A stretch of 64,000 bases of DNA from positions 1 through 64,000 of the forward strand of contig CAMWYJ010000005.1 in the NCBI GenBank assembly GCA_947178445.1. The letters run 5' to 3'. The notes beneath the pieces are model-generated. The model had not been told where the DNA came from. It saw only the letters and a program-made list of their open reading frames with translations, and made no database searches. Positions 1 through 64,000 of this stretch are shown here, in pieces. The first letter of the stretch is position 1; each line of letters begins with the position of its first letter. The translations under genes were made by a program, and so were the position numbers. This DNA is from an uncultured Clostridium sp. Lineage in GTDB: Bacteria; Bacillota; Clostridia; Lachnospirales; Lachnospiraceae.

Positions 1-384
1 AGCTTGACCAGCATAACCCTCCCAAGCGGTGTGACGAGCATCGGGGACAGTGCATTTTACGGTTGCGGCAATTTGACCAGCGTAACCCTCCCGAAGAATC
101 TGACGAGTATCGGAGGTTATGCATTTTCTCATTGTGAAAAGCTGAAAAAGATCACCATTCCGGCAAAGGTAACGTCGATTGGCACAGAGGCATTCTGGTG
201 CTGTTATCAATTAAAGAGCATTACCATTAAGACGACTAAGCTGACCAGCAAGAAGATTGGAAGCGGGGCTTTTAACGGCATTCATGCAAAGGCAACCATC
301 AAAGTACCAAAGAAGAAATTAGCAGACTATAAGAAAATCTTAAGGAAAAGGGGTGTAGGCTCTAAGGTAAAGATTAAACGTTAA
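1..384 (+). CDS. BspA-like leucine-rich repeat surface protein, C-terminal part (5' end outside window)
   Basis: The reading frame is open from base 1, so the gene starts upstream of the window. Four LRR_5 (BspA/TpLRR) units are visible, each following the pattern L-x-S-I-T-L-P-x-x-V-T-S-I-G-x-x-A-F-x-x-C. The tail is Lys-rich (TIKVPKKKLADYKKIL then GVGSKVKI), a common ending of clostridial BspA-family surface proteins. These repeats usually mediate binding or adhesion outside the cell; the ligand cannot be told. The fragment is about 127 residues. A TTG inside the first repeat is not a credible start because the repeat unit continues upstream of it. Confidence 0.85.
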   Translation, partial: SLTSITLPSGVTSIGDSAFYGCGNLTSVTLPKNLTSIGGYAFSHCEKLKKITIPAKVTSIGTEAFWCCYQLKSITIKTTKLTSKKIGSGAFNGIHAKATIKVPKKKLADYKKILRKRGVGSKVKIKR

Positions 385-554
385 CGGGCGACAGTCATTC
401 CATATGGCGGTATTTCGCCAGATATAGGGAGAGCTGCATATAGAAACAAATAACCGTCATGAAAGAGCCGGTGTTAAGACGTTGATAATCGAAATATTAT
501 TGGTGGAGAAGATATTGGGGAATAGGTATTTTCGTTTGGAAATTGACAAATTTT

Positions 555-598
555 ACCGAATCTAATAAACTATACATAATAATGTACCTAGATTCGGT
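555..598. promoter_or_regulatory. 10-bp inverted repeat upstream of the GGDEF gene (possible operator or leader hairpin)
   Basis: ACCGAATCTA at 555-564 is repeated as its exact reverse complement TAGATTCGGT at 589-598, with 24 bp between. A TTGACA (543-548) lies just upstream of the left arm, and the right arm ends 17 bp before the start codon next to the AAAGGA ribosome site. It could bind a dimeric regulator or fold in the mRNA and cover the ribosome site. No clear -10 at 17 bp spacing was found. Confidence 0.4.
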
Positions 599-615
599 GA
601 AAGGACGAACAGTTT

Positions 616-2349
616 ATGAAAAATCGAAATGCAAAATATGACATTGCGTACACAGCAATGATAGTATTTTTTATGATTGTAGTAATATGGCCAAGCCTTC
701 ATTTTAAGGGCAGGAATCTGACAGAGGATTTTTTTGGTGGAGAGACGGCTTATGAAACAGGGTGGTATACTACAGATGGAGCTTCCGTTACCCTTAACAA
801 ATTGAATGAAATTGAGGGAACAAAGGCAGGAGAAGAATATTCTATATATAATGTGATTCCTGATACGGTGAAAGAAGGGGATGCGTTATGCTTTCGGAGT
901 AAAAATATTTTCTTTCAGGTATATATTGACGGAGAACTGCAATACGATCCATATGTTCCGGAAAGTTCCATATATACAAAATCTTACGGGACAAAATGGA
1001 ATTATATTAATATCCCGGTGGAGGATGCAGGAAAGCAGATTGAAATCCGTATGACATATGTATATGAGAGTGCCCGTTCCTGTATAGATCATATTTGTAT
1101 CGCCCAGCCTGCGGGTGCAATTTTAAATACACTTAGCAGTAAGATGACCGCATTTATTACATGTGTACTTCTTTTGTTTGTAGGACTGTTACTGATTATA
1201 GCAGATATCCCGATTAATATGAGTACCCAGAAGAATCATGAGCTTCGGTATCTGGGTTTTTTTGCGATTTTCATCGCTATTTGGTGTACATCTGAGACGA
1301 ATTTGATACAGTTTTATATGGGAGATAACCGGATTATGCAGGTGGTATCCTGTGCTTCGTTAATGCTGATACCGATACCGACAGTACTTTATTTAGATAC
1401 CGCATTTGGATTTCGTCACAGGATGGTAGTTCGGCTGCTTTGTACGATGTCCATTGTTGTATTTACTGTGTGTTGGGGACTTCACTTCTCCGGGATTGCA
1501 GATATTCACGAGACATTGTCAGTCAGTCATTTTATGCTGATATTTACTGCTATTGTTTTGTTATATTCGATTATTCGAAATTCCGTTGTTACCAGCCACA
1601 GTCAGACACGTAACGTGTATCGCATTCTCCGCACGATTGGATTAAGTGGAATTTCGGTAGCTACAGTTGCAGATGTAATTCGGTATTACCGTGGAAATGG
1701 TACGGATAGTGCCATGTTTGTACGGGTTGGTCTTTTGCTGTTTATCCTTTGTTTTGGCAGTTCCAGTCTGGAAAAAACCATCAATGCGGTAAAGTTGGGG
1801 GTACGGTCGGAATTTGTTGCACAGTTGGCATATTTAGACGGCCTTACAAGGATTGGCAACCGTACTTCTTTTGAAGAGAATCTGGTGGATTTGGAGCGGG
1901 TGAAGGATGATGTGCCGGCTATCGGCATTGTGATGTTTGATGTCAATGATTTAAAATATATTAATGACCATATGGGACATCATCAGGGAGATGCCATGTT
2001 GGTAAAGTGTGCAGATATCATTCAGGAGTCATTTGAGAATGAAGACAGCAAATGTTTCCGCATCGGTGGTGATGAGTTTGCTGTATTGATCAGTAGCGAT
2101 CATGTGCAGGAGCGTTATGAGGAAAGTATTGCTCTCTTTTCAGATAAAATGAAACAATATAATGAATTACCGGATAAAGAATTTCGAATCAGCATCGCCT
2201 GTGGGTTTGCCGTATATGATAAAAATTGCAAGGGTAGAAAATTGATGGATATTTATCAGGAGGCGGATAAACAGATGTATAGCAATAAGAAAGAAATCAA
2301 GGCAAATCAGATACCGCCGGAGGAGTATTACCGTGTGCAGTCTTCGTAG
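616..2349 (+). CDS. Membrane-bound diguanylate cyclase (GGDEF) with extracytoplasmic sensor region
   Basis: This protein probably makes cyclic di-GMP from two GTP in response to an external signal. Residues about 12-30 form a membrane segment, followed by an outside domain of about 150 residues, then roughly seven hydrophobic segments (about 175-390), resembling 7TMR-DISM architecture. The cytoplasmic GGDEF domain begins near D-G-L-T-R-I-G-N-R, and an intact GGDEF motif is at about residues 484-488. No RxxD inhibitory site is seen upstream of the motif, so product inhibition may be absent. The start has AAAGGA upstream, and a strong bidirectional terminator follows. It is a single gene with no obvious operon partner. 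The signal is unknown. Confidence 0.88.
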   Translation: MKNRNAKYDIAYTAMIVFFMIVVIWPSLHFKGRNLTEDFFGGETAYETGWYTTDGASVTLNKLNEIEGTKAGEEYSIYNVIPDTVKEGDALCFRSKNIFFQVYIDGELQYDPYVPESSIYTKSYGTKWNYINIPVEDAGKQIEIRMTYVYESARSCIDHICIAQPAGAILNTLSSKMTAFITCVLLLFVGLLLIIADIPINMSTQKNHELRYLGFFAIFIAIWCTSETNLIQFYMGDNRIMQVVSCASLMLIPIPTVLYLDTAFGFRHRMVVRLLCTMSIVVFTVCWGLHFSGIADIHETLSVSHFMLIFTAIVLLYSIIRNSVVTSHSQTRNVYRILRTIGLSGISVATVADVIRYYRGNGTDSAMFVRVGLLLFILCFGSSSLEKTINAVKLGVRSEFVAQLAYLDGLTRIGNRTSFEENLVDLERVKDDVPAIGIVMFDVNDLKYINDHMGHHQGDAMLVKCADIIQESFENEDSKCFRIGGDEFAVLISSDHVQERYEESIALFSDKMKQYNELPDKEFRISIACGFAVYDKNCKGRKLMDIYQEADKQMYSNKKEIKANQIPPEEYYRVQSS

Positions 2350-2390
2350 GTTATTGGGGACACCATCCTTAAGGGTATAAGTATACAAAA

Positions 2391-2432
2391 TTTATGGCAC
2401 TCTCTTTATGAGAGTGCCATAAATAATTTTTT
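2391..2432. terminator. Bidirectional rho-independent terminator
   Basis: A 13-bp perfect stem (2391-2403 with 2411-2423, core ATGGCACTCT/AGAGTGCCAT, 7-nt loop) is followed by a T-rich run on the plus strand and preceded by AAAATTT, which reads as a T-run on the minus strand. It ends both the GGDEF gene and the convergent ferredoxin gene. Confidence 0.9.
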
Positions 2433-2444
2433 ATACTGTAAATC

Positions 2445-2615
2445 TTACTCCTCAGAGATAGATCCGGTTGGGCAAGAACCAGCGCAAGAACCGCATGAAA
2501 TGCAAGCTGCTGCGTCAATCTCGAACTTACCATCTCCCTCGCTGATAGCACCTACTGGGCAAGCACCAGCACAAGCTCCGCAAGATACACAGTTATCAGA
2601 AATAACGAATGCCAT
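2445..2615 (-). CDS. 2[4Fe-4S] ferredoxin (56 aa)
   Basis: A short bacterial-type ferredoxin with two CxxCxxCxxxCP clusters: C-V-S-C-G-A-C-A-G-A-C-P near the N-terminus and C-I-S-C-G-S-C-A-G-S-C-P near the C-terminus. It carries one electron per cluster at low potential, a normal partner of clostridial fermentation. Starting at ATG (MAFVISDNC), it has an AGGAGGA site 9 nt upstream. It lies 200 bp downstream of the PFL activase on the same strand. Radical SAM activases need a low-potential reductant, so it may serve PflA, but this is inferred from position only; a short hairpin repeat lies between the two genes. Confidence 0.93.
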   Translation of the reverse strand: MAFVISDNCVSCGACAGACPVGAISEGDGKFEIDAAACISCGSCAGSCPTGSISEE

Positions 2616-2744
2616 AATACATGTCCTCCTTTAATCTTTTTCAATATACAATAGACACTACGTGTCTCATAACATACATTTTAAAACAAGTTATCATAGA
2701 TAGCAAGTATTTTTTCCAAAGCATTTATTCCCGCAAGCAATGAG

Positions 2745-2773
2745 CCAAGTGCCGTGCTTGCACGAGTATTTGG
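2745..2773. repeat. Family C short hairpin repeat (copy 1)
   Basis: Imperfect hairpin CCAAGTGCCGTGC-TT-GCACGAGTATTTGG followed by CGAATGC. The outer CCAA...TTTGG stem and the 3' C/G-rich flank recur at 4152-4181, 15105-15133 and inside both family B copies. It lies between ferredoxin and pflA. Confidence 0.5.
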
Positions 2774-2814
2774 CGAATGCTAACTCTTTAATCAGATGGA
2801 AGCATTCCTCAAAA

Positions 2815-3582
2815 TTATGCTTTTTCATTTGCTGCATCGTCCTGTCTGCGGCGTTTAGCAGCTTTTAAGATGATTTCTCTTGCCCGGATTGCCTCCTCCT
2901 TTGGCAAATCCTTAAGTCCCTTTAAAGGATATTCCATGCCAAGGTTTTTATATTTTACAACACCCATGCTGTGATATGGCAGGCAGTCTAAAGCCTTTAA
3001 ATGTTTAAGTCCGCCAATAAAATATCCAAGCTGGTCGAGGTATTCATCTACCAAAGTGATACCTTCTACAATAACGTGGCGGATCCAGATATCAATGCCC
3101 TGTTCATCCAGAAATTTGGCAAAATCCAGTATGTTGTCATTTGGTTGCTTGCAAAGTTCTTTGTGCTGTTCCGGGTCAATGTGCTTGATATCAAGCATAA
3201 CCAAATCTGTACATTTTGCAAGGCGTTCAAATTTTTTCAAAAGTTCTGGATTATCCCTGCGGAAAATGACACCGGATGTATCTAAGCAGGTGTGGATTCC
3301 TTTTGCCTTTGATGCTTCAAATAACTCAATCAAAAAATCCATCTGCATGAGGGGTTCGCCACCAGTTGCCGTAATACCGCCATTGGTGTAAAAAGATTTG
3401 AGTGAATCATATTGTGCTAATAAATCCTCTACTGTATGGTCTTCCCCACCCTGTGGATCCCATGTATCTGGATTATGACAGTATTTGCAACGCATCGGAC
3501 AGCCTTTAAAAAACACAACAAACCGCATTCCTGGACCGTCTACCGTTCCACATGTCTCTATTGAGTGAATGTGTCCAATCAT
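2815..3582 (-). CDS. pflA: Pyruvate formate-lyase-activating enzyme (radical SAM)
   Basis: This enzyme uses S-adenosylmethionine and a [4Fe-4S] cluster to abstract hydrogen from the conserved glycine of PFL, switching it on under anoxia. The radical SAM signature CxxxCxxC is present in C-P-M-R-C-K-Y-C-H-N near residues 28-37, after the typical start (MIGHIHSIETCGTVDGPGMR). The SAM-binding GGEP stretch is present (T-G-G-E-P-L). The length of 255 aa is normal for PflA. It sits downstream of the pfl genes on the same strand, with an insertion element (family A copy 1) in the gap before it. RBS AAAGGAG is 10 nt upstream of the ATG. Confidence 0.95.
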   Translation of the reverse strand: MIGHIHSIETCGTVDGPGMRFVVFFKGCPMRCKYCHNPDTWDPQGGEDHTVEDLLAQYDSLKSFYTNGGITATGGEPLMQMDFLIELFEASKAKGIHTCLDTSGVIFRRDNPELLKKFERLAKCTDLVMLDIKHIDPEQHKELCKQPNDNILDFAKFLDEQGIDIWIRHVIVEGITLVDEYLDQLGYFIGGLKHLKALDCLPYHSMGVVKYKNLGMEYPLKGLKDLPKEEAIRAREIILKAAKRRRQDDAANEKA

Positions 3583-3613
3583 ATATTTGGTGCTCCTTTC
3601 TGAAAACAGAAAA

Positions 3614-3757
3614 TTAGGCGTTTGTGAAACTCCTGATTTTCAAAACCTAGTTGTGCAATATAGACAATGTCATAAGCAGCGCAAGCGTGCCCAGCGTTGA
3701 TATTGTCTATATTGCACGACGGAAGTCTGCAAAAACTTAAGTTTCGCAAACACCTAA
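3614..3757. mobile_element. Family A MITE-like element, copy 1 (144 bp, exact 8-bp target duplication)
   Basis: The left end TTAGGCGTTTGTGAAACT matches the inverted right end (TTAGGTGTTTGCGAAACT when reversed) at 16 of 18 positions. A second inner inverted repeat, TGCAATATAGACAAT / ATTGTCTATATTGCA, lies inside. The exact 8-bp direct repeat ACAGAAAA flanks it at 3606-3613 and 3758-3765, as expected of a transposition target duplication. It contains no gene and would need a transposase from elsewhere. It separates the glycyl-radical domain gene from pflA. Confidence 0.88.
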
Positions 3758-3859
3758 ACAGAAAATATGAGAAACAAGCTTTGCAGGTTTCCCAAGTGCA
3801 TAAACGAAAAAGGGACAAGGGCTTAATGCCCTTGCCCTCTTATGCATTAAAAAGTCTGA

Positions 3860-4102
3860 TTACATAGACTCATGGAATGTTCTTGAGATAACGTCAGCCT
3901 GCTGTTCTGGAGTTAACTTAATGAAGTTAACAGCGTATCCAGATACACGGATTGTCAACTGTGGATAGTTCTCTGGATGAGCCTGAGCATCTAATAATGT
4001 ATCACGGTTTAATACATTAACATTTAAGTGATAACCACCTTTTTCAATATAACCATCTAACATGTTTACTAAATTATCAACTTGTTGTGAATTTGTAGCC
4101 AT
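3860..4102 (-). CDS. Stand-alone glycyl-radical domain of pyruvate formate-lyase (GrcA/YfiD-like, 80 aa)
   Basis: This small protein matches the C-terminal domain of [12 protein letters not shown], then [15 protein letters not shown], ending I-S-R-T-F-H-E-S-M. The radical-bearing glycine is Gly55 in RVSGYAV. It has its own ATG with AAGGAGGA 8 nt upstream, and it lies downstream of the core gene, which lacks this domain. In E. coli, YfiD (GrcA) is a homologous small protein that can replace an oxygen-damaged radical domain. Here it appears to be the only intact glycyl domain, so it should be an obligatory subunit. Core 680 plus 80 gives 760 residues, the usual single-chain length. Confidence 0.9.
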
Positions 4103-4151
4103 TGTATAAATCCTCCTTATTAATTTATAATTGATTCCCGCGGGCAGCGCA

Positions 4152-4181
4152 CCAAGTGTACATGTCTGCATGAACATTTGG
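4152..4181. repeat. Family C short hairpin repeat (copy 2)
   Basis: CCAAGTGTACATG-TCTG-CATGAACATTTGG forms a hairpin with a CCAA...TTTGG base, followed by CGGCTGC. It lies in the 101-bp gap between the two small pfl genes. It lacks a T-run, so it is not a simple terminator, although it could act as an RNA processing or stability element. Confidence 0.5.
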
Positions 4182-4203
4182 CGGCTGCAGCGGGGGTGTT
4201 GAC

Positions 4204-4422
4204 TTAGTTGTCGTGCAGTTCCTCGTCCATACCTTCCATTAATGTTGGAACACTGCACGCAAGATCGCCTTTTGCGCAATCGGTACAGCCAAGTGTCACG
4301 GTAGACTTTTCACCGTCGTTGACACTCTCATCCATGGATACATTAATGTGTCCGTGTCCGTTCCCTACCATGTTATCTAACATAGCAACAATGTCATCAA
4401 CCTTACTTTTCTCGTCAGCCAT
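4204..4422 (-). CDS. Small GrcA-related protein with a cysteine tail in place of the glycyl loop (72 aa)
   Basis: Residues 1-32 resemble the start of the neighbouring glycyl-radical protein: [12 protein letters not shown] then G-H-I-N-V-S-M-D, against [12 protein letters not shown] then Y-H-L-N-V-N-V-L. The second half differs entirely: it lacks RVSGYAV and holds [12 protein letters not shown] followed by an acidic end. An ATG with CGGAGGT upstream and clear gaps on both sides make it a separate gene. It sits between PFL core and radical domain. No function is known to me; it may occupy the radical-domain dock on the core, or sense redox or metal through its cysteines. Both are inferences. 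Confidence 0.8.
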
Positions 4423-4491
4423 AATAAACCTCCGAAATATTATTCAATAAATAGATGCCGGAAAAACGGCAATAGTCTTGAATGAAAATGC

Positions 4492-6534
4492 TTATTTGCT
4501 CAAGTCAATATCAATGTCACCAGCAAATACCTGATCCTCTTTACCAAGAGCACCCGGGATGATAGAGAAGGTATTAGAAATACCATCCTGTGCATCCTTG
4601 AATGGAATCTTAGCAACAGATGCAAGAGATGCTACTGCACCATGAGTATCTCTCTTGTGAAGTGGGTTAGCACCTGGAGCAAATGGAGCACCATGCTTAC
4701 GTCCACAAGGAGTATCACCAGTATTCTTACCATATGTTACGTTAGAAGTAATTGTAAGAATTGACTGTGTAGGAACACCGTTACGATATACATGATTTTC
4801 ACGAATCTTATTCATGAAAGTTGTAACGATATATGTTGCAAGCTCATCCACACGGTCATCATTGTTACCATACTTAGGGAAATCTCCCTCTGTCTTGTAG
4901 CTTACTACGACACCCTGCTCGTTACGAACCGGATATACCTTAGCATACTTGATAGCTGATAAAGAGTCAGCAACGATGGAAAGACCTGCAACACCAGTTG
5001 CAAAGTATCTCTTAACATCTCTGTCATGTAATGCCATCTGGATTCTCTCATAAGCATACTTATCATGCATATAGTGAATGATATTAAGAGCGCTGACATA
5101 AACCTTAGCTAACCAAGACATCATGTCATCAAATTTCTCCATAACATCATCAAAGTTAAGAGGACCATCACCCTCGATTGGACGATACTTAGGTCCTACC
5201 TGAACACCAGTACACTCATCAACACCACCGTTGATTGCGTAAAGTAAACATTTAGCAAGGTTAGCACGTGCTCCGAAGAACTGCATTTCCTTACCAATAA
5301 CCATTGAAGATACGCAGCATGCGATACCATAGTCATCACCGTGAAGAGGTCTCATCATATCATCATTCTCATACTGGATAGAAGATGACTTAATAGACAT
5401 CTTAGCACAGAACTGCTTCCATCCCATAGGAGCCTTTGTTGACCAAAGAACGGTTAAGTTTGGTTCTGGAGCTGTGCCTAAGTTGTTAAGAGTATTCAGA
5501 TAACGGAAGCTCATCTTAGAAACCAGGGTACGTCCATCAACACCCATACCACCTAAGGATTCTGTTACCCAAACCGGATCACCAGCGAAAATCTGGTTGT
5601 ACTCTGGTGTACGGGCAAACTTCACGCAACGTAACTTCATTACAAAGTGGTCAACGAACTCCTGAATCTGTTCCTCTGTGAAAGTACCAGCAGCCAAATC
5701 TCTCTCAGCATAAATATCTAAGAAAGTAGCGGTACGTCCAAGAGACATAGCAGCACCATTCTGCTCCTTAACTGCTCCTAAATATCCGAAGTATGTCCAC
5801 TGAATAGCCTCCTGTACATTCTTAGCTGGCTTAGAAATATCAAAACCATAGAAAGAAGCCATTTTTGTCAATTCTTTAAGAGCCTTAATCTGCTCAGAAA
5901 TCTCTTCCTTACCACGAATTACATCATCTGTATATACGCGTCCGAAAGATTCCTTCTGCTCTAACTTGTCCTCGATCAATCTGTCTGTACCGTAAAGAGC
6001 AACTCTTCTGTAGTCACCAATGATACGTCCACGGCCGTAAGCATCCGGAAGACCGGTTACGATGTGGTTTGTACGGCATTTTCTGATCTCTGCATCATAT
6101 ACATCGAACACACCTTCGTTATGTGTTTTTCTGTGCTTTGAGAAGAAATCTACAACCTCAGGATCAACAGTATATCCGTTATCCTCACAAGCCTTCATAG
6201 CCATACGAAGACCGCCGTATACGTTCATACCTCTCTTGAATGGGGCGTCTGTCTGGAAACCAACGATTGTCTCCTTATCCTTATTTAAGTAGCCAGCACC
6301 ATGAGAAGTTAATGTAGAAACAACCTTGGTATCCATATCAAGAACACCACCTGCTTCTCTCTCTTTCTTTGTTAAATCCATAACCTGTGCCCAAAGATCT
6401 TTTGTGTTCTGGGTTGGTCCGCATAAGAAAGTATCATCACCTTCATATGGTGTGTAGTTCTTCTGGATAAAGTCACGAACATCGATGAACTTTTCCCAAT
6501 TACCGCCTGTGAAACCATTCCATTCAGCATTCAT
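4492..6534 (-). CDS. pflB: Pyruvate formate-lyase core subunit lacking the glycyl-radical domain (680 aa)
   Basis: This is formate C-acetyltransferase, which turns pyruvate and CoA into acetyl-CoA and formate. The N-terminus (W-N-G-F-T-G-G-N-W) and active-site cysteine pair C406-C407 (Y-G-I-A-C-C-V-S-S) are canonical. The chain follows the family up to S-N-T-F-S-I-I-P-G-A-L-G and then stops after about 18 more residues (ending DIDIDLSK). The last ~80 residues of normal PFL, including the radical glycine, are absent and are encoded by the gene at 3860-4102. AAAAGGAGGA precedes the ATG. It is first in its operon, behind a clear promoter, with pflA further downstream. Confidence 0.93.
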   Translation of the reverse strand: MNAEWNGFTGGNWEKFIDVRDFIQKNYTPYEGDDTFLCGPTQNTKDLWAQVMDLTKKEREAGGVLDMDTKVVSTLTSHGAGYLNKDKETIVGFQTDAPFKRGMNVYGGLRMAMKACEDNGYTVDPEVVDFFSKHRKTHNEGVFDVYDAEIRKCRTNHIVTGLPDAYGRGRIIGDYRRVALYGTDRLIEDKLEQKESFGRVYTDDVIRGKEEISEQIKALKELTKMASFYGFDISKPAKNVQEAIQWTYFGYLGAVKEQNGAAMSLGRTATFLDIYAERDLAAGTFTEEQIQEFVDHFVMKLRCVKFARTPEYNQIFAGDPVWVTESLGGMGVDGRTLVSKMSFRYLNTLNNLGTAPEPNLTVLWSTKAPMGWKQFCAKMSIKSSSIQYENDDMMRPLHGDDYGIACCVSSMVIGKEMQFFGARANLAKCLLYAINGGVDECTGVQVGPKYRPIEGDGPLNFDDVMEKFDDMMSWLAKVYVSALNIIHYMHDKYAYERIQMALHDRDVKRYFATGVAGLSIVADSLSAIKYAKVYPVRNEQGVVVSYKTEGDFPKYGNNDDRVDELATYIVTTFMNKIRENHVYRNGVPTQSILTITSNVTYGKNTGDTPCGRKHGAPFAPGANPLHKRDTHGAVASLASVAKIPFKDAQDGISNTFSIIPGALGKEDQVFAGDIDIDLSK

Positions 6535-6609
6535 TATAAAATGTCCTCCTTTTAATAAATATTATTTGCGAAAATCACCAACTTGAACCAGTGAAATTCT
6601 CATAACTCT

Positions 6610-6638
6610 ATTATAGATTTATCTTGTATACACGTCAA
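6610..6638 (-). promoter_or_regulatory. pfl promoter with TGTATACA palindrome in the spacer
   Basis: Read on the minus strand: -35 TTGACG (6638-6633), exactly 17 bp, -10 TATAAT (6615-6610). Transcription should start near 6603, about 70 nt before pflB. The palindrome TGTATACA (6625-6632) lies between -35 and -10, a position where a bound repressor would block polymerase. The same octamer recurs at 6749-6756. Confidence 0.8.
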
Positions 6639-6692
6639 CGAAATTCTTTGCAATTTTTGTACTTTTTTAGGTACATTTTCACAGAAAAAACA

Positions 6693-6710
6693 TGTGAATA
6701 AACATTTACA
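6693..6710. promoter_or_regulatory. Inverted repeat resembling a Rex-type redox operator
   Basis: TGTGAAT-AAAC-ATTTACA: two 7-bp arms with one mismatch, 4 bp apart, upstream of the pfl -35. Clostridial Rex sites have the form TTGTTAA-N4-TTAACAA, so this is only partly similar. Rex commonly senses NADH/NAD+ and controls fermentation genes, which makes the location sensible. The match is weak. Confidence 0.3.
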
Positions 6711-6748
6711 AGTCCAGGAAAATCAAGATGTTGTGGTTTGAAATAAAT

Positions 6749-6756
6749 TGTATACA
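6749..6756. promoter_or_regulatory. Second TGTATACA palindrome between pfl and gfo promoters
   Basis: The 11-base string TTGTATACACG occurs at about 6624-6634 and again at about 6748-6758. The two sites lie 124 bp apart between divergent promoters, so one regulator could bind both. The regulator is unknown. Confidence 0.35.
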
Positions 6757-6797
6757 CGATAGCCGCGAGGTACACATAAACAGCCCCTAATCTTGGT

Positions 6798-6826
6798 TTG
6801 ATTTTTTATACTTTATAGGCTATACT
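6798..6826 (+). promoter_or_regulatory. Promoter for leader ORF and Gfo/Idh/MocA oxidoreductase
   Basis: -35 TTGATT (6798-6803), 17 bp, -10 TATACT (6821-6826). A start near 6833 gives a leader of about 105 nt before the main ATG and about 45 nt before the short leader ORF. Confidence 0.75.
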
Positions 6827-6876
6827 CTAATATGATTTGAAAGATAGGCAATTCTTATACAGGAGGAATAATTTGT

Positions 6877-6942
6877 ATGTTGATAAAGACGTCACTCGTA
6901 TGTCTTTTGTTGATCGTATATATGGTGGAGGGATTAGTATGA
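6877..6942 (+). CDS. Short hydrophobic leader ORF (21 aa) overlapping the next gene
   Basis: ATG with a perfect AGGAGGA 9 nt upstream encodes a 21-residue, mostly hydrophobic peptide (about half Leu/Val/Ile). Its TGA stop overlaps the ATG of the oxidoreductase as ATGA, which is the arrangement seen in translational coupling. It may be a real small membrane peptide, a coupling device, or the strong ribosome site may simply feed the downstream start. Nothing further can be said about function. Confidence 0.5.
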   Translation: MLIKTSLVCLLLIVYMVEGLV

Positions 6943-7964
6943 AGTTTGCAATTTTGGCACCGGGAAAAATCGCCCAGAGCATGGCAAAAGCAGCAGCGGG
7001 AATACAGGAGATGGGAAAAGATATTACACCGGATTCCAAGGGGCAGGAAAAAACAGGCAGAACACAGATTGAGCTCTATGCCGTTGCATCCAGAAGCCTT
7101 GACCGGGCAAAGGAGTTTGCTGCACAGTGGGGATTTGAAAAGGCTTACGGCTCTTATGAAGAAATGTTAGAGGATAAGGCGGTAGAGTTTGTATATGTTG
7201 CATCTCCTCATTCCCATCACTATCAGCATGCGAAGATGTGCTTAGAACACGGTAAAAATGTTCTGGTAGAAAAGGCATTTACGGTAAATGCAAAGCAGGC
7301 AGAAGAATTGATAAATCTCGCAGGGGAGAGGAAGCTTTTGCTGGCAGAGGCAATCTGGACAAGGTATATGCCGAGCCGGAACATGATAGATGATATAATA
7401 GCCAGTGGGGTCATTGGAGATGTGGTTTCCCTGACTGCAAATCTTGGTTATGCCATGAAGCATAAGGAACGTCTGCAAAACCCGGAGCTGGCGGGTGGAG
7501 CGCTGCTGGATGTAGGTGTATATCCGATTCACTTTGCCATGATGATATTTCATAAGGAAATAAAGAGGGTAGACACCTCGGCCGTAATGTCTCCAGAGGG
7601 AGTAGATTGGGTAAACAGTGTAACCCTGACCTTTGAAGATGGAAAAATGGCTGTCCTTCACAGCAGTATGCTGTCTCCAACAGACCGTTTAGGTGTCATT
7701 TATGGAGAGAAGGGGTATATTGAAGTACAAAATATCAATAACTGTGAGGAAATCCGGGTGTTTGATACGGAGCATCAGATGATAGCATGTCATAAGGTGC
7801 CGGAGCAGATTAACGGATACGAATATGAGGTTCTTTCCTGCATGAAGGCAATAGAGGAAGGGAAAGTGGAATGTGAAGAGATACCCCATAGTGAGACGTT
7901 GCGGGTGATGAGACTGTTAGATGTGATTAGGGAAAAATGGGGTATGAGATATCCGTGTGAGTAA
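6939..7964 (+). CDS. Gfo/Idh/MocA family NAD(P)-dependent oxidoreductase
   Basis: A 341-residue sugar or dihydrodiol dehydrogenase-like protein. The N-terminal Rossmann part begins M-K-F-A-I-L-A-P-G-K-I-A-Q-S-M, with AxGxIA replacing the more common GxGxxG. The family's E-K-P loop reads V-L-V-E-K-A-F, and G-G-A-L-L-D-V-G-V-Y-P carries the usual C-terminal domain signature with the catalytic-region histidine nearby (Y-P-I-H-F). The ATG at 6939 has GGAGGG 6 nt upstream; a longer start at 6837 would read through the leader ORF in another frame and is less likely. The substrate cannot be assigned. A terminator overlaps the stop codon. Confidence 0.85.
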   Translation: MKFAILAPGKIAQSMAKAAAGIQEMGKDITPDSKGQEKTGRTQIELYAVASRSLDRAKEFAAQWGFEKAYGSYEEMLEDKAVEFVYVASPHSHHYQHAKMCLEHGKNVLVEKAFTVNAKQAEELINLAGERKLLLAEAIWTRYMPSRNMIDDIIASGVIGDVVSLTANLGYAMKHKERLQNPELAGGALLDVGVYPIHFAMMIFHKEIKRVDTSAVMSPEGVDWVNSVTLTFEDGKMAVLHSSMLSPTDRLGVIYGEKGYIEVQNINNCEEIRVFDTEHQMIACHKVPEQINGYEYEVLSCMKAIEEGKVECEEIPHSETLRVMRLLDVIREKWGMRYPCE

Positions 7965-7979
7965 CGGGTATCTTTTTTC
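7948..7979 (+). terminator. Rho-independent terminator overlapping the oxidoreductase stop codon
   Basis: GATATCCGT (7948-7956) pairs with ACGGGTATC (7964-7972; one G-U pair), loop of 7 nt, followed by a run of six T. The TAA stop lies in the loop. Confidence 0.8.
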
Positions 7980-7990
7980 ATTGTTATCAA

Positions 7991-8038
7991 GATGATAAGC
8001 TGCTATATTTTAACTGGCTATAATTGCAGCTTATCATC
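7991..8038. repeat. 13-bp perfect inverted repeat between convergent genes
   Basis: GATGATAAGCTGC (7991-8003) and GCAGCTTATCATC (8026-8038) are exact reverse complements with a 22-nt AT-rich centre. No T-run follows on the minus strand. It may help end transcription of the minus-strand gene or protect its 3' end. Confidence 0.55.
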
Positions 8039-8051
8039 TGCCAAATCGCGA

Positions 8052-9146
8052 TTAAAAAAAGTCTGTATTGGAAACGGTTTTTTTATCCATATCAATTTTA
8101 TCACGGAGCTCCTGCATTTGGTAATCCAGCATTTCAATAGAGTTCGCACAATCCTTCAATTGTGCTACGATTTCCTCCGCATTGTCCATGTCCTTTTTGT
8201 ATTTTAACTTGTGCTCCAGGCTTGCCCAGAAATCCATGGCAATCGTGCGGAACTGAATCTCTGTTTTCATATATTTTTTTTCGTTTGATAGAAAAATCGG
8301 TACACTCAATATCAAATGAAGGCTTCTATAACCATTGTTCTTAGGATTTTTGATATAGTCTTTTTTCTTTAACAAAAGGATATCGTCCTGTCTGGTAAAG
8401 AGATCTGCCAGCCGGTAAATGTCATCCGGAAAAGAGCAGATGACACGCAATCCTGCTACGTCTGCCAGATGTCTTCTAATATTTTCTGCGGTAACCGGAT
8501 AGCCTTTTTTTCTTAATTTATCATGAATGCTTTCCGGTGATTTTAATCTGCTCTTGATGGATTCAAAGGGGTTTCTGTTATATTTGTGCGAAAATTCTTC
8601 GTTCAAAACCCGCAGTCTCGTCTCCACCTCCATAATGGCAAAGCGGTACTCCATCATCAGGCGGTTCAATGCTTCTCCCTCTTTTAATTTCTCTGCCTGT
8701 ATCTGAATAATTTTGTCTTGCCGTTTCAGTACCTCTTTTTGCTTTTCGACTGTCTGTCCTAATGCATTCTTGCTTGCAAACAATGCGATTGCATTCTTTA
8801 CACGGTTTTTAACGATAGAACTGTTAAATGGTTTATGAATAAAGTCCGAAACACCCATTTCAAAGCATTGGTTCTCCACCTCTACGGAATGTTCACTGCT
8901 TATAATAAGCACAGGAATTTTCTCCAGATATCCATTCTGTTTCATTGCTTCAATGACTGCAAAGCCATCCATTTTTGGCATATACAAATCCAAAAGAACG
9001 GCTGCCATATCTTTTTCGTATTTCTCAAGTTTCTGCAGTGCGTCGTTTCCATTTTCAGCATCCTCAATTATATAGTTTTGTTCTAGTATATTGCGTAATA
9101 ATTCGCGGTTTAATTCCGCATCATCTACAACCATTATCCTTTGCAT
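8052..9146 (-). CDS. Response regulator receiver fused to a (p)ppGpp synthetase (RelA/SpoT) domain
   Basis: Residues 1-120 are a CheY-like receiver with acidic pair D8-D9, phospho-acceptor D53 (V-L-L-D-L-Y-M-P-K-M-D-G) and K105 (I-H-K-P-F). About 120-175 is a helical linker, probably coiled coil. Residues 180-320 form a synthetase-only alarmone domain like the small synthetases: S-I-K-S-R-L-K-S-P-E-S-I, D229-V-A-G-L-R, N-N-G-Y-R-S-L-H (270-277) and T-E-I-Q-F-R with W-A-S-L-E-H. The hallmark residues are intact, and no HD hydrolase domain is present. The fusion suggests phosphorylation-controlled alarmone synthesis. No cognate kinase lies beside it. The output is inference; both domains are clear. 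Confidence 0.88.
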   Translation of the reverse strand: MQRIMVVDDAELNRELLRNILEQNYIIEDAENGNDALQKLEKYEKDMAAVLLDLYMPKMDGFAVIEAMKQNGYLEKIPVLIISSEHSVEVENQCFEMGVSDFIHKPFNSSIVKNRVKNAIALFASKNALGQTVEKQKEVLKRQDKIIQIQAEKLKEGEALNRLMMEYRFAIMEVETRLRVLNEEFSHKYNRNPFESIKSRLKSPESIHDKLRKKGYPVTAENIRRHLADVAGLRVICSFPDDIYRLADLFTRQDDILLLKKKDYIKNPKNNGYRSLHLILSVPIFLSNEKKYMKTEIQFRTIAMDFWASLEHKLKYKKDMDNAEEIVAQLKDCANSIEMLDYQMQELRDKIDMDKKTVSNTDFF

Positions 9147-9367
9147 GCCATTATCTCCAAAATTTATATTAAAGCTGTTTTATCGCTTTTACAAAACGAT
9201 AACAATATTATACTATGCGTTTTTGATTTTTTCTACTATCTTTCTGGTGAAAATTTGTAAAGTTAACAAAATTGCAAAATAAAAAGAGGGATGAATACAG
9301 TGGAATATGGAAAGAATTTCGGTTATAATGAAAAGCAGCCATATTATGAATAGAGGATTTTAGGCTT

Positions 9368-10669
9368 ATGGAAAAGCAGGAGACGAAACAACAGCAAATA
9401 GAACAATATGCAGCAAAACTGATGCAGCTTGCCAAGGATACCATAACAGTGCGGTTTCGCTTTTTTGATAGTGCGCTTACGAAGCTTAAGCTGGAAGCAA
9501 GACCGGGTATTGGAGGATTTGCAACGGATGGCTCCCACCTTTATTATGATCCTTTATCCCTTTTGCTTACCTATATGGAGGAACCAAATGTGGCGGTGAG
9601 AGCGTACCTTCATATATTAATGCACTGTATTTTTTCTCATTCCTTTCAGTACGAAAAGCGGAATCCGGAGTACTGGGATATGGCAGTAGATATTGCGGTG
9701 GAGAATATTATTTTGGAAATGGAGCTGCCTATTGCGGAGCTTTCCAGGGACGGCGAGGAGTTAAGCCAGATTGCAAAGATAAAAAAATGGGTGCCGGAGC
9801 TGACCGCAGAGAAAATATACCGGGAATTTTTGGTGAATGGGCTATCAAAGGATGCGGAGACTGCGTATAAGAAATTGTTTTCTGTGGATAACCATGAGGG
9901 CTGGCGGGGTGGTGCCATAAGGGAGGAGCTTGTCGTTACCGAGGAAGAATGGAAGAGGATTTCAGAGCGGATCAAGACGGAGCTTAAGGCTTTTTCTAAG
10001 GATAAGACAAATTCCGAAAGCCTTGCAAACAACTTAGAGGAGGCAACAAGACAGCGGTACAATTATCGTGAAATACTGGAACGGTTTGCGGTGAGTGGTG
10101 AGGAAATCCATGTGAATGATGAAGAGTTTGACTATATTTATTATACCTATGGCTTATTTACTTATGGGAATCTGCCGCTGGTGGAACCGTTGGAATATAA
10201 GGAAGTGCATAAGGTACGGGAATTTGTCATTGCCATTGACACTTCTGCATCCTGCAGAGGAAGTATCGTGAAAGCATTTTTAAGACAGACCTATGATATC
10301 TTAAAAAATACAGAGAATTTTTTTCATGCGGTGAATGTTCGTATTATCCAGTGTGACAATGAGATACAGTCCGATACTGTAATTAAGTGTGAGGAGGACT
10401 TTACAGATTTTCTTGAGCATGGAAAATTAAATGGATTTGGAGGAACGGATTTCCGACCGGTATTTTCCTATGTAGAAGATTTGAAGGAGCAGGGAGCGTT
10501 TGAGAATTTAAAAGGACTGATCTATTTTACGGATGGGTATGGCATTTACCCGGAAAGGATGCCGGATTATGATGTAATCTTTGCATTTTTAAATGAGGAT
10601 AAAAACCGGGGGAGTGTGCCGGCCTGGGCGCTTCCAATCATCATAGAGGAGGAATGGTATGAACATTAA
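9368..10669 (+). CDS. DUF2201-like metallopeptidase-fold plus VWA domain protein
   Basis: The 433-residue protein has the layout of the DUF2201/VWA family that pairs with MoxR AAA+ ATPases. Near residues 75-120 is the metallopeptidase-like region, with H82-I-L-M-H86-C-I-F-S-H91; the expected HExxH glutamate is Ile83, so peptidase activity is doubtful. D-M-A-V-D-I-A-V-E-N follows, as in the family. From about residue 285 there is a VWA domain with a MIDAS: D291-T-S-A-S, T360 (G-G-T-D-F-R-P) and D389 (Y-F-T-D-G). It overlaps the MoxR gene by 11 nt. Such pairs act in metal insertion, remodelling or conflict systems; the role here is unknown. Confidence 0.8.
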   Translation: MEKQETKQQQIEQYAAKLMQLAKDTITVRFRFFDSALTKLKLEARPGIGGFATDGSHLYYDPLSLLLTYMEEPNVAVRAYLHILMHCIFSHSFQYEKRNPEYWDMAVDIAVENIILEMELPIAELSRDGEELSQIAKIKKWVPELTAEKIYREFLVNGLSKDAETAYKKLFSVDNHEGWRGGAIREELVVTEEEWKRISERIKTELKAFSKDKTNSESLANNLEEATRQRYNYREILERFAVSGEEIHVNDEEFDYIYYTYGLFTYGNLPLVEPLEYKEVHKVREFVIAIDTSASCRGSIVKAFLRQTYDILKNTENFFHAVNVRIIQCDNEIQSDTVIKCEEDFTDFLEHGKLNGFGGTDFRPVFSYVEDLKEQGAFENLKGLIYFTDGYGIYPERMPDYDVIFAFLNEDKNRGSVPAWALPIIIEEEWYEH

Positions 10670-12155
10670 TCAGGCAAAGGATTATATTAAAAATTCAATA
10701 CAGATTTACTTAAAAAAGGATGAGTTTGGGGATTATCGGATTCCGGTGGTACGACAGCGGCCGGTATTTCTGTTAGGAGCACCGGGAATTGGTAAGACTG
10801 CCATCATGGAGCAGATTGCACAGGAAATGGGAATTGCACTGGTGTCCTATTCTATGACACACCATACGAGGCAATCAGCGTTAGGGCTGCCATTTATCAA
10901 GCAAAAGGACTATGGTGGAAAAATGGTAGATGTCTCGGAATATACGATGAGCGAAATCATTGCATCCATTTATGACACCATGGAGGAAAGTGGTGTAAAG
11001 GAAGGAATTTTGTTTCTTGATGAGATTAACTGTGTGTCGGAGACATTGGCTCCGTCCATGCTGCAGTTTTTGCAATATAAGGTTTTTGGTAAGCACAGTG
11101 TGCCGGAGGGCTGGGTAATTGTGACCGCAGGCAATCCGCCGGAGTATAACAAGTCTGTGCGGGAGTTTGATGTGGTGACGATGGACCGGTTGAAGGTGCT
11201 TTACGTGGAGGCAGACTATGGCGCATGGAAGACCTATGCAAGAGAGCGTGGTGTTCACAATGCAGTACTTAATTTTCTTGAATTGAAGAAGGAATATTTT
11301 TATCATATGGAGACTACGGTGAAGGGACGTTCCTATGTGACAGCCCGTGGCTGGGAGGATTTATCCCAGATCATTTTGATGTACGAGGAAGACGGACTTA
11401 CCGTAGATGAGTCGCTTTTTGCCCAGTATCTGCAAAATGAGAAAATTGTAAAGGAATTTGGAGCATATTATGACCTCTATAATAAGTATAAAAAAGATTA
11501 CCAGGTAGAGGCGCTGCTTTCCGGTGATATTTCAGAAAATGCAGTGGAGAAAGCAAAACGGGCGGGCTTTGACGAGCGGTTATCCCTGCTTGGCATGCTG
11601 CTTGATACGGTACACAATGAGATGAGGGACATTGTGGAAACGTCGGATTTCTTAAGCGAGTTAATGGTGCCTTTAAAGGCGGTAAAATCGGCGGATTCTG
11701 TATATGAAATGTTGGAAAAACAGGCAGATGCCAGAAGCTGCATGATGAAGAATCTGGAAAAGGCAAATTCCCTGTCTTTGGCAGGCCGGAAAAAGCATAA
11801 GAGGATTTTCTCATTTCTTGTAAATGTCAGAAAAGAGATTTTATCTCAAAATATTGAAGACGGCAGTGACGCATTTGCCTATGTGAAGAAGGAGTTTGAC
11901 AGCAGGGTAGCTGGTATGAAGGAGGCGGTTTCAAAAACCTCTCTTCGGCTGCATTATGTATTCGAGTTTGTAAAGACAGCATTTTCGGAAGGAAATGAAA
12001 TGCTGGTGCTGGTGACAGAACTGACGGTAAATGCATATAGCTCCCGTTATATCAGTATGTTTGGATGCGAGGATTATCAAAAGTATAATGAGCTTTTGAT
12101 GGTCTCCAAGCGGCAGGAGGATTTGAAGGATGAAATTGCAAAGCTGGTGTTCTGA
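10659..12155 (+). CDS. MoxR-type AAA+ ATPase
   Basis: A 498-residue ATPase. The Walker A motif is G40-A-P-G-I-G-K-T47, Walker B is I-L-F-L-D121-E122 with I-N following, and the sensor region reads V-T-A-G-N-P-P-E-Y-N. The C-terminal ~200 residues are helical and not recognised. The start has GAGGAGG 6 nt upstream and overlaps the preceding VWA gene, so the two products are probably made together and likely act as one chaperone-like complex in the cytoplasm. A third gene follows 21 nt downstream. Confidence 0.85.
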   Translation: MNINQAKDYIKNSIQIYLKKDEFGDYRIPVVRQRPVFLLGAPGIGKTAIMEQIAQEMGIALVSYSMTHHTRQSALGLPFIKQKDYGGKMVDVSEYTMSEIIASIYDTMEESGVKEGILFLDEINCVSETLAPSMLQFLQYKVFGKHSVPEGWVIVTAGNPPEYNKSVREFDVVTMDRLKVLYVEADYGAWKTYARERGVHNAVLNFLELKKEYFYHMETTVKGRSYVTARGWEDLSQIILMYEEDGLTVDESLFAQYLQNEKIVKEFGAYYDLYNKYKKDYQVEALLSGDISENAVEKAKRAGFDERLSLLGMLLDTVHNEMRDIVETSDFLSELMVPLKAVKSADSVYEMLEKQADARSCMMKNLEKANSLSLAGRKKHKRIFSFLVNVRKEILSQNIEDGSDAFAYVKKEFDSRVAGMKEAVSKTSLRLHYVFEFVKTAFSEGNEMLVLVTELTVNAYSSRYISMFGCEDYQKYNELLMVSKRQEDLKDEIAKLVF

Positions 12156-12176
12156 CAGAATATAGGAGATACTTAC

Positions 12177-13106
12177 ATGAAACAATTTGATTATAAAATA
12201 GAGGACAACACATATATCTGTGAAATCAATGAGCAGATTGGCGGCATTGAAATTCTTGCATTTCGTGGAACAAAGGCGAGACTGGAATTGCCAGAGAAAA
12301 TTTTGTATGAAGGACGGGAGTGGGAACTTTGTGCAATTGGCAAGAAGGCATTTCTTGGATGCCGGGGACTTCGCAGTGTGGTGCTTCCGGCATCGGTGAA
12401 GGAAATTCGTGATTGGGCATTTTCTCAGTGTGGACAGCTAGAGGGTGTGCAGATTTTGGAAAAAGGCAGTGTAAAGGAATCAAATCCACATATTTGTTTT
12501 GGAAACGGTGTTTTTGCAGACTGTCCGAATATCCGGTATATAGCTGTGGGCGTGGAGAAAACCGATGATGTGGCAGTTTTGCTTGCGGCAACGGTGAACC
12601 AAGTGCCGGCAGAGGATTTGCTAAGGGATGCTGAGTCTGGAAGTGAGCACTGGTTTGGGAAGTGGGACCAGCGGCTGTTCTCATTTATCAATGAGGATGA
12701 TGCGGAAGGCTACACGAATATGGTGCTTTGCGGGGAAGAAGATATTGTGCGGAATGTGCCGGAGTTCATGGAGGATAAGCGGCGGCGCAAGGCAGGGCTT
12801 TGTATGCTCCGGCTTATGCATGACCGTTTGCTGCCGCAGAATATGAGGCAGTTTTTTACAGAGTATCTTCTCACTCACACAAAGGGCTGCGAGTCGGAGG
12901 AGGCATGGGAGGTTATCGTCTTAGAGCATGGGGAGGACTTGTCGTATTATCAGCTATTAGCAGAGCTTGGCGGAGTTACGGCAGATAATATTGATGCAAT
13001 GGTACAGGATTTGGATACATCCCATGCCGAGGCAAAGGCATTTTTGATCCGGTATAAGCAGGAGCATTTTGCAGTTGCTGATGTCTTTGATTTGTTTACC
13101 CTTTGA
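12177..13106 (+). CDS. LRR_5 repeat protein with a helical C-terminal region, third gene of the VWA-MoxR module
   Basis: Residues about 20-130 contain two to three BspA-type leucine-rich units (A-I-G-K-K-A-F-L-G-C-R-G-L-R-S-V-V-L-P-A, then E-I-R-D-W-A-F-S-Q-C). There is no signal peptide, so unlike most BspA proteins it is cytoplasmic. The remaining ~180 residues look all-helical (possibly HEAT-like) and are not recognised. It lies 21 nt behind moxR with a G-G-A-G-A ribosome site, so it probably belongs to the same operon and could supply target recognition for the VWA-MoxR pair. That role is inferred only from order. Confidence 0.75.
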   Translation: MKQFDYKIEDNTYICEINEQIGGIEILAFRGTKARLELPEKILYEGREWELCAIGKKAFLGCRGLRSVVLPASVKEIRDWAFSQCGQLEGVQILEKGSVKESNPHICFGNGVFADCPNIRYIAVGVEKTDDVAVLLAATVNQVPAEDLLRDAESGSEHWFGKWDQRLFSFINEDDAEGYTNMVLCGEEDIVRNVPEFMEDKRRRKAGLCMLRLMHDRLLPQNMRQFFTEYLLTHTKGCESEEAWEVIVLEHGEDLSYYQLLAELGGVTADNIDAMVQDLDTSHAEAKAFLIRYKQEHFAVADVFDLFTL

Positions 13107-13264
13107 GGGGACTTGTAATTTGTCTATAAACTGATTATAATATAAGCGTTGTGGAAACAATAAAGATAAAGAGATTGGTATTTTGCCGGATATGAAATAC
13201 AGGCAGCAGCACTGTAATACCGGGAATCAGCCAGATCAAAAATACATTTTAGGAGGATTTTATC

Positions 13265-13477
13265 ATGGCACAAACAGTAAATAAAGATATGTTGATTGGT
13301 GAGATTATTACAATTGATCCAGGTAACGCAGCAATTCTTATGGCAAATGGAATGCATTGCCCGGGATGTCCGTCTGCACAGGGTGAAACCTTAGAGGAGG
13401 CAGCACAGGTTCACGGAATGGACGTGGAGGTGCTTTTAAAGGATATCAATGAGTATCTCGCAAAGAAGGAAGCATAG
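13265..13477 (+). CDS. DUF1858 domain protein (70 aa)
   Basis: This small protein has the C-P-G-C-P motif ([17 protein letters not shown]) typical of DUF1858 proteins, which in anaerobes are often found alone or fused to redox or hybrid-cluster proteins. AGGAGGA lies 8 nt upstream of the ATG. A 158-bp gap separates it from the LRR gene, and a strong bidirectional terminator follows. The biochemical role is unknown; binding of a metal or redox cofactor through the cysteines is plausible. Confidence 0.85.
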
Positions 13478-13483
13478 ATAGAA

Positions 13484-13526
13484 AAAAGTCCCATATATCA
13501 CAATACCTGATATATGGGGCTTTTTT
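13484..13526. terminator. Bidirectional rho-independent terminator between DUF1858 gene and mecA
   Basis: AAGTCCCATATATCA (13486-13500) pairs with TGATATATGGGGCTT (13508-13522; G-U allowed). Six T follow on the plus strand, and a run of A precedes it, giving T's on the minus strand. Confidence 0.9.
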
Positions 13527-13537
13527 AATTAAAAATT

Positions 13538-14371
13538 CTAAATACTTGCCAATGTCTGAATTGCATCTCCCTTGATAATCATCTTAAAGTGCTCTGCAAA
13601 ATAATATGGCATCGCATAGTTTGATTTGACCTTAGTGCCATACTCGCTGAGCAGATTGCAGGCACGCTGGTAATTTTCTATATCTGCTGTCTCATGATTC
13701 ACAATCAGATAGTAGAGATTATCTTTCGGACTCTTGTATAGAGAGTTACTATCATGATAAATTGGAGCAACCATAACAGCGGCTTTACTGATATCGTTGA
13801 TATTCTGGAAAGAGAAAATACGATAACTTGCCTGGCTGTTTTCCTTCTTTTTTCCTTTCGGTTTCTCTGCCTTTTTCTTTGCATTATTTTCACGAAGGGC
13901 GGCAGATAATGGAATGAAGGATGGATTGCTGCCCGCTTCTGTCTGCTTCTTTACCTGTTCGATATTTTCTACGATATCAGAAATGGTATCGATTAAGGAG
14001 CTAGCATTTTCAAAGAGGTTCAGACTGTCCTCGGTTTCTTCATTGTCTTCAGAATCCCCTTCGTCCTCAATCTCAATATCTGTATATTTGGAAAATCTGG
14101 AAAACCTTGTATCAAGCTCTTCTGGATCTTCCACCTTTGTTATAATCAGAATCAGACAATCTGGTGATACAGGAATTGCTTCTATCATAAGAGGGATGTC
14201 ATTTACCTCAAAACCTAACTCGTCTGCGGCCTGCTCCATCATCTCCCGGAACAATTCTTTAGCCCTGTCTGTACCATAGGCTAACTCATTTAGAAGAAGC
14301 TCTCTGTCTGCCAAATCAGCTTTGTTCAGTGTACAGCGAATCTGATTCTCGCTTAGTCTTTCTAACTTCAT
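13538..14371 (-). CDS. mecA: MecA-type adaptor protein for ClpC
   Basis: MecA proteins hand substrates to the ClpCP protease. The N-terminus M-K-L-E-R-L-S-E-N-Q-I-R-C-T-L matches the family, followed by L-L-N-E-L-A-Y-G and F-R-E-M-M-E-Q-A-A. A long acidic linker (about 100-190) joins to a C-terminal ClpC-binding-type domain containing F-A-E-H-F. The 277-residue length is somewhat above the 210-240 typical of Bacillus, mainly from the linker. I chose ATG 14371 because AAAGGAGA lies 8 nt upstream; an in-frame start 24 codons earlier lacks one. It is transcribed alone. Confidence 0.88.
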   Translation of the reverse strand: MKLERLSENQIRCTLNKADLADRELLLNELAYGTDRAKELFREMMEQAADELGFEVNDIPLMIEAIPVSPDCLILIITKVEDPEELDTRFSRFSKYTDIEIEDEGDSEDNEETEDSLNLFENASSLIDTISDIVENIEQVKKQTEAGSNPSFIPLSAALRENNAKKKAEKPKGKKKENSQASYRIFSFQNINDISKAAVMVAPIYHDSNSLYKSPKDNLYYLIVNHETADIENYQRACNLLSEYGTKVKSNYAMPYYFAEHFKMIIKGDAIQTLASI

Positions 14372-14849
14372 AGAATCATCTCCTTTTATATTAAGAAATC
14401 TCTCATTCAATAAGATTAAAAGTCCTCTAGGAAAGAAAATCATAACACATTTTTACAAGAAATGCAATGAAATCAGTATAATTTCATAAATTGTACATAA
14501 TTGTCAAAAAATGTACATATACTACATAAAATATGCATTAGATATACATAGTATTTTCAGAAATGTACATCATTCATTCATTGAAATGGATGGTTTAATT
14601 TAGTATATTCTATGTAGAGTTTCGGAATAAAGTTCGCAGCGCCAAAATCCGGATTCTTTATTCATTTACAGATAATGGCAAATTGCCATATTATATAAAG
14701 TTTGTATGAGAAGCTCTTTTTTGGAAAAACCAGGTAATTATAGATTACTATCCAATGTGTTATTACATCACAGCAGACACCTCGGTTTTGGTTTTTTAAT
14801 ACACAAATCAGGAAGGAGATGGTGGGCGGGGATAAAAAGTACGTTTAGA

Positions 14850-15080
14850 AATGATATGATTTAGGAGTGTAATGTATGACTCAATAAGGTAATATAAGAT
14901 AAAAAAGTTTCCTGGATATATTTCCAGGAAAAGGTTACGTGTTTTTCAACGTGACAGTTTAAGAAAATTTAGAGAATATATGATATAAAATTGAGACGTT
15001 GAAAAGGCGGGGCTGTGTATGGGGCAGTCCCGCCAATTCTGCGATAAAAAGTTTTGAAGGAAGTCTTTTCTTTTTGTAAT
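14850..15080 (+). ncRNA. Candidate structured RNA with three hairpins
   Basis: Hairpin 1: TTTCCTGGA/TCCAGGAAA (14908-14931). Hairpin 2: GTTACGT/ACGTGAC (14934-14955, one G-U). Hairpin 3: GGCGGGGCTG/CAGTCCCGCC (15006-15034, one G-U). An extended -10-like TGATATGAT (14854-14862) lies upstream and a T-rich stretch (15065-15077) downstream. G-U wobble in two stems suggests an RNA. It does not match any RNA family I recognise. Confidence 0.3.
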
Positions 15081-15104
15081 GTTTTTATTTCTGTGACCAG
15101 TGCG

Positions 15105-15133
15105 TCAAAGGGCATGCCTGCATGAACATTTGG
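15105..15133. repeat. Family C short hairpin repeat (copy 3)
   Basis: TCAAAGGGCATGC-CT-GCATGAACATTTGG with the same 3' half (GCATGAACATTTGG) as the copy at 4152-4181. It lies just downstream of the amidase gene's 3' end. Confidence 0.45.
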
Positions 15134-15154
15134 TAACTGCTGCGAGGTTGTTGA

Positions 15155-15829
15155 CTAATGTACATAGCTGGCAATTCCCTGGCTGATGGCAAATGCCAGC
15201 CGCTTCTGGTAATTAGAATCCGTGAGTCTTGAAGTTTCTTCCGGATTGGACAAAAATCCGCATTCCACAATGACAGATGGCACATTGGAATTTTTAAGCA
15301 GATAGTAGCTGTTGGAAGCTTTTTCTTTTCGGGTATTTGTTTCATCTATGGCAAGCAAAGCATTTTGAATGGAGGCAGCAAAGGCTTCACCTTCTTTGCT
15401 CCCGGTAAAGTAGAAGGTCTGGGCACCGTGCTGAACGGTATCGGGATAGCTGTTTTGATGGATACTTACCACATAAGCAGCATTTTTTTCTTTAAAGAAT
15501 TGAATCCGGTTGTTGAGATCAGAAGTCTTTTTATTGGAAACATTTTCATCATATAAACCAGTGTCCGTATCACGCGTCATATATACGGTGTAGTCCTGTG
15601 CGATTAGATAGTCTTTTAAGTATTGTGCAATTTGCAAATTGACATCCTTTTCTTTGATTCCATCTGCACTGACTTTCCCTGGATCATTCCCCCCATGCCC
15701 GACATCAATTACAATGACGGTTTTATTTTTTATGGAACAGACGACACGATAGCCATAATTGTGATAGAGGGAAAAAGCAGCAGCCAGAAACAATAGGATA
15801 CAGGATAAAATCCGATATTTCTTTTTCAT
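15155..15829 (-). CDS. cwlD: N-acetylmuramoyl-L-alanine amidase (Amidase_3), CwlD-like
   Basis: A 224-residue zinc amidase with one N-terminal membrane anchor or signal (residues 5-20). The Amidase_3 motifs are V-I-D-V-G-H-G-G (first Zn His), E-K-D-V-N-L (Zn Glu), S-I-H-Q-N (second Zn His), and V-E-C-G-F-L-S-N-P-E-E (catalytic Glu). Size and layout fit CwlD, which removes side chains from cortex peptidoglycan so it can become muramic lactam for spore germination. The germinant receptor genes and spoIIR elsewhere in the window support this. An autolysin role remains possible. Transcribed alone on the minus strand. Confidence 0.82.
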   Translation of the reverse strand: MKKKYRILSCILLFLAAAFSLYHNYGYRVVCSIKNKTVIVIDVGHGGNDPGKVSADGIKEKDVNLQIAQYLKDYLIAQDYTVYMTRDTDTGLYDENVSNKKTSDLNNRIQFFKEKNAAYVVSIHQNSYPDTVQHGAQTFYFTGSKEGEAFAASIQNALLAIDETNTRKEKASNSYYLLKNSNVPSVIVECGFLSNPEETSRLTDSNYQKRLAFAISQGIASYVH

Positions 15830-15911
15830 GCAGGTTACACTTTGTGAGAATATTCTTACTATTAAGCTATGCTGAAATGTTACAAATATGCAAATAGATA
15901 AGTGAAAATGT

Positions 15912-15940
15912 TTGCATTACAGACAAAGAACAATTATAAT
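15912..15940 (+). promoter_or_regulatory. Promoter of the papain-like protease leader
   Basis: -35 TTGCAT (15912-15917), 17 bp, -10 TATAAT (15935-15940). Transcription should start near 15947, about 10 nt before leader D begins, so the repeat is a 5' untranslated region rather than a promoter element. Confidence 0.8.
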
Positions 15941-15956
15941 AAAAGCAGTATGAAAA

Positions 15957-16053
15957 AGGAGGAAGGCAAATGCAGAGCATTTTTTTAATGCCTTCCGACG
16001 ACATGCCGCCGAACCAAAGGTGAGGGGGCAATTCATTATTATACTAGGAAGGT
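15957..16053 (+). ncRNA. Leader D, copy 1: about 97-nt conserved 5' leader (candidate regulatory RNA)
   Basis: Nearly identical to 46748-46842 (only a few differences, mostly in one loop). It can fold into a stem GGAAGGCA/TGCCTTCC (15961-15968 with 15989-15996) and a second hairpin 16004-16030 (T-G-C-C-x-C-C...ACC-AAA-GGT...GGGGGCA). It runs up to the ribosome site. The downstream genes of the two copies are unrelated. It does not match c-di-GMP-I, c-di-GMP-II, TPP, glycine or ZTP riboswitch cores as I know them. Confidence 0.6.
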
Positions 16054-16063
16054 GGATATTGGT

Positions 16064-18085
16064 TTGAAAAAGTCAATTTTCAAAATAAAAGCAGTATTAT
16101 ATGCGGCTGTTTTATTAGGTGGGCTGCAGCTTGGAATGACGGATATGGCACATGCTGCCCAGACGACAGATGGTCAGGAGTATCCGGTAAGTGAAAACTG
16201 GTTAAAGCCAGCGGAGATTCAGGAATGTGAGTCGGATACAAGTTTGAAACAGAGGAGTGCAGCCTATGCGGTCTCCTATGATCCAAGGAATGTCAACGGT
16301 ATAGCATTGGTAACACCGATAAGGGATCAGGGAATCCATAATACCTGCTGGGCATTTGCGGCGACCGGTGCAGTGGAAGGAAACCTGATTAAAAATGGTT
16401 ATGCCGATAGCAGTGTTGACCTGTCAGAGAACCATTTTGCATATTTTTTCTATAACCGTCAGACGGATAAGCTTGGATATACCAAGAATGATGCCAATAA
16501 AGGTGGGAATTCATGGGATCAAAATGGCGGATCCCTGCGGGGTTCTGGTCTTGCACTGATGACCTGGGCAGGAATGACAACGGAGAGCAAATCACCATAT
16601 GTGTCCATACCGGACAAATCCATGTGTTACCAGGATGATTATGTTGTGAAGGATTTATATTACTATAATTACAATGTGAAAAATCTGAATAACTCTGTCA
16701 ATACAATTAAGCAGGCAATCATGGATCATGGGGCGGTAGCAAGTGGTATTTATTTTGATTATCGCGATAAAAACGGGTATTATAATTCAAAAACGGGAGC
16801 GTATTATTGTAATAAAGTGGATGGCAATCATGCCGTGACAATTGTTGGATGGGACGATAATTATTCCCGAAACAATTTCGGGACGATCAAGCCTTCTAAA
16901 AATGGCGCATGGATTGTAAAAAACAGTTATGGCACAGAATTTGGTGATAAGGGATACAATTATGTGTCTTATGAGGATGCCAGTTTGGCAGAGATGATGG
17001 CAGTGGAGGCGGTTCCGGTATCCGAGCAGTATGACAATAATTATCAGCATGATGGATCCGCAAATCCGGTTGCATATATTTCTCTGGATAAACAAGTCCG
17101 TTGTGCAAATGTGTTTAAGGCAAAAGCATCTTCTACCTATACAGAGCTTTTAAAGGCAGTGGGAATCTGTACATATTCCACAAATACAAGCTATGAGATA
17201 CAGATTTATACCGGACTGTCGAGTGCTGGCAAACCAACCAGCGGTACGAAGGCTTTCTCTTCCGCTGTGAAAGGAACATTTAAGAATGCCGGGTATCAGA
17301 CAGTTGAGCTTCCGAAAGCAGTGTCTTTAGTGCCGGGTGAATATTTTTCAATTGTGGTGACATTGAAGACCTCTTCCGGGAAACCACGTATCGCAGTGGA
17401 TGTTACAGATGGTTATGGTTGGATTGGATTTAACGCCGCAGTCAGCAAGAATCAATCCTTCCTCTATCATAATAATAAGTGGCTGGATGGGAAGGAAATT
17501 CCGGATGGATATGGAACGATATCCTGTAATTTCAGAATCAAAGGCTATACGGATAAGACGAATGTAAAGCCATCCATTACACTGAGTAAGAATTTAGGCA
17601 TTTCAAAAGGAAGCAGTACAAAGCTTTCCCTTAAAAAGAATCCGGGCAATATTTACAGAACAGTGACATGGAAGTCATCCAATACAAAAGTGGCATCTGT
17701 GAATTCTAAGGGGACGGTAAAGGGTATAAATTACGGTACAGCAACAATCTCAGCTACCTTTGTGAAAAGCAGTAAGAAGACTACCTTGAAGTGTAAAGTG
17801 ACCGTGGGACCTTCCAAATTAAAAAACGTTAAAGTAAAGGCTTCAAAAGGCAAGGTCACGGTAAGCTGGAAGAAGAATTCCGCTGCGAATGGCTACGAGG
17901 TTTACTATTCAACAAATGAGGACAGTGGTTATAAAAAGCTTGCGACGGTCAAGGGCAGCAAGGCAAAGGTTACCAAAAAGTTGAAATCTGGCACATATTA
18001 TGTTAAAATGCGTGCGTATAGATCAAGCGGGAAGAAGAAGCTTTACGGCAGTTATACTGTGGTGAAGAAGGTAACGGTTAAATAG
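16064..18085 (+). CDS. Secreted papain-family (C1) cysteine protease with lectin-like, Ig-like and FnIII domains
   Basis: An exported protease of about 673 residues. A signal peptide with a hydrophobic core (A-V-L-Y-A-A-V-L-L-G-G-L) ends near A-H-A-A. The C1 domain spans about 65-330: Q-G-x-x-N-T-C-W-A-F-A (catalytic Cys), N-H-A-V-T-I-V-G-W-D-D (His) and I-V-K-N-S-Y-G (Asn). A lectin-like region follows (about 335-495), then a BIG_2-type domain (S-S-N-T-K-V-A-S-V-N) and a C-terminal FnIII domain. I prefer TTG at 16064 because AGGAAGGTGG then sits 9 nt upstream and it aligns with the ATG after leader copy 2; GTG 16052 is inside the ribosome site. Confidence 0.88.
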   Translation: MKKSIFKIKAVLYAAVLLGGLQLGMTDMAHAAQTTDGQEYPVSENWLKPAEIQECESDTSLKQRSAAYAVSYDPRNVNGIALVTPIRDQGIHNTCWAFAATGAVEGNLIKNGYADSSVDLSENHFAYFFYNRQTDKLGYTKNDANKGGNSWDQNGGSLRGSGLALMTWAGMTTESKSPYVSIPDKSMCYQDDYVVKDLYYYNYNVKNLNNSVNTIKQAIMDHGAVASGIYFDYRDKNGYYNSKTGAYYCNKVDGNHAVTIVGWDDNYSRNNFGTIKPSKNGAWIVKNSYGTEFGDKGYNYVSYEDASLAEMMAVEAVPVSEQYDNNYQHDGSANPVAYISLDKQVRCANVFKAKASSTYTELLKAVGICTYSTNTSYEIQIYTGLSSAGKPTSGTKAFSSAVKGTFKNAGYQTVELPKAVSLVPGEYFSIVVTLKTSSGKPRIAVDVTDGYGWIGFNAAVSKNQSFLYHNNKWLDGKEIPDGYGTISCNFRIKGYTDKTNVKPSITLSKNLGISKGSSTKLSLKKNPGNIYRTVTWKSSNTKVASVNSKGTVKGINYGTATISATFVKSSKKTTLKCKVTVGPSKLKNVKVKASKGKVTVSWKKNSAANGYEVYYSTNEDSGYKKLATVKGSKAKVTKKLKSGTYYVKMRAYRSSGKKKLYGSYTVVKKVTVK

Positions 18086-18086
18086 C

Positions 18087-19196
18087 ATGGAAACAAAGGT
18101 TATTAAGGCAGATTGCTCAATAGAAGACTACAAGGATATAAAGGAATTATCACAAGCTGCCGCCTGCTTAGCAGACGGTGGCTTGGTTGCGTTTCCGACA
18201 GAAACGGTTTACGGACTTGGAGCAGATGCACAAAATGGGAAGGCGGCGGCAAAGATTTATGCAGCAAAAGGAAGACCTTCAGACAATCCATTGATTGTCC
18301 ATATTGCGGATATAGCGGATATGGATAAGCTTTCCTATGTCAATGAGCAGGCGACTGTTTTGGCAGAGGCATTCTGGCCGGGACCGCTTACGATTATTTT
18401 GCCGAAAAAAAATATTGTGCCACAAGAGACAACAGGTGGTCTTGATACGATAGCAATCCGCATGCCCTCGCATCCGGTGGCATTGGAGCTGATTCGGCAA
18501 TCCGGGGTATATGTGGCGGCACCGAGCGCCAATATTTCGGGCAGACCGTCTCCAACGAAGGCTTCGCATGTGATAGAGGATTTAGCAGGGAAGATAGAGT
18601 ATATTATAGATGGCGGTGCAGTTGGAATCGGTATTGAATCTACAATTATAGATGTGAGTGATGGGGTGCCGACAATTCTGCGTCCTGGATTTATTACGAA
18701 AAAAATGTTAGAGCAGATTGTGGGTGAAGTAAAGATTGATCCGGCAATCGAAAAAACGGCAGACGGTTTGCATCCCAAAGCACCGGGAATGAAATATACA
18801 CATTATGCACCGAAGGGTGAGCTTACATTGGTGGAGAGTGTAACAGATGGCTTTGGGCATGTTTCTTCAGACGAACATATGACAGCGTCACGCAAAAAGA
18901 TGATTGATAAGATCATAGCACTTGCAGATGAAAAAAGACAGGAAGGATACCGGGTTGGAATTATGGCATCTAAGGGAAATGTTTCCTGTTACGACGGGCA
19001 TGCAGATACTGTGATCTGTGTTGGTGACCGAAAGGAACAGATTACGGTGGCGGCAGGGCTTTATAGTGCGCTCAGAGATTTTGATGCGGCGGATGTGGAA
19101 TACATTTATGCAGAGAGCTTCCGGGGAGATGAGTTGTCAGATGCCATTATGAACCGGCTGTTAAAGGCAGCGGGACAGCGGGTAATAAAGGTGTAG
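18087..19196 (+). CDS. L-threonylcarbamoyladenylate synthase (Sua5 type)
   Basis: This enzyme makes threonylcarbamoyl-AMP for the universal t6A37 tRNA modification. The YrdC domain (about 15-210) shows A-F-P-T-E-T-V-Y-G-L-G-A-D-A, K-G-R-P-x-D-N-P-L-I-V-H and S-A-N-I-S-G-R-P-S-P-T. The C-terminal Sua5 domain follows the linker P-G-M-K-Y-T-H-Y-A-P-K. Its 369 residues fit the long Sua5 form rather than the short TsaC. It begins one base after the protease stop, with GGTAACGG upstream, so the two are probably cotranscribed. A family A element starts at its stop codon. Confidence 0.93.
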   Translation: METKVIKADCSIEDYKDIKELSQAAACLADGGLVAFPTETVYGLGADAQNGKAAAKIYAAKGRPSDNPLIVHIADIADMDKLSYVNEQATVLAEAFWPGPLTIILPKKNIVPQETTGGLDTIAIRMPSHPVALELIRQSGVYVAAPSANISGRPSPTKASHVIEDLAGKIEYIIDGGAVGIGIESTIIDVSDGVPTILRPGFITKKMLEQIVGEVKIDPAIEKTADGLHPKAPGMKYTHYAPKGELTLVESVTDGFGHVSSDEHMTASRKKMIDKIIALADEKRQEGYRVGIMASKGNVSCYDGHADTVICVGDRKEQITVAAGLYSALRDFDAADVEYIYAESFRGDELSDAIMNRLLKAAGQRVIKV

Positions 19197-19522
19197 GTTG
19201 TTGCGAAACACCACTACCGCCCGCTGTACAATATAGACAAATCAATGCAGGCACGCTTGCGCTACTTGTCGCTCGCAACGGTACTAAGCAGTGTAACACT
19301 ATGCCCACTAAGCTCGATGGAATCAGCTAAAGCATACCTTTCTACTAAGCTCAGCAAAGCTTCGCTAAGTATTCAGGCATCGCTAAGTGTGCAAGTGTAC
19401 TTTCGTACTAGGCTCGAAAGTACCTCGCCAAGTACTCAATGCAAGTACCGGCGGCTCCAAAGTACCTGCTTATGATATTGTCTATATTGTACAGCAGGTG
19501 GTACCGGTGTTTCGCAGTAAGG
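19193..19522. mobile_element. Family A MITE-like element, copy 2 (about 330 bp, long form)
   Basis: The left end TAGGTTGTTGCGAAACACC and the right end GGTGTTTCGCA are inverted, and the inner pair CTGTACAATATAGACAA / TTGTCTATATTGTACAG is perfect. The interior holds several imperfect repeats of the module CTAAGCTCG...CTCGCTAAG. The element begins at the sua5 stop codon. The outer right end has diverged and no target duplication could be recognised. Confidence 0.75.
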
Positions 19523-19545
19523 AATGAGAAAGGAAGGAAATGGAT

Positions 19546-19974
19546 ATGATAGCTTTGGGATGTGATCACGGTGGATATGGTTTGATGCAGGAGGTTAAGA
19601 AACATTTGGAGGAACGGGGAATTGAATACAGGGATTTTGGCTGCTATTCTGAGGAATCAGTGGATTATCCTGTATATGCAAAAAAAGCAGCCTGTGCGGT
19701 AGCGGATGGGGAATGTGAGCGTGGTATTTTAATCTGTGGCACAGGTATTGGAGTTTCTATTGTTGCAAATAAGGTAAAGGGAATCCGTGCAGCACTTTGC
19801 CATGACTGTTTCAGTGCAGCGGCAACAAGGGGGCATAATGATGCCAATATGTTAACGATGGGTGCCCGTGTGATTGGACCAGGACTTGCATTAAAGATTG
19901 TAGATACTTTTTTAGATACACCGTTTTCCAATGAGGAGAGGCATATAAGACGCATTGGCATGATTGAGGAGTAA
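19546..19974 (+). CDS. rpiB: Ribose-5-phosphate isomerase B
   Basis: This enzyme interconverts ribose-5-phosphate and ribulose-5-phosphate. RpiB features: I-A-L-G-C-D-H-G-G at the N-terminus, C-G-T-G-I-G-V-S-I-x-A-N-K (active-site Cys in G-I-L-I-C-G-T-G), and R-A-A-L-C-H-D then R-G-H-N-D-A-N-M-L-T-M-G-A-R. The ATG at 19546 is 8 nt behind AGGAAGG; the in-frame ATG at 19540 is only 2 nt away and is unlikely. The length of 142 residues is normal. It follows the family A element and precedes the atp operon. Confidence 0.93.
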   Translation: MIALGCDHGGYGLMQEVKKHLEERGIEYRDFGCYSEESVDYPVYAKKAACAVADGECERGILICGTGIGVSIVANKVKGIRAALCHDCFSAAATRGHNDANMLTMGARVIGPGLALKIVDTFLDTPFSNEERHIRRIGMIEE

Positions 19975-20001
19975 TGTTTGGCAGGAATTCAAAAACAGAG
20001 C

Positions 20002-20017
20002 GTTTCGCAAACACCTA
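20002..20017. repeat. Solo right end of a family A element
   Basis: GTTTCGCAAACACCTA matches the right terminus of family A copy 1 exactly, but no left end is nearby. It is probably a deletion remnant just upstream of the atp operon. Confidence 0.6.
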
Positions 20018-20050
20018 TAATCACACTTTATACTGCAAGGAGGTATCCGT

Positions 20051-20317
20051 ATGAAAATGCTTTCATTAATCAGTCAACTGGCAATTGCGATGCTGACCGC
20101 CATTTTGATATGTGGAGGCATGGGCTATGCGGTGGATGCTTTTTTTGGCACCAGCACACTTGTTTTTTTTCTGATTCTGGGAGTGCTTGGTGGTTATAAG
20201 GCATGTTACAATATTATTTGCAAATTTCTGGGAAAAAAAAGCCTGTTTGAACCGGACAAAAAGGAAGAATCAGACAAGCTTAAGTCCAGACTGGAAGAAT
20301 GGGAGAAAAAAGAGTAA
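20051..20317 (+). CDS. AtpZ/AtpI-type small membrane protein of the ATP synthase operon
   Basis: An 88-residue protein with two membrane segments (about 5-28 and 34-60) joined by a short loop, and a charged C-terminal tail (K-L-K-S-R-L-E-E-W). This fits AtpZ, a small protein encoded at the head of atp operons, thought to help ion or Mg2+ handling or c-ring assembly. AAGGAGG lies 7 nt upstream of the ATG. A second promoter lies behind it, so it may be expressed partly apart from the rest. Confidence 0.75.
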   Translation: MKMLSLISQLAIAMLTAILICGGMGYAVDAFFGTSTLVFFLILGVLGGYKACYNIICKFLGKKSLFEPDKKEESDKLKSRLEEWEKKE

Positions 20318-20387
20318 TATTTCGTTTGTTTTTGTGAAGTATGAGACGCAATTTATAGGCAGATTCCAAAAAATTCAAGTAAATTTG

Positions 20388-20416
20388 TGGACATTTACTA
20401 AAAAAATTAGTATACT
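20388..20416 (+). promoter_or_regulatory. Promoter upstream of the second atp gene
   Basis: -35 TGGACA (20388-20393), 17 bp, -10 TATACT (20411-20416). It lies 92 bp before the ATG at 20508. Confidence 0.6.
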
Positions 20417-20507
20417 AACAATATTGGAAGTGTGTTGTTTTTGTGAACCGCAGCAGGTAACAGGTTTTGCAGACAAAATTCTTATTCTTTTTTGATAGGT
20501 GAAGAGT

Positions 20508-21011
20508 ATGGATCAGGTAAAAGAGACACTACGGGGTGTTGTGATTGGGATTATTATATATGCAATACTGGTAGAAATAGTTGGAATCTTCTTTTCTGGG
20601 AATATTCAAGCATATACACAGGGGCTGCTTGCGGGGACCGCAGTTGCCATTTTTTTAATGATTCATATGGCAATTACATTGGATAAAGGGCTTGATATGC
20701 CAGAAAACCAAGCGATAAAATATACAAGGCGGCAAAGCTTTTTGCGTCTGGTAATTATGCTTGCAGCAATGCTTTTAGGAGTGATTTTTGACCAGCTTAA
20801 TTTTATTGCGTTAGTGTTAGGCATTCTTAGTCTTAAGATAGGAGCACTTGTGGCACCATTCTTCTTAAAACGCATGTATCCGGAACATTTTGTAACGAAG
20901 GATGAATTGCTTTTCGGGCAGGATGCTGCAAACCCGGAATCAGCTGTGGAGCTGGAAGAGGATGCAGATACGGCTTATCCGAAACCAGTGGAAGGCAATT
21001 CCATAGATTAA
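20508..21011 (+). CDS. atpI: ATP synthase subunit I-like membrane protein
   Basis: The 167-residue protein has four hydrophobic segments (about 8-28, 35-55, 75-95, 98-118) and an acidic, soluble C-terminal tail. Position directly before atpB and the four-helix layout fit AtpI-like proteins, which in Na+-type F-ATPases help assemble the c-ring. Sequence similarity is loose, so the name rests on context. The ATG at 20508 follows A-G-G-T-G-A-A. A 270-bp gap carrying a family B repeat separates it from atpB. Confidence 0.65.
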   Translation: MDQVKETLRGVVIGIIIYAILVEIVGIFFSGNIQAYTQGLLAGTAVAIFLMIHMAITLDKGLDMPENQAIKYTRRQSFLRLVIMLAAMLLGVIFDQLNFIALVLGILSLKIGALVAPFFLKRMYPEHFVTKDELLFGQDAANPESAVELEEDADTAYPKPVEGNSID

Positions 21012-21148
21012 GATTGTATCGTCAGTGGAAAGCCAAGTGACCGCAAAGACAGGCATTGGGCTGGCAGGAATGTAAGACCGATGGTGGTATTGCCGGACAT
21101 TTGGCTTTCTGCTGACATGATATAATAATTGCGCTGATGCGCAAGCAG

Positions 21149-21244
21149 GTCATCAATTTGTGCAGATAACGAACCAAGCGTAGATACTTGTATATACATT
21201 TGGCGACTATTGCAACAAACGAAGTTTCTTCGAAAATTGGTGAC
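21149..21244. repeat. Family B repeat, copy 1 (96 bp)
   Basis: About 95% identical to 38574-38669. The ends are GTCATCAATTT and AAATTGGTGAC, imperfect inverted repeats. A CCAAG...TTTGG hairpin of family C type lies inside. It ends 40 bp before atpB. An extended -10 motif TGATATAAT (21118-21126) lies just before it, though no -35 is convincing. Confidence 0.75.
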
Positions 21245-21284
21245 ATATGATATATTATATTACTATAGAAAGGAAGGTGAAAGG

Positions 21285-22010
21285 ATGGGTTATGGAATGA
21301 TGCCGATGCTGTTAGCATCAGATGGCGATGTAGATTTTTCAATTCATCATCTGATAGCATATAAGTTCATGGGTGAGACAGTATATATTACAACCTCCCA
21401 CGTCTGCTTGCTTCTGATTATGGTGACATTGATGATTTTCGCGCTGGTTGCCAGAAAGAAAATCATGAATGCCAAAGAAATACCGACAGGAATGCAGAAT
21501 GTATTAGAGTTTGCAGTGGAAACCCTGCAGGGCTTTGTTAATGGCTCTATGGGACAGCATGGCAGAAAGTACATCAATTATGTGGGAACTTTATTCTTAT
21601 TTATACTTTTGTCTAATATTTCCGGTCTGTTTGGTTTAAGACCACCAACAGCGGATTTTGGAACCACGTTTTGTCTGGCATTGATTACATTTGTGATGAT
21701 TCAGTATAATAATGTCAAATGTAACAAACTCGGTGCCGTAACAGGTTTGTTTCAACCACTTTGGTTCTTGTTTCCGATTAATTTTATCGGTGAAGTTGCC
21801 ACACCAATTTCCATGTCTTTGCGTTTGTTTGGTAATGTAATGGCAGGAACGGTTATGATGGCATTATACTATGGACTGCTTCCAATCTTTGTAAAGATTG
21901 GTATTCCGGCGGCATTACATGTCTATTTCGACCTGTTTTCAGGTGCGATTCAGGCATATGTATTTTGTATGCTGACAATGGTATTTGTAACCCAGAAGAT
22001 AGAGGGTTAG
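21285..22010 (+). CDS. atpB: F1Fo ATP synthase subunit a
   Basis: The ion-channel subunit of Fo, with five to six membrane helices. The conserved helix reads S-L-R-L-F-G-N-V-M-A-G, containing the essential arginine, and the last helix region reads A-I-Q-A-Y-V-F-C-M-L-T. The 241-residue length is normal. ATG 21285 was chosen because AAGGAAGGTGA lies directly upstream; an upstream in-frame start would run into the family B repeat. Confidence 0.95.
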   Translation: MGYGMMPMLLASDGDVDFSIHHLIAYKFMGETVYITTSHVCLLLIMVTLMIFALVARKKIMNAKEIPTGMQNVLEFAVETLQGFVNGSMGQHGRKYINYVGTLFLFILLSNISGLFGLRPPTADFGTTFCLALITFVMIQYNNVKCNKLGAVTGLFQPLWFLFPINFIGEVATPISMSLRLFGNVMAGTVMMALYYGLLPIFVKIGIPAALHVYFDLFSGAIQAYVFCMLTMVFVTQKIEG

Positions 22011-22073
22011 ATAGAATGCCGAGGCATATTGGAATAATCAAAAAGGTAAGTTATCTACCTGATAATATGATAA

Positions 22074-22388
<315 letters not shown>

Positions 22389-22427
22389 TGAATATAAATT
22401 AAAATCTGGCGAAAGGAGGATAGGCTC

Positions 22428-22997
22428 TTGGCAAACTTGTTATTAGGACTAGAGGGTATGAATACCATGTTGCTGACAGAAGGACATATGCTCGATTTGA
22501 GTCCCCAGTTGATCAGCGATGTTATAATTCAGGGTATTGCAATCTTTATTCTCTTTTTCTTCCTTTCAAATGTATTGTTTGAACCAGTGAAGAAGGTTCT
22601 TGCAAACAGAACGGAAAAAATCAAAAATGATATTGAATCCGCATCAAAGGATAAGGAAGATGCAGCGGCATTGAAGGCTGAATATGATGAGAAGTTAAAG
22701 TCCGTTGAGAAGGAAAAAGAGGAGATTTTATCAGCAGCCCGCAAGAAAGCACAGAAGCGGGAGGCAGAGATTGTTGATGAGGCAAATGCAGAAGCAGCAA
22801 GAATTATTGCTCGTGCCAATCAGGAAATTGAGCTTGAAAAGAGCAAGGTTTCTGATGAGATGCGGAAGGAAATTGTTCGTGTGGCAACTGCAATGGCTGC
22901 GAAGATTATCGAGCAGCAGATTGATGAGAGCAAGCAGGACGCTTTAATAGAGGACACTTTGAAGGAAATGGGTGGTAGTACATGGCTAAGCAGGTAA
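22428..22997 (+). CDS. atpF: F1Fo ATP synthase subunit b
   Basis: The peripheral-stalk subunit: one membrane helix (about residues 33-53, V-I-I-Q-G-I-A-I-F-I-L-F-F-F-L) followed by a long charged coiled coil. It starts with TTG at 22428, 7 nt behind AGGAGGA. The length of 189 is somewhat above the common 160-175 because of an extended N-terminus. Its last 16 nt overlap atpH. Confidence 0.93.
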   Translation: MANLLLGLEGMNTMLLTEGHMLDLSPQLISDVIIQGIAIFILFFFLSNVLFEPVKKVLANRTEKIKNDIESASKDKEDAAALKAEYDEKLKSVEKEKEEILSAARKKAQKREAEIVDEANAEAARIIARANQEIELEKSKVSDEMRKEIVRVATAMAAKIIEQQIDESKQDALIEDTLKEMGGSTWLSR

Positions 22998-23518
22998 GTA
23001 AAACCTACGGAAGTGCACTTTTTGAGGTGGCGTTGGAAAATAAGACCTTAGATACCACATTAGAAGAGGTACTTTTTGTAAAGCAGACGTTTCTTAAAAA
23101 CGAAGATTTGAACAAGCTTTTGCTTCATCCGAATATCGAAAAAGAAGAAAAGATTAAGGTGTTAGAAAATATCTACAGAGGTAAGGTTTCAGATGAACTT
23201 ACCGGACTTATGGTGATGATGGTTACGAAGGGCCATCAGAAGGATTTTCTTTCTGTATTTGATTATGTAATCAATGCAATCAAAGAGGAGAAGGGCATTG
23301 GAGTTGCCAATATTTCTTCTGCGGTTGAGCTTTCAAAGGCACAGAGGGAAAGAATTGAGCAAAAGCTTTTAGAGACCACAAAGTATCATCAGATTGAGGG
23401 TGTTTATCATGTAGACGGCTCTTTAATCGGTGGGTTAGTCATCCGTATACAGGATACCGTTGTGGACAGCAGTTTAAAGACACAGATTGCAAATTTATCA
23501 AAATCCCTTGTTGGGTAG
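22982..23518 (+). CDS. atpH: F1Fo ATP synthase subunit delta
   Basis: Delta links the stalk to the top of F1. The N-terminal helical bundle (Y-G-S-A-L-F-E-V-A) and the C-terminal signature G-G-L-V-I-R-I-Q-D-x-V-V-D-S-S-L-K are typical. It has 178 residues. The ATG lies inside the end of atpF, so translation is probably coupled. Confidence 0.95.
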   Translation: MAKQVSKTYGSALFEVALENKTLDTTLEEVLFVKQTFLKNEDLNKLLLHPNIEKEEKIKVLENIYRGKVSDELTGLMVMMVTKGHQKDFLSVFDYVINAIKEEKGIGVANISSAVELSKAQRERIEQKLLETTKYHQIEGVYHVDGSLIGGLVIRIQDTVVDSSLKTQIANLSKSLVG

Positions 23519-23610
23519 AAAAATATCGAGCGGAAAATTTGCGATTTTCCGGCGTGTGGCAGAGAATGTCACAGATTAAAATAAGAACAGAGAGAAGGTG
23601 CTAATTTTCA

Positions 23611-25113
23611 ATGAATTTAAGACCAGAAGAGATTAGTTCTGTCATTAAAGAACAGATTAAGAATTATTCAAAGGAATTAGAGACCTCCGAAGTTGGTACT
23701 GTTATTCAGGTAGCAGATGGTATTGCCCGTGTGCATGGCTTGGAAAAGGCAATGCAGGGTGAGTTATTAGAGTTCCCAGGTGAGGTTTATGGAATGGTTA
23801 TGAACCTGGAGGAGGATAACGTAGGTGCCGTGCTTCTTGGTGCCGATAAGAATATCAACGAAGGAGATACCGTTAAGACCACCGGACGTGTGGTTGAGGT
23901 TCCGGTTGGCGATGCAATGCTTGGACGTGTTGTAAATGCATTAGGTCAGCCAATTGATGGAAAGGGACCGATTCAGACAAGTAAGACAAGACCGATTGAG
24001 AGAGTAGCATCCGGTGTTATTTCCCGTAAGTCGGTAGATACACCACTTCAGACAGGTATTAAGGCGATTGATGCCATGGTTCCAATCGGAAGAGGACAAA
24101 GAGAATTAATTATCGGTGACCGTCAGACAGGTAAGACAGCCATCGCAATTGATACGATTATCAATCAGAAAGGACAGGGCGTAAATTGTATTTATGTTGC
24201 CATTGGACAAAAGGCATCTACGGTTGCCAATATTGTAAAGTCCTTAACAGAATATGGGGCAATGGATTATACAACGGTTGTTGCATCTACAGCTTCTGAG
24301 CTGGCACCGCTTCAGTATATTGCGCCATATGCAGGTTGTGCAATCGGTGAAGAATGGATGGAGGAAGGCAAGGATGTGCTTGTAATTTATGATGATTTAT
24401 CAAAGCATGCTACGGCATACCGTACACTGTCCTTGCTGCTTAGAAGACCACCTGGACGTGAGGCTTATCCTGGTGACGTATTCTATTTACATTCAAGATT
24501 GCTTGAGCGTGCAGCACGTTTAAGTGATGAGTTAGGAGGAGGCTCCCTTACGGCACTTCCGATTATTGAAACACAGGCAGGTGACGTATCTGCGTACATT
24601 CCAACGAATGTAATTTCTATCACAGATGGTCAGATTTACCTGGAAACAGAGATGTTTAATGCAGGTTTCCGTCCTGCAATCAACGCTGGTCTTTCTGTAT
24701 CCCGTGTAGGTGGTGCAGCCCAGATTGGTGCTATGAAGAAGATTGCATCGCCAATCCGTACTGAGCTTGCACAGTATAGAGAGCTTGCAGCATTCTCCCA
24801 GTTTGGTTCAGACCTTGATGACGATACCAAGGAAAGACTTGCACAGGGTGAAAGAATCAAAGAAATGTTAAAGCAGCCTCAATACAAACCAATGCCGGTT
24901 GAACAGCAGGTTGTTATCATTTATGCAGCAACAAAGAAATATTTGTTGGATGTTCCGGTTGAAGAGGTTCTTGATTTTGAGAAGGGCTTATTTGAGTATA
25001 TTGATACCCAGAGTCCAGAGCTCTTTGAAAAAATCCGAAAGGAAAAGAAGCTGACGGAAGAGATTGAAGAAATGCTTACGAAGGCAATCACCGAATTCAA
25101 ATCACAGCGTTAA
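23611..25113 (+). CDS. atpA: F1Fo ATP synthase subunit alpha
   Basis: The non-catalytic nucleotide-binding subunit. Walker A is [10 protein letters not shown], and the ATPase alpha/beta signature [10 protein letters not shown] is present. The 500-residue length is normal. GAGAAGGTG lies upstream of the ATG. Confidence 0.98.
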
Positions 25114-25219
25114 GCGTTTAAAGCGATACGCAGTAATGATGGAAATATATCATTTAGTAACAGGTAAATGTATGTTGCAAATACCTGAATCATTTAGTAC
25201 AAGAAAGAGGTGAATTGTC

Positions 25220-26077
25220 TTGGCATCTATGAGAGATATCAAACGGCGGAAGGAAAGTGTTGCCAGTACCGGGCAGATTACAAAGGCGATGAAGCTGGTT
25301 TCCACCGTTAAATTACAAAAAGCAAAAGCCAGGGCAGAGAGTAATAAGCCGTATTTTACCATGCTATATGATACGATGTGTTCGATTTTGGCGCGAAGCG
25401 GCGGAATGGAGCATCGGTATCTGACAGCGGGTGATTCTACACGCAAAGCGGTGATTACCATTACAGGTAACAGAGGTCTTGCGGGTGGATATAACAATAA
25501 TATCGTAAAGGAGATTGCGGCAGCATTTTCTCCAGAGGAGACAGACATTTATGCAGTTGGACGAAAAGGTATTGAAAACCTTTCCAGAAAGGGCTACAAA
25601 ATCGTAGAGGATTATTCTGAAGTGATCAATGAGCCACTTTATGGAGATGCGATCAAGATTGGTAAAAATGTACTTGCTTCCTTTGAAGAGGGTGAGGTTG
25701 GGGAAATCTATCTTGCGTATACGAGTTTTAAAAATATGGTGACACAGGAACCACAGCTTATAAAGCTTCTTCCGATTAATGTGGAGGAGATTATGCAGGA
25801 TGTGGAGGTGGATATTTTAACACCGATGAACTTTGAGCCTGAGGCAGATGAAGCTTTGGATATGATTATACCAAAGTATATAAATAACATTTTATATGGT
25901 GCATTCATTGAGTCAATTGCCAGTGAAAATGGTGCCCGTATGCAGGCAATGGATTCTGCAACAAAGAATGCAGATGATATGATTGCAGATTTGTCTCTTA
26001 AATATAACCGTGCAAGACAGAGCTCTATTACCCAGGAGCTTACAGAGATTATTGCAGGTGCAGAGGCAATTTCTTAA
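25220..26077 (+). CDS. atpG: F1Fo ATP synthase subunit gamma
   Basis: The central shaft. N-terminus M-R-D-I-K-R-R-K-x-S-V and the C-terminal I-T-Q-E-L-T-E-I-I-A-G-A-E-A match the family. Translation appears to start at TTG 25220 behind AAGAGGTGA. The length is 285 residues. Confidence 0.96.
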   Translation: MASMRDIKRRKESVASTGQITKAMKLVSTVKLQKAKARAESNKPYFTMLYDTMCSILARSGGMEHRYLTAGDSTRKAVITITGNRGLAGGYNNNIVKEIAAAFSPEETDIYAVGRKGIENLSRKGYKIVEDYSEVINEPLYGDAIKIGKNVLASFEEGEVGEIYLAYTSFKNMVTQEPQLIKLLPINVEEIMQDVEVDILTPMNFEPEADEALDMIIPKYINNILYGAFIESIASENGARMQAMDSATKNADDMIADLSLKYNRARQSSITQELTEIIAGAEAIS

Positions 26078-26200
26078 AGATTTTTATAAAATTGCTTCAA
26101 GAGATAAAGATAATCCTATAGGAAGGTAGTAGCGGGAGATTTACTACTACATCCAGGAAGAAAGAATTCCGGAAGGAGAATAATAAATAAAAGGAGATAA

Positions 26201-27598
<1,398 letters not shown>

Positions 27599-27722
27599 AA
27601 TTATTGTTTTTGCCAGCGAGTGCACAGATTCATTTGTGGACGAGGTATTAGGCGGTCAGAAATGAATCTAGAGTAAGTGTACCCGAGGGGAAGATACAGA
27701 ACTGGAATAAGGAGATATGCTT

Positions 27723-28121
27723 ATGGCAGATAATATGAAATTAAAAATTGTTGCTCCTGAGCGTATATTTTATGAAGGAGATACCTCTTTTTTAGAATTT
27801 ACCACTACAGAGGGTGAAATGGGTATCTATCCACAACACATTCCGCTGACAGCGATTATTGCACCGGGTGTACTTAAAATTCACGAGGGCGATACGGTAA
27901 AGGAGGCTGCTTTGATGTCTGGTTTTGTACAGATATTGAAGGATAGTGTCACAATATTAGCAGAGAGTGTGGAGTGGCCGGAGGAAATCGATATTAACCG
28001 TGCAAAGGAAGCAGAGATTCGTGCAAGGCGCAGAATTGATGACGAGGATGGTATCGATATGGACCGTGCAGAGCTTGCGCTTAAGAGAGCATTGATACGT
28101 CAGAATCTGACAAGAATATGA
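27723..28121 (+). CDS. atpC: F1Fo ATP synthase subunit epsilon
   Basis: The last gene of the operon: an N-terminal beta-sandwich (F-x-E-F-T-T-T-E-G-E-M-G-I-Y-P-Q-H) and a C-terminal helical hairpin with A-E-L-A-L-K-R-A-L-I-R. The start at ATG 27723 has AAGGAG 8 nt upstream; ATG 27717 is only 2 nt from it. The length is 132 residues. No clear terminator was found directly after it. Confidence 0.95.
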   Translation: MADNMKLKIVAPERIFYEGDTSFLEFTTTEGEMGIYPQHIPLTAIIAPGVLKIHEGDTVKEAALMSGFVQILKDSVTILAESVEWPEEIDINRAKEAEIRARRRIDDEDGIDMDRAELALKRALIRQNLTRI

Positions 28122-28197
28122 TCTAATGAGCACAGCGGCGGTCGTGCTTGCACGAACCGACATTGTGCGAATGTACACATCGAGACGTTAGTCGAGA

Positions 28198-28291
28198 TGA
28201 TATAATAATCCCAGCAAGCAAACAATTATTGTGTCTGCTTGCAGACAAAGATAATTGTTTATTTGCTGGGAAAACAAACATGAGCTTGGAG
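28198..28291 (+). promoter_or_regulatory. Leader E, copy 1: extended -10, hairpin and conserved 20-nt motif
   Basis: TGATATAAT (28198-28206) is an extended -10. It is followed directly by a long hairpin (28210-28270) and then the 20-base string AAACAAACATGAGCTTGGAG (28272-28291). The same order, with one base change in the string, occurs before gdpP at 58807-58874. The hairpin sequences differ between copies. Confidence 0.5.
28210..28270. repeat. Long hairpin 1 (about 30-bp stem)
   Basis: CCCAGCAA...CAATTAT...TGTCTGC pairs with GCAGACA...ATAATTG...TTGCTGGG around a minimal loop at about 28239, with a mismatch, a wobble and a bulge. The tip TGTCTGC/GCAGACA is shared with hairpin 2 at 28332-28377. 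Confidence 0.75.
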
Positions 28292-28331
28292 CACGTAGTG
28301 CAAGCAAGCGCATATTATTATACCCCTAATA

Positions 28332-28377
28332 AATATCCGGTTATCGTGTCTGCAAGCAGACATGATAGCCGGATATT
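28332..28377. repeat. Long hairpin 2 (22-bp stem, 2-nt spacer)
   Basis: The arm 28332-28353 pairs with 28356-28377; the only two differences from perfect complementarity would be G-U pairs in RNA. The tip TGTCTGC/GCAGACA is the same as in hairpin 1. Confidence 0.8.
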
Positions 28378-28429
28378 TGTTGGTAAGCAGACATGTGCAT
28401 GAAGGATGGAAATACGAAAGGTGATATAA

Positions 28430-28570
28430 ATGGATATTTGAAATGAAAATATTGATGGCGGAAAGGCATTTGACTGGGAAAGAGATCATCAGAAGCTATT
28501 AGAGGAGATTGCACCCGAAGCGTTTGAGGTATTGCATTATGTGGCGATGACGGTATTAAAATTAAAGTAG
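28430..28570 (+). pseudogene. Gutted class I SAM-dependent methyltransferase pseudogene
   Basis: ATG at 28430 is followed by a TGA at codon 4, then the frame stays open for 42 residues. The first 12 (N-E-N-I-D-G-G-K-A-F-D-W) are like the start of a common clostridial methyltransferase; the last ~25 (L-L-E-E-I-A-P-E-A-F-E-V-L-H-Y-V-A-M-T-V-L) are like its C-terminus. About 200 residues between them are missing. This indicates internal deletion plus a nonsense mutation. A ribosome site (GAAAGGTG) is still present. Confidence 0.65.
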
Positions 28571-28758
28571 AAACGAAAAACAGGATAGTTTTTTGAACAG
28601 TTTTTACCATATATTTCTATATAGATGTTTTACATTTTGATTTTCTCAATCTAATAAATAATATTTGTTTTATGAAAAATGCTGGAAAAAATTTTTGCAT
28701 TTTCTTACAAAATTGTAAATGGTTGGAGTAATAGGAAAAGGCTGGTCATTGAAGTGCT

Positions 28759-28872
28759 ATGCAGAACAGGATAATAATATATGATGAACATTTCGCTGAA
28801 AGTGCAACAGAACAGGTAAAGGAGATATTTACACAAGAGTTTAGAGAAATTATTAGGTATTGGGATAGGTGA
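28759..28872 (+). CDS. Small ORF (37 aa) upstream of the cyclase-like gene
   Basis: Encodes a 37-residue charged, probably helical peptide (A-T-E-Q-V-K-E-I-F-T-Q-E-F-R-E-I-I). It ends 7 nt before the ATG of the next gene, which suggests coupling, but its own ribosome site is weak. It could equally be the tail of a decayed gene. I do not recognise it. Confidence 0.3.
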   Translation: MQNRIIIYDEHFAESATEQVKEIFTQEFREIIRYWDR

Positions 28873-28879
28873 AATAAAT

Positions 28880-29731
28880 ATGGGAAAGAATGAATATAAA
28901 CAATATGAATCGCATGGAAAAAAGATAATTCCGTGTCTATGTTCATGGTTTGATTTATTGGGGTATGGGACCCCTTTTGTAGATTCAAAATGGGATCTTT
29001 CGGATGAAAAATGTTACAATAATTTCCGACGGATTGAGCAGGTTTCGCATGTCTTTACAACAGGATGGGCAACGCATCCAGTGGGTGTTAGATTATCTAT
29101 TAATGATGGTTATGCATGTACCATTGATATAGGTGGAGATGCTAGGGGAATATCAGATACATATACTTTTTTAGAAGGTGCTTTACAGGATTTTCTTGCA
29201 ATTTCCGAAATTGATAAACGAGGAGGTAATCCAGGTGTAAGAGGTGTTATTACTATAGGAGAAAGATTTTCACATGCATTGGGAAATGAGGCAGTAATTG
29301 CTCCGGGGAAAACAGTATCTTATTTTCCATCAGAGTTTCAGATGAACACGTCATTTTCTAAAGCTACAATAATAGAAGAAAGCGGAAGTCGAGCAGGTAT
29401 AGTTGGGTCAAATTTATATATAGACAAGGAAATATATAATTATTTGTCATTTGTGGCGAAATATTTAGGATTTCAAGAACCATCTATGGAGACTATAGGA
29501 AATAACATAATTGTGCATGTATTTGAGCCAAGAGGATGGTTTGCGGACGTTACTTTTGATTTGAAAGCGGTTAAGTATCAAAAGAGTGAAAAATATAGTA
29601 ACAGAGGAATAGAAACAGAATTATATAAATTTATTTCTATACATTCAAAAATAGATGATATAGTAAGTGAAGCAGTTTGGCAAAGGATGAATATGATAAG
29701 GAAGATGGAAGAGGAGGAATTTAACGCCTAA
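28880..29731 (+). CDS. Orphan protein with possible class III nucleotide cyclase-like fold
   Basis: I do not recognise the 283-residue protein with certainty. Its N-terminal half has S-W-F-D25-L-L-G-Y-G and, 51 residues later, L-S-I-N-D76-G-Y-A, then G-N-P-G-V-R-G-V-I-T-I-G-E-R. This resembles the two metal-binding aspartates and following strand of class III cyclases (FxDhhGF ... GD ... hRhGIxxG). There is no membrane segment. Codon use is AT-rich (many ATA, AGA, TTA) unlike the atp genes next door, suggesting acquisition. It stands in a gene-poor patch with no recognised effector beside it. A nucleotide second-messenger or defence role is conjecture. Confidence 0.5.
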   Translation: MGKNEYKQYESHGKKIIPCLCSWFDLLGYGTPFVDSKWDLSDEKCYNNFRRIEQVSHVFTTGWATHPVGVRLSINDGYACTIDIGGDARGISDTYTFLEGALQDFLAISEIDKRGGNPGVRGVITIGERFSHALGNEAVIAPGKTVSYFPSEFQMNTSFSKATIIEESGSRAGIVGSNLYIDKEIYNYLSFVAKYLGFQEPSMETIGNNIIVHVFEPRGWFADVTFDLKAVKYQKSEKYSNRGIETELYKFISIHSKIDDIVSEAVWQRMNMIRKMEEEEFNA

Positions 29732-29810
29732 ACTGATTTTATTGAAAAGATTATTTCAATAAATCGATCAAGCATAAATTGATAAAATATATATGTTATT
29801 TTGGATTGTC

Positions 29811-29824
29811 TAGGTGTTGCGAAA
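29811..29824. repeat. Solo left end of a family A element
   Basis: TAGGTGTTGCGAAA matches the family A terminus (TTAGGTGxTTGCGAAACT) with one base missing. No partner end is nearby. Confidence 0.4.
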
Positions 29825-30337
29825 GTTGAATGCGAGCAGCATCGCAGTGATATATCATCTTCCATACCAAAGAAAAAATTATAGAACAGTTATGGTGTTT
29901 TGCCGAAAAGTGACATATCAGGGTATATCAAAATGGTAAAAAACATTATATCTGTGCTATCACTGGCGTAAATATTCCATTCTTCTGCTCTTCTTGGCAG
30001 ATGTTTTGGGGTTTTAGAGGTCTCTCCCCTAATCAGTAACATTCTGCGATACAAAATGCGTATCTGGCGAAGTTCTCAACAAAATTTTTGAGATTTAAGG
30101 ACGGATAAAAGGAAAAGTACAGAGGATGTTTTGTGAGTAAGGTGGCAGAGCAGTATAAGAGTATGCAGCATATATGGGTTGGCAGTATATTAAATCAGAA
30201 TGATTTGCAGAAAATGGGGATATTTTTCTGGATAAAAAACACTAGTCGGATATCTCAGGAATGTCTACTTTTGTAAGTGAGATTATTTCCGCTTATACAA
30301 ATAGCTAATTGATGGTTTGAAAACATAAAATCTATGA

Positions 30338-30380
30338 AAATAAATGGCATCAGCGATTATGCTGATGCCATTTATTTTTT
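30338..30380. terminator. Strong bidirectional-type terminator hairpin
   Basis: A 17-bp perfect stem (30338-30354 with 30361-30377, core AATGGCATCAGC/GCTGATGCCATT), loop GATTAT, ending in TTTATTTTTT. It has no intact gene directly upstream; it is probably what remains of the decayed gene's transcription unit. Confidence 0.85.
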
Positions 30381-30626
30381 AGGGACCGAAATGAATTGGA
30401 AATGCAATGCGGCAACTGTTTCCCAAGAAAAGACAACCCCCTTCTTCAGAATTTCTTCATTTTTTCTTTTACTATTCTGTAAAAATTTCCTTGTATGATG
30501 ACAACAGTGAAACTGGTGTGCCGGCACGATCGCATTGAACATAGATAATATGGAGGTGGTAAATAGATGACAGGAGAGGTATAATTATGAAGCAGAAACT
30601 GACAGATAGGGATGAGGAGAATAACA

Positions 30627-31319
30627 ATGACAATACTTGTATGTGATGATGATAAAGAAATTGTAGAGGCTGTCTCTATTTATTTAAACCAGGAGGGTTA
30701 TGAGGTTTTGTCTGCCTATAATGGCAGAGAAGCGTTAGAGCTTGTGAAGAAGAAGGAGATTCATTTAATTATCTTGGATATTATGATGCCGGAGCTTGAT
30801 GGAATCCATGCATTGCTAAAGCTTCGGGAGAAAAGTTCGATACCAGTGATTTTGCTGTCTGCCAAATCGGAGGATGTGGATAAGATTCTTGGCTTAAACG
30901 TGGGGGCAGATGATTATGTGACGAAGCCCTTTAATCCGCTTGAGCTGGTGGCACGGGTAAAATCCCAGCTTCGCCGTTATACAAAGCTTGGTGGTTTGGA
31001 GGTGGCAAATGGCAATCTGCTGGTGAACGGTTCCATTATTATGGACCGGGAACAGAAAATTGTGACTGTGGACGGCGAGAATGTGAAACTGACACCAACC
31101 GAATTTAAGATTATGCAGCTTTTTATGGAAAACCCGGGCATTGTATTTTCATCCGCCCAGATTTACGAGAGGGTGTGGGATGAGGATGCTTTTTCGACAG
31201 AGAATATTGTATCGGTACATATCCGCCGGATTCGGGAAAAGGTGGAAATTAATCCAAAGAACCCGGATTATATCAAGGTAATGTGGGGTGTTGGATACCG
31301 GATGGAAAAGAAAGACTGA
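30627..31319 (+). CDS. OmpR/VanR-type response regulator
   Basis: Receiver domain with D7-D8-D9 acidic cluster, phospho-acceptor D51 (I-I-L-D-I-M-M-P) and K in Y-V-T-K-P-F, followed by a winged-helix DNA-binding domain (L-T-P-T-E-F-K-I-M-Q-L, then S-V-H-I-R-R-I-R-E-K). ATG 30627 is preferred because GAGGAG lies 7 nt upstream; the earlier ATG at 30612 overlaps this site. It lies 12 nt before its kinase partner, so it should be phosphorylated by that protein. Targets are unknown. Confidence 0.92.
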   Translation: MTILVCDDDKEIVEAVSIYLNQEGYEVLSAYNGREALELVKKKEIHLIILDIMMPELDGIHALLKLREKSSIPVILLSAKSEDVDKILGLNVGADDYVTKPFNPLELVARVKSQLRRYTKLGGLEVANGNLLVNGSIIMDREQKIVTVDGENVKLTPTEFKIMQLFMENPGIVFSSAQIYERVWDEDAFSTENIVSVHIRRIREKVEINPKNPDYIKVMWGVGYRMEKKD

Positions 31320-31331
31320 AAGGAAAAAGGA

Positions 31332-34139
31332 ATGAAAAAAAATAAAAAGGAAAGAGAAGCAAAAGGAAAAGAAGAAAAGTGGTATTACACCACAAGGGGT
31401 AAGCGGTTCCGCGGCTTTTTGTGTATGATAACCTTTGCGGTATTTTTGGCAAGTGTTGAATTTGCTTTTTTGGCATGGTCTTATTTTGGAGAAAATATAT
31501 TTCAGAGTAATTCTAAGGATTACCATGAAACGAAACATTACAGTGATGATGTAGCAACAGAATATTCCTCTTTACTGGCAACGATTTCTGAAATAGAGAA
31601 TGGGAAAACAAGTGACAAACTCCGTATTATAGATACATCATGGAATGAAATAAGTGATTATGATTTGCAGAGTTTAAAAGACGACAATATAGAGGGCGAG
31701 CTTCCGAACAATCTGGAAGGTATTGAGGAATATGAAGTGATGGGCACAGAGATTCCCAAAAACACGATATATAGCTATCCAGGGCTGCTTCGGACTTTGG
31801 AAATAGAGAGTGAGAAGGGAAGTTATCTGTATTTTTCAAAGCAGAGCTTTAAGGATCTTTTCGTGCATTATGGAAGGTTAAATACAAATCACAAGTATTC
31901 TCCATACTTTTCGGAAAAAGCATATTTCGTCTTTGATACGAAAAGCGTAGTGTGTGATGTTGGAACTGGTGATGTGGAATTTGAAACGTATGATTCAGTG
32001 AATGATACACTTACAACGTATAATTCGTTGAATGATATGATAGCGGATGGTGGGGAATATGCGGTGTACGATCCCGTAGAAGATGTATATTATTCCACAG
32101 CGGATGATTATTTCGAACCATATGATTCTTATTTGTATGATTGCGGAGAGGTACTTTTGGCATTGGATAAGCATACAGATGATGAACGGGATCGGCTGGA
32201 TAATATTGTTTTGCCGCTGCTTTGGTCAGAAAACATGAGTATATATAGTGTCTTAAAGGCAAAGACAGGGAGTGTCAATGAGGGAGAGACTGCAGTTGTA
32301 GAATTGGAGTCTATGGAGAAGGGTGCTTTTGTATATTTTATCGCATGTAGGAATTTTACCTACACAAATGTAGACAGTATAGAAGAGATTACCAGTCTGC
32401 CATATTCTTATTGTGTAGAACAGGGACTTCGTAATTATGCGGCACAAAAGGCTCAAAAAACGGTGGAAAGCCTCGATATGGACGATTATTTTGAAGAGCT
32501 TTTAGAGGCATATTTTGTGGGAGAGCCTATGGTTGTTTGCTTTGGAATGGATTATGACAGGGCGGCAGCGAATGCGGATAAGCTGGATTTACCTCTTCGG
32601 AATTCATCTGTGCATTACCAGATGTATAATGAAGCGACGGCTTACATAGTGCCCATGTTGGTGCTTGCAATCCTTTCTTTTATCCTGTTAATCGTTCAGG
32701 CTGTGAGTTTGATTCTGACGACCGGAAGAAAGGGAAAGAAGAATGTGGAGCTTGGAACAAATATGGAAATTGAGCTTAATGCTTATGATAATCTGTCAAC
32801 AGAGGTATGGCTGTTTGTTACAATGCTTGTGATGGTGATATGTACTGTGGCGGCAATCGCAGGTCTTAAGATATATGCTGACCCGCGGTATTTCTATATG
32901 TCAATCATTGGACATATATTGCTGAGTGTGGTCTTTATCATACCATTTGGTTTCTTTTTTATGGAGTTTACCTTGAGTTTTGCAAGAAGGGTGAAGGCAA
33001 AGAATTTGAGAAGTCATCATTGCTTTGCGAAGGTATTTCGCTGGTGTTGGACAAGGATTCTTGATTTTTACAGGAAATGTACACATTTTTACTACAAAAA
33101 AAATGGGATAAAACGGCTTTGGATATTGTTTTTGGTGTATCTGGGTTTGTTGTTTGTCTGTGTGCTGCAGCTTGTGCTTTTGGGAGTTTATGGAATATCG
33201 GGACACAGGATGCTGTCTGCAGTTTTGCTTCTGCTCGTTATCATCAGTGCTTTGCATATTGGCGTTGTTATCATTATATACAGGGTTTGCAGGGATGTAA
33301 AGCAGCTAATCCAATGTGTGGATGATATTACGAAAGGCGAGCTTGACAGCAAATGCGAGCTTAGTACCAGAAACAGCTTTTTTACCGAGCTTGCGGATGG
33401 TATTAATCATATTGGTGATGGATTGAAGGCTGCGGTAGAGACATCCTTAAAAGATGAACGCATGAAGACAGAGCTTATTACCAATGTATCCCATGACTTA
33501 AAGACACCGATTACATCTATTATAAACTATGTGGATTTGTTGAAGAAGGAAGAAATGCAGTCAGAGGATGCAAGGCATTATCTTGAGGTGTTAGATGCAA
33601 AATCTCAGCGGTTAAAGCAGTTGACAGAAGATTTAGTAGAGGCAGCGAAGGCAAATTCTGGCAGTATTGAGCTTACCTGTATGCCTCTTGCCTTTGATGA
33701 ACTGATGCGTCAGGCGATAGGTGAATTTGAGGATAAATTTGCAAAAAGAGATTTAAACTTAGTTGCGGCTTATCCGGAACAGCCCGCGGTGATTATGGCG
33801 GACGGAAGACGGTTGTTCCGCATTCTTGAAAATGTGTTGCAAAATGCGTACAAGTATGCGTTAGAGGGAACCAGGATTTATGCGGATTTATCAAATCATA
33901 TGGGTGAGGTTGTATTTACACTTAAGAATGTATCTGCCGCCCAACTCAATATAAGTCCGGAGGAGCTGATGGAGCGGTTCACCCGTGGGGATTCCTCCCG
34001 GACAACAGAGGGCAGCGGTTTAGGTTTATCCATTGCAAAGGATTTGACACGTCTTATGGAGGGGACTTTTGAAATCCAGTTAGATGGGGATCTTTTTAAG
34101 GCGATTGTGAGATTTCCGGAATACAACAAAAAAGAGTGA
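31332..34139 (+). CDS. Large membrane sensor histidine kinase (935 aa)
   Basis: Partner of the preceding regulator. After a basic N-terminal tail comes a membrane helix (about 30-50), an extracytoplasmic domain of nearly 400 residues rich in Asp, Tyr and Glu, and then about six more membrane helices (440-640). The cytoplasmic part has a HAMP-like linker, a HisKA domain with H721 (N-V-S-H-D-L-K-T-P-I-T-S) and a HATPase_c domain with N-V-L-Q-N-A and G-S-G-L-G-L-S-I-A-K. The large outside domain and extra helices are unusual for a VanS-like kinase. The ligand is unknown. Confidence 0.9.
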   Translation: MKKNKKEREAKGKEEKWYYTTRGKRFRGFLCMITFAVFLASVEFAFLAWSYFGENIFQSNSKDYHETKHYSDDVATEYSSLLATISEIENGKTSDKLRIIDTSWNEISDYDLQSLKDDNIEGELPNNLEGIEEYEVMGTEIPKNTIYSYPGLLRTLEIESEKGSYLYFSKQSFKDLFVHYGRLNTNHKYSPYFSEKAYFVFDTKSVVCDVGTGDVEFETYDSVNDTLTTYNSLNDMIADGGEYAVYDPVEDVYYSTADDYFEPYDSYLYDCGEVLLALDKHTDDERDRLDNIVLPLLWSENMSIYSVLKAKTGSVNEGETAVVELESMEKGAFVYFIACRNFTYTNVDSIEEITSLPYSYCVEQGLRNYAAQKAQKTVESLDMDDYFEELLEAYFVGEPMVVCFGMDYDRAAANADKLDLPLRNSSVHYQMYNEATAYIVPMLVLAILSFILLIVQAVSLILTTGRKGKKNVELGTNMEIELNAYDNLSTEVWLFVTMLVMVICTVAAIAGLKIYADPRYFYMSIIGHILLSVVFIIPFGFFFMEFTLSFARRVKAKNLRSHHCFAKVFRWCWTRILDFYRKCTHFYYKKNGIKRLWILFLVYLGLLFVCVLQLVLLGVYGISGHRMLSAVLLLLVIISALHIGVVIIIYRVCRDVKQLIQCVDDITKGELDSKCELSTRNSFFTELADGINHIGDGLKAAVETSLKDERMKTELITNVSHDLKTPITSIINYVDLLKKEEMQSEDARHYLEVLDAKSQRLKQLTEDLVEAAKANSGSIELTCMPLAFDELMRQAIGEFEDKFAKRDLNLVAAYPEQPAVIMADGRRLFRILENVLQNAYKYALEGTRIYADLSNHMGEVVFTLKNVSAAQLNISPEELMERFTRGDSSRTTEGSGLGLSIAKDLTRLMEGTFEIQLDGDLFKAIVRFPEYNKKE

Positions 34140-34241
34140 TGCAAAAACTTTACAAAATATACACATATAATTCACCTGTAATCCATATAATGATGCTAGT
34201 GTACTGGCAGTTTGAAGCAGAAGCAGAATTGGAGGTTAGGA

Positions 34242-35042
34242 ATGAAGGTTGGATTAACACAGATGGATATTGCCTGGGAAGATAAGCAGAAAAATATGGA
34301 CAAGGCAAGACGACTCATGGAAGAAGCAGCAAAACAGAGGGTTGATTTGCTGGTATTCCCAGAGATGACACTTACGGGTTTTACAATGAACACATCGCTT
34401 GCGGGAGAAGAAATGTTGTTTTCTCCAACCTTACGTTTTTTTAAAGATTATTCAAAGGAATTTGGTATGGCAATTGCCTTTGGGTATGTGGAAGACTTCG
34501 GGCAGGAGTATTATAATAAGCTAATGATTGTGTCAGAGGGAAAGGTTATTCTTGATTATGATAAGATACATCCCTTTAATTACAGTGAGGAGGGAAAGCA
34601 TTATATTGGCGGGCATGAGGTGAAGCTTGTGAGTTTTAAGGATATGGTGATATCCGGTTTTGTCTGCTATGATTTGCGGTTCCCGGAGATTTTTCAGGCA
34701 GTGTCAGATGAGGCGCAACTGATTTTAGTGATTGCCAATTGGCCAAAGGAACGAGTCTATCAGTGGGAGGCACTATTAAAGGCACGGGCAATTGAAAATC
34801 AGTGCTATGTGGTGGGCGTCAACCGCACAGGAAGAGGAAATGGACTGGAATATGTGGAAAGCTCCATGGCATTTGATCCAATGGGAGAGCGGCTTACGAA
34901 AGCGCATAGTAAGGCAGAGCTTCAGGTAGTGGAGCTACATGCGGGGATGGTGAAGGAAATCAGGAGAAAGTTTCCATTTAGGGCAGATCGGCAGTCGGAG
35001 CTTTATGTAGATTTGTATGAGAGAATAGAAAAAAGGATTTAA
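34242..35042 (+). CDS. Nitrilase-superfamily carbon-nitrogen hydrolase (omega-amidase/Nit2-like)
   Basis: The family's catalytic triad is visible: Glu in F-P-E-M-T-L-T-G-F, Lys in Y-D-K-I-H-P-F and Cys in F-V-C-Y-D-L-R-F-P-E. The length (266 aa) and motifs fit Nit2/omega-amidase or YafV-type amidases that clean up alpha-ketoglutaramate; other amides are possible. ATG 34242 has GGAGG 6 nt upstream. It is the only gene between the two-component system and a strong terminator. Confidence 0.87.
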   Translation: MKVGLTQMDIAWEDKQKNMDKARRLMEEAAKQRVDLLVFPEMTLTGFTMNTSLAGEEMLFSPTLRFFKDYSKEFGMAIAFGYVEDFGQEYYNKLMIVSEGKVILDYDKIHPFNYSEEGKHYIGGHEVKLVSFKDMVISGFVCYDLRFPEIFQAVSDEAQLILVIANWPKERVYQWEALLKARAIENQCYVVGVNRTGRGNGLEYVESSMAFDPMGERLTKAHSKAELQVVELHAGMVKEIRRKFPFRADRQSELYVDLYERIEKRI

Positions 35043-35049
35043 AAAAATA

Positions 35050-35098
35050 AAACAGAGCTGCTTTAGCAAGTTTTCACTTTGCTGAAACAGCTCTGTTT
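35050..35098. terminator. Bidirectional terminator between convergent genes
   Basis: AAACAGAGCTG (35050-35060) pairs exactly with CAGCTCTGTTT (35088-35098), and the inner part (TTTAGCAA / TTTGCTGAAA) pairs further. An A-run precedes and a short T-run follows. Confidence 0.85.
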
Positions 35099-35101
35099 AT
35101 G

Positions 35102-35764
35102 TTACGCCAGATAATGATATACGAGAATAAAATGGCAAAGACTGCCAAGCATAACAAATACATGAAACAGTTCATGGTTGCCAAAATTCTTCCATTGATG
35201 CTTTTTAAAAAGCGGAAGCTTTAATGCATAAATGATACCGCCAATGGTGTAGATAATACCGCCGACTAACAGCCACATAAATGCAGAGGTGGATAGATTT
35301 TTCATCATGGAGGAAAAACCAATTACACAGAGCCAGCCCATTCCGATGTACATAGCGGAAGACAGCCAGTGAGGGCAGGTAATCCAGCAGATTTTGAAAA
35401 TCGTTCCTATGATTGTGATTGTCCATACGGTAATTAACAGTGGAATACCGATATTTTTGGGAAGTACCATAAGACATACCGGCGTATAGGAGCCGGCAAT
35501 TAACACAAAAATCATGGCATGGTCAATTTTACGGAGCACCTTATTCATTTTTTCGGAAATATCAAAGGTATGGTATACGGTGCTTGCGCCGTAAAGGCAG
35601 ATCATGCTTGTGATAAATATGGCAAAGGCACCTAAGTATGGGCTGTTTAAACCATTTGATGCTTTGAAAAGCAGTGGTATAGCTGCAAAAAGAGCCATTA
35701 TCATAGCGATAAAATGTGTAAGCGCACTTCCTGGATCTTTTACTTTAAAAAAATTCTTGTTCAT
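35102..35764 (-). CDS. Hemolysin III / PAQR-family membrane protein
   Basis: A seven-helix membrane protein of 220 residues. Family motifs: an early S-x-x-x-H-x-F (S-T-V-Y-H-T-F), D-H-A-M-I-F-V-L-I-A-G-S-Y-T-P, and a late F-H-V-F-V-M-L-G-S-L-C-H-F. These histidines and the Asp/Ser match the metal site of PAQR hydrolases. It is commonly annotated as hemolysin III, but a lipid or membrane stress role is more likely than true haemolysis. Confidence 0.9.
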   Translation of the reverse strand: MNKNFFKVKDPGSALTHFIAMIMALFAAIPLLFKASNGLNSPYLGAFAIFITSMICLYGASTVYHTFDISEKMNKVLRKIDHAMIFVLIAGSYTPVCLMVLPKNIGIPLLITVWTITIIGTIFKICWITCPHWLSSAMYIGMGWLCVIGFSSMMKNLSTSAFMWLLVGGIIYTIGGIIYALKLPLFKKHQWKNFGNHELFHVFVMLGSLCHFILVYHYLA

Positions 35765-36003
35765 AAAAACACGTCCCTTCTATTCATAAATACAATGACA
35801 AGTAGTATTAAAAACTATATTATCTTGTTAAAGATGATACCATTTATGAATAGGATATGCAAGTCCTTTTTTCCCATTCATGGAAATCCCTGTAACATTT
35901 ATAAAAACAATGGAAAATAAGGAAAAGGGTGATTGCACCATTTTCAATTTTTATATATAATAAAGACTGTGAAAAAGAAAGATTGAGAAGAGAGGGATAG
36001 ATT

Positions 36004-36567
36004 ATGGCAAAACAATCATGGAAACCGGGGAATATGTTATATCCGGTACCGGCAGTTTTAGTAAGCTGCAGAGACAAGAACGGAAATGACAATGTACTTA
36101 CCGTTGCATGGGCAGGTACTATTTGCTCCGACCCGGCAATGCTTTCCATTTCAGTGAGAAAAGAACGGTATTCCTATAAAATGATAAAGGAAAGTGGTGA
36201 GTTTGTGGTAAATCTCACCACGAAAGAACTTGTAGAGGCAACGGATTACTGTGGTGTCAGAAGTGGCAGGGATGAGGATAAATTTGCTGCTATGAAGCTG
36301 ACAAAGGGTGAGGCAGAGAAAATCAATGCACCGGTTATTTTAGAAAGCCCTGTGAATATTGAGTGTAAGGTAAAGCAGATATTGGAGCTTGGAAGTCATG
36401 ATATGTTTATCGCAGAGGTGGTAAATGTTCAGATTTCCAGTGAGCTGTTAGATGAGAAGGGAAGTTTTAAACTTCAGGATGCCAATTTGCTTGCTTATTC
36501 CCATGGTGAGTATTTTGAGCTTGGAAACAAGCTTGGAACTTTTGGATTTTCGGTTAAGAAAAAATAG
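36004..36567 (+). CDS. Flavin reductase-like FMN-binding protein
   Basis: A 187-residue flavin reductase domain protein. Typical: the N-terminal P-V-P-A-V-L-V-S-C, the internal N-V-L-T-V-A-W-A-G-T-I-C-S-D-P-A-M-L, and G-E-F-V-V-N-L-T-T. Such split-barrel proteins bind FMN and reduce flavins or other acceptors; in clostridia they are often of unknown substrate. The ATG has GAGAGGGAT upstream. The next gene follows 17 nt later, so they may share a transcript although their functions differ. Confidence 0.85.
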   Translation: MAKQSWKPGNMLYPVPAVLVSCRDKNGNDNVLTVAWAGTICSDPAMLSISVRKERYSYKMIKESGEFVVNLTTKELVEATDYCGVRSGRDEDKFAAMKLTKGEAEKINAPVILESPVNIECKVKQILELGSHDMFIAEVVNVQISSELLDEKGSFKLQDANLLAYSHGEYFELGNKLGTFGFSVKKK

Positions 36568-36584
36568 AAAAGAGGAAGTTTGTT

Positions 36585-38321
36585 TTGAAAAAGATCAAGT
36601 TAAAAACCCGTATGCAGTGGGGATGGTTTAAGGCAGCGCTCATTGGCGCCTGCCTTGGATTGTTGATTGCTCCGGCAGTGGACAGCTCCCTTGGAATTAC
36701 AAATATTGCTTTTGATAATGGGCAGGATGAGGAAGTCGAGAAGGGAAATACGGCATCAAAGGAAAATCCAGTCCGTTCTTTTTTCGAAAATATTTCCTTC
36801 GGACCGAAAGTCAAGGTTATTATAAATGGTGACGTGGTGGCACTGGCAAAGACAAAGGAGGAGGGTGAGGCAGCCTTTAAGGCGGCACGTCTTGCCTATA
36901 ATGCAGAGGGTGTGCGGATTCTTGATGTGAATGCTGGTTTTGAAGAGGTGGATAAAGAGAAGGATGCAGACACGGTTAAGGGGATGAAGGTGTTAAAAGA
37001 TGAAGCTCTTACCGAGGTAATTCTTGCAAGCTTCGATTCCTGTGCAGATAAAGAAAGAGAGCTGGCGTACACCATGCGCATTGATGATTATACGGTAACG
37101 GTGGACAGCATGGAAAATCTTGTGGCAGTGTTGGAAAAAGCGCAGGGACAGTATGATAATGAGGATCAATTTCAGGTTAATCTGGTAGCCCCGGAAAGCC
37201 GGAATGTGACGATGTATGAGGTTGGTATAACGAGTAACAATTTGGATGATGCATCACAGGATAATGGAAATGAACAGCAGGCAGACCAGAAGGAAGGGGA
37301 TACCGGGGACGAAGACGATAACCGTGACGATGAATCAGGCGAAGAGGATGGCAGGAGTGAAGATAAGGGAAGTGATTCGAAGGCGGATGATAAAGTCACT
37401 GCCCAGGCAGAAAATGATGGAGTCAAATATATTGGTTTTTCTGACAAAATTCAGGTGATGCAGACCTATGTGGACAAAAGCCAGATTAAGAATGAAAAGA
37501 CGGCATATGAAGAGATTACCAGACAAAAGGATGAGCCGGGGATTTATGTAGTGAAGCCAGGTGATTATTTAGATTTGATTGCAGAGAAAAATAATATGAC
37601 GGTGGAACAGATTAAGGAGTTAAATCCGGGTATTGAGTCCGATGAAAATCTCTTTTATGATGACCGCCTAAATGTGATGGTGCAGACAGCGGCAGTACAA
37701 ATCCTTGTGAAAAAGCAGGAGACCTATGAAGAGAAATACTATGAAGATGTCGTTTATGAGGACGATGAGAATATGTTTATCGGAGAGACAGAGGTGATTC
37801 AGGAGGGTTCCGAGGGAACGCATATTGTGACAGACCTTGTTACATATAAGAATGATGTCGAAAGTGACAGGGAGCAGCTGGAGGAAAATGTGACGGTGGC
37901 AGCCGTCGCCCAGATTGTAAGAAGAGGAACGAAATCAAAGCCTACCTATATGTATCCGGTAACGAACTGGAATGTAACCTCTAATTTTGGATATCGCTGG
38001 GGAAGACTGCATGCTGGAACTGATGTTGGTGTTCCGGTGGGAACGACAGTACGTGCCTCCCGCGCAGGACAGGTTATTACGGCAGGCTGGGTTGGCGGTT
38101 ATGGGAACTGTGTTATGATTGACCATGGAGATGGTGTGTGGACGGTTTATGGACATTTAAGCGAGTTTACTACTACTGTGGGAAGCTATGTGAACCAGGG
38201 TGACCAGATTGCACTTTCCGGTAATACGGGGCGGAGTACAGGACCGCATTTACACTTTGAGATTCGTGTGAATGGAAGTGCCGTGGATGCGATTCCATAT
38301 CTTACAGGAACTGCGAATTGA
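36585..38321 (+). CDS. Membrane-anchored M23 endopeptidase with LysM and G5 domains
   Basis: A 578-residue cell-wall enzyme with a TTG start behind GAGGAAG. A membrane anchor lies at about 16-36. A long acidic linker (about 210-275, rich in Asp, Glu and Gln) may span the wall. Then come LysM (Y-V-V-K-P-G-D-Y-L-D-L-I-A), G5 (about 370-450), and a C-terminal M23 domain with H-A-G-T-D-V-G, Y-G-H-L-S-E-F and H-L-H-F-E-I, whose histidines and aspartate bind zinc. It likely cuts peptidoglycan peptide bridges at the outer face. Spore or vegetative use cannot be told. Confidence 0.9.
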   Translation: MKKIKLKTRMQWGWFKAALIGACLGLLIAPAVDSSLGITNIAFDNGQDEEVEKGNTASKENPVRSFFENISFGPKVKVIINGDVVALAKTKEEGEAAFKAARLAYNAEGVRILDVNAGFEEVDKEKDADTVKGMKVLKDEALTEVILASFDSCADKERELAYTMRIDDYTVTVDSMENLVAVLEKAQGQYDNEDQFQVNLVAPESRNVTMYEVGITSNNLDDASQDNGNEQQADQKEGDTGDEDDNRDDESGEEDGRSEDKGSDSKADDKVTAQAENDGVKYIGFSDKIQVMQTYVDKSQIKNEKTAYEEITRQKDEPGIYVVKPGDYLDLIAEKNNMTVEQIKELNPGIESDENLFYDDRLNVMVQTAAVQILVKKQETYEEKYYEDVVYEDDENMFIGETEVIQEGSEGTHIVTDLVTYKNDVESDREQLEENVTVAAVAQIVRRGTKSKPTYMYPVTNWNVTSNFGYRWGRLHAGTDVGVPVGTTVRASRAGQVITAGWVGGYGNCVMIDHGDGVWTVYGHLSEFTTTVGSYVNQGDQIALSGNTGRSTGPHLHFEIRVNGSAVDAIPYLTGTAN

Positions 38322-38333
38322 GGTTGATGGAGT

Positions 38334-38549
38334 ATGGAGATATTAGCGGTTATCATGATTGTAACGGGTATGGTACTTTTAGCAGCCGGAAAAAATGTGG
38401 CAAATCATCTGCCGCCGGACTACCAGAGTGAGGATGACGGATTCCGGCAGATGTTGCAGACAATGGGAGGACTTATAAAAGGCGCTGGTGTGGTGCTGCT
38501 TGTGATAGGCATGGTGAGCCTGGCAATGTGTGTGCTGCATGTGTTTTAA
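38334..38549 (+). CDS. Small two-helix membrane protein (71 aa)
   Basis: Two hydrophobic segments (about 3-18 and 48-68) flank a polar loop (N-H-L-P-P-D-Y-Q-S-E-D-D-G-F-R-Q). It lies 12 nt behind the M23 endopeptidase, with TTGATGGAGT upstream, so it may be cotranscribed. The family is not recognised and no function is proposed. Confidence 0.65.
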   Translation: MEILAVIMIVTGMVLLAAGKNVANHLPPDYQSEDDGFRQMLQTMGGLIKGAGVVLLVIGMVSLAMCVLHVF

Positions 38550-38573
38550 TGAATTGTGCTGATGAGGGGGCAG

Positions 38574-38669
38574 GTCATCAATTTGTGCAGATAACGAGCC
38601 AAGCGTAGATACTTGTATATACATTTGGCAACTATTGCAACAAACGAAGTTTCTCTGAAAATTGGTGAC
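38574..38669. repeat. Family B repeat, copy 2 (96 bp)
   Basis: Almost identical to 21149-21244, in the same orientation relative to the downstream gene. Ends: GTCATCAATTT and AAATTGGTGAC. Here no TATAAT precedes it. It lies 21 bp before the esterase start. Confidence 0.75.
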
Positions 38670-38690
38670 ATATAATGAAGGAGGAAGAAA

Positions 38691-39521
38691 ATGGTAGTAT
38701 ATGATATTCCGGTTAAGGTGGAGGGTTCGTTTCCGGGAGCCCATCTGAATGTGTATTTGATAGAAAATAGCGATGAGTTATGGATAAAGGAACATCCTTT
38801 GGTGTTGCTGTGTCCGGGAGGCGGGTATGAGAGAACCTCCGACCGGGAAGCGGACCCATTGGCGTTTCGTTTCCTTGCCATGGGGTATCATGTGGCAATC
38901 CTGCGTTATTCCTGTGCACCGGCAGTATATCCTACTGCATTGCTGGAGCTTGCATGGTCTATGAAAATGCTCCATGAAAAAGCCGCCGAGTGGCATGTGG
39001 CAAAGGACCGGATTGTGGTAGCGGGATGCTCGGCAGGAGGACATCTGGCGGCAAGTCTTGGCATGTTCTGGCATGAGGAATGGCTGGCAAAAAAGACAGG
39101 GTGCAGGGCAGAGGATCTGAAACCGGCAGGAATGCTTCTGTGTTATCCGGTTATTACTTCCGGCAAGCTTGCACACAGAGGTTCTTTCGAGGCGCTTCTT
39201 GCAGGGCAGTATACGGAGGAGATGTTGGAGCGGGTATCATTGGAAAAACAGGTAAGTGAGTACACACCGCCGGCATTTCTCTGGCATACCTATACCGACG
39301 ATTGTGTGCCGGTAGAAAATTCCCTGCTTTTGATAGAGGCAATGAAGCGATATCAGATTCCAGTGGAATTTCATATGTATCCAACGGGAGGACATGGATT
39401 ATCTGCAGCAGACGAGTCCTCTATGGATATGGCTCAATATGGTGTGCAAAAGGAATGCCAGTCCTGGCTGCCGCTTGCAAAAAACTGGCTGGAGGGATTG
39501 TTTTTGGATAAATGCATCTGA
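38691..39521 (+). CDS. Alpha/beta-hydrolase esterase (BD-FAE/acetylesterase-like)
   Basis: The oxyanion region is C-P-G-G-G-Y-E, the nucleophile elbow is G-C-S-A-G-G-H-L-A-A-S (Ser in G-x-S-x-G), the acid lies in H-T-Y-T-D-D-C-V-P-V and the histidine in P-T-G-G-H-G-L-S. At 276 residues and with this motif set it resembles xylan acetylesterase or feruloyl-esterase-like hydrolases common in gut Lachnospiraceae. The substrate is not certain. AGGAGGAAGAAA lies upstream of the ATG. No sugar-degrading cluster surrounds it. Confidence 0.82.
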   Translation: MVVYDIPVKVEGSFPGAHLNVYLIENSDELWIKEHPLVLLCPGGGYERTSDREADPLAFRFLAMGYHVAILRYSCAPAVYPTALLELAWSMKMLHEKAAEWHVAKDRIVVAGCSAGGHLAASLGMFWHEEWLAKKTGCRAEDLKPAGMLLCYPVITSGKLAHRGSFEALLAGQYTEEMLERVSLEKQVSEYTPPAFLWHTYTDDCVPVENSLLLIEAMKRYQIPVEFHMYPTGGHGLSAADESSMDMAQYGVQKECQSWLPLAKNWLEGLFLDKCI

Positions 39522-39607
39522 CAATGTCACAGGGTATAAAAGATGGTTAGGGATATATAATATTGATAGCTCCCGTTTTAGAAAAGCATAGTATTTTTTA
39601 AGACAAG

Positions 39608-39642
39608 ATGGTATACTGTATACAGTATACCATTTTTGTTTT
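39608..39642 (+). terminator. Terminator of the esterase gene
   Basis: A perfect palindrome ATGGTATACTG-TATA-CAGTATACCAT (39608-39633) followed by TTTTGTTTTT. Confidence 0.88.
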
Positions 39643-39645
39643 TAT

Positions 39646-39791
39646 ATAGGCATTGCGCTGCTTGTCACTCGCAATGGTGCTAAGCTCGAAAACACCTCGC
39701 TAAGCACCAGCGGCTCCAAAGCCCCCTGCTTATGACATTGTCTATATTGTGCAACTAGGTTTTGAAAATCAGGAGTTTCGCAATCACCTAT
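39646..39791. mobile_element. Family A MITE-like element, copy 3 (146 bp, shortened)
   Basis: The right end AGTTTCGCAATCACCTA is intact, and the inner ATTGTCTATATTGTGCAAC is present, but the left inner partner is missing. The left edge (ATAGGCATTGCG) fuses a TAGG start to interior sequence. Orientation is opposite to copies 1 and 6. Its right end lies about 30 bp from the ispE start. Confidence 0.7.
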
Positions 39792-39821
39792 TTATTTTTA
39801 TCAAGAGAAGGGAGTTTGCAA

Positions 39822-40715
39822 ATGAGGGAATCGCTACAGTTAAAGGCATATGGAAAGATTAATTTGGGACTTGATGTTGTGCGCCGCCGGGAAGACGGTT
39901 ATCATGAGGTGCGTATGATTATGCAGACGGTCAAGCTATATGATAAATTGACCTTCCGTCTGTTAGATGAGGATGTGATCCGGATTAAAACGAATCTGGA
40001 ATTTTTGCCAGTGAATGAGGATAACCTGATCTATAGAGCAGTAAAATTATTAAAGGATACCTATCATGTAAAACGGGGTATGGAGATTGATTTGTTTAAA
40101 TGTATTCCTGTGGCAGCGGGAATGGCGGGTGGAAGTGCGGATTGTGCAGCGGCATTTGTGGGTGCAGCCAGACTGTTTGATCTACATTTAAGTAAAAAGA
40201 CATTAATGGAGCTGGGGGTACAGTTAGGGGCGGATGTGCCGTACTGTGTACTCCGGGGAACAGCTCTTTCCGAAGGAATCGGGGAGGTGTTGACCTCTCT
40301 GCCGCCGATACCGGATTGTCATATTTTGATTGCAAAACCGCCAATAGGTGTGTCCACGAAGTTTGTGTATGGACATTTAGATGCTGCGGGATTAAAAAAG
40401 CATCCGGATATTGACGGTATGGCAGATGCAATCCGGACTGGTGATCTGGCAGGAATCACAGACCGGATGGAGAATGTGTTGGAGACAGTGACGGTTCCGG
40501 AATATCCAGTGATTGAAGAGATTAAAAATTGCATGAAGGAGAATGGTGCAATGAATGCGCTAATGAGTGGTTCCGGTCCAACCGTATTTGGAATTTTTAG
40601 AGAGAAGGATAAAGAAGCGGCAGAGCAGGCAAAGGATCTGATTCGAAAAAAAGAGTTGGCAAACCATGTGTTTTTGGTGAAACCATTTAATCAGGAGGTT
40701 CAAATATGGAGTTAA
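39822..40715 (+). CDS. ispE: 4-diphosphocytidyl-2-C-methyl-D-erythritol kinase
   Basis: The GHMP kinase of the MEP isoprenoid pathway. The N-terminal A-Y-G-K-I-N-L-G-L-D-V and the ATP-binding P-V-A-A-G-M-A-G-G-S-A-D-C-A-A-A are clear, and the C-terminal M-S-G-S-G-P-T-V-F-G is typical. ATG 39822 was chosen because AGAAGGGAG lies just upstream and an earlier in-frame start would read out of the family A element. It has 297 residues. The next gene overlaps by 10 nt. Confidence 0.94.
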   Translation: MRESLQLKAYGKINLGLDVVRRREDGYHEVRMIMQTVKLYDKLTFRLLDEDVIRIKTNLEFLPVNEDNLIYRAVKLLKDTYHVKRGMEIDLFKCIPVAAGMAGGSADCAAAFVGAARLFDLHLSKKTLMELGVQLGADVPYCVLRGTALSEGIGEVLTSLPPIPDCHILIAKPPIGVSTKFVYGHLDAAGLKKHPDIDGMADAIRTGDLAGITDRMENVLETVTVPEYPVIEEIKNCMKENGAMNALMSGSGPTVFGIFREKDKEAAEQAKDLIRKKELANHVFLVKPFNQEVQIWS

Positions 40716-41377
40716 AATATGACGGAACAAATGAATATCTGCCACTGCGGGATGTTGTGTTTAACGCATTGCGGCAGGCGATTGTGACCGGCGAATTTGC
40801 ACCGGGAGAACGGCTGATGGAGATAAAGCTGGCAAATAAATTAGGTGTCAGCCGGACACCTGTGCGGGAGGCAATCCGGATGTTAGAGCTAGAAGGGCTT
40901 GTGGTGATGATCCCAAGAAGAGGTGCAGAGGTTGCCCGTATTACGGAGAAAGATTTGCGGGATGCTTTAGAGGTGCGTACTGCCATTGAGGAGCTTTCGG
41001 TGGAGCTTGCCTGTGAGCGGATAGATGATGAAGGGCGGGAAAAGCTTAAGCAGGCATGCAATGATTTTAAGGAGGCAATTGCAACAAAGCATGTGCAAAA
41101 CATCGTGGATGGTGATGTGAGATTTCATGAGGTGATTTTTGAACTGACCAATAACAAACGTCTGATTAGTATTGCCCAGAATCTCCGGGAGCAGGTGTAC
41201 CGCTACCGGGTAGAGTATGTGAAAGATTTTTCCTACCATGACGTATTAGTGGAGGAGCATTATGAGATTACCAATGCGATTTTGATGAATGATGTGAAAA
41301 CGGCGAAAGAGATTATGCGCAAGCATTTATATAATCAGGAATTGATTGTGATTAAGAACCTGAAAGATTCGCTATAG
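40706..41377 (+). CDS. GntR-family transcriptional regulator (FadR/FCD type)
   Basis: An N-terminal winged helix (L-R-D-V-V-F-N-A-L-R-Q-A-I-V-T-G, L-G-V-S-R-T-P-V-R-E-A-I-R) and an all-helical FCD ligand domain with metal-type residues (D-G-D-V-R-F-H, H-Y-E-I-T-N-A-I). It has 223 residues. The overlap with ispE and AGGAGG in the ispE end suggest one transcript, though a GntR paired with ispE is common in this family of bacteria and does not prove ispE is its target. The effector is unknown. Confidence 0.9.
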   Translation: MELKYDGTNEYLPLRDVVFNALRQAIVTGEFAPGERLMEIKLANKLGVSRTPVREAIRMLELEGLVVMIPRRGAEVARITEKDLRDALEVRTAIEELSVELACERIDDEGREKLKQACNDFKEAIATKHVQNIVDGDVRFHEVIFELTNNKRLISIAQNLREQVYRYRVEYVKDFSYHDVLVEEHYEITNAILMNDVKTAKEIMRKHLYNQELIVIKNLKDSL

Positions 41378-41484
41378 GCAGAACAGTTCGGAAAAGCCCA
41401 GAAGTCATGGCGGCAGAGGGAACAAAGATGGATATCAAAATTTGACTTGTATCAAAAGGAACAAAAAATAGAATAAGAAACAAC

Positions 41485-41800
41485 AACCTCACACATAATA
41501 AGTGCAACATAGGTAATTGCGAAACTTACGTTTTTCCAGACATCCGTTGTACAATATAGACAAATCAATGCAGGCACGAGCACAAGGCATACCTTACTAC
41601 TAAGCTCGGCAAAGCCTCGCTAAGTATTCAGGCATTGCGCTGCTTGTCGCTCGCAGCGGTGCTAAGCTCGAAAAAACCTCGCTAAGCACCGGCGGCTCCA
41701 AAGCACCTTGCTTATGATATTGTCTATATTGCACAACTAGGTTTATGAAACAGGGAGTTTCGCAATCCCCTAAATACGCTGTGAAATGTGTGAGGTTTTT
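41485..41800 (+). terminator. Terminator hairpin split by a family A insertion
   Basis: AACCTCACACAT (41485-41496) is the exact reverse complement of ATGTGTGAGGTT (41786-41797), which is followed by a T-run. The two arms now lie about 290 bp apart because family A copy 4 (41509-41773) sits between them. The right arm also supplies TGTGAGG, 7 nt before the germination gene's ATG. Confidence 0.55.
41509..41773. mobile_element. Family A MITE-like element, copy 4 (265 bp)
   Basis: Ends ATAGGTAATTGCGAAACT and AGTTTCGCAATCCCCTAA are inverted. Inner TTGTACAATATAGACAA and ATTGTCTATATTGCACAA are paired. The interior carries modules like CTAAGCTCG...CCTCGCTAAG. No 8-bp target duplication is left. Orientation matches copies 2 and 3. 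Confidence 0.82.
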
Positions 41801-41802
41801 TT

Positions 41803-43422
41803 ATGGACATAACATACAATGAAAAAAACGAGATAGATATGACAATCAGCAGGGATTTAGATACAAACATTCAAATCATGGAGACTCTTTTTAAGGATGC
41901 GGATGATATGGTATGGAAGCGGTTCGAGTTAGAGCGGAATGGGACGAACCTTGGCATATACATTCTTTACATTGATGGAATGTCTGATGGGGAAATGGTG
42001 GAGCGAACCATCACAAGACCTCTTTTGTATGAGTGGAGAAATGCAGGATTGACAGCTGGCTTTAGCAGCAGAAATGCCGGAAAAAATGGCGGGGGCAATC
42101 AGAAAAGCCAGAGTAAAGCTGCAATGAGTAATGAGGCATTTGATTTTATTTTTCACTATCAGACAGAATCTGTGGATATGAGTAAGGCGGATCAGATGGA
42201 GGATGTGTTAGCAGCCATCTTAAACGGTGATTCGGCTGTTTTTGTAGATGGGCAGGACCAGGCAGCCATTTTGTCGTCAAAAAAACTGCCGGGACGATCC
42301 ATCGATTCACCAAAAAAAGAAGGAGGATTGAAGGGACCAGGAGACAGCTTTAATGAGAATTTCCGGACAAATACGGCACTGCTCCGAAGAAAGATTAAGG
42401 ATCCAAAGCTAAAGGAAAAGCAGGGATATATCGGGCAGCGTTCCCGGACGGTTTATGGACTTATGTATTTGGATGATCTTGTGGAACCGGATTTGCTAAG
42501 CGCAGTTGAAGAACGGCTTGACAGCTTTGCGATTGACAGTATTTTTGACAGTGGGATGCTGGTACATCTGTTAGAGGAGAAATGGTACTCCCCTTTTCCA
42601 CAGGTGCAGACAACGGAACGACCAGACAAGGCGGCCTCAGCGATTTCTGAGGGAAGAGTAGTTTTAGTGGTAGACAACTCCCCGGAGGTTATCATTTTGC
42701 CCTGTACGCTGAATTCTTTTTTTCAGGCATCGGATGATTATTACAATCGGTTTGGTGTTGCTACCTTTGCAAGGTTGATACGGTATCTGGCAGCATTTAT
42801 TACCATACTCCTTCCGGGATTATATATTGCGGTAGCCTGCTTTTATCCACAGATTCTGCCAACGGAATTTCTGCTTGCCATTGTGGGTGCGAGGAATAAT
42901 GTGACGTTTCCGATTGTGGCAGAGGTGCTGTTGATGGAATTTCTGTTTGAACTGCTGAGGGAGGCTGGAATCAGGCTTCCGGGGCAGATGGGAAATACCA
43001 TTGGAGTGGTGGGTGGTCTCATTGTAGGGCAGGCAGCAGTGGAGGCGGCTCTTGTCAGTACGATCGTGGTAATTGTGGTGGCGTTGACTGCCATCGCATC
43101 CTTTGCCATTCCAAATGAAGAATTTTCTTCTACCTTCCGTCTGCTAAAATTTTTGATGATCATACTTGGTGCGGTATGGGGACTTTATGGAATTATGCTT
43201 GGTGTACTGGTGCTGCTGATTCACCTTGCATCTATGGAAAGCTTTGGAATCCCATATCTGATGCCGGCGGTGGCGGGCAGTGCAGATGACGGAGTGGAGT
43301 ATCAGGATTTTGTAATACGCAAGCCTATATTTACAATGCGGGAGCGGCCGATTTATACCCAGATGGGGCAGCGGCGCAGGTTTCGGCAGAAGCAGAATGA
43401 AGGAAATGTTATAAACAAGTAA
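41803..43422 (+). CDS. gerKA: Spore germinant receptor subunit A (GerA/GerKA family)
   Basis: The GerA subunit of a spore inner-membrane nutrient receptor. It has a long hydrophilic N-terminal region (about 1-300) with the family's G-R-V-V-L-V-V-D-N-S-P-E-V-I-I-L-P, then about five membrane helices (V-E-V-L-L-M-E-F-L-F-E-L-L-R-E-A-G-I-R-L-P) and a basic C-terminal tail. It has 539 residues. It is first of a three-gene A-B-C set. The exact germinant cannot be inferred. The gene order and family suggest sigma-G control, but the family A insertion obscures its promoter. Confidence 0.92.
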   Translation: MDITYNEKNEIDMTISRDLDTNIQIMETLFKDADDMVWKRFELERNGTNLGIYILYIDGMSDGEMVERTITRPLLYEWRNAGLTAGFSSRNAGKNGGGNQKSQSKAAMSNEAFDFIFHYQTESVDMSKADQMEDVLAAILNGDSAVFVDGQDQAAILSSKKLPGRSIDSPKKEGGLKGPGDSFNENFRTNTALLRRKIKDPKLKEKQGYIGQRSRTVYGLMYLDDLVEPDLLSAVEERLDSFAIDSIFDSGMLVHLLEEKWYSPFPQVQTTERPDKAASAISEGRVVLVVDNSPEVIILPCTLNSFFQASDDYYNRFGVATFARLIRYLAAFITILLPGLYIAVACFYPQILPTEFLLAIVGARNNVTFPIVAEVLLMEFLFELLREAGIRLPGQMGNTIGVVGGLIVGQAAVEAALVSTIVVIVVALTAIASFAIPNEEFSSTFRLLKFLMIILGAVWGLYGIMLGVLVLLIHLASMESFGIPYLMPAVAGSADDGVEYQDFVIRKPIFTMRERPIYTQMGQRRRFRQKQNEGNVINK

Positions 43423-43489
43423 ATTTTTATGGCATGAGATGTTATCAATTGTGGCGATTTAGAACGAATAGCCGGATTGGAGGAAATGA

Positions 43490-44749
43490 ATGTTTAGTCA
43501 AAATGGAAGAATATCGGAAAAGCAGATGAGGAGAATGCTGGTTCTTCCTCTGTATGCCAGCCTGGTTTTCGTAATTCCCTATCTGTCGGCCTGGTTGTTT
43601 GGTGAGAGTATTGTACCGGGCTTGATTGTATTTTTTGTGTTTGCATGTATCTATGTGGGATGTATTTATGGATTGTCAGCTTGGGTTTGGAAAACGGGAA
43701 AAATTTACGGGGTTTCAATCTGTGACTGGGAAAGGCAGGGAGCGGCAGGGAGAAACAGAAAAACTGGTGGCTCTGTAAAAAGGACAGAGCCGATTGGTGC
43801 AGTAGGAAGGATGCTGGTTTTGCTGCAGATGTTACGGCTCATTGTCCGTCTCGCATTTTATGTGTGCCTTTCCATTGAGGTGTTAGGGGAAGGGCAGGTT
43901 CCATTTATGCCGTACAATGCAAGAGGAAATGTGGGGAGTCTTTGGGTTGTACTGCCGCTTTTGCTGACGGCATTATATGGTGCAAGCAAGCATATTGAAA
44001 AACAGGGACGGATTTATGAATTGGTTTTCTGGCCTTTGTATGTACCGTTGGTGCTGGTTCTTATTTTTGGAATCTGGGAAGTGGATTTCTCTGTTTTTCT
44101 GCCAAAGTGCAATATATCTTTTGGGACGTTACTGCTTCGTGGATATTTGCTGCTTACTTTTCTATTGCCTGTGGAAAATTATGTGCTGCTGCGTCCGTTT
44201 TTACAAAAACGACCGGAGGAAGGAAAATTAAGGAGTAAGCATACAAAGAAATATATTGGCGCACCATCTTTTTTTGCAGTGATGGGAACAGTATTGCTTG
44301 TCTGTATTCTCACCCTATTTATGCTTGGGATTTATGGTGTACAGGGTGCGGGTTCGGAGGAAATGCTGACGGTTTCCATTATGCGGTATATCCGGCTGCC
44401 ACTGGGATTTATTGAGCGTGTAGATGTGCTGTTAGTGTGGTTTTTTATGATTGGCTGTTTTGTACTGCTTGGTCAGACCTTGTATTTTTCAGGTATGCTG
44501 CTGTCTGTTGCATTTCCAAAGGCAAAGCGGGGTTTATTGCTTGTAGTGGTACTTGCGGTGGCTATGGTAATCGTGGCATTTATGCCGGGGTATGGTTCTA
44601 CCCTGTGGCTTTACCGAAGCTATGGTGCAGTAATGGATTTGCCGCTTTCTCTTATTCTGCCATTGATTGGCGTTTTGGAAATACAGTCTTTTCACTACAA
44701 GGAAAAATTGAATGTGAAAGAAGGGGGAAATGACAATGCGGTGTCTTAA
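43490..44749 (+). CDS. gerKB: Spore germinant receptor subunit B (GerAB/GerKB family transporter-like)
   Basis: A ten- to eleven-helix membrane protein of 419 residues of the GerAB (endospore germination permease) family, related to amino-acid/polyamine transporters. Family features: the opening R-I-S-E-K-Q-M-R-R-M, helix pairs throughout, and Y-G-A-S-K-H-I-E-K-Q-G-R in the fifth loop. It follows gerKA by 67 bp behind GGAGGAAA and overlaps the next gene. Subunit B is thought to hold the germinant-binding site. Confidence 0.88.
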   Translation: MFSQNGRISEKQMRRMLVLPLYASLVFVIPYLSAWLFGESIVPGLIVFFVFACIYVGCIYGLSAWVWKTGKIYGVSICDWERQGAAGRNRKTGGSVKRTEPIGAVGRMLVLLQMLRLIVRLAFYVCLSIEVLGEGQVPFMPYNARGNVGSLWVVLPLLLTALYGASKHIEKQGRIYELVFWPLYVPLVLVLIFGIWEVDFSVFLPKCNISFGTLLLRGYLLLTFLLPVENYVLLRPFLQKRPEEGKLRSKHTKKYIGAPSFFAVMGTVLLVCILTLFMLGIYGVQGAGSEEMLTVSIMRYIRLPLGFIERVDVLLVWFFMIGCFVLLGQTLYFSGMLLSVAFPKAKRGLLLVVVLAVAMVIVAFMPGYGSTLWLYRSYGAVMDLPLSLILPLIGVLEIQSFHYKEKLNVKEGGNDNAVS

Positions 44750-45485
44750 GATGAGAAATGTGAAATATGCAATCGGAAGTATTCTTATTTTTGCGGATGT
44801 ATTTTTTTTGACAGGCTGTGGTTCGGATGTCCGTATGGGAAACGATATGAGAAATGTGGAGGAACGGGATTATGCAACGATTATGATGATTGAAGAAAAG
44901 GAAGAGGATTACCATTTTGTGCTTGGGCTGGCACAGGAGAAAGTGGTGGGAGAAAAGAGCATGGTGGAGGAGGTCAGTGAGTGGGATGCAAAAGATTTAG
45001 AGGAGCTTGCGAAGGATTATGGGAATGTGACGGGAAAGGATTTGTCTTTAGCACATCTTAAGATCATTCTCCTTGGAGAACAGCCGAAGGAGACAGCAGA
45101 TGTTCTATTGGTGCAGGGAAAGGAAAAACAGGATGACAAAACGGGAAATGCCAACAGGATGAAACAAGGACAAAATACCCGGCATGAACAGTTTCAAAGG
45201 GAGTCATGGTTGGAACAGCTTTTGTACATGCTTGATAGAGAAGACGAGATTGCAAAGACCTGTCCTATGTTAGAGCTTAAGGAAGATCAGGAATTTATTG
45301 ATTTTTTGGAGAATGAGGAAGAACCGATAGGAAATTATCTGGAAAATCTGGTACGTGTAAAGGAACGGCAGGGAGTGGATGTGCCCTGGCTTAAGGATTA
45401 CTTAAAGGCTTTGCGGGAAAATGAGGAAATGGAGGTTAAATATCTGTTAAAAGTAAAAGAAGGATGGGAGATTTCTGACAAATAA
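44736..45485 (+). CDS. gerKC: Germinant receptor lipoprotein subunit C-like, short (GerAC/GerKC)
   Basis: A lipoprotein of 249 residues: the signal ends in a lipobox L-T-G-C-G. The region just after (E-E-R-D-Y-A-T-I-M-M-I) resembles the start of GerAC domain 1, and the I-L-L-G-E region fits too. Typical GerAC proteins are 350-400 residues, so at least one domain is missing or greatly shortened. The start at ATG 44736 has GGGGG 8 nt upstream. Overlap with gerKB supports one operon. Identification relies on operon position and the N-terminal part. Confidence 0.75.
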   Translation: MRCLKMRNVKYAIGSILIFADVFFLTGCGSDVRMGNDMRNVEERDYATIMMIEEKEEDYHFVLGLAQEKVVGEKSMVEEVSEWDAKDLEELAKDYGNVTGKDLSLAHLKIILLGEQPKETADVLLVQGKEKQDDKTGNANRMKQGQNTRHEQFQRESWLEQLLYMLDREDEIAKTCPMLELKEDQEFIDFLENEEEPIGNYLENLVRVKERQGVDVPWLKDYLKALRENEEMEVKYLLKVKEGWEISDK

Positions 45486-45511
45486 AAAAATGTCACTTTT
45501 TTGTCATTTCT

Positions 45512-45539
45512 GTATATTCTAAATATTATGGGAAATACT
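45512..45539 (+). promoter_or_regulatory. Sigma-F-type promoter of spoIIR
   Basis: GTATA (45512-45516), 14 bp, then GGAAATACT (45531-45539), which fits the sigma-F pattern GYATA-N14/15-GGnnAnAnT. Transcription would start near 45546, 28 nt before the ATG. SpoIIR is a known forespore sigma-F target in Bacillus and Clostridium. Confidence 0.65.
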
Positions 45540-45573
45540 TTCAACTAATAAAAGAAGAAAGAAGGTTTCGCAT

Positions 45574-46554
45574 ATGAAGGGTTTTAAAATATTCAGGGAT
45601 GTACTTACAGCCGTCCTGCTTGGAATAGTAGGCGGTTTTGCAGTAGCCGTAATCTCTTATTATCAGGGACACAGAGAGGGTGGTATGAAGCAAACTGCCT
45701 TAGCGGTACTTAACAGCTTTGATACAGTGGCAGCTGCCTATGGTGGAGATGATTTGATAAATGTAGATGGAGAAGGGCTTGCCAGGGCAGATAAAGAAAC
45801 GGAAAAAGCTTCCGGATTAAGGAATGAATTAGAGGACGTATTTGACCGTATCGAAGATGGTGATGAAACCGTGTTTACGGAAACCGGGCTTGCTGCTACT
45901 TTAGCAGGAGTGAGCGGTGAGAGAAGTGCAGCAGCAATGTTAGAGGGTTCCGGGGATTTTGACGGAGAAATTATTGCCATGGACGGTGAAGACGGAGATG
46001 TGGAGCATGGAGAACCATATGATGGAATTTTGCGGTTTCATGTCCGGGCAAACAGTGACAGTGATGAGGATCAGGAGCTTAAACTGGCAGTGAAGGAGGA
46101 TGTGGTGACAATGCTAAGACCACTCCTTGAAAACTGCGAAGATGTAGATGAGAGTAAGAATATTATTGTGGCAAATCTGCAAAATATATATACGGCTGCT
46201 ATCAATACAATTGTGGAGCAGGGCTATGACTATGATGTGAAGGTATATGTGACAGAGGAGGAATTTCCTGCAAAAACATATGGAGATCTGACCTTCCCGG
46301 CAGGTAATTACCAGGCGCTCCGCATTGATATTGGAGAGGCACAGGGACAGAACTGGTGGTGTGTTATGTTTCCACCGCTGTGTTTTATTGATGCGTCCAC
46401 CGCTGTAGTCTCTGAGGAGGGAAAGGAAGCATTAAAGCGTGCTCTTACTTCGGAGGAGTATGAGGCGCTATATGCCTATTACAGTGGAGCCGAAGGAGGA
46501 GAGGATATAACAATTGAGGGCAGATCCTGGCTGTTTGACTTGCTAAAAAAATAA
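45574..46554 (+). CDS. spoIIR: Stage II sporulation protein R with N-terminal acidic extension
   Basis: SpoIIR is secreted by the forespore and triggers processing of pro-sigma-E in the mother cell via SpoIIGA. A membrane or signal segment lies at about 9-28. The conserved domain starts near residue 150 (I-L-R-F-H-V-R-A-N-S-D-S) and includes F-P-A-G-x-Y-x-A-L-R-I and G-Q-N-W-W-C-V-M-F-P-P-L-C-F. The total of 326 residues exceeds the usual ~220; about 100 acidic residues sit between signal and conserved domain. The ATG is behind GAAGAAAGAAGG. A terminator follows. Confidence 0.92.
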   Translation: MKGFKIFRDVLTAVLLGIVGGFAVAVISYYQGHREGGMKQTALAVLNSFDTVAAAYGGDDLINVDGEGLARADKETEKASGLRNELEDVFDRIEDGDETVFTETGLAATLAGVSGERSAAAMLEGSGDFDGEIIAMDGEDGDVEHGEPYDGILRFHVRANSDSDEDQELKLAVKEDVVTMLRPLLENCEDVDESKNIIVANLQNIYTAAINTIVEQGYDYDVKVYVTEEEFPAKTYGDLTFPAGNYQALRIDIGEAQGQNWWCVMFPPLCFIDASTAVVSEEGKEALKRALTSEEYEALYAYYSGAEGGEDITIEGRSWLFDLLKK

Positions 46555-46592
46555 AATAAGGACATATGAAGGATACATCCTTTTGTTAGAAT

Positions 46593-46627
46593 AATACCCA
46601 GTAGCAGAAAAGCTGCTGGGTATTTTA
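46593..46627 (+). terminator. Terminator of spoIIR
   Basis: AATACCCAGTAGC (46593-46605) pairs with GCTGCTGGGTATT (46612-46624; one G-U), loop AGAAAA, followed by T's. Confidence 0.88.
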
Positions 46628-46669
46628 CTATAGTTTTGTGCAGCCGCACATCATGGGAATTTTCTCAAA

Positions 46670-46698
46670 TTGTCCGATCATGTCAAAAATGCTATGAT
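46670..46698 (+). promoter_or_regulatory. Promoter of the second response-regulator operon
   Basis: -35 TTGTCC (46670-46675), 17 bp, -10 TATGAT (46693-46698). It gives a leader of about 140 nt that contains the whole leader D copy 2. Confidence 0.65.
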
Positions 46699-46747
46699 AT
46701 GCTTATTATGAATCAGAGCAGCCTGCAGGAATATAGTTTTGACAAAC

Positions 46748-46842
46748 AGGAGGAAGGCAAATGCGAAGCATTTTTTAATGCCTTCCGACGACATGCCGCC
46801 GAACCAAAGGTGAGGGGGCAATTCATTATTATACTAGGGAGG
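46748..46842 (+). ncRNA. Leader D, copy 2: conserved 5' leader (candidate regulatory RNA)
   Basis: Nearly identical to 15957-16053 through both stems and up to the ribosome site (TACTAGG[A/G]AGG). Differences: two bases swapped near one loop (TGCGAAGC instead of TGCAGAGC) and one T fewer in the T-run. Here it precedes a response regulator, there a secreted protease. Confidence 0.6.
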
Positions 46843-46847
46843 ATATT

Positions 46848-47537
46848 ATGGCATATCAGATTTTATTGGTAGAAGATGACAAGCAGATACGGGAAATTCT
46901 TTCTGACTATTTTCTGGAAAAAGGAAGAGGAAGAATAGAGCTGACAGCGGCACATGATGGTGAGGAGGGCTTGGAACGGTTCTATGAGACCGAATATGAC
47001 CTTGTGCTTTTAGATATCATGATGCCGGGAATGGACGGCTTTAAGCTTTGCAGACAGATGCGGGAGCAAAGCATTGTTCCTATTATTTTTCTGACTGCGC
47101 GGGGGATGGAGGAAGATATCCTTTATGGTTATGATTTGGGCTGTGATGACTATGTGGTAAAGCCATTTTCTCTGGCAGAGCTATATGCGAAAGTCAACGC
47201 ATTATTAAAGCGTGCAAAGGGTATGGTGGGTGGAAATGAGCTTGTCTGTGGCAGTATTTCCCTGAATCCGGTTACCCTCTGTGTCCGGGTAGATGACAAG
47301 CTGCTAGAACTTCCGCCAAAACAATATGCTCTGTTAAAATATCTGATGGAGCATAAGGGCATGGTGGTGGAGAGAGAGACGCTTCTGACCAGAATCTGGG
47401 GATATGATTATGAAGGCAGTGACCGGGTGGTGGATAACCATATCAAGAAACTTCGTAAAGTATTAGGCCGTGCAGGTAGTCAGATTAAGACAGTCATCAC
47501 AAAGGGATATCGGCTGGACGATGGTATTTCTAAATGA
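46848..47537 (+). CDS. OmpR-family response regulator
   Basis: Receiver with D10-D11 acidic pair, D56 (V-L-L-D-I-M-M-P-G-M-D) and K in Y-V-V-K-P-F; winged-helix output (L-P-P-K-Q-Y-A-L-L-K-Y-L, then V-V-D-N-H-I-K-K-L-R). The ATG lies behind GGAGGATATT. It begins an apparent operon: regulator, large lipoprotein, histidine kinase, and then, behind a separate promoter, an ABC transporter. The kinase at 49947 is its likely partner. Confidence 0.93.
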   Translation: MAYQILLVEDDKQIREILSDYFLEKGRGRIELTAAHDGEEGLERFYETEYDLVLLDIMMPGMDGFKLCRQMREQSIVPIIFLTARGMEEDILYGYDLGCDDYVVKPFSLAELYAKVNALLKRAKGMVGGNELVCGSISLNPVTLCVRVDDKLLELPPKQYALLKYLMEHKGMVVERETLLTRIWGYDYEGSDRVVDNHIKKLRKVLGRAGSQIKTVITKGYRLDDGISK

Positions 47538-47552
47538 TTTTAAAAGGATGGG

Positions 47553-49817
47553 ATGAGGATGAAGGAAGGATTAAAGAAGCTTACGGCATTTGTTCTGGTG
47601 CTGTGTTTCGGTGTTGGAATGACGGGTTGTGGAAAGGGCGATGGGCAGGAGGATGCACGAAAGAAAAATGAACATATGGAGATTGCGGAAAATCGGTTAT
47701 ATGGATTCCAAAGCATACAACCAGAAGGTATGGTTGGAAATCTCAGCACATTTGCTTTAGGTCCGGACAGGATTTATGTGAGTACCATCGATGATTCTGC
47801 GATGACAGAGCAGGACAGGGAAGACATGGGACCGGATAAGTTTGTTACAAGATTGTATTTTTGTGATTTGGATGGAACGGATGTAAAAGAGATTGATCTG
47901 CAGGATCTTCCGGGTGATGACATACAATATATGGCTTACGGGGGAGATGACAGTCTGGTGATGGTGATTGAACAGCGTAATGCGGATGGAAAAATGGAGG
48001 ATACCTGGCTTGTTCGTATGGATGCAGATGGAAATGTGATAAAGCAGGAGAGTATTGGAAAGAATCTACATGAAGCATATGCCATGTACCGAATGATACA
48101 GGACAGGGAGGGAAGAGTATATCTTTGCTATATGGATAATTTCTATCTGTTTGATGCAGATTTGACCTTTGTAAAGGAGGTAAAGCCAGACTTTGATGCA
48201 AATAGTATTGGTCTTACCAAGGATGGAAGGGTAATTTGCAGTGGGGCAGATTCTCCGGAAGCATTTGTCTGTGAGCTTGATTTTGAAACTGGTGAATTTG
48301 GGAAAAGATATATGACGGGAACGGACCAGGTGGGTTTTGCAGAAACATATTTAGAGGACGATCCATATGATTTCTATTTTTCCAATAGTTATGGATGCTA
48401 TGGGTATAATATGGAACAGGAGTTATCCACCTATCTGTTTGACTATGAGATGTCAGATTTGCTATGGGATGATTTTTTGGGGATGCAGACTCTGGGCAAT
48501 GGGCAGTTTATTGCGATTGATTGGAAAGACAGCAGACAGTTTGATCTGTTAACCCAGCAGGATATGAGTGAACGGGAAAGAAAAACCGTGATCACCTATG
48601 GAGTGACAAACCTGTTTATGAATGATAATGTTCAGGAGATGATTGTAAAATTCAACCAATCAAATGAGGATTACCGGATAGAGCTTAGAAATTATTCGGA
48701 GGAAGAAGATCCACAGATGGCATTTAATCTGGATGTTTTATCTGGTAATATGCCAGATATCATTGATTTAAATGGGCTTCCGGCAGACCAGTATATCTCA
48801 AAAGGGCTTTTAGAGGATTTAACCCCATATTTTGAGAATGATACGGAAATCCATACAGAAGATTTTATAGATTCTGTAATAGAGGCTATGAAGGTGGATG
48901 GTAAGATTTATTACGCAGCTCCCAATTTTGAGGTACATAGTGTTGTTGCAAAGAAAGAGGATGTGGAAGCTTTAGATGGTATTACGATTTCTGAGATAAA
49001 GGATATTCTGGAGAAGAAAGGGGAAAAGGCAAAACCATTTAATACGGAAGAAAAAGTATATATGCTTTTTACTTTTCTCGGTGCAGGATACTCGGATTTC
49101 ATTGATTGGGAGAACGGAACCTGCCATTTTGACAGTCAGGAATTTAGAGATATTTTAGAAATCTGTGACCGCAAAAGTTCTGAAACGGAATATTTGTGGG
49201 GAGAGGGATGGGGATTGCCTCAACTGCTCAGGGACGGTATTGTTTTGTTTGATGACTCCTCCATTACCTGCCGGGAACTGCAGCTTTACAGGGGACTTTA
49301 TGATTCGGATATTGCACTGATTGGTTATCCTAGCGAGTCGAGGGACGGTTCTTATTTTTCGTTTCATAACCGCATGGGCATCTACTCAGAATCAGAGAAT
49401 AAGGATGTCGCATGGGAGTTTATCCGAACCTGGCTGACAAAGGAATATCAGGGAAATATGTATCTGCAAGGGGAAGATAATCTTCCGACCAGAAAGGATG
49501 CTTTTGAGCTATATTTAAAAATTGAAACAGCGACAGAGGATTTTGTTGATGAGTTTGGAAATAAATGGTTTGGGGACCGCCATGGCGTATCTGGCGTAGA
49601 CGGAGTAGATGTCTATATGAAAGCAGCGACAGATGAGGATGTAAAGCTTTTGCGGGATTTGATTGATAAAACCCATAAGACAGTGGAAGAAAATCCTGCA
49701 GTAGATGAGATTATTGAGGATGAGGTAAAAGCATATTTTGCGGGTTTCCAAAGTGTGGATAAGACAGTGGTGCATATACAGGACAGGGTAGGAACCTATG
49801 TAAATGAGGCGCGGTAG
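47553..49817 (+). CDS. Large solute-binding-like lipoprotein of a two-component/ABC operon (754 aa)
   Basis: A lipoprotein: signal with G-V-G-M-T-G-C-G lipobox near residue 26. The first ~340 residues form an unidentified beta-rich domain with repeating D-x-D-G-N patterns (possible propeller). The second half (about 350-690) is like a type-1 extracellular solute-binding protein (N-D-N-V-Q-E-M-I-V-K-F-N-Q-S-N, then D-I-I-D-L-N-G-L and L-E-D-L-T-P-Y-F). No sugar permease genes are nearby; instead it lies between a regulator and a kinase, so it may act as an external sensor for that pair. The role is inferred. Confidence 0.78.
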   Translation: MRMKEGLKKLTAFVLVLCFGVGMTGCGKGDGQEDARKKNEHMEIAENRLYGFQSIQPEGMVGNLSTFALGPDRIYVSTIDDSAMTEQDREDMGPDKFVTRLYFCDLDGTDVKEIDLQDLPGDDIQYMAYGGDDSLVMVIEQRNADGKMEDTWLVRMDADGNVIKQESIGKNLHEAYAMYRMIQDREGRVYLCYMDNFYLFDADLTFVKEVKPDFDANSIGLTKDGRVICSGADSPEAFVCELDFETGEFGKRYMTGTDQVGFAETYLEDDPYDFYFSNSYGCYGYNMEQELSTYLFDYEMSDLLWDDFLGMQTLGNGQFIAIDWKDSRQFDLLTQQDMSERERKTVITYGVTNLFMNDNVQEMIVKFNQSNEDYRIELRNYSEEEDPQMAFNLDVLSGNMPDIIDLNGLPADQYISKGLLEDLTPYFENDTEIHTEDFIDSVIEAMKVDGKIYYAAPNFEVHSVVAKKEDVEALDGITISEIKDILEKKGEKAKPFNTEEKVYMLFTFLGAGYSDFIDWENGTCHFDSQEFRDILEICDRKSSETEYLWGEGWGLPQLLRDGIVLFDDSSITCRELQLYRGLYDSDIALIGYPSESRDGSYFSFHNRMGIYSESENKDVAWEFIRTWLTKEYQGNMYLQGEDNLPTRKDAFELYLKIETATEDFVDEFGNKWFGDRHGVSGVDGVDVYMKAATDEDVKLLRDLIDKTHKTVEENPAVDEIIEDEVKAYFAGFQSVDKTVVHIQDRVGTYVNEAR

Positions 49818-49822
49818 AGATA

Positions 49823-49921
49823 TAGCCATGAGCAAAACTCCGTTTTCGCAGATGTCCGTTGTACAATATAGACAATATTACACAACTAAATTTGGGGAAT
49901 AGTGAGTTTTGCTCATGACTA
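49823..49921. mobile_element. Family A short element, copy 5 (99 bp, alternate ends, exact 8-bp target duplication)
   Basis: The core TTGTACAATATAGACAATATTACACAA and CAGATGTCCGTTGTACAA region matches family A (string given in parts: TTGTACAATATAGACAAT then ATTACACAA). The ends differ: TAGCCATGAGCAAAACTC and its inverted partner GAGTTTTGCTCATGACTA. The exact 8-bp repeat TAGAGATA flanks it (49815-49822 and 49922-49929). The insertion site is at the stop codon of the lipoprotein gene, just before the kinase ribosome site. Confidence 0.85.
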
Positions 49922-49946
49922 TAGAGATATGAAAAGGAGGTTTGAA

Positions 49947-51839
49947 ATGGAGAAAAGAAATAACAAGCAGCCAAACGGTGTGCAAAGTAATACACAGGAT
50001 TCAAAAAGTGAAAAGAAACTGTCCTTATGGGATAAGATGTGGGAGGAATATGTGGAGTCTGTGTCAGCCCGAAGGCAGCGGAGAAAGCAGAAGAAGGCAA
50101 AACGCATGGCAAAACAACAGGAGAAACTTAGAAAGTTTTCAAGCAAAAATATCAGCTTTGCAGGGCTTTTTGTCAGTGCTTTTTTGCCGGTTTTATTATT
50201 TACTGTTATGCTGTGTGTGGTCGGGACCGTGATTGTTTACCAGAATATAAAAAATGCGGTGGAAGAGGAGTTTTGTGGTGTAGAAGATGAGATGCAGGAA
50301 GAATTATTTGCGGCTTATAATAAGCTGTATGATTCGGAAGATCCAGTGAGCTATGATGAGGACTGGATGCTGGATACAAAGTGGAACATGCTTATGCAAT
50401 CAATCCCATATTCGGATTCTTATGCGGCAGTTTTGTATGATGTATCCAATATGCCATCTGATGATATATCTGATATGCAAAGGGTTTTTGATTCCTCTGA
50501 AATGTTTAAGATAGGAGTAGTGCTTGATGAGGGGGAGGAAAAAACAGTAACCTGCCTATCAGAGGGAGAGCCGTTTCAGGAAGTGACGAAAGAATGTGAA
50601 CGGTTAGCAAATACATATCCGGAAAAAACCTTTTCCCTTGAGTTGGAGGACTGTTATATAAAAGGAAAGAAGTTTCTTCCGGGGAGGGTATTTATTGTGG
50701 ATGAAAATGGGGAAAAAATCATGCCGGGAGAGGGAGTGGCTGCAGACAAAGGTGGAGCGGAGAATGCGATAGGCTTTGACTTAACACCAGAGAATACAGA
50801 GGGGTATACCCATATTTATGATGAAGGCAACCGGATTTATGGACCGATACGGACGGGGTGTACATCAATGAATGTATATGATCGATGGTTTGAAAAGCTT
50901 CAGACAAAGGATGGGATAAAGGGAGTAAGGGATACCTTTTTGAATTATGATGGGGGAAGCATGGGTTTGAAGGATGGAACAGATGAGTGTATGATGCAAT
51001 TTACCAAATATTCATCCGAGGATGAGGGTATTCCGGATTTGCTTTTGATTTCATTTTGGAACTATAATATTATAGAAATGTATGGAAAATGGGCATTTGG
51101 CATTTACGCAGGCATTTTTGCGCTGTCAGTGGTACTGTCGCTCATTCTTGCGTACCGTTCTTATTTTCGGTATCAGGCACAGAATCAAATGAACCAGTAC
51201 CGCAGGGATATGACGAATGCAATGGCACATGACCTGAAAAGTCCGCTGATGGTGATTTCCGGTTATGCAGAAAATCTCCGTGATAACATACACATGGAAA
51301 AAAAGGATTATTATGCGGAGGCGATACTTGAAAACGTGCAGTATATGAATGAGATTATCCATAATATTTTGCAGCTTAGTAAAATCGAAAGCGGAAAAGG
51401 GAAGCTTCAAAGAACGGAAGTGGAGCTAAAAAGTCTTACGGAGGCGCAGCTTCGAAAATACGAGGGCTGTATAGAGGACAAAGGGCTGGAGATATCGGTC
51501 GATTTAACGGATGCAGGATGTATTTGGGCAGATGAAAATCTGATGGCACAGGTTGTGGATAACATATTAAACAATGCGGTGAAATATACAAAGGAACAGG
51601 GACAGATTTTTGTGAAAGCCAGTACAGATTATTTTGAGGTGCGAAACTCTTTGGAAGAAACGTTGGGCATTGATGCAACGCAGCTTTGGAAGCCGTTTGT
51701 AAAGGGGGATAACAGCAGAGGGAATGAACAGGGAAGCGGAATCGGCCTTACCATTGTAAAAAATATTGTGGAACAGCATGGATTTAGGTTGGAGCTTTTT
51801 GAGGAGGATGAGGCGTTTGTGACAAGGATTTATTTCTGA
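49947..51839 (+). CDS. Membrane sensor histidine kinase
   Basis: The likely partner of the regulator at 46848. A basic, Lys/Arg/Gln-rich cytoplasmic N-terminus (about 1-60) precedes membrane helix one (about 70-95); an extracytoplasmic domain of about 290 residues and a second membrane helix (about 380-405) follow. HisKA has H428 in N-A-M-A-H-D-L-K-S-P-L and HATPase_c has N-I-L-N-N-A-V-K-Y and G-S-G-I-G-L-T-I-V-K. ATG 49947 has AAAGGAGG 6 nt upstream. It has 630 residues. Confidence 0.92.
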   Translation: MEKRNNKQPNGVQSNTQDSKSEKKLSLWDKMWEEYVESVSARRQRRKQKKAKRMAKQQEKLRKFSSKNISFAGLFVSAFLPVLLFTVMLCVVGTVIVYQNIKNAVEEEFCGVEDEMQEELFAAYNKLYDSEDPVSYDEDWMLDTKWNMLMQSIPYSDSYAAVLYDVSNMPSDDISDMQRVFDSSEMFKIGVVLDEGEEKTVTCLSEGEPFQEVTKECERLANTYPEKTFSLELEDCYIKGKKFLPGRVFIVDENGEKIMPGEGVAADKGGAENAIGFDLTPENTEGYTHIYDEGNRIYGPIRTGCTSMNVYDRWFEKLQTKDGIKGVRDTFLNYDGGSMGLKDGTDECMMQFTKYSSEDEGIPDLLLISFWNYNIIEMYGKWAFGIYAGIFALSVVLSLILAYRSYFRYQAQNQMNQYRRDMTNAMAHDLKSPLMVISGYAENLRDNIHMEKKDYYAEAILENVQYMNEIIHNILQLSKIESGKGKLQRTEVELKSLTEAQLRKYEGCIEDKGLEISVDLTDAGCIWADENLMAQVVDNILNNAVKYTKEQGQIFVKASTDYFEVRNSLEETLGIDATQLWKPFVKGDNSRGNEQGSGIGLTIVKNIVEQHGFRLELFEEDEAFVTRIYF

Positions 51840-51858
51840 AACAAAACCGTTTTTTCTC

Positions 51859-51887
51859 TTGACAACAGAATCACAGCAGGGTATACT
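51859..51887 (+). promoter_or_regulatory. Promoter upstream of the ABC transporter
   Basis: A consensus -35 TTGACA (51859-51864), 17 bp, -10 TATACT (51882-51887). Transcription should start near 51894, only a few bases before a terminator-like hairpin at 51901, which suggests attenuation. Confidence 0.82.
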
Positions 51888-51900
51888 GGAAAAAAGAGTT

Positions 51901-51933
51901 AGTGGCTGCTAACACAAGGCAGCCACTTTTATT
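51901..51933 (+). terminator. Terminator hairpin directly after the ABC promoter
   Basis: AGTGGCTGC (51901-51909) pairs exactly with GCAGCCACT (51919-51927), followed by TTTTATT. It ends the kinase transcript, and it also lies inside the first 40 nt of the transcript from the promoter at 51859-51887. Confidence 0.82.
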
Positions 51934-52060
51934 ACAGGTATGGGTTAGTTAATGCTAACATTCATTAGCAATATCAATCCACAGATTTTGCAGCCTGTAA
52001 TTCGCTGAAAAAGAAGCAAATATTTATAGATGCGGGAAAAACCGACAGAAAGGAGAAAAT

Positions 52061-52777
52061 ATGTCAGAAACAGAAAGAAAATTTTTGGAAATCGTAGATT
52101 TAAAGAAAGGCTTTGGCGAAGGAGAAACCCGCCAGGAGGTGCTTCGGGGAATGAATTTTTCGGTAGCCAAAGGGGAGTTCTGCGTGCTTCTTGGTCCTTC
52201 TGGTTCCGGGAAGTCTACACTGCTTAATATCATTGGAGGAATTGACAGTGCCGATTCAGGATACATATCCATAAACGGTGATAAGCTTAAGGATATGGGA
52301 GAAAAGAGACTGACACAGTATCGCAGAAAGCATCTGGGATATGTCTTTCAGATGTACAATCTGATAGGAAACTTAAACGTAAAGGAAAATATTGAGGTAG
52401 GAGCATACCTGTCGGATAATCCCCTTGATATTGATGAACTTTTACATACACTTGGGCTTTATGACCACAGGTATAAGCTTCCAAACCAGCTTTCTGGCGG
52501 ACAGCAGCAACGGACATCCATTGGCCGTGCGATTGTCAAAAATCCGGATATCCTGCTCTGCGATGAACCTACAGGTGCACTGGATTATAACACGTCAAAG
52601 GAAATACTGAAGCTGATCGAGGATGTAAATGAGAAATATGGAAACACCGTTATCATGGTTACGCATAATGAGGCAATCAAAAACATGGCGGATCATGTGA
52701 TTAAGCTTCGTGACGGAGGTGTCCGGCACAATGATATCAATAAGAATAAAATTTCCGCAATTGATTTGGAGTGGTAA
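52061..52777 (+). CDS. ABC transporter ATP-binding protein (MacB/LolD-like)
   Basis: An ATPase of 238 residues of the FtsE/MacB/BceA class. Walker [12 protein letters not shown]-loop Y-V-F-Q-M-Y-N-L, signature [13 protein letters not shown], Walker [12 protein letters not shown] and the switch histidine (V-T-H-N-E) are all intact. AAAGGAGAAAAT lies upstream of the ATG. The permease starts within about 15 nt after its stop. Such pairs move peptides, lipoproteins or antibiotics, or send a mechanical signal; the cargo is unknown. Confidence 0.93.
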
Positions 52778-52791
52778 GGGGCGTGGAAAAG

Positions 52792-55335
52792 ATGAAAAAA
52801 AGAAAAGTGAAAAATCCGCTTATGAAACGAATTCCAAGGGAGCTGCTTGGAGACTGGAGAAAATATTTTGTGGTAAGCTTATTTTTGATTCTTACCATCG
52901 GATTTGTATCCGGAATGTATGTTGCCAACGGAAGCATGATGAAGGCTGCAGATGAAGGTATAACAAAATATAAGCTGGAGGACGGGCATTTTGAACTGGA
53001 CAGCGAGGCAGACGGGAAGCTGATTTCAGCAATTGAATCAGGCAAAAAAGCGGATATTAAGCAGTATTATCTGGATAAAGCGAAAGAGGAACTAGATGAT
53101 AAATTTGCAGGGGAATTTGAGAAGGAGTTTATAACAGAATTTAGTACCGAAGCCTATCAAAAGGCATATGATGAGGCGTGGAAGGACATTCAGGATGAGA
53201 TTGATGAAAAATATGCGGATGCAGAAGAAAAGTATGAATTAAATGCCCCGGATTTTCAGGTGGTTCCGGTTAAATTATATGAGAATTTTTATCGAAATGA
53301 GGAAGAGGATAACGATAATGATGGGACAGTTGACGGAACAATCCGTATTTACGCCAGAACCGAGGGGGTAAATGAAGCATGTCTTATGGATGGCAGTTTC
53401 CCGGAAACCGAGGATGAAATTGCGATTGACCGTATGCATGCAGATAATGCAGGAATTAAGATAGGAGATGCAATCACAGTCAGCGGACAGTCATACAGGG
53501 TTGTTGGTCTGATTGCCTATGTGAATTATTCTACGCTGCATGAAAAAAGCACGGATTTTATGTTTGATGCCATAAAGTTTGATGTGGCAATGGTGACTGA
53601 GAGTGGTTTTGACCGGTTAAATAAGACAATTCATTATGCCTATGCATGGCAGTATGAAAACAAACCAAAAGATGAAGGGGAAGAGAAAAGCCTTTCGGAT
53701 GATTTTATGAAGGCTTTGCTTACACAGACTGTTGCAGGAGATAATGAACTGAAAGATTATATGCCGAAGTATGCGAATCCGGCAATCAACTTTGCAACAG
53801 AAGATATGGGATCTGATGAAGCAATGGGAGGTGTTCTGCTTGATATCCTGATTGTAATTATTGCATTTATTTTTGCGGTTACCATTAGTAACACGATCAC
53901 AAAGGAATCGTCAGCAATTGGAACACTGCGTGCTTCGGGATACAGCAGAGGTGAGCTCATAAGACATTACCTTTCGATGCCGGTAATTGTGACGCTTTTT
54001 TCGGCAGGTATAGGAAATATACTGGGATATACGGTATTTAAAAATGTGGTGGTATCTATGTATTATAATAGCTACAGCCTTCCGGGGTATAAAACGATAT
54101 GGAATCCGGATGCATTTTTTAAGACGACGTGCATTCCGGTCGTGCTAATGTTTGTTGTAAATCTTGTGGTTATTATCAAAATGATGTATCATACGCCCCT
54201 GCAGTTTTTACGGCATGATTTAAAGAAGAGAAAGCGTAAAAAGGCGATGCGCCTTCCGGGATGGAAATTTTTTGGAAGGTTCCGTCTGCGTATTATGCTG
54301 CAGAATATACCGAATTACGTTATCCTTTTTGCCGGTATTTTCTTTATCATGGTAATGCTTGCCATGGCGGTAGGAATGCCGGATACTCTTCAATTTTATG
54401 AGGACAATGCCAGTGACATGATGTTTGCAAAATATCAATATGTACTGACGTCATATGAGGACGAGGAGGGAAATATAGTAGAAACAAAAAATGCTGCTGC
54501 CGAGGAATTTGCTATGTACTCTCTTCAAAAAAGGAGCGATACACTGGATGAGGAAATTTCAATATATGGAATTACAGAGGACAGCAGATATGTAGAGATT
54601 GCTGATTTCAATACCCTTAAGGAAGGGGAAGTCTATATTTCGGAATCCTTCGGGGATAAATATGGTTTGAAGGCAGGAGATATATTTTTACTGGATGAAA
54701 AATATGAGAACAGCCAGTATTCGTTTAAGGTTGCAGGTATTTATGACAAAAGCATAAGCCTTGCAGTATTTATGCCGCTATCCGAGTACCGCTCCATGTT
54801 TGATTTAGGGGAGAGAGAATTTAGCGGATATCTGTCTGATTCGGAGATTACGGATATTGATGAAGAAAACATTGCAACGGTGATTACGAAGCGGGATATT
54901 ACAAAAATGTGTGACCAGCTTGACCATTCCATGGGAGCTTATATGCAGTATTTCCAAATTCTGTGTATACTTTTGTCGGCAGTGCTGATTTATCTTCTCA
55001 CCAAAATTATTATAGAGAAGAATGAGAATGCAATATCCATGACAAAAATTTTAGGATATGAAAATAAGGAGATTGCGAGTCTTTATCTGCTTTCCACAAC
55101 CATAATTCTGATTATTGCAGATGCTGTCAGTGTTGTATTAGGAGCAGGCGTTATGGCACAGGCATGGAAAGCGATTATGGCGGACTACAGCGGCTGGTTC
55201 ACATTTTTGATTCAACCGGTCGGATATGTGAAAATGTTTATATTTGTTCTGATAGGATATCTGGTGGTCATGGCATTGGATTTTAAGAGAATCAAAAAGA
55301 TTCCGATGGAGGAAGCGCTTAAGAGTGTGGAGTAA
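52792..55335 (+). CDS. FtsX-like ABC transporter permease
   Basis: An 847-residue permease. A first membrane helix (about 30-48) is followed by a large outside region (about 50-345), three helices (FtsX domain 1, about 350-460), a second outside region (about 520-700), and three more helices (about 715-835). It thus has two FtsX domains, as in the DUF214/LolCE-like type. The ATG 52792 is preferred; GTG 52771 and GTG 52783 in frame are alternatives. The preceding regulator, lipoprotein and kinase suggest it is part of a signal-controlled export system. Confidence 0.88.
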   Translation: MKKRKVKNPLMKRIPRELLGDWRKYFVVSLFLILTIGFVSGMYVANGSMMKAADEGITKYKLEDGHFELDSEADGKLISAIESGKKADIKQYYLDKAKEELDDKFAGEFEKEFITEFSTEAYQKAYDEAWKDIQDEIDEKYADAEEKYELNAPDFQVVPVKLYENFYRNEEEDNDNDGTVDGTIRIYARTEGVNEACLMDGSFPETEDEIAIDRMHADNAGIKIGDAITVSGQSYRVVGLIAYVNYSTLHEKSTDFMFDAIKFDVAMVTESGFDRLNKTIHYAYAWQYENKPKDEGEEKSLSDDFMKALLTQTVAGDNELKDYMPKYANPAINFATEDMGSDEAMGGVLLDILIVIIAFIFAVTISNTITKESSAIGTLRASGYSRGELIRHYLSMPVIVTLFSAGIGNILGYTVFKNVVVSMYYNSYSLPGYKTIWNPDAFFKTTCIPVVLMFVVNLVVIIKMMYHTPLQFLRHDLKKRKRKKAMRLPGWKFFGRFRLRIMLQNIPNYVILFAGIFFIMVMLAMAVGMPDTLQFYEDNASDMMFAKYQYVLTSYEDEEGNIVETKNAAAEEFAMYSLQKRSDTLDEEISIYGITEDSRYVEIADFNTLKEGEVYISESFGDKYGLKAGDIFLLDEKYENSQYSFKVAGIYDKSISLAVFMPLSEYRSMFDLGEREFSGYLSDSEITDIDEENIATVITKRDITKMCDQLDHSMGAYMQYFQILCILLSAVLIYLLTKIIIEKNENAISMTKILGYENKEIASLYLLSTTIILIIADAVSVVLGAGVMAQAWKAIMADYSGWFTFLIQPVGYVKMFIFVLIGYLVVMALDFKRIKKIPMEEALKSVE

Positions 55336-55382
55336 AAGTTTTGAACCTTTTTAAAAAGAAAATTTGACAAACATTACATATT

Positions 55383-55430
55383 ATAGGAAAATATAAATAT
55401 CTATGGGTATTTGTGTTTTCCTATTTCTTT
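55383..55430 (+). terminator. Probable terminator after the ABC permease
   Basis: ATAGGAAAA (55383-55391) pairs with TTTTCCTAT (55416-55424), with a partly pairing AT-rich inner stretch, followed by TTCTTTT. Confidence 0.55.
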
Positions 55431-55480
55431 TACAAATATAATGTAATTATAACAAGGATGCGCATATAATAAATTGGTCA

Positions 55481-55691
55481 CTAGGCAATTGCGAAACTCC
55501 TAATTTTCAAAACCTAGTTGTGCAATATAGACAATGCCATAAGCAGGGTGCTTTGGAGCCGCCGGTGCTTGCATAGTGTTACATTGCTTAGCACCGTTGC
55601 GAGTGACAAGCAGCGCAAGCGTGCCCAGCGATGATATTGTCTATATTACACAACGGAAGTCTGCAAAAACTTAAGTTTCGCAATCACCTAA
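55481..55691. mobile_element. Family A MITE-like element, copy 6 (211 bp, near-exact target duplication)
   Basis: Ends CTAGGCAATTGCGAAACT and AGTTTCGCAATCACCTAA are inverted. Inner TTGTGCAATATAGACAAT and ATTGTCTATATTACACAA pair. Flanks ATTGGTCA (55473-55480) and ATTGGTAA (55692-55699) match at 7 of 8, as expected for an aged target duplication. The right and left arms are nearly identical to those of copy 1. Confidence 0.85.
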
Positions 55692-55717
55692 ATTGGTAAC
55701 CATTGAAAGGAGTGCTT

Positions 55718-56785
55718 ATGGGCAAGCAGAATATTGCAGTAATTTTTGGGGGACAGTCCTCTGAACACAGTGTTTCCTGTGTTTCTATGCAGACGATTGC
55801 GAAGGCAATCAATAGGGATAAGTATGATATTACATATATAGGAATTACCGAGGAAGGGCGATGGCTGTTAGCGGAATCGTTAGAGGCTGTAGCAGATGGA
55901 AGTTGGAAGGAGTCGAAGGTGAGTGCCATTATTTCACCAGATGCCATAAAGCAGGAAATGATTCTATCCGGTCCAAATGGTGTCAGCACAAAGAAGATTG
56001 ATGTCATTTTCCCTGTGCTTCACGGTATGTATGGAGAGGATGGAACGATACAGGGATTGTTCCAGATGTCCAATATTCCATATGTGGGATGTGGTGTGTT
56101 TGCATCAGCAGCAGCAATGGATAAGGTATATACAAAAATCATTGTGGATGATCTTGGTGTAAAACAGGCGGAATATGTGCTTGTCAGGTCTTTAGATGTG
56201 GAAGAAGGACGTATGGTGGAACAGGTGGAACGTGTGGAGGAAAAGCTTTCTTATCCGGTGTTTATTAAGCCGAGCAAGGCAGGATCTTCAAAAGGCGTGT
56301 CAAAAGCGCATGACCGCGGAGAATTAATCGAAGGTCTTAAGCTTGCAGCAAAGCATGATACCAAGATTTTAGTGGAACGTAATATCGTAGGAAGAGAGAT
56401 TGAGTGTGCGGTACTTGGAAAGGCGGCAGATGTGAAGGTTTCCGGAGTAGGCGAGATCCTAGCGGCGGCAGAGTTTTATGATTTTGATGCAAAATATAAT
56501 AATGCAGAGTCGAAAACGGTTCTTTCTCCGGAACTTCCGGAGGGTAAGACAGAGGAAATCCGCAAGGCAGCGGAAAAAATCTTTGCAGCTATGGATGGTT
56601 ACGGATTGTCCCGTGTGGATTTCTTCTTAGAGAGGGATACGAATGAAGTTATCTTTAACGAGATCAATACGATGCCTGGTTTTACCTCTATCAGTATGTA
56701 TCCGATGCTTTGGAACGCTGCCGGCATCAATATAGAAGAGCTTGTGGAAAAACTGATTGTGCTTGCTTTTGAAAGGAGATACTAG
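55718..56785 (+). CDS. ddl: D-alanine--D-alanine ligase
   Basis: This ATP-grasp enzyme joins two D-alanines for peptidoglycan. Features: I-A-V-I-F-G-G-Q-S-S-E-H-S-V-S at the N-terminus, P-V-L-H-G-M-Y-G-E-D-G-T-I-Q-G-L, and the C-terminal L-S-R-V-D-F-F-L, N-E-I-N-T-M-P-G-F-T-x-I-S-M-Y-P. The Y-G-x-D loop glutamate and Ser match D-Ala specificity rather than D-Lac. ATG 55718 has AAAGGAG 7 nt upstream; an earlier TTG would overlap it. It is followed by murI, so both D-amino acid steps of wall synthesis lie together. Confidence 0.93.
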   Translation: MGKQNIAVIFGGQSSEHSVSCVSMQTIAKAINRDKYDITYIGITEEGRWLLAESLEAVADGSWKESKVSAIISPDAIKQEMILSGPNGVSTKKIDVIFPVLHGMYGEDGTIQGLFQMSNIPYVGCGVFASAAAMDKVYTKIIVDDLGVKQAEYVLVRSLDVEEGRMVEQVERVEEKLSYPVFIKPSKAGSSKGVSKAHDRGELIEGLKLAAKHDTKILVERNIVGREIECAVLGKAADVKVSGVGEILAAAEFYDFDAKYNNAESKTVLSPELPEGKTEEIRKAAEKIFAAMDGYGLSRVDFFLERDTNEVIFNEINTMPGFTSISMYPMLWNAAGINIEELVEKLIVLAFERRY

Positions 56786-56822
56786 TACATCAAAAACAGT
56801 GAGTGCAGAAAGGAAGATAAAA

Positions 56823-57626
56823 ATGAATAATCCGATAGGTGTATTTGATTCGGGTGTGGGTGGTCTTACGGTGGCAACAGAAATCATGCGCCAGCTTCCG
56901 AATGAGGAGCTGGTATATTTTGGAGATACCGCCAGAGTGCCATATGGTTCCAAGTCAAAGAATACGGTTTTAAAATATAGCAGACAGATTGTCCGGTTTT
57001 TACGGACAAAGAATGTAAAGGCGATTGTGGTGGCATGCAATACGGCAAGTGCGCTGGCATTAGATGAGATTGCAGAAGAAATAGATATTCCGGTTATCGG
57101 TGTGGTAAAGCCAGGTGCGAAAATGGCAGTGGAGACAACACAGTCTGGAAATGTGGGAGTAATAGGAACCGCAAGTACAGTGAAGTCAGGCATTTATAAT
57201 GATTATATCAGGGAACTGAATCCGGAGATTACGGTGGTAAGTAAAGCATGTCCGCTTTTTGTGCCCCTTGTGGAAGAGGGACTTTTAGAGGACCGGGTCA
57301 CGGAGGATATTGTGAGCCGCTATCTTCAGGTTATGAAGGAATATAAGGTAGATGCATTGGTGCTCGGATGTACGCATTATCCATTGATTCGGCATACCAT
57401 CAAACGTTTTATGGGTGATAAGGTTACGCTTGTCAATCCTGCATTTGAAACAGCAAAGAGTTTAAAAGAGCTTTTGACGGAGCAGGGAATGTTGAACAAA
57501 CAAAAACATAAGCCGCACCATGAGTATTATGTCAGTGACGGTGTGGAAAGTTTTATTTCCTTTGCAGACAGTGTGCTGCCGTGCCATGTAACAGATACAA
57601 AGGTAGTTGATATTGAGAGTTATTAA
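56823..57626 (+). CDS. murI: Glutamate racemase
   Basis: It supplies D-glutamate for peptidoglycan. The motifs I-G-V-F-D-S-G-V-G-G-L-T-V, V-A-C-N-T-A-S-A (catalytic Cys 1) and L-G-C-T-H-Y-P-L (catalytic Cys 2) are present. ATG 56823 has AAGGAAG 8 nt upstream; a longer start would overlap ddl. The protein has 267 residues. It lies 37 bp from ddl in one operon. Confidence 0.94.
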   Translation: MNNPIGVFDSGVGGLTVATEIMRQLPNEELVYFGDTARVPYGSKSKNTVLKYSRQIVRFLRTKNVKAIVVACNTASALALDEIAEEIDIPVIGVVKPGAKMAVETTQSGNVGVIGTASTVKSGIYNDYIRELNPEITVVSKACPLFVPLVEEGLLEDRVTEDIVSRYLQVMKEYKVDALVLGCTHYPLIRHTIKRFMGDKVTLVNPAFETAKSLKELLTEQGMLNKQKHKPHHEYYVSDGVESFISFADSVLPCHVTDTKVVDIESY

Positions 57627-57637
57627 AAGGTGAAAAA

Positions 57638-58090
57638 ATGACAAAAGATGTGTTGGTTAAGATTTCCGGTATGCAGTTTGATGTGCAGGATGAGGCCATT
57701 GAGTTAACGGTGCCGGGAAATTACTATATGAAAAATAATAAACACTATGTATTGTTTGAGGAGCAGCCGGAGGATAACGGACCTGTGACAAAGAACATAG
57801 TGAAGTTTGATAATACGTTTTTTGAAATAATGAAAAAAGGCGGCAATAATTCCTATATGCGGTTTGATAAGAACAAGAAGAATTCCACAGTGTACCAGAC
57901 TTTAGTAGGACCGATACAGGTTGGTGTGCTGACGCATGAATTCCTGATAGAGGAAGGAGAGCAGGAGATTGCGGTAAAAGTAAAATATGCACTTGATATT
58001 AACTATAAATTTGTCTCAGAGTGTGAGGTGGATTTTAAGGTGCAGGCACGCAGTGAAGTGGTCGGGGTAAAAGAGGAATGCGAGGAATGA
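57638..58090 (+). CDS. DUF1934 domain protein (YwiB-like beta-barrel)
   Basis: A 150-residue, probably beta-barrel protein of the DUF1934 family. Conserved marks include Y-Y-x-K-N-x-x-H-Y-V-L-F-E-E, N-S-x-M-x-F-x-x-x-K-K-N-S-T-V-Y-x-T and the late D-I-N-Y-K-F-V-S-E-C-E-V. It lies 12 nt after murI, with AAAGGTG upstream, and overlaps the methyltransferase gene by 4 nt (ATGA). The function of the family is not known to me. Confidence 0.82.
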   Translation: MTKDVLVKISGMQFDVQDEAIELTVPGNYYMKNNKHYVLFEEQPEDNGPVTKNIVKFDNTFFEIMKKGGNNSYMRFDKNKKNSTVYQTLVGPIQVGVLTHEFLIEEGEQEIAVKVKYALDINYKFVSECEVDFKVQARSEVVGVKEECEE

Positions 58091-58746
58091 AAAAGAAAAA
58101 AGGGCAGACACCTAAGTATTTTGAAAATCAAAAAATGGAAGAATTTTTAGGAATTGAAAGTACAGAAATAGTCTATAATAACCGTTATAATGATGATTAT
58201 TTCCGGTATGAGCCTACCAGTTACAGTGGGCTCATTTGTGCGTTTGATGAGATGGAAGAGGTGCTTGACCGCTATGACAGGCTGGTGGATTTTGGCTGTG
58301 GGAAAGGCAGAGTACTGTTCTATGTAAACCAACGTTTTCGATGTGAGGTGTGTGGCATTGAAGTAGATGAGAATCTTTATGAAAATGCATTGGATAACCG
58401 TGCTTATTATAATACCCGGTTCCGAGATAGCTATGAGAGGATTGAGATTATTAATGGTAAGGCAGAGGAATATGAAATCAAGCGTGAGGACACGGTGTTT
58501 TATTTTTTCAATCCCTTTGAAATCAATATTTTTGAACAGGTGATGGAGCATGTGATGGAAAGTGTGCAGATTTTTCCCCGCCGAATTTTTGTTATGATGT
58601 ATTACCCAAAAGAGGAATACCGGGATTATATGCGGCAAAAGAAATTTAAGCTATATAAGATTGCAAAGCTGCCTACATATGAGATGGATTATGATGAGAA
58701 GGTCGTCATTTACGAATATGGTCACGCACCTCTTTCAACAATCTAA
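58087..58746 (+). CDS. Class I SAM-dependent methyltransferase
   Basis: Motif I is visible as L-V-D-F-G-C-G-K-G-R-V-L, followed by C-G-I-E-V-D (motif II acidic), and the late F-Y-F-F-N-P-F-E resembles motif IV of small methyltransferases. The protein has 219 residues. ATG 58087 overlaps the previous stop (ATGA), behind GAGGAA; an alternative ATG lies 9 nt earlier. It is the last gene of the ddl-murI transcription unit. The substrate is unknown. Confidence 0.82.
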   Translation: MKKKKGQTPKYFENQKMEEFLGIESTEIVYNNRYNDDYFRYEPTSYSGLICAFDEMEEVLDRYDRLVDFGCGKGRVLFYVNQRFRCEVCGIEVDENLYENALDNRAYYNTRFRDSYERIEIINGKAEEYEIKREDTVFYFFNPFEINIFEQVMEHVMESVQIFPRRIFVMMYYPKEEYRDYMRQKKFKLYKIAKLPTYEMDYDEKVVIYEYGHAPLSTI

Positions 58747-58786
58747 ATCTAGGGCTAGATGCCGGGATGTGCCACTAGATGTTACG

Positions 58787-58815
58787 TTGTGCGAAAATGA
58801 CAGACATGATATAAT
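58787..58815 (+). promoter_or_regulatory. gdpP promoter (extended -10)
   Basis: -35 TTGTGC (58787-58792), 17 bp, -10 TATAAT (58810-58815) with TG one base upstream. Confidence 0.72.
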
Positions 58816-58874
58816 GTCACCAACCGGAGCAAAGCGGAGGTTGATGACCTGGTTAAACAAACATGAGCCTGGAG
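58807..58874 (+). promoter_or_regulatory. Leader E, copy 2: extended -10, hairpin and conserved 20-nt motif
   Basis: TGATATAAT, then a hairpin (GTCACCAACC with GGTTGATGAC), then AAACAAACATGAGCCTGGAG (58855-58874), the same string found at 28272-28291 with one difference (C for T). The motif lies 34 nt before the gdpP ATG. The two copies share order and end motif but not the hairpin sequence. Confidence 0.5.
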
Positions 58875-58907
58875 GATGATAGTCCAGAGGGCGAATAGGA
58901 GAAATAA

Positions 58908-60968
58908 ATGAACGAGAGCAGATTATTGCGAAAAGAGATAGAAAAATATTTAAAAGTACCATTTATTCTGGTGATACCATTGATGATCATGAACGGTGCA
59001 GTATATTGTTTTGACACAAATAGTGGGGTGCTTGTGAGCATAGGTATTTTGATATATTTATGCGCAGCAGCCTATATGTATTTTAAGCAGAGACCGAATA
59101 TCATGACGGACTTGATGGCATTCGGATTTGCGCATGGTTCCGTGCAGAGTGCCCTGATCAAAGAGCTGGCAATTCCTTATATGTTAGTGGATAGAAATGG
59201 AAGGATTCTTTGGAGCAATAGGGCATTTTATGACACGATCAAGAGTGATAAACAGCATATGCGCAAGCATATCCAGAATATATTTGCGGACATTACATTG
59301 GAGCTTTTTGAGATGGAACCGGAGGATGAAAACCGCAGAGTAATCCATATTTACCAGGCAGAGCGCAATTATCAGGTGGAGATTCGAAAGGTGAATGTGG
59401 GAAGTATTTTATCAACGGAGATGGCAGAGGCGGCAGATGAGGGTGATGAGTTGTTTGCCATTTATCTCTATGACGAGACTGAGCTTGTGGAGGCATTAGA
59501 AGAAAAGGAGAAAATCAAGCTGGTTGTCGGTCATATCTATATTGATAATTATGAAGAGGCAATGGAGTCTACAGAGGCAGTGCGTAAGGCGCTGTTGGTG
59601 GCTTTGATTGACCGGAAAATTGTCAAATACATGCAGAGTGCAGATGCGATTATCAAGAAGCTGGAAAAGGACAAATATATTTTTGTCTGTCAGCAGCAGC
59701 ATTTAAACCGCTTGCAGGAGGGAAAATTCTCCTTGTTAGATGAGGTGCGAAGCATTAATATTGGTAATGAAACCCCGGTTACACTTAGTATTTCAGTTGG
59801 TATCAATCCGGAACAGGATAATTATACCAGTGCCTATGAGTATTCCCATATGGCAATGGATTTGGCACTTGGACGCGGCGGTGACCAGGCAGTTGTGAAA
59901 AAGGGCGATAAGATTATTTACTATGGTGGTAAGACACAGTCTGCGGAGAAGAGTACCCGTGTAAAAGCTCGTGTGAAAGCGCACGCATTGAAGGAAATGT
60001 TAGTTACCAAGGACAGAGTTATTATTATGGGGCACAAAAAACCAGATATCGATTGTCTCGGTGCGGCGCTTGGTATTTATCGTCTGGCAACCCTGATGGA
60101 TAAAAAAGCACATATTGTTATCAATGAAGTGACAAGCTCGATCCGACCGGTCATAAATAATATCGTGGGAAGCAGTGTATATCCGGAGGATATATTTTTT
60201 AATAGTGAGCAGGCATTAGAGGCAGTGGATTCGAATACGGTTGTTATTGTTGTGGATGTGAACCGCCCAAGCTATACCGAATGTGAGGAGCTTCTTTCCC
60301 TTACCAAGAATATTGTGGTAATTGATCATCACAGGCAAAGCGGTGAGGTCATTGAGCATGCTACACTGTCCTATGTTGAGCCGTTTGCTTCGTCAGCCTG
60401 TGAAATGGTGGCAGAGATTTTACAGTATAGTGTGGAGAAGCCAAAGCTTCGGTCAGTGGAGGCGGATGCCATGTATGCAGGAATTTTGGTAGATACAGAC
60501 AATTTTGTGACAAAGACAGGAGTACGTACTTTTGAGGCGGCATCCTTTTTGCGAAAATGTGGTGCAGATATGATTCGTGTGCGTAAAGCCTTTCGGAGTG
60601 ATATGGAAAGTTATAAGCAGCTATCGGAGGGTGTTGCCCGGGCAGAGATTTATCTGGATAACTTTGCGATTTCCGAGGTGCCGACAAAGGGAGTGGACAG
60701 CCCGACAGTGCTCGCAGCGAAGGTGGCAAATGATTTATTGGATGTAGATGGTGTAAGGGCTTCCTTTGTGCTCTCGAATGTGGATGAAGTAGTATATATC
60801 AGTGCGCGCTCGATTGATGATGTGAATGTCCAGGTGATTATGGAGCAGTTTGGCGGTGGTGGTCATGGAACGGTAGCAGGTGCCCAGCTTACAGATGTAA
60901 CCTTAGAGGAGGCAAAGCAGCAGATTCGGGATGTATTGTTTAAAATGAGAGAGGATGGAGATTTTTAA
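58908..60968 (+). CDS. gdpP: Cyclic-di-AMP phosphodiesterase GdpP
   Basis: A membrane enzyme that degrades c-di-AMP. Two membrane helices (about 18-55) are followed by a PAS-like region, a degenerate GGDEF region (about 175-310, without the catalytic motif), and DHH/DHHA1 domains: G-H-K-K-P-D-I-D-C-L-G-A, V-V-V-I-D-H-H and G-G-G-G-H-G-T-V-A-G-A. The length of 686 residues is usual. Followed by rplI and dnaB, the standard firmicute order. RBS AGGAGAAATAA. Confidence 0.95.
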   Translation: MNESRLLRKEIEKYLKVPFILVIPLMIMNGAVYCFDTNSGVLVSIGILIYLCAAAYMYFKQRPNIMTDLMAFGFAHGSVQSALIKELAIPYMLVDRNGRILWSNRAFYDTIKSDKQHMRKHIQNIFADITLELFEMEPEDENRRVIHIYQAERNYQVEIRKVNVGSILSTEMAEAADEGDELFAIYLYDETELVEALEEKEKIKLVVGHIYIDNYEEAMESTEAVRKALLVALIDRKIVKYMQSADAIIKKLEKDKYIFVCQQQHLNRLQEGKFSLLDEVRSINIGNETPVTLSISVGINPEQDNYTSAYEYSHMAMDLALGRGGDQAVVKKGDKIIYYGGKTQSAEKSTRVKARVKAHALKEMLVTKDRVIIMGHKKPDIDCLGAALGIYRLATLMDKKAHIVINEVTSSIRPVINNIVGSSVYPEDIFFNSEQALEAVDSNTVVIVVDVNRPSYTECEELLSLTKNIVVIDHHRQSGEVIEHATLSYVEPFASSACEMVAEILQYSVEKPKLRSVEADAMYAGILVDTDNFVTKTGVRTFEAASFLRKCGADMIRVRKAFRSDMESYKQLSEGVARAEIYLDNFAISEVPTKGVDSPTVLAAKVANDLLDVDGVRASFVLSNVDEVVYISARSIDDVNVQVIMEQFGGGGHGTVAGAQLTDVTLEEAKQQIRDVLFKMREDGDF

Positions 60969-60990
60969 TCCAGAAAGGAAGGATAGAGAA

Positions 60991-61437
60991 ATGGAAGTTA
61001 TTTTATTAGAGGATGTTAAAAATGTTGGTAAGAAGGGCGAGGTTGTCAAGGTAAATGATGGTTTTGGCAGAAATGTACTGATTAAGAAAAAGCAGGCAGT
61101 AGAGGCAACCGGTAAAAATTTAAATGATTTAAAGTTAAAAAAGGCAAATGATGAAAGGATTGCTGCAGAGAATTTAGAGGCTGCGAAGGAGCTTGGCAAG
61201 AAGATTGAAGATGCTTCGATTACGATTGCAATTAAGGTGGGAGAAGGTGGAAAAACCTTTGGCTCGGTATCTTCAAAGGAGATTGCAGAAGAGGTTAAGT
61301 CACAGCTTGGTTTTGAGGTGGATAAGAAAAAGGTTCAGCTTAAGGATGCTATTAAGACAGTTGGAGAACATGATGTGAAGATTAAGCTTCATCCACAGGT
61401 AACAACGACCTTGAAAGTAAAGGTTGAGGGCAAATAG
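60991..61437 (+). CDS. rplI: Ribosomal protein bL9
   Basis: A 148-residue large-subunit protein. The N-terminal domain M-E-V-I-L-L-E-D-V-K-N-V-G-K-K-G-E-V-V-K-V-x-D-G-F-x-R-N and the C-terminal G-K-T-F-G-S-V-S-S-K-E-I are diagnostic. ATG 60991 has GGAAGGA upstream; an earlier in-frame start would overlap gdpP. Confidence 0.97.
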   Translation: MEVILLEDVKNVGKKGEVVKVNDGFGRNVLIKKKQAVEATGKNLNDLKLKKANDERIAAENLEAAKELGKKIEDASITIAIKVGEGGKTFGSVSSKEIAEEVKSQLGFEVDKKKVQLKDAIKTVGEHDVKIKLHPQVTTTLKVKVEGK

Positions 61438-61463
61438 ACGATTGACGAAGGAAAGAAGATAGC

Positions 61464-62807
61464 ATGGATGAAGCAGTGATTAAGAAGGTACAACCGAATA
61501 GTGTGGAGGCAGAGCAGTCGGTGATTGGTTCCATGCTAATGGACCGGGATGCCATTGTGGAGGTTGCTGACATTCTGACGAGGGATGATTTTTACTACAG
61601 CCAGTATGGGATGATGTTTGAGGCGATGGTTACCCTTTATAATGAGGGGAAACCCGTGGATCTGCTTACGGTCAGTGAAAAGTTGAGAGAAATGGGTGCG
61701 CCGGATTCTGTCAGCAGCATGGAGTATGTCGGTGATATTTTAAATGTGGTTCCAACCTCTGCCCATGCGAAGCAATATGCCCAGATTGTGCAGGATAAGG
61801 CAACGCTTCGTAAGATGATTAAATTTACAGAAAAGACAACAGAGGCCTGTTATGCAGGTAAGAGCGATGTGACGGATCTGCTGGAGGATTCCGAAAAGGA
61901 GCTTTTTGATATTGTACAGAGGAGGAACGGAGGAGAGGAATTTGTTCCGATGCAGGATATTGTGTTGAATGTATTAGATACGATTGAGGCATCTGCAAAA
62001 CGGGGCAGTAAGATTACAGGTGTTCCAACAGGGTTTATTGATTTGGATGAAAAGCTTACCGGTTTGCATGGTTCTGAGCTTATATTGATCGCGGCGCGTC
62101 CTGCTATGGGAAAGACGGCATTTGCACTGAATATTGCGCAAAACGCAGCATTTAAGGCAAATGTGCCATGTGCTATTTTTAGTCTTGAGATGAGCAAGGA
62201 GCAGTTGGCAACCCGTCTGATTGCCATGGATTCCATGGTGGATTCCCAGGCAATCCGTACCGGGCAGCTGGTGGATTCTGACTGGGACAAGCTGATGGAT
62301 TCCACTTACCGTGTGGCATCTACACCGATGTTTATTGATGACACGCCGGGTATTTCTATTGCTGAGCTTCGCTCAAAGTGCCGTAAGCTGAAACAGACAC
62401 AGGATTTGGGATTGATTATTATAGACTATTTGCAGTTAATGAATGGAAGCGGAAAATCCGAATCCCGTCAGCAGGAAATATCGGAAATCAGCCGTTCCCT
62501 TAAGAAATTAGCCCGTGAGCTGGATGTGCCTGTGATTGCGCTGTCCCAGTTAAACCGTGCGGTGGACAGCCGTGAAGACCACAAGCCGGTTATGTCGGAT
62601 CTGCGTGAGTCTGGGGCAATCGAGCAGGATGCGGATGTGATTATGTTCATTTACCGCGATGATTATTACAATAAAGAATCTACAAAACCGGGTATTGCAG
62701 ATATCATTGTGTCAAAGCAGAGAAATGGTTCTACAGGACCGATAGAACTGGTTTGGCTTGGCAAGTATACAAAGTTTGCAAACAAGGAACGCAGAGGAAA
62801 AAATTAA
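61464..62807 (+). CDS. dnaB: Replicative DNA helicase
   Basis: The hexameric 5'-3' helicase at the replication fork. The N-terminal domain (S-V-E-A-E-Q-S-V-I-G-S-M-L-M-D) precedes a RecA-like domain with Walker A A-R-P-A-M-G-K-T-A-F, Walker B L-I-I-I-D-Y-L-Q-L-M and D-L-R-E-S-G-A-I-E-Q-D-A-D. The length of 447 is normal and no intein is present. GGAAAG lies before the ATG. Confidence 0.97.
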   Translation: MDEAVIKKVQPNSVEAEQSVIGSMLMDRDAIVEVADILTRDDFYYSQYGMMFEAMVTLYNEGKPVDLLTVSEKLREMGAPDSVSSMEYVGDILNVVPTSAHAKQYAQIVQDKATLRKMIKFTEKTTEACYAGKSDVTDLLEDSEKELFDIVQRRNGGEEFVPMQDIVLNVLDTIEASAKRGSKITGVPTGFIDLDEKLTGLHGSELILIAARPAMGKTAFALNIAQNAAFKANVPCAIFSLEMSKEQLATRLIAMDSMVDSQAIRTGQLVDSDWDKLMDSTYRVASTPMFIDDTPGISIAELRSKCRKLKQTQDLGLIIIDYLQLMNGSGKSESRQQEISEISRSLKKLARELDVPVIALSQLNRAVDSREDHKPVMSDLRESGAIEQDADVIMFIYRDDYYNKESTKPGIADIIVSKQRNGSTGPIELVWLGKYTKFANKERRGKN

Positions 62808-62841
62808 CATTGCATTATCGGTTGCTGCTGAGAATGAAAGA

Positions 62842-62867
62842 ACGGGCTGTCAGATCTGACAGCCCGT
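62842..62867. repeat. Perfect 26-bp palindrome downstream of dnaB
   Basis: ACGGGCTGTCAGA followed directly by TCTGACAGCCCGT. No T-run follows on either strand, so it is a weak candidate for an intrinsic terminator; it may act as one with help or as a binding site. Confidence 0.7.
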
Positions 62868-62877
62868 ATCCGGTTAA

Positions 62878-63123
62878 CTATAATGCTTTGCTGAAGCAAC
62901 TGGCATATGTGACAATTGGTTTTCCGTTCGAACCATAACAGTTTGAGATTTCATGGATGATTGACTCATCATTTAACTCCACTGTCTGGTTGAAAGAGTG
63001 AAAAGACATCCGTTTCTTTTGGTCTCTCTTTGCTGCTTGTTTGTCGTGCCGCCTCTTAAAATCTGGTGTTGCAACGATAGCTAAAATCGGTGTAACGGTT
63101 TGATGAAAGGTTCCTGCATTCAT
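62878..63123 (-). CDS. Small hypothetical protein (81 aa)
   Basis: ATG 63123 has AAGGAGGC 7 nt upstream, which is better than the earlier start 20 codons back. The middle is strongly basic (F-K-R-R-H-D-K-Q-A-A-K-R-D-Q-K-K-R). No domain or membrane segment is recognised. It is convergent with dnaB. Confidence 0.6.
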   Translation of the reverse strand: MNAGTFHQTVTPILAIVATPDFKRRHDKQAAKRDQKKRMSFHSFNQTVELNDESIIHEISNCYGSNGKPIVTYASCFSKAL

Positions 63124-63332
63124 GGTAATCGCCTCCTTGCAATTACGGGTGAATGCCAACTGCTTCAATGAGAACAAATACAAGTGAAAAGTAACTTTTG
63201 CATTATAGTTCTTCTAATATATATATCGGAAAAAAGAAGGAAAAAGTTTGCCTGTAAGAGAAAAAAGTATTTGATTTTGTGAGGATAAGTTCAAGCTTGG
63301 ATGGTGTGATTTCAAGATCTTTCAAGAAACTG

Positions 63333-63722
63333 TTAAGGGGTATTTGGCTTTTGAAAGCTTAGGTGTTCTTTCAGCAGTTCCGTATATAACGCTTCTGCTG
63401 TCCAGAAAATATTATGTTCCGTTAAAATGGCCTTCAACCCGATTGGCGGGATGGAGGCTTCTTTGTATTTTGCTAAAAATACGTCTACTGTGTCAGAATC
63501 CATGCCGGAAAATACAAGCATTTCTGATGGGAAGTCTGCACCCTGGTAGGTTGTGCTTAGCCGATTAAACCCTTTAATGCCAGCCAGATATCCTAACTGC
63601 TGGCTGTAGGAGGTTATTTTTACCTTTGTCACATTGATTTTTAGTGGGCGGCAGATGCTCTCGATTTGTTTTGCCTTTCCCGGTTCTATATGAAATAAAA
63701 GAATGATTGGTTTATTTGCCAT
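63333..63722 (-). CDS. DUF3783 domain protein
   Basis: A 129-residue protein that looks like the DUF3783 family of Lachnospiraceae: N-terminal I-I-L-L-F-H-I, the middle M-L-V-F-S-G-M-D-S-D-x-V-D-x-F-L-x-x-Y, and the late P-P-I-G-L-K-A-I-L-T-E-H-N. The start has AGGAGACGG just upstream. It is an unknown-function family; no partner is evident. Confidence 0.72.
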   Translation of the reverse strand: MANKPIILLFHIEPGKAKQIESICRPLKINVTKVKITSYSQQLGYLAGIKGFNRLSTTYQGADFPSEMLVFSGMDSDTVDVFLAKYKEASIPPIGLKAILTEHNIFWTAEALYTELLKEHLSFQKPNTP

Positions 63723-63898
63723 GATCCGTCTCCTGTCTGTTATATGATTCTTCGTTATGGTATCCGTAAAACCACATATTCTAGTGCTTGGGCATATTTT
63801 TATACAAAATCTAGTATAATGGTTTCCTTTGAAAAAATCAATGATTGGATTGTATATATTTACTAAGAAAAATTGCTATTTTTACAAGGGAATTTTTG

Positions 63899-63927
63899 TT
63901 GTGATTTGTGCTAAAAATTGGTATAAT
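63899..63927 (+). promoter_or_regulatory. Promoter of a gene beyond the window end
   Basis: -35 TTGTGA (63899-63904), 17 bp, -10 TATAAT (63922-63927), directed out of the window. Confidence 0.6.
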
Positions 63928-64000
63928 CAAAATAGTATTTTATGCGATTTGATGAAAATAAGTCAGATACATCAAAAAGATGGCTTGCAAGCAGATGTAA

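Follow-up and report, generated by a model that had tools for sequence, protein, structure and literature searches.

The pyruvate formate-lyase (PFL) of this gut-Lachnospiraceae relative, an enzyme central to fermentation, consists of a separate body, a radical-carrying part (GrcA3) and a small cysteine-bearing protein, here called M, according to the open reading frames and profile matches at its locus. The genes lie on the minus strand of the window, a stretch of 64,000 nucleotides from contig CAMWYJ010000005.1 (Table 1). We propose, with a probability of roughly 0.45 for the whole chain of claims, that GrcA3 would be an obligatory subunit of the enzyme, that M would be the detached form of a cysteine tail, and that this tail would act as a thiol guard.

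Table 1. Features of the split PFL locus, with positions in the window.
Feature	Position	Strand	Basis
PFL catalytic core, 680 aa	4492..6534	-	TIGR01255 match
M, 72-aa protein	4204..4422	-	Conserved open reading frame in the gap between core and GrcA3
GrcA3, 80-aa glycyl-radical subunit, Gly55 in RVSGYAV	3860..4102	-	NF038360 match
PflA, radical SAM PFL-activating enzyme, 255 aa	2815..3582	-	TIGR02493, 275.3 bits (cut-off 231.75)
Promoter-like TTGACG-17-TATAAT upstream of core, 11/12	6610..6638	-	Consensus match only
Weak terminator-like hairpin in the interval between core and M	4456..4471	-	Hairpin scan
Terminator-like hairpin 3' of GrcA3, 10 pairs, T-rich tail	3813..3837	-	Hairpin scan

The core scored 1061.7 bits against TIGR01255 (cut-off 994.2), which places it in the PFL family, and GrcA3 scored 161 bits against NF038360 (cut-off 158), which likewise establishes its family membership. 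The pair Cys406-Cys407 of the core was invariant in 38 aligned rows. The core ends in AGDIDIDLSK, without a cysteine, and the glycyl-radical loop expected in the chain of a PFL sits in GrcA3. On E. coli PFL (1h16/1cm5), the core aligned to residues 10-681 and GrcA3 to residues 683-759, and the Pfam profile Gly_radical was divided between the two genes, with positions 1-50 in the core and 50-106 in GrcA3. Since the two products abut on the E. coli enzyme, no part of the enzyme is missing; it has been cut. The first-pass annotation had described a 680-residue core that contains the cysteine pair and stops before the glycyl-radical domain, and a separate 80-residue gene for that domain, with Gly55 in RVSGYAV and its own start. 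The first description was borne out by the E. coli match, which ends at residue 681, and the second by the open reading frame, which starts with an ATG at 4102, has AAGGAGGA upstream and stops at 3860. All of its coordinates were correct, and the gap that it gave as 390 bp measured 389 bp. Its interpretation held for the split between core and GrcA3, but it had overlooked M, the conserved third gene contained in that gap. As for the expression signals, consensus matching gave 12 promoter-like sites in the region compared with 12.5 in shuffled sequences, and the hairpin between core and M is a candidate dosage step, possibly setting the amounts of the products.

The genome assembly consists of 165 contigs and is 90.25% complete. 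A search of the whole genome with Gly_radical gave five matches, which were the two halves at the locus and three other genes. These three exceeded the curated cut-off for NrdD, the class III ribonucleotide reductase (RNR), and two of them are adjoined by an NrdG gene. The small protein had been taken by the first-pass annotation to be needed for every turnover; in line with this, the genome yielded neither a second copy of the core nor a PFL of full length, although at 90.25% completeness a missing copy is conceivable. GrcA3 does not appear to be a spare part that repairs the full-length PFL of the same cell, as no such PFL is present in the 90%-complete assembly. Other genomes were covered by 210 loci, of which 30 and 100 came from GrcA3 matches and 80 from core similarity. 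The searches targeted GrcA3 and cores resembling that of the window, and the collections partly overlap (e.g., L023 and L106). They comprised 154 split loci, 44 fused loci, 2 loci with the core only and 10 without a core; the last two groups were excluded from the split and fused counts. The split thus recurs in 154 of the 210 loci fetched for similarity to these genes. A further 30 loci contained 12 fused and 18 split ones. Thirteen of these 18 lie outside the family, and the other five, which all have M, come from the family of the window. GrcA3 was found above its cut-off in 70 of 200 family genomes and in 16 of 291 class genomes.

Among known systems, E. coli PflB shares the fold of the core, the Cys-Cys pair of the active site, the RVSGYAV loop and the PflA partner, and differs in being a single chain of 759 residues with no cysteine tail in its match. 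Like GrcA3, E. coli GrcA (YfiD) and Y06I of phage T4 are separate glycyl-radical proteins that dock on a PFL core, which for GrcA3 is a prediction, and residues 21-80 of GrcA3 align with residues 68-127 of YfiD. YfiD differs in that the PFL which it repairs is a full-length one and in its disordered N-terminus of 60 residues (PMC8683613); GrcA3 has no such extension. In the PDB, entry 38lb contains a core-like chain with the tail KPDCACAA, while 38la ends at LGKED without a tail and is possibly a shortened construct. Judging by their chains, both look like split cores. Neither chain matches the radical subunit or shows the M protein, and neither entry was among the 50 matches listed in either fold comparison (library to 2026-04-08). 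The split is not wholly new, since GrcA3 is named in NCBIfam (NF038360). A literature search over titles and abstract openings, with few subscription journals, gave no description of a split PFL or of GrcA3.

The M gene has its own GGAGG and ATG within the gap. Profile comparison identified the first ~35 residues of M, a helix and a beta strand, as paralogous to the beginning of GrcA3, and the strand that they share is the counterpart of beta-10 in E. coli PFL. At E<=1, NF038360 matched 42 of the 46 M sequences (best 1.3e-6), Pfam Gly_radical matched 5 of the 46 (best 0.0042), and GrcA3 N-termini were in turn recovered by the M profile. Where GrcA3 has the radical loop, the second half of M has (C)xDCAxGxLACxVPTLxEGxD. 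The M alignment contained 46 of the 54 sequences remaining after thinning at 90% identity, and D16, G24, H25, C49, A55, C56 and P59 were invariant in all 46. In 90 pairs whose synonymous divergence was moderate (108 distinct genes), M had a median dN/dS of 0.145, and it is under purifying selection.

In the family sample, the M profile matched 85 of 200 genomes at E<=0.001; among the matches listed, 53 places reached E<=1.1e-11, and the weaker ones were mostly GrcA3 N-termini. Thirteen of 398 genomes were matched in the phylum sample, at full length only in the genome of the window and in G180, and the remaining matches were the homologous N-terminal segment inside frames of 744-790 aa. The M of the window had no match in Pfam at E<=10, and M had none in PHROGs at E<=0.01. 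The M profile found no PDB sequence below E 0.1 (best 0.11), the PDB set contained no M-type relative, and there was no confirmed M on viral contigs. M was rejected as a member of a known Pfam or NCBIfam family, the matches to Gly_radical and GrcA3 being expected from paralogy and the others chance-like.

The exact abutment of the core C-terminus and GrcA3 is also what a frameshift, a pseudogene or an assembly artefact would leave behind, with M as a decayed remnant. However, the same arrangement occurs at 154 of the 210 loci, and M has its own start with GGAGG, is under purifying selection, and is located 3' of GrcA3 at one locus and elsewhere in other genomes. An artefact or pseudogene is ruled out by the conservation and by the selection on M, and we give this explanation a negligible probability.

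The distribution of M was then compared with that of cysteines at the C-terminus of the core. M was found within the fetched stretch at 113 of the 154 split loci, and the core tail had no cysteine in any of these 113. In the 41 split loci without a nearby M, the core tail had at least two cysteines in 38 and none in 3; an example of such a core-borne tail is DCSNGACSSPTLFEGLD. The genomes of these last three loci contained an M-like gene elsewhere (L249, E 6e-20; L250, 4.5e-6; L256, 8.2e-5), the match of L256 being weak and spanning about half of the model. Among the 13 split loci outside the family, 4 had M, 6 had the tail and 3 had neither, also when searched genome-wide; one of these three genomes is 82% complete. 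At one of the loci outside the family (L268), M comes after GrcA3. Altogether, the 167 split loci comprised 117 with M nearby, 44 with the tail, 3 with M elsewhere (one of them weak), 3 with neither and none with both. Among fused PFLs, M was nearby in 0 of 44 and 0 of 12, and there was no cysteine at the tail position in 39 of 44 and 12 of 12. The exceptions had one cysteine (2 of 44) or a linker cysteine motif (3 of 44; L113, L117 and L166). The cysteine pair of the window is thus carried by M and not by the core, which has no extension of the RNR type, while 38 of the 41 split cores without M nearby have one. From this distribution, M may with good confidence be regarded as the detached form of the two-cysteine tail that other split cores bear at their C-terminus. 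None of the libraries searched contained M or the swap between M and tail, and a PDB search with the final 30 residues of a tail-bearing core (L107) found nothing.

To place these states on a phylogeny, an unrooted FastTree tree was built from 154 cores with their tails removed, which remained from 223 rows after thinning at 93% identity within a state. A starred branch (98) set the main split lineage apart. In the best tree, 15 changes between M and tail were required, and counting on starred branches alone gave 4 independent M/tail pairs, a number at which a sign test cannot become significant. Nested in the split lineage was a starred group (99) of five fused PFLs with neither tail nor M, and the IQ-TREE tree regrouped four of the five (98). 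A search for M in the genomes of these five gave no match in three and weak matches in two (8.7e-4 and 2.1e-4), of which the second falls inside the fused frame itself. The fused PFLs nested in the split clade are mostly without M and tail, and from their nested place in the unrooted trees we infer that they arose by re-fusion and do not preserve an original fused state.

A second split lineage (99) consisted of L283, L303 and L304, whose cores are tail-less. L304 is a contig from a viral collection with bacterial-looking neighbours, and L303 is a phage-like contig. Because this second lineage and PDB 38la are tail-less, the cysteine module appears dispensable for some split PFLs. The module accompanies the main split lineage, and the split is possible without it.

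In the mechanism that we propose, GrcA3 would dock where the C-terminal domain of the core is missing, PflA would place the radical on Gly55 of GrcA3, and the radical would move to the Cys406-Cys407 pair at each turnover. Oxygen would cut GrcA3 at the glycine, while the core would stay intact and a fresh GrcA3 of 80 residues could be fitted. We infer with high confidence from the gene content that the enzyme depends on its glycyl-radical domain as a subunit that can be exchanged. A structure model of the tail-bearing core L107, its tail and GrcA3 matched 2pfl over residues 1-755, with the tail at low confidence. The corresponding model of core and M was poor (pLDDT 61.8, tail <50), and its dock was unusable.

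The consequences of such a cut are indicated by E. coli constructs. A truncated E. coli core with truncated YfiD reached full turnover once activated (204 vs 105 per second) and far less radical (2.7 vs 17.2 uM), and the binding of truncated core to YfiD and of cleaved core to truncated YfiD was below measurable strength in that account (PMC8683613). This behaviour suggests that a natural split enzyme faces an assembly problem, together with active-site cysteines left exposed by an empty socket. As M retains the first segment of GrcA3, it should occupy the same socket of the core when GrcA3 is absent.

M and the tail might solve the first of these problems, acting as assembly or activation factors that hold the truncated core open or recruit GrcA3 or PflA, in place of residues 696-733 of E. 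coli PFL. The loss of 696-733 in E. coli lowers the radical uptake of YfiD 32-fold, and ITC is reported to have detected no binding with the truncated E. coli core (PMC8683613). The split core lacks this region, M has a copy of its first part, and a role in assembly or activation is compatible with the same M/tail distribution. However, the core-borne tail consists of the cysteine part only, without a copy of the docking segment, and a pure recognition element does not need two invariant cysteines. We therefore regard such a role as unlikely.

The reading that we favour for the module concerns the empty socket. The dithiol tail would enter the open active site of the empty core and keep Cys406 and Cys407 reduced or return them to that state; alternatively, it would shield them in a mixed disulfide. 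Either state would last until a new GrcA3 arrives. On split cores with M, the borrowed docking segment would bring the tail in trans, and to an empty socket only. PFL and RNR have a common barrel fold, and the cysteines of PFL, unlike those of RNR, are not known to be oxidised at each turnover. Class III RNR was among the matches to the PFL model in the fold comparison. E. coli NrdA, a class Ia RNR, ends in GCESGACKI, to which PFL tails such as DCSNGACSS are similar. The C-x4-C pair at its C-terminus has the same spacing as 14 of the 38 PFL tails, and both enzymes have active-site cysteines. This likeness of the tails may be no more than an analogy, and in PFL the tail may be a separate protein. 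In the RNR family, the active site receives its electrons from the C-terminal cysteine pair (PMC5704485). That the module guards the empty core with its thiols, by analogy with that pair, is a tentative proposal at somewhat less than even odds. It is favoured because the module tracks the split, the cysteine spacing varies, the tails are of low confidence in the model, and some tails resemble those of RNR.

The cysteines could also bind a metal, either zinc or an iron-sulphur cluster shared in a dimer. Benzylsuccinate synthase and 4-hydroxyphenylacetate decarboxylase have small iron-sulphur subunits, which are likewise small cysteine-bearing partners of a glycyl-radical enzyme, and M would be their counterpart. 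M differs from these in having fewer conserved cysteines, no sequence match and an N-terminus derived from GrcA3; searches of Pfam, NCBIfam and PDB sequences gave no match to a subunit of this kind. The iron-sulphur small subunits of glycyl-radical enzymes have four cysteine ligands per cluster, whereas M has two invariant cysteines (n=46), a count that a cluster shared between chains would escape. In addition, the spacing of the core-tail cysteines ranges from 0 to 6, most often 1 or 4 (each in 14 of 38 tails), as would be expected of a flexible dithiol more than of a metal site with fixed geometry. Metal binding is accordingly quite improbable.

As a further possibility, the tail thiols could quench the glycyl radical ahead of oxygen, as a built-in deactivase by which the radical subunit is spared instead of being exchanged. 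The same distribution data agree with this role, as M and the tail are tied to the split state. However, the radical should be buried when GrcA3 is docked, and the tail would need to reach into a socket that is already filled. We rate quenching as very improbable. Two other arrangements were rejected. A half-site model, with M on one protomer and GrcA3 on the other, does not fit the core-borne tail, and in vivo data argue against half-site reactivity in E. coli (PMC12338860). A disulphide between tail and GrcA3 was ruled out, as a cysteine was present in only 5 of 217 GrcA3 open reading frames (164 distinct).

If the thiol guard is correct, its dithiol arm would be convergent with that of RNR and carried here by the separate protein M, and the PFL would alternate between a working form loaded with GrcA3 and a waiting form plugged by M. 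This extended picture is rather doubtful.

PFL occurs widely in the gut microbiome, and oxygen destroys it (PMC8683613). The natural split PFL offers a ready test bed for the opening, activation and exchange of the radical domain, questions which have so far been studied with truncated E. coli constructs of low radical uptake (PMC8683613). The cysteine module, on the core or as a separate protein, is found in all but 3 of the 167 split loci and is absent from the nested fused group. This distribution suggests that the split itself gave rise to a need for the module, and it identifies the residues to mutate. If true, the cycle of M-plugged and GrcA3-loaded enzyme would be an oxygen-tolerance system within the central enzyme of an anaerobe.

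The palindromic element near GrcA3, the separate glycyl-radical subunit, is a dispersed hairpin repeat. Its folding energy was −73.7 kcal/mol with a z-score of −7.6 (fold of 3590–3790), and 96 matching pieces, many of them only partial, were found across the genome. Two structured RNAs were also detected in the window, both scoring 69–70 bits compared to the gathering threshold of 34.7.

Repeat and structured RNAs in the window
Feature	Position	Strand	Remark
Palindromic element	3600–3780	−	Between GrcA3 and pflA
GA-cis RNA (RF02987)	15954–16039	+	Rfam match
GA-cis RNA (RF02987)	46745–46829	+	Rfam match

Among the 130 places fetched around GrcA3-type matches, 10 had no PFL core nearby (L035, L162, L169, L183, L186, L188, L192, L194, L203, and L207), of which L183 sits at a contig end. 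These core-less loci are possibly extra copies. The genomes of L113 and L117, in which PFL is fused, also carried a separate GrcA3 (L251 and L253) on the same contig, about 34–44 kb away.

GrcA3-like proteins were encoded on 12 contigs from the viral collection (L303–L314), and some of the genes adjoined genes that resemble nrdD and nrdG, as judged by appearance. In L303 and L314 a PFL core was also present, as two frames with a stop between them that may reflect either recoding or a break, and L304 carried a tail-less core in one unbroken frame, followed by GrcA3. Although L304 came from the viral collection, its neighbour genes were bacterial in appearance. A GrcA3-like stretch was found in 1539 of 50,697 phage records at E ≤ 1e-5 (hits H1–H30 among them), the majority named after enterobacteria.

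Cysteine occupied core position 494 (P0001 numbering) in 67% of 95 split cores compared to 6% of 48 fused ones; the window's own core has alanine there. Cys494 could be a partner of the cysteine tail, the C-terminal extension with two or more cysteines on most split cores without a nearby 72-residue cysteine protein.
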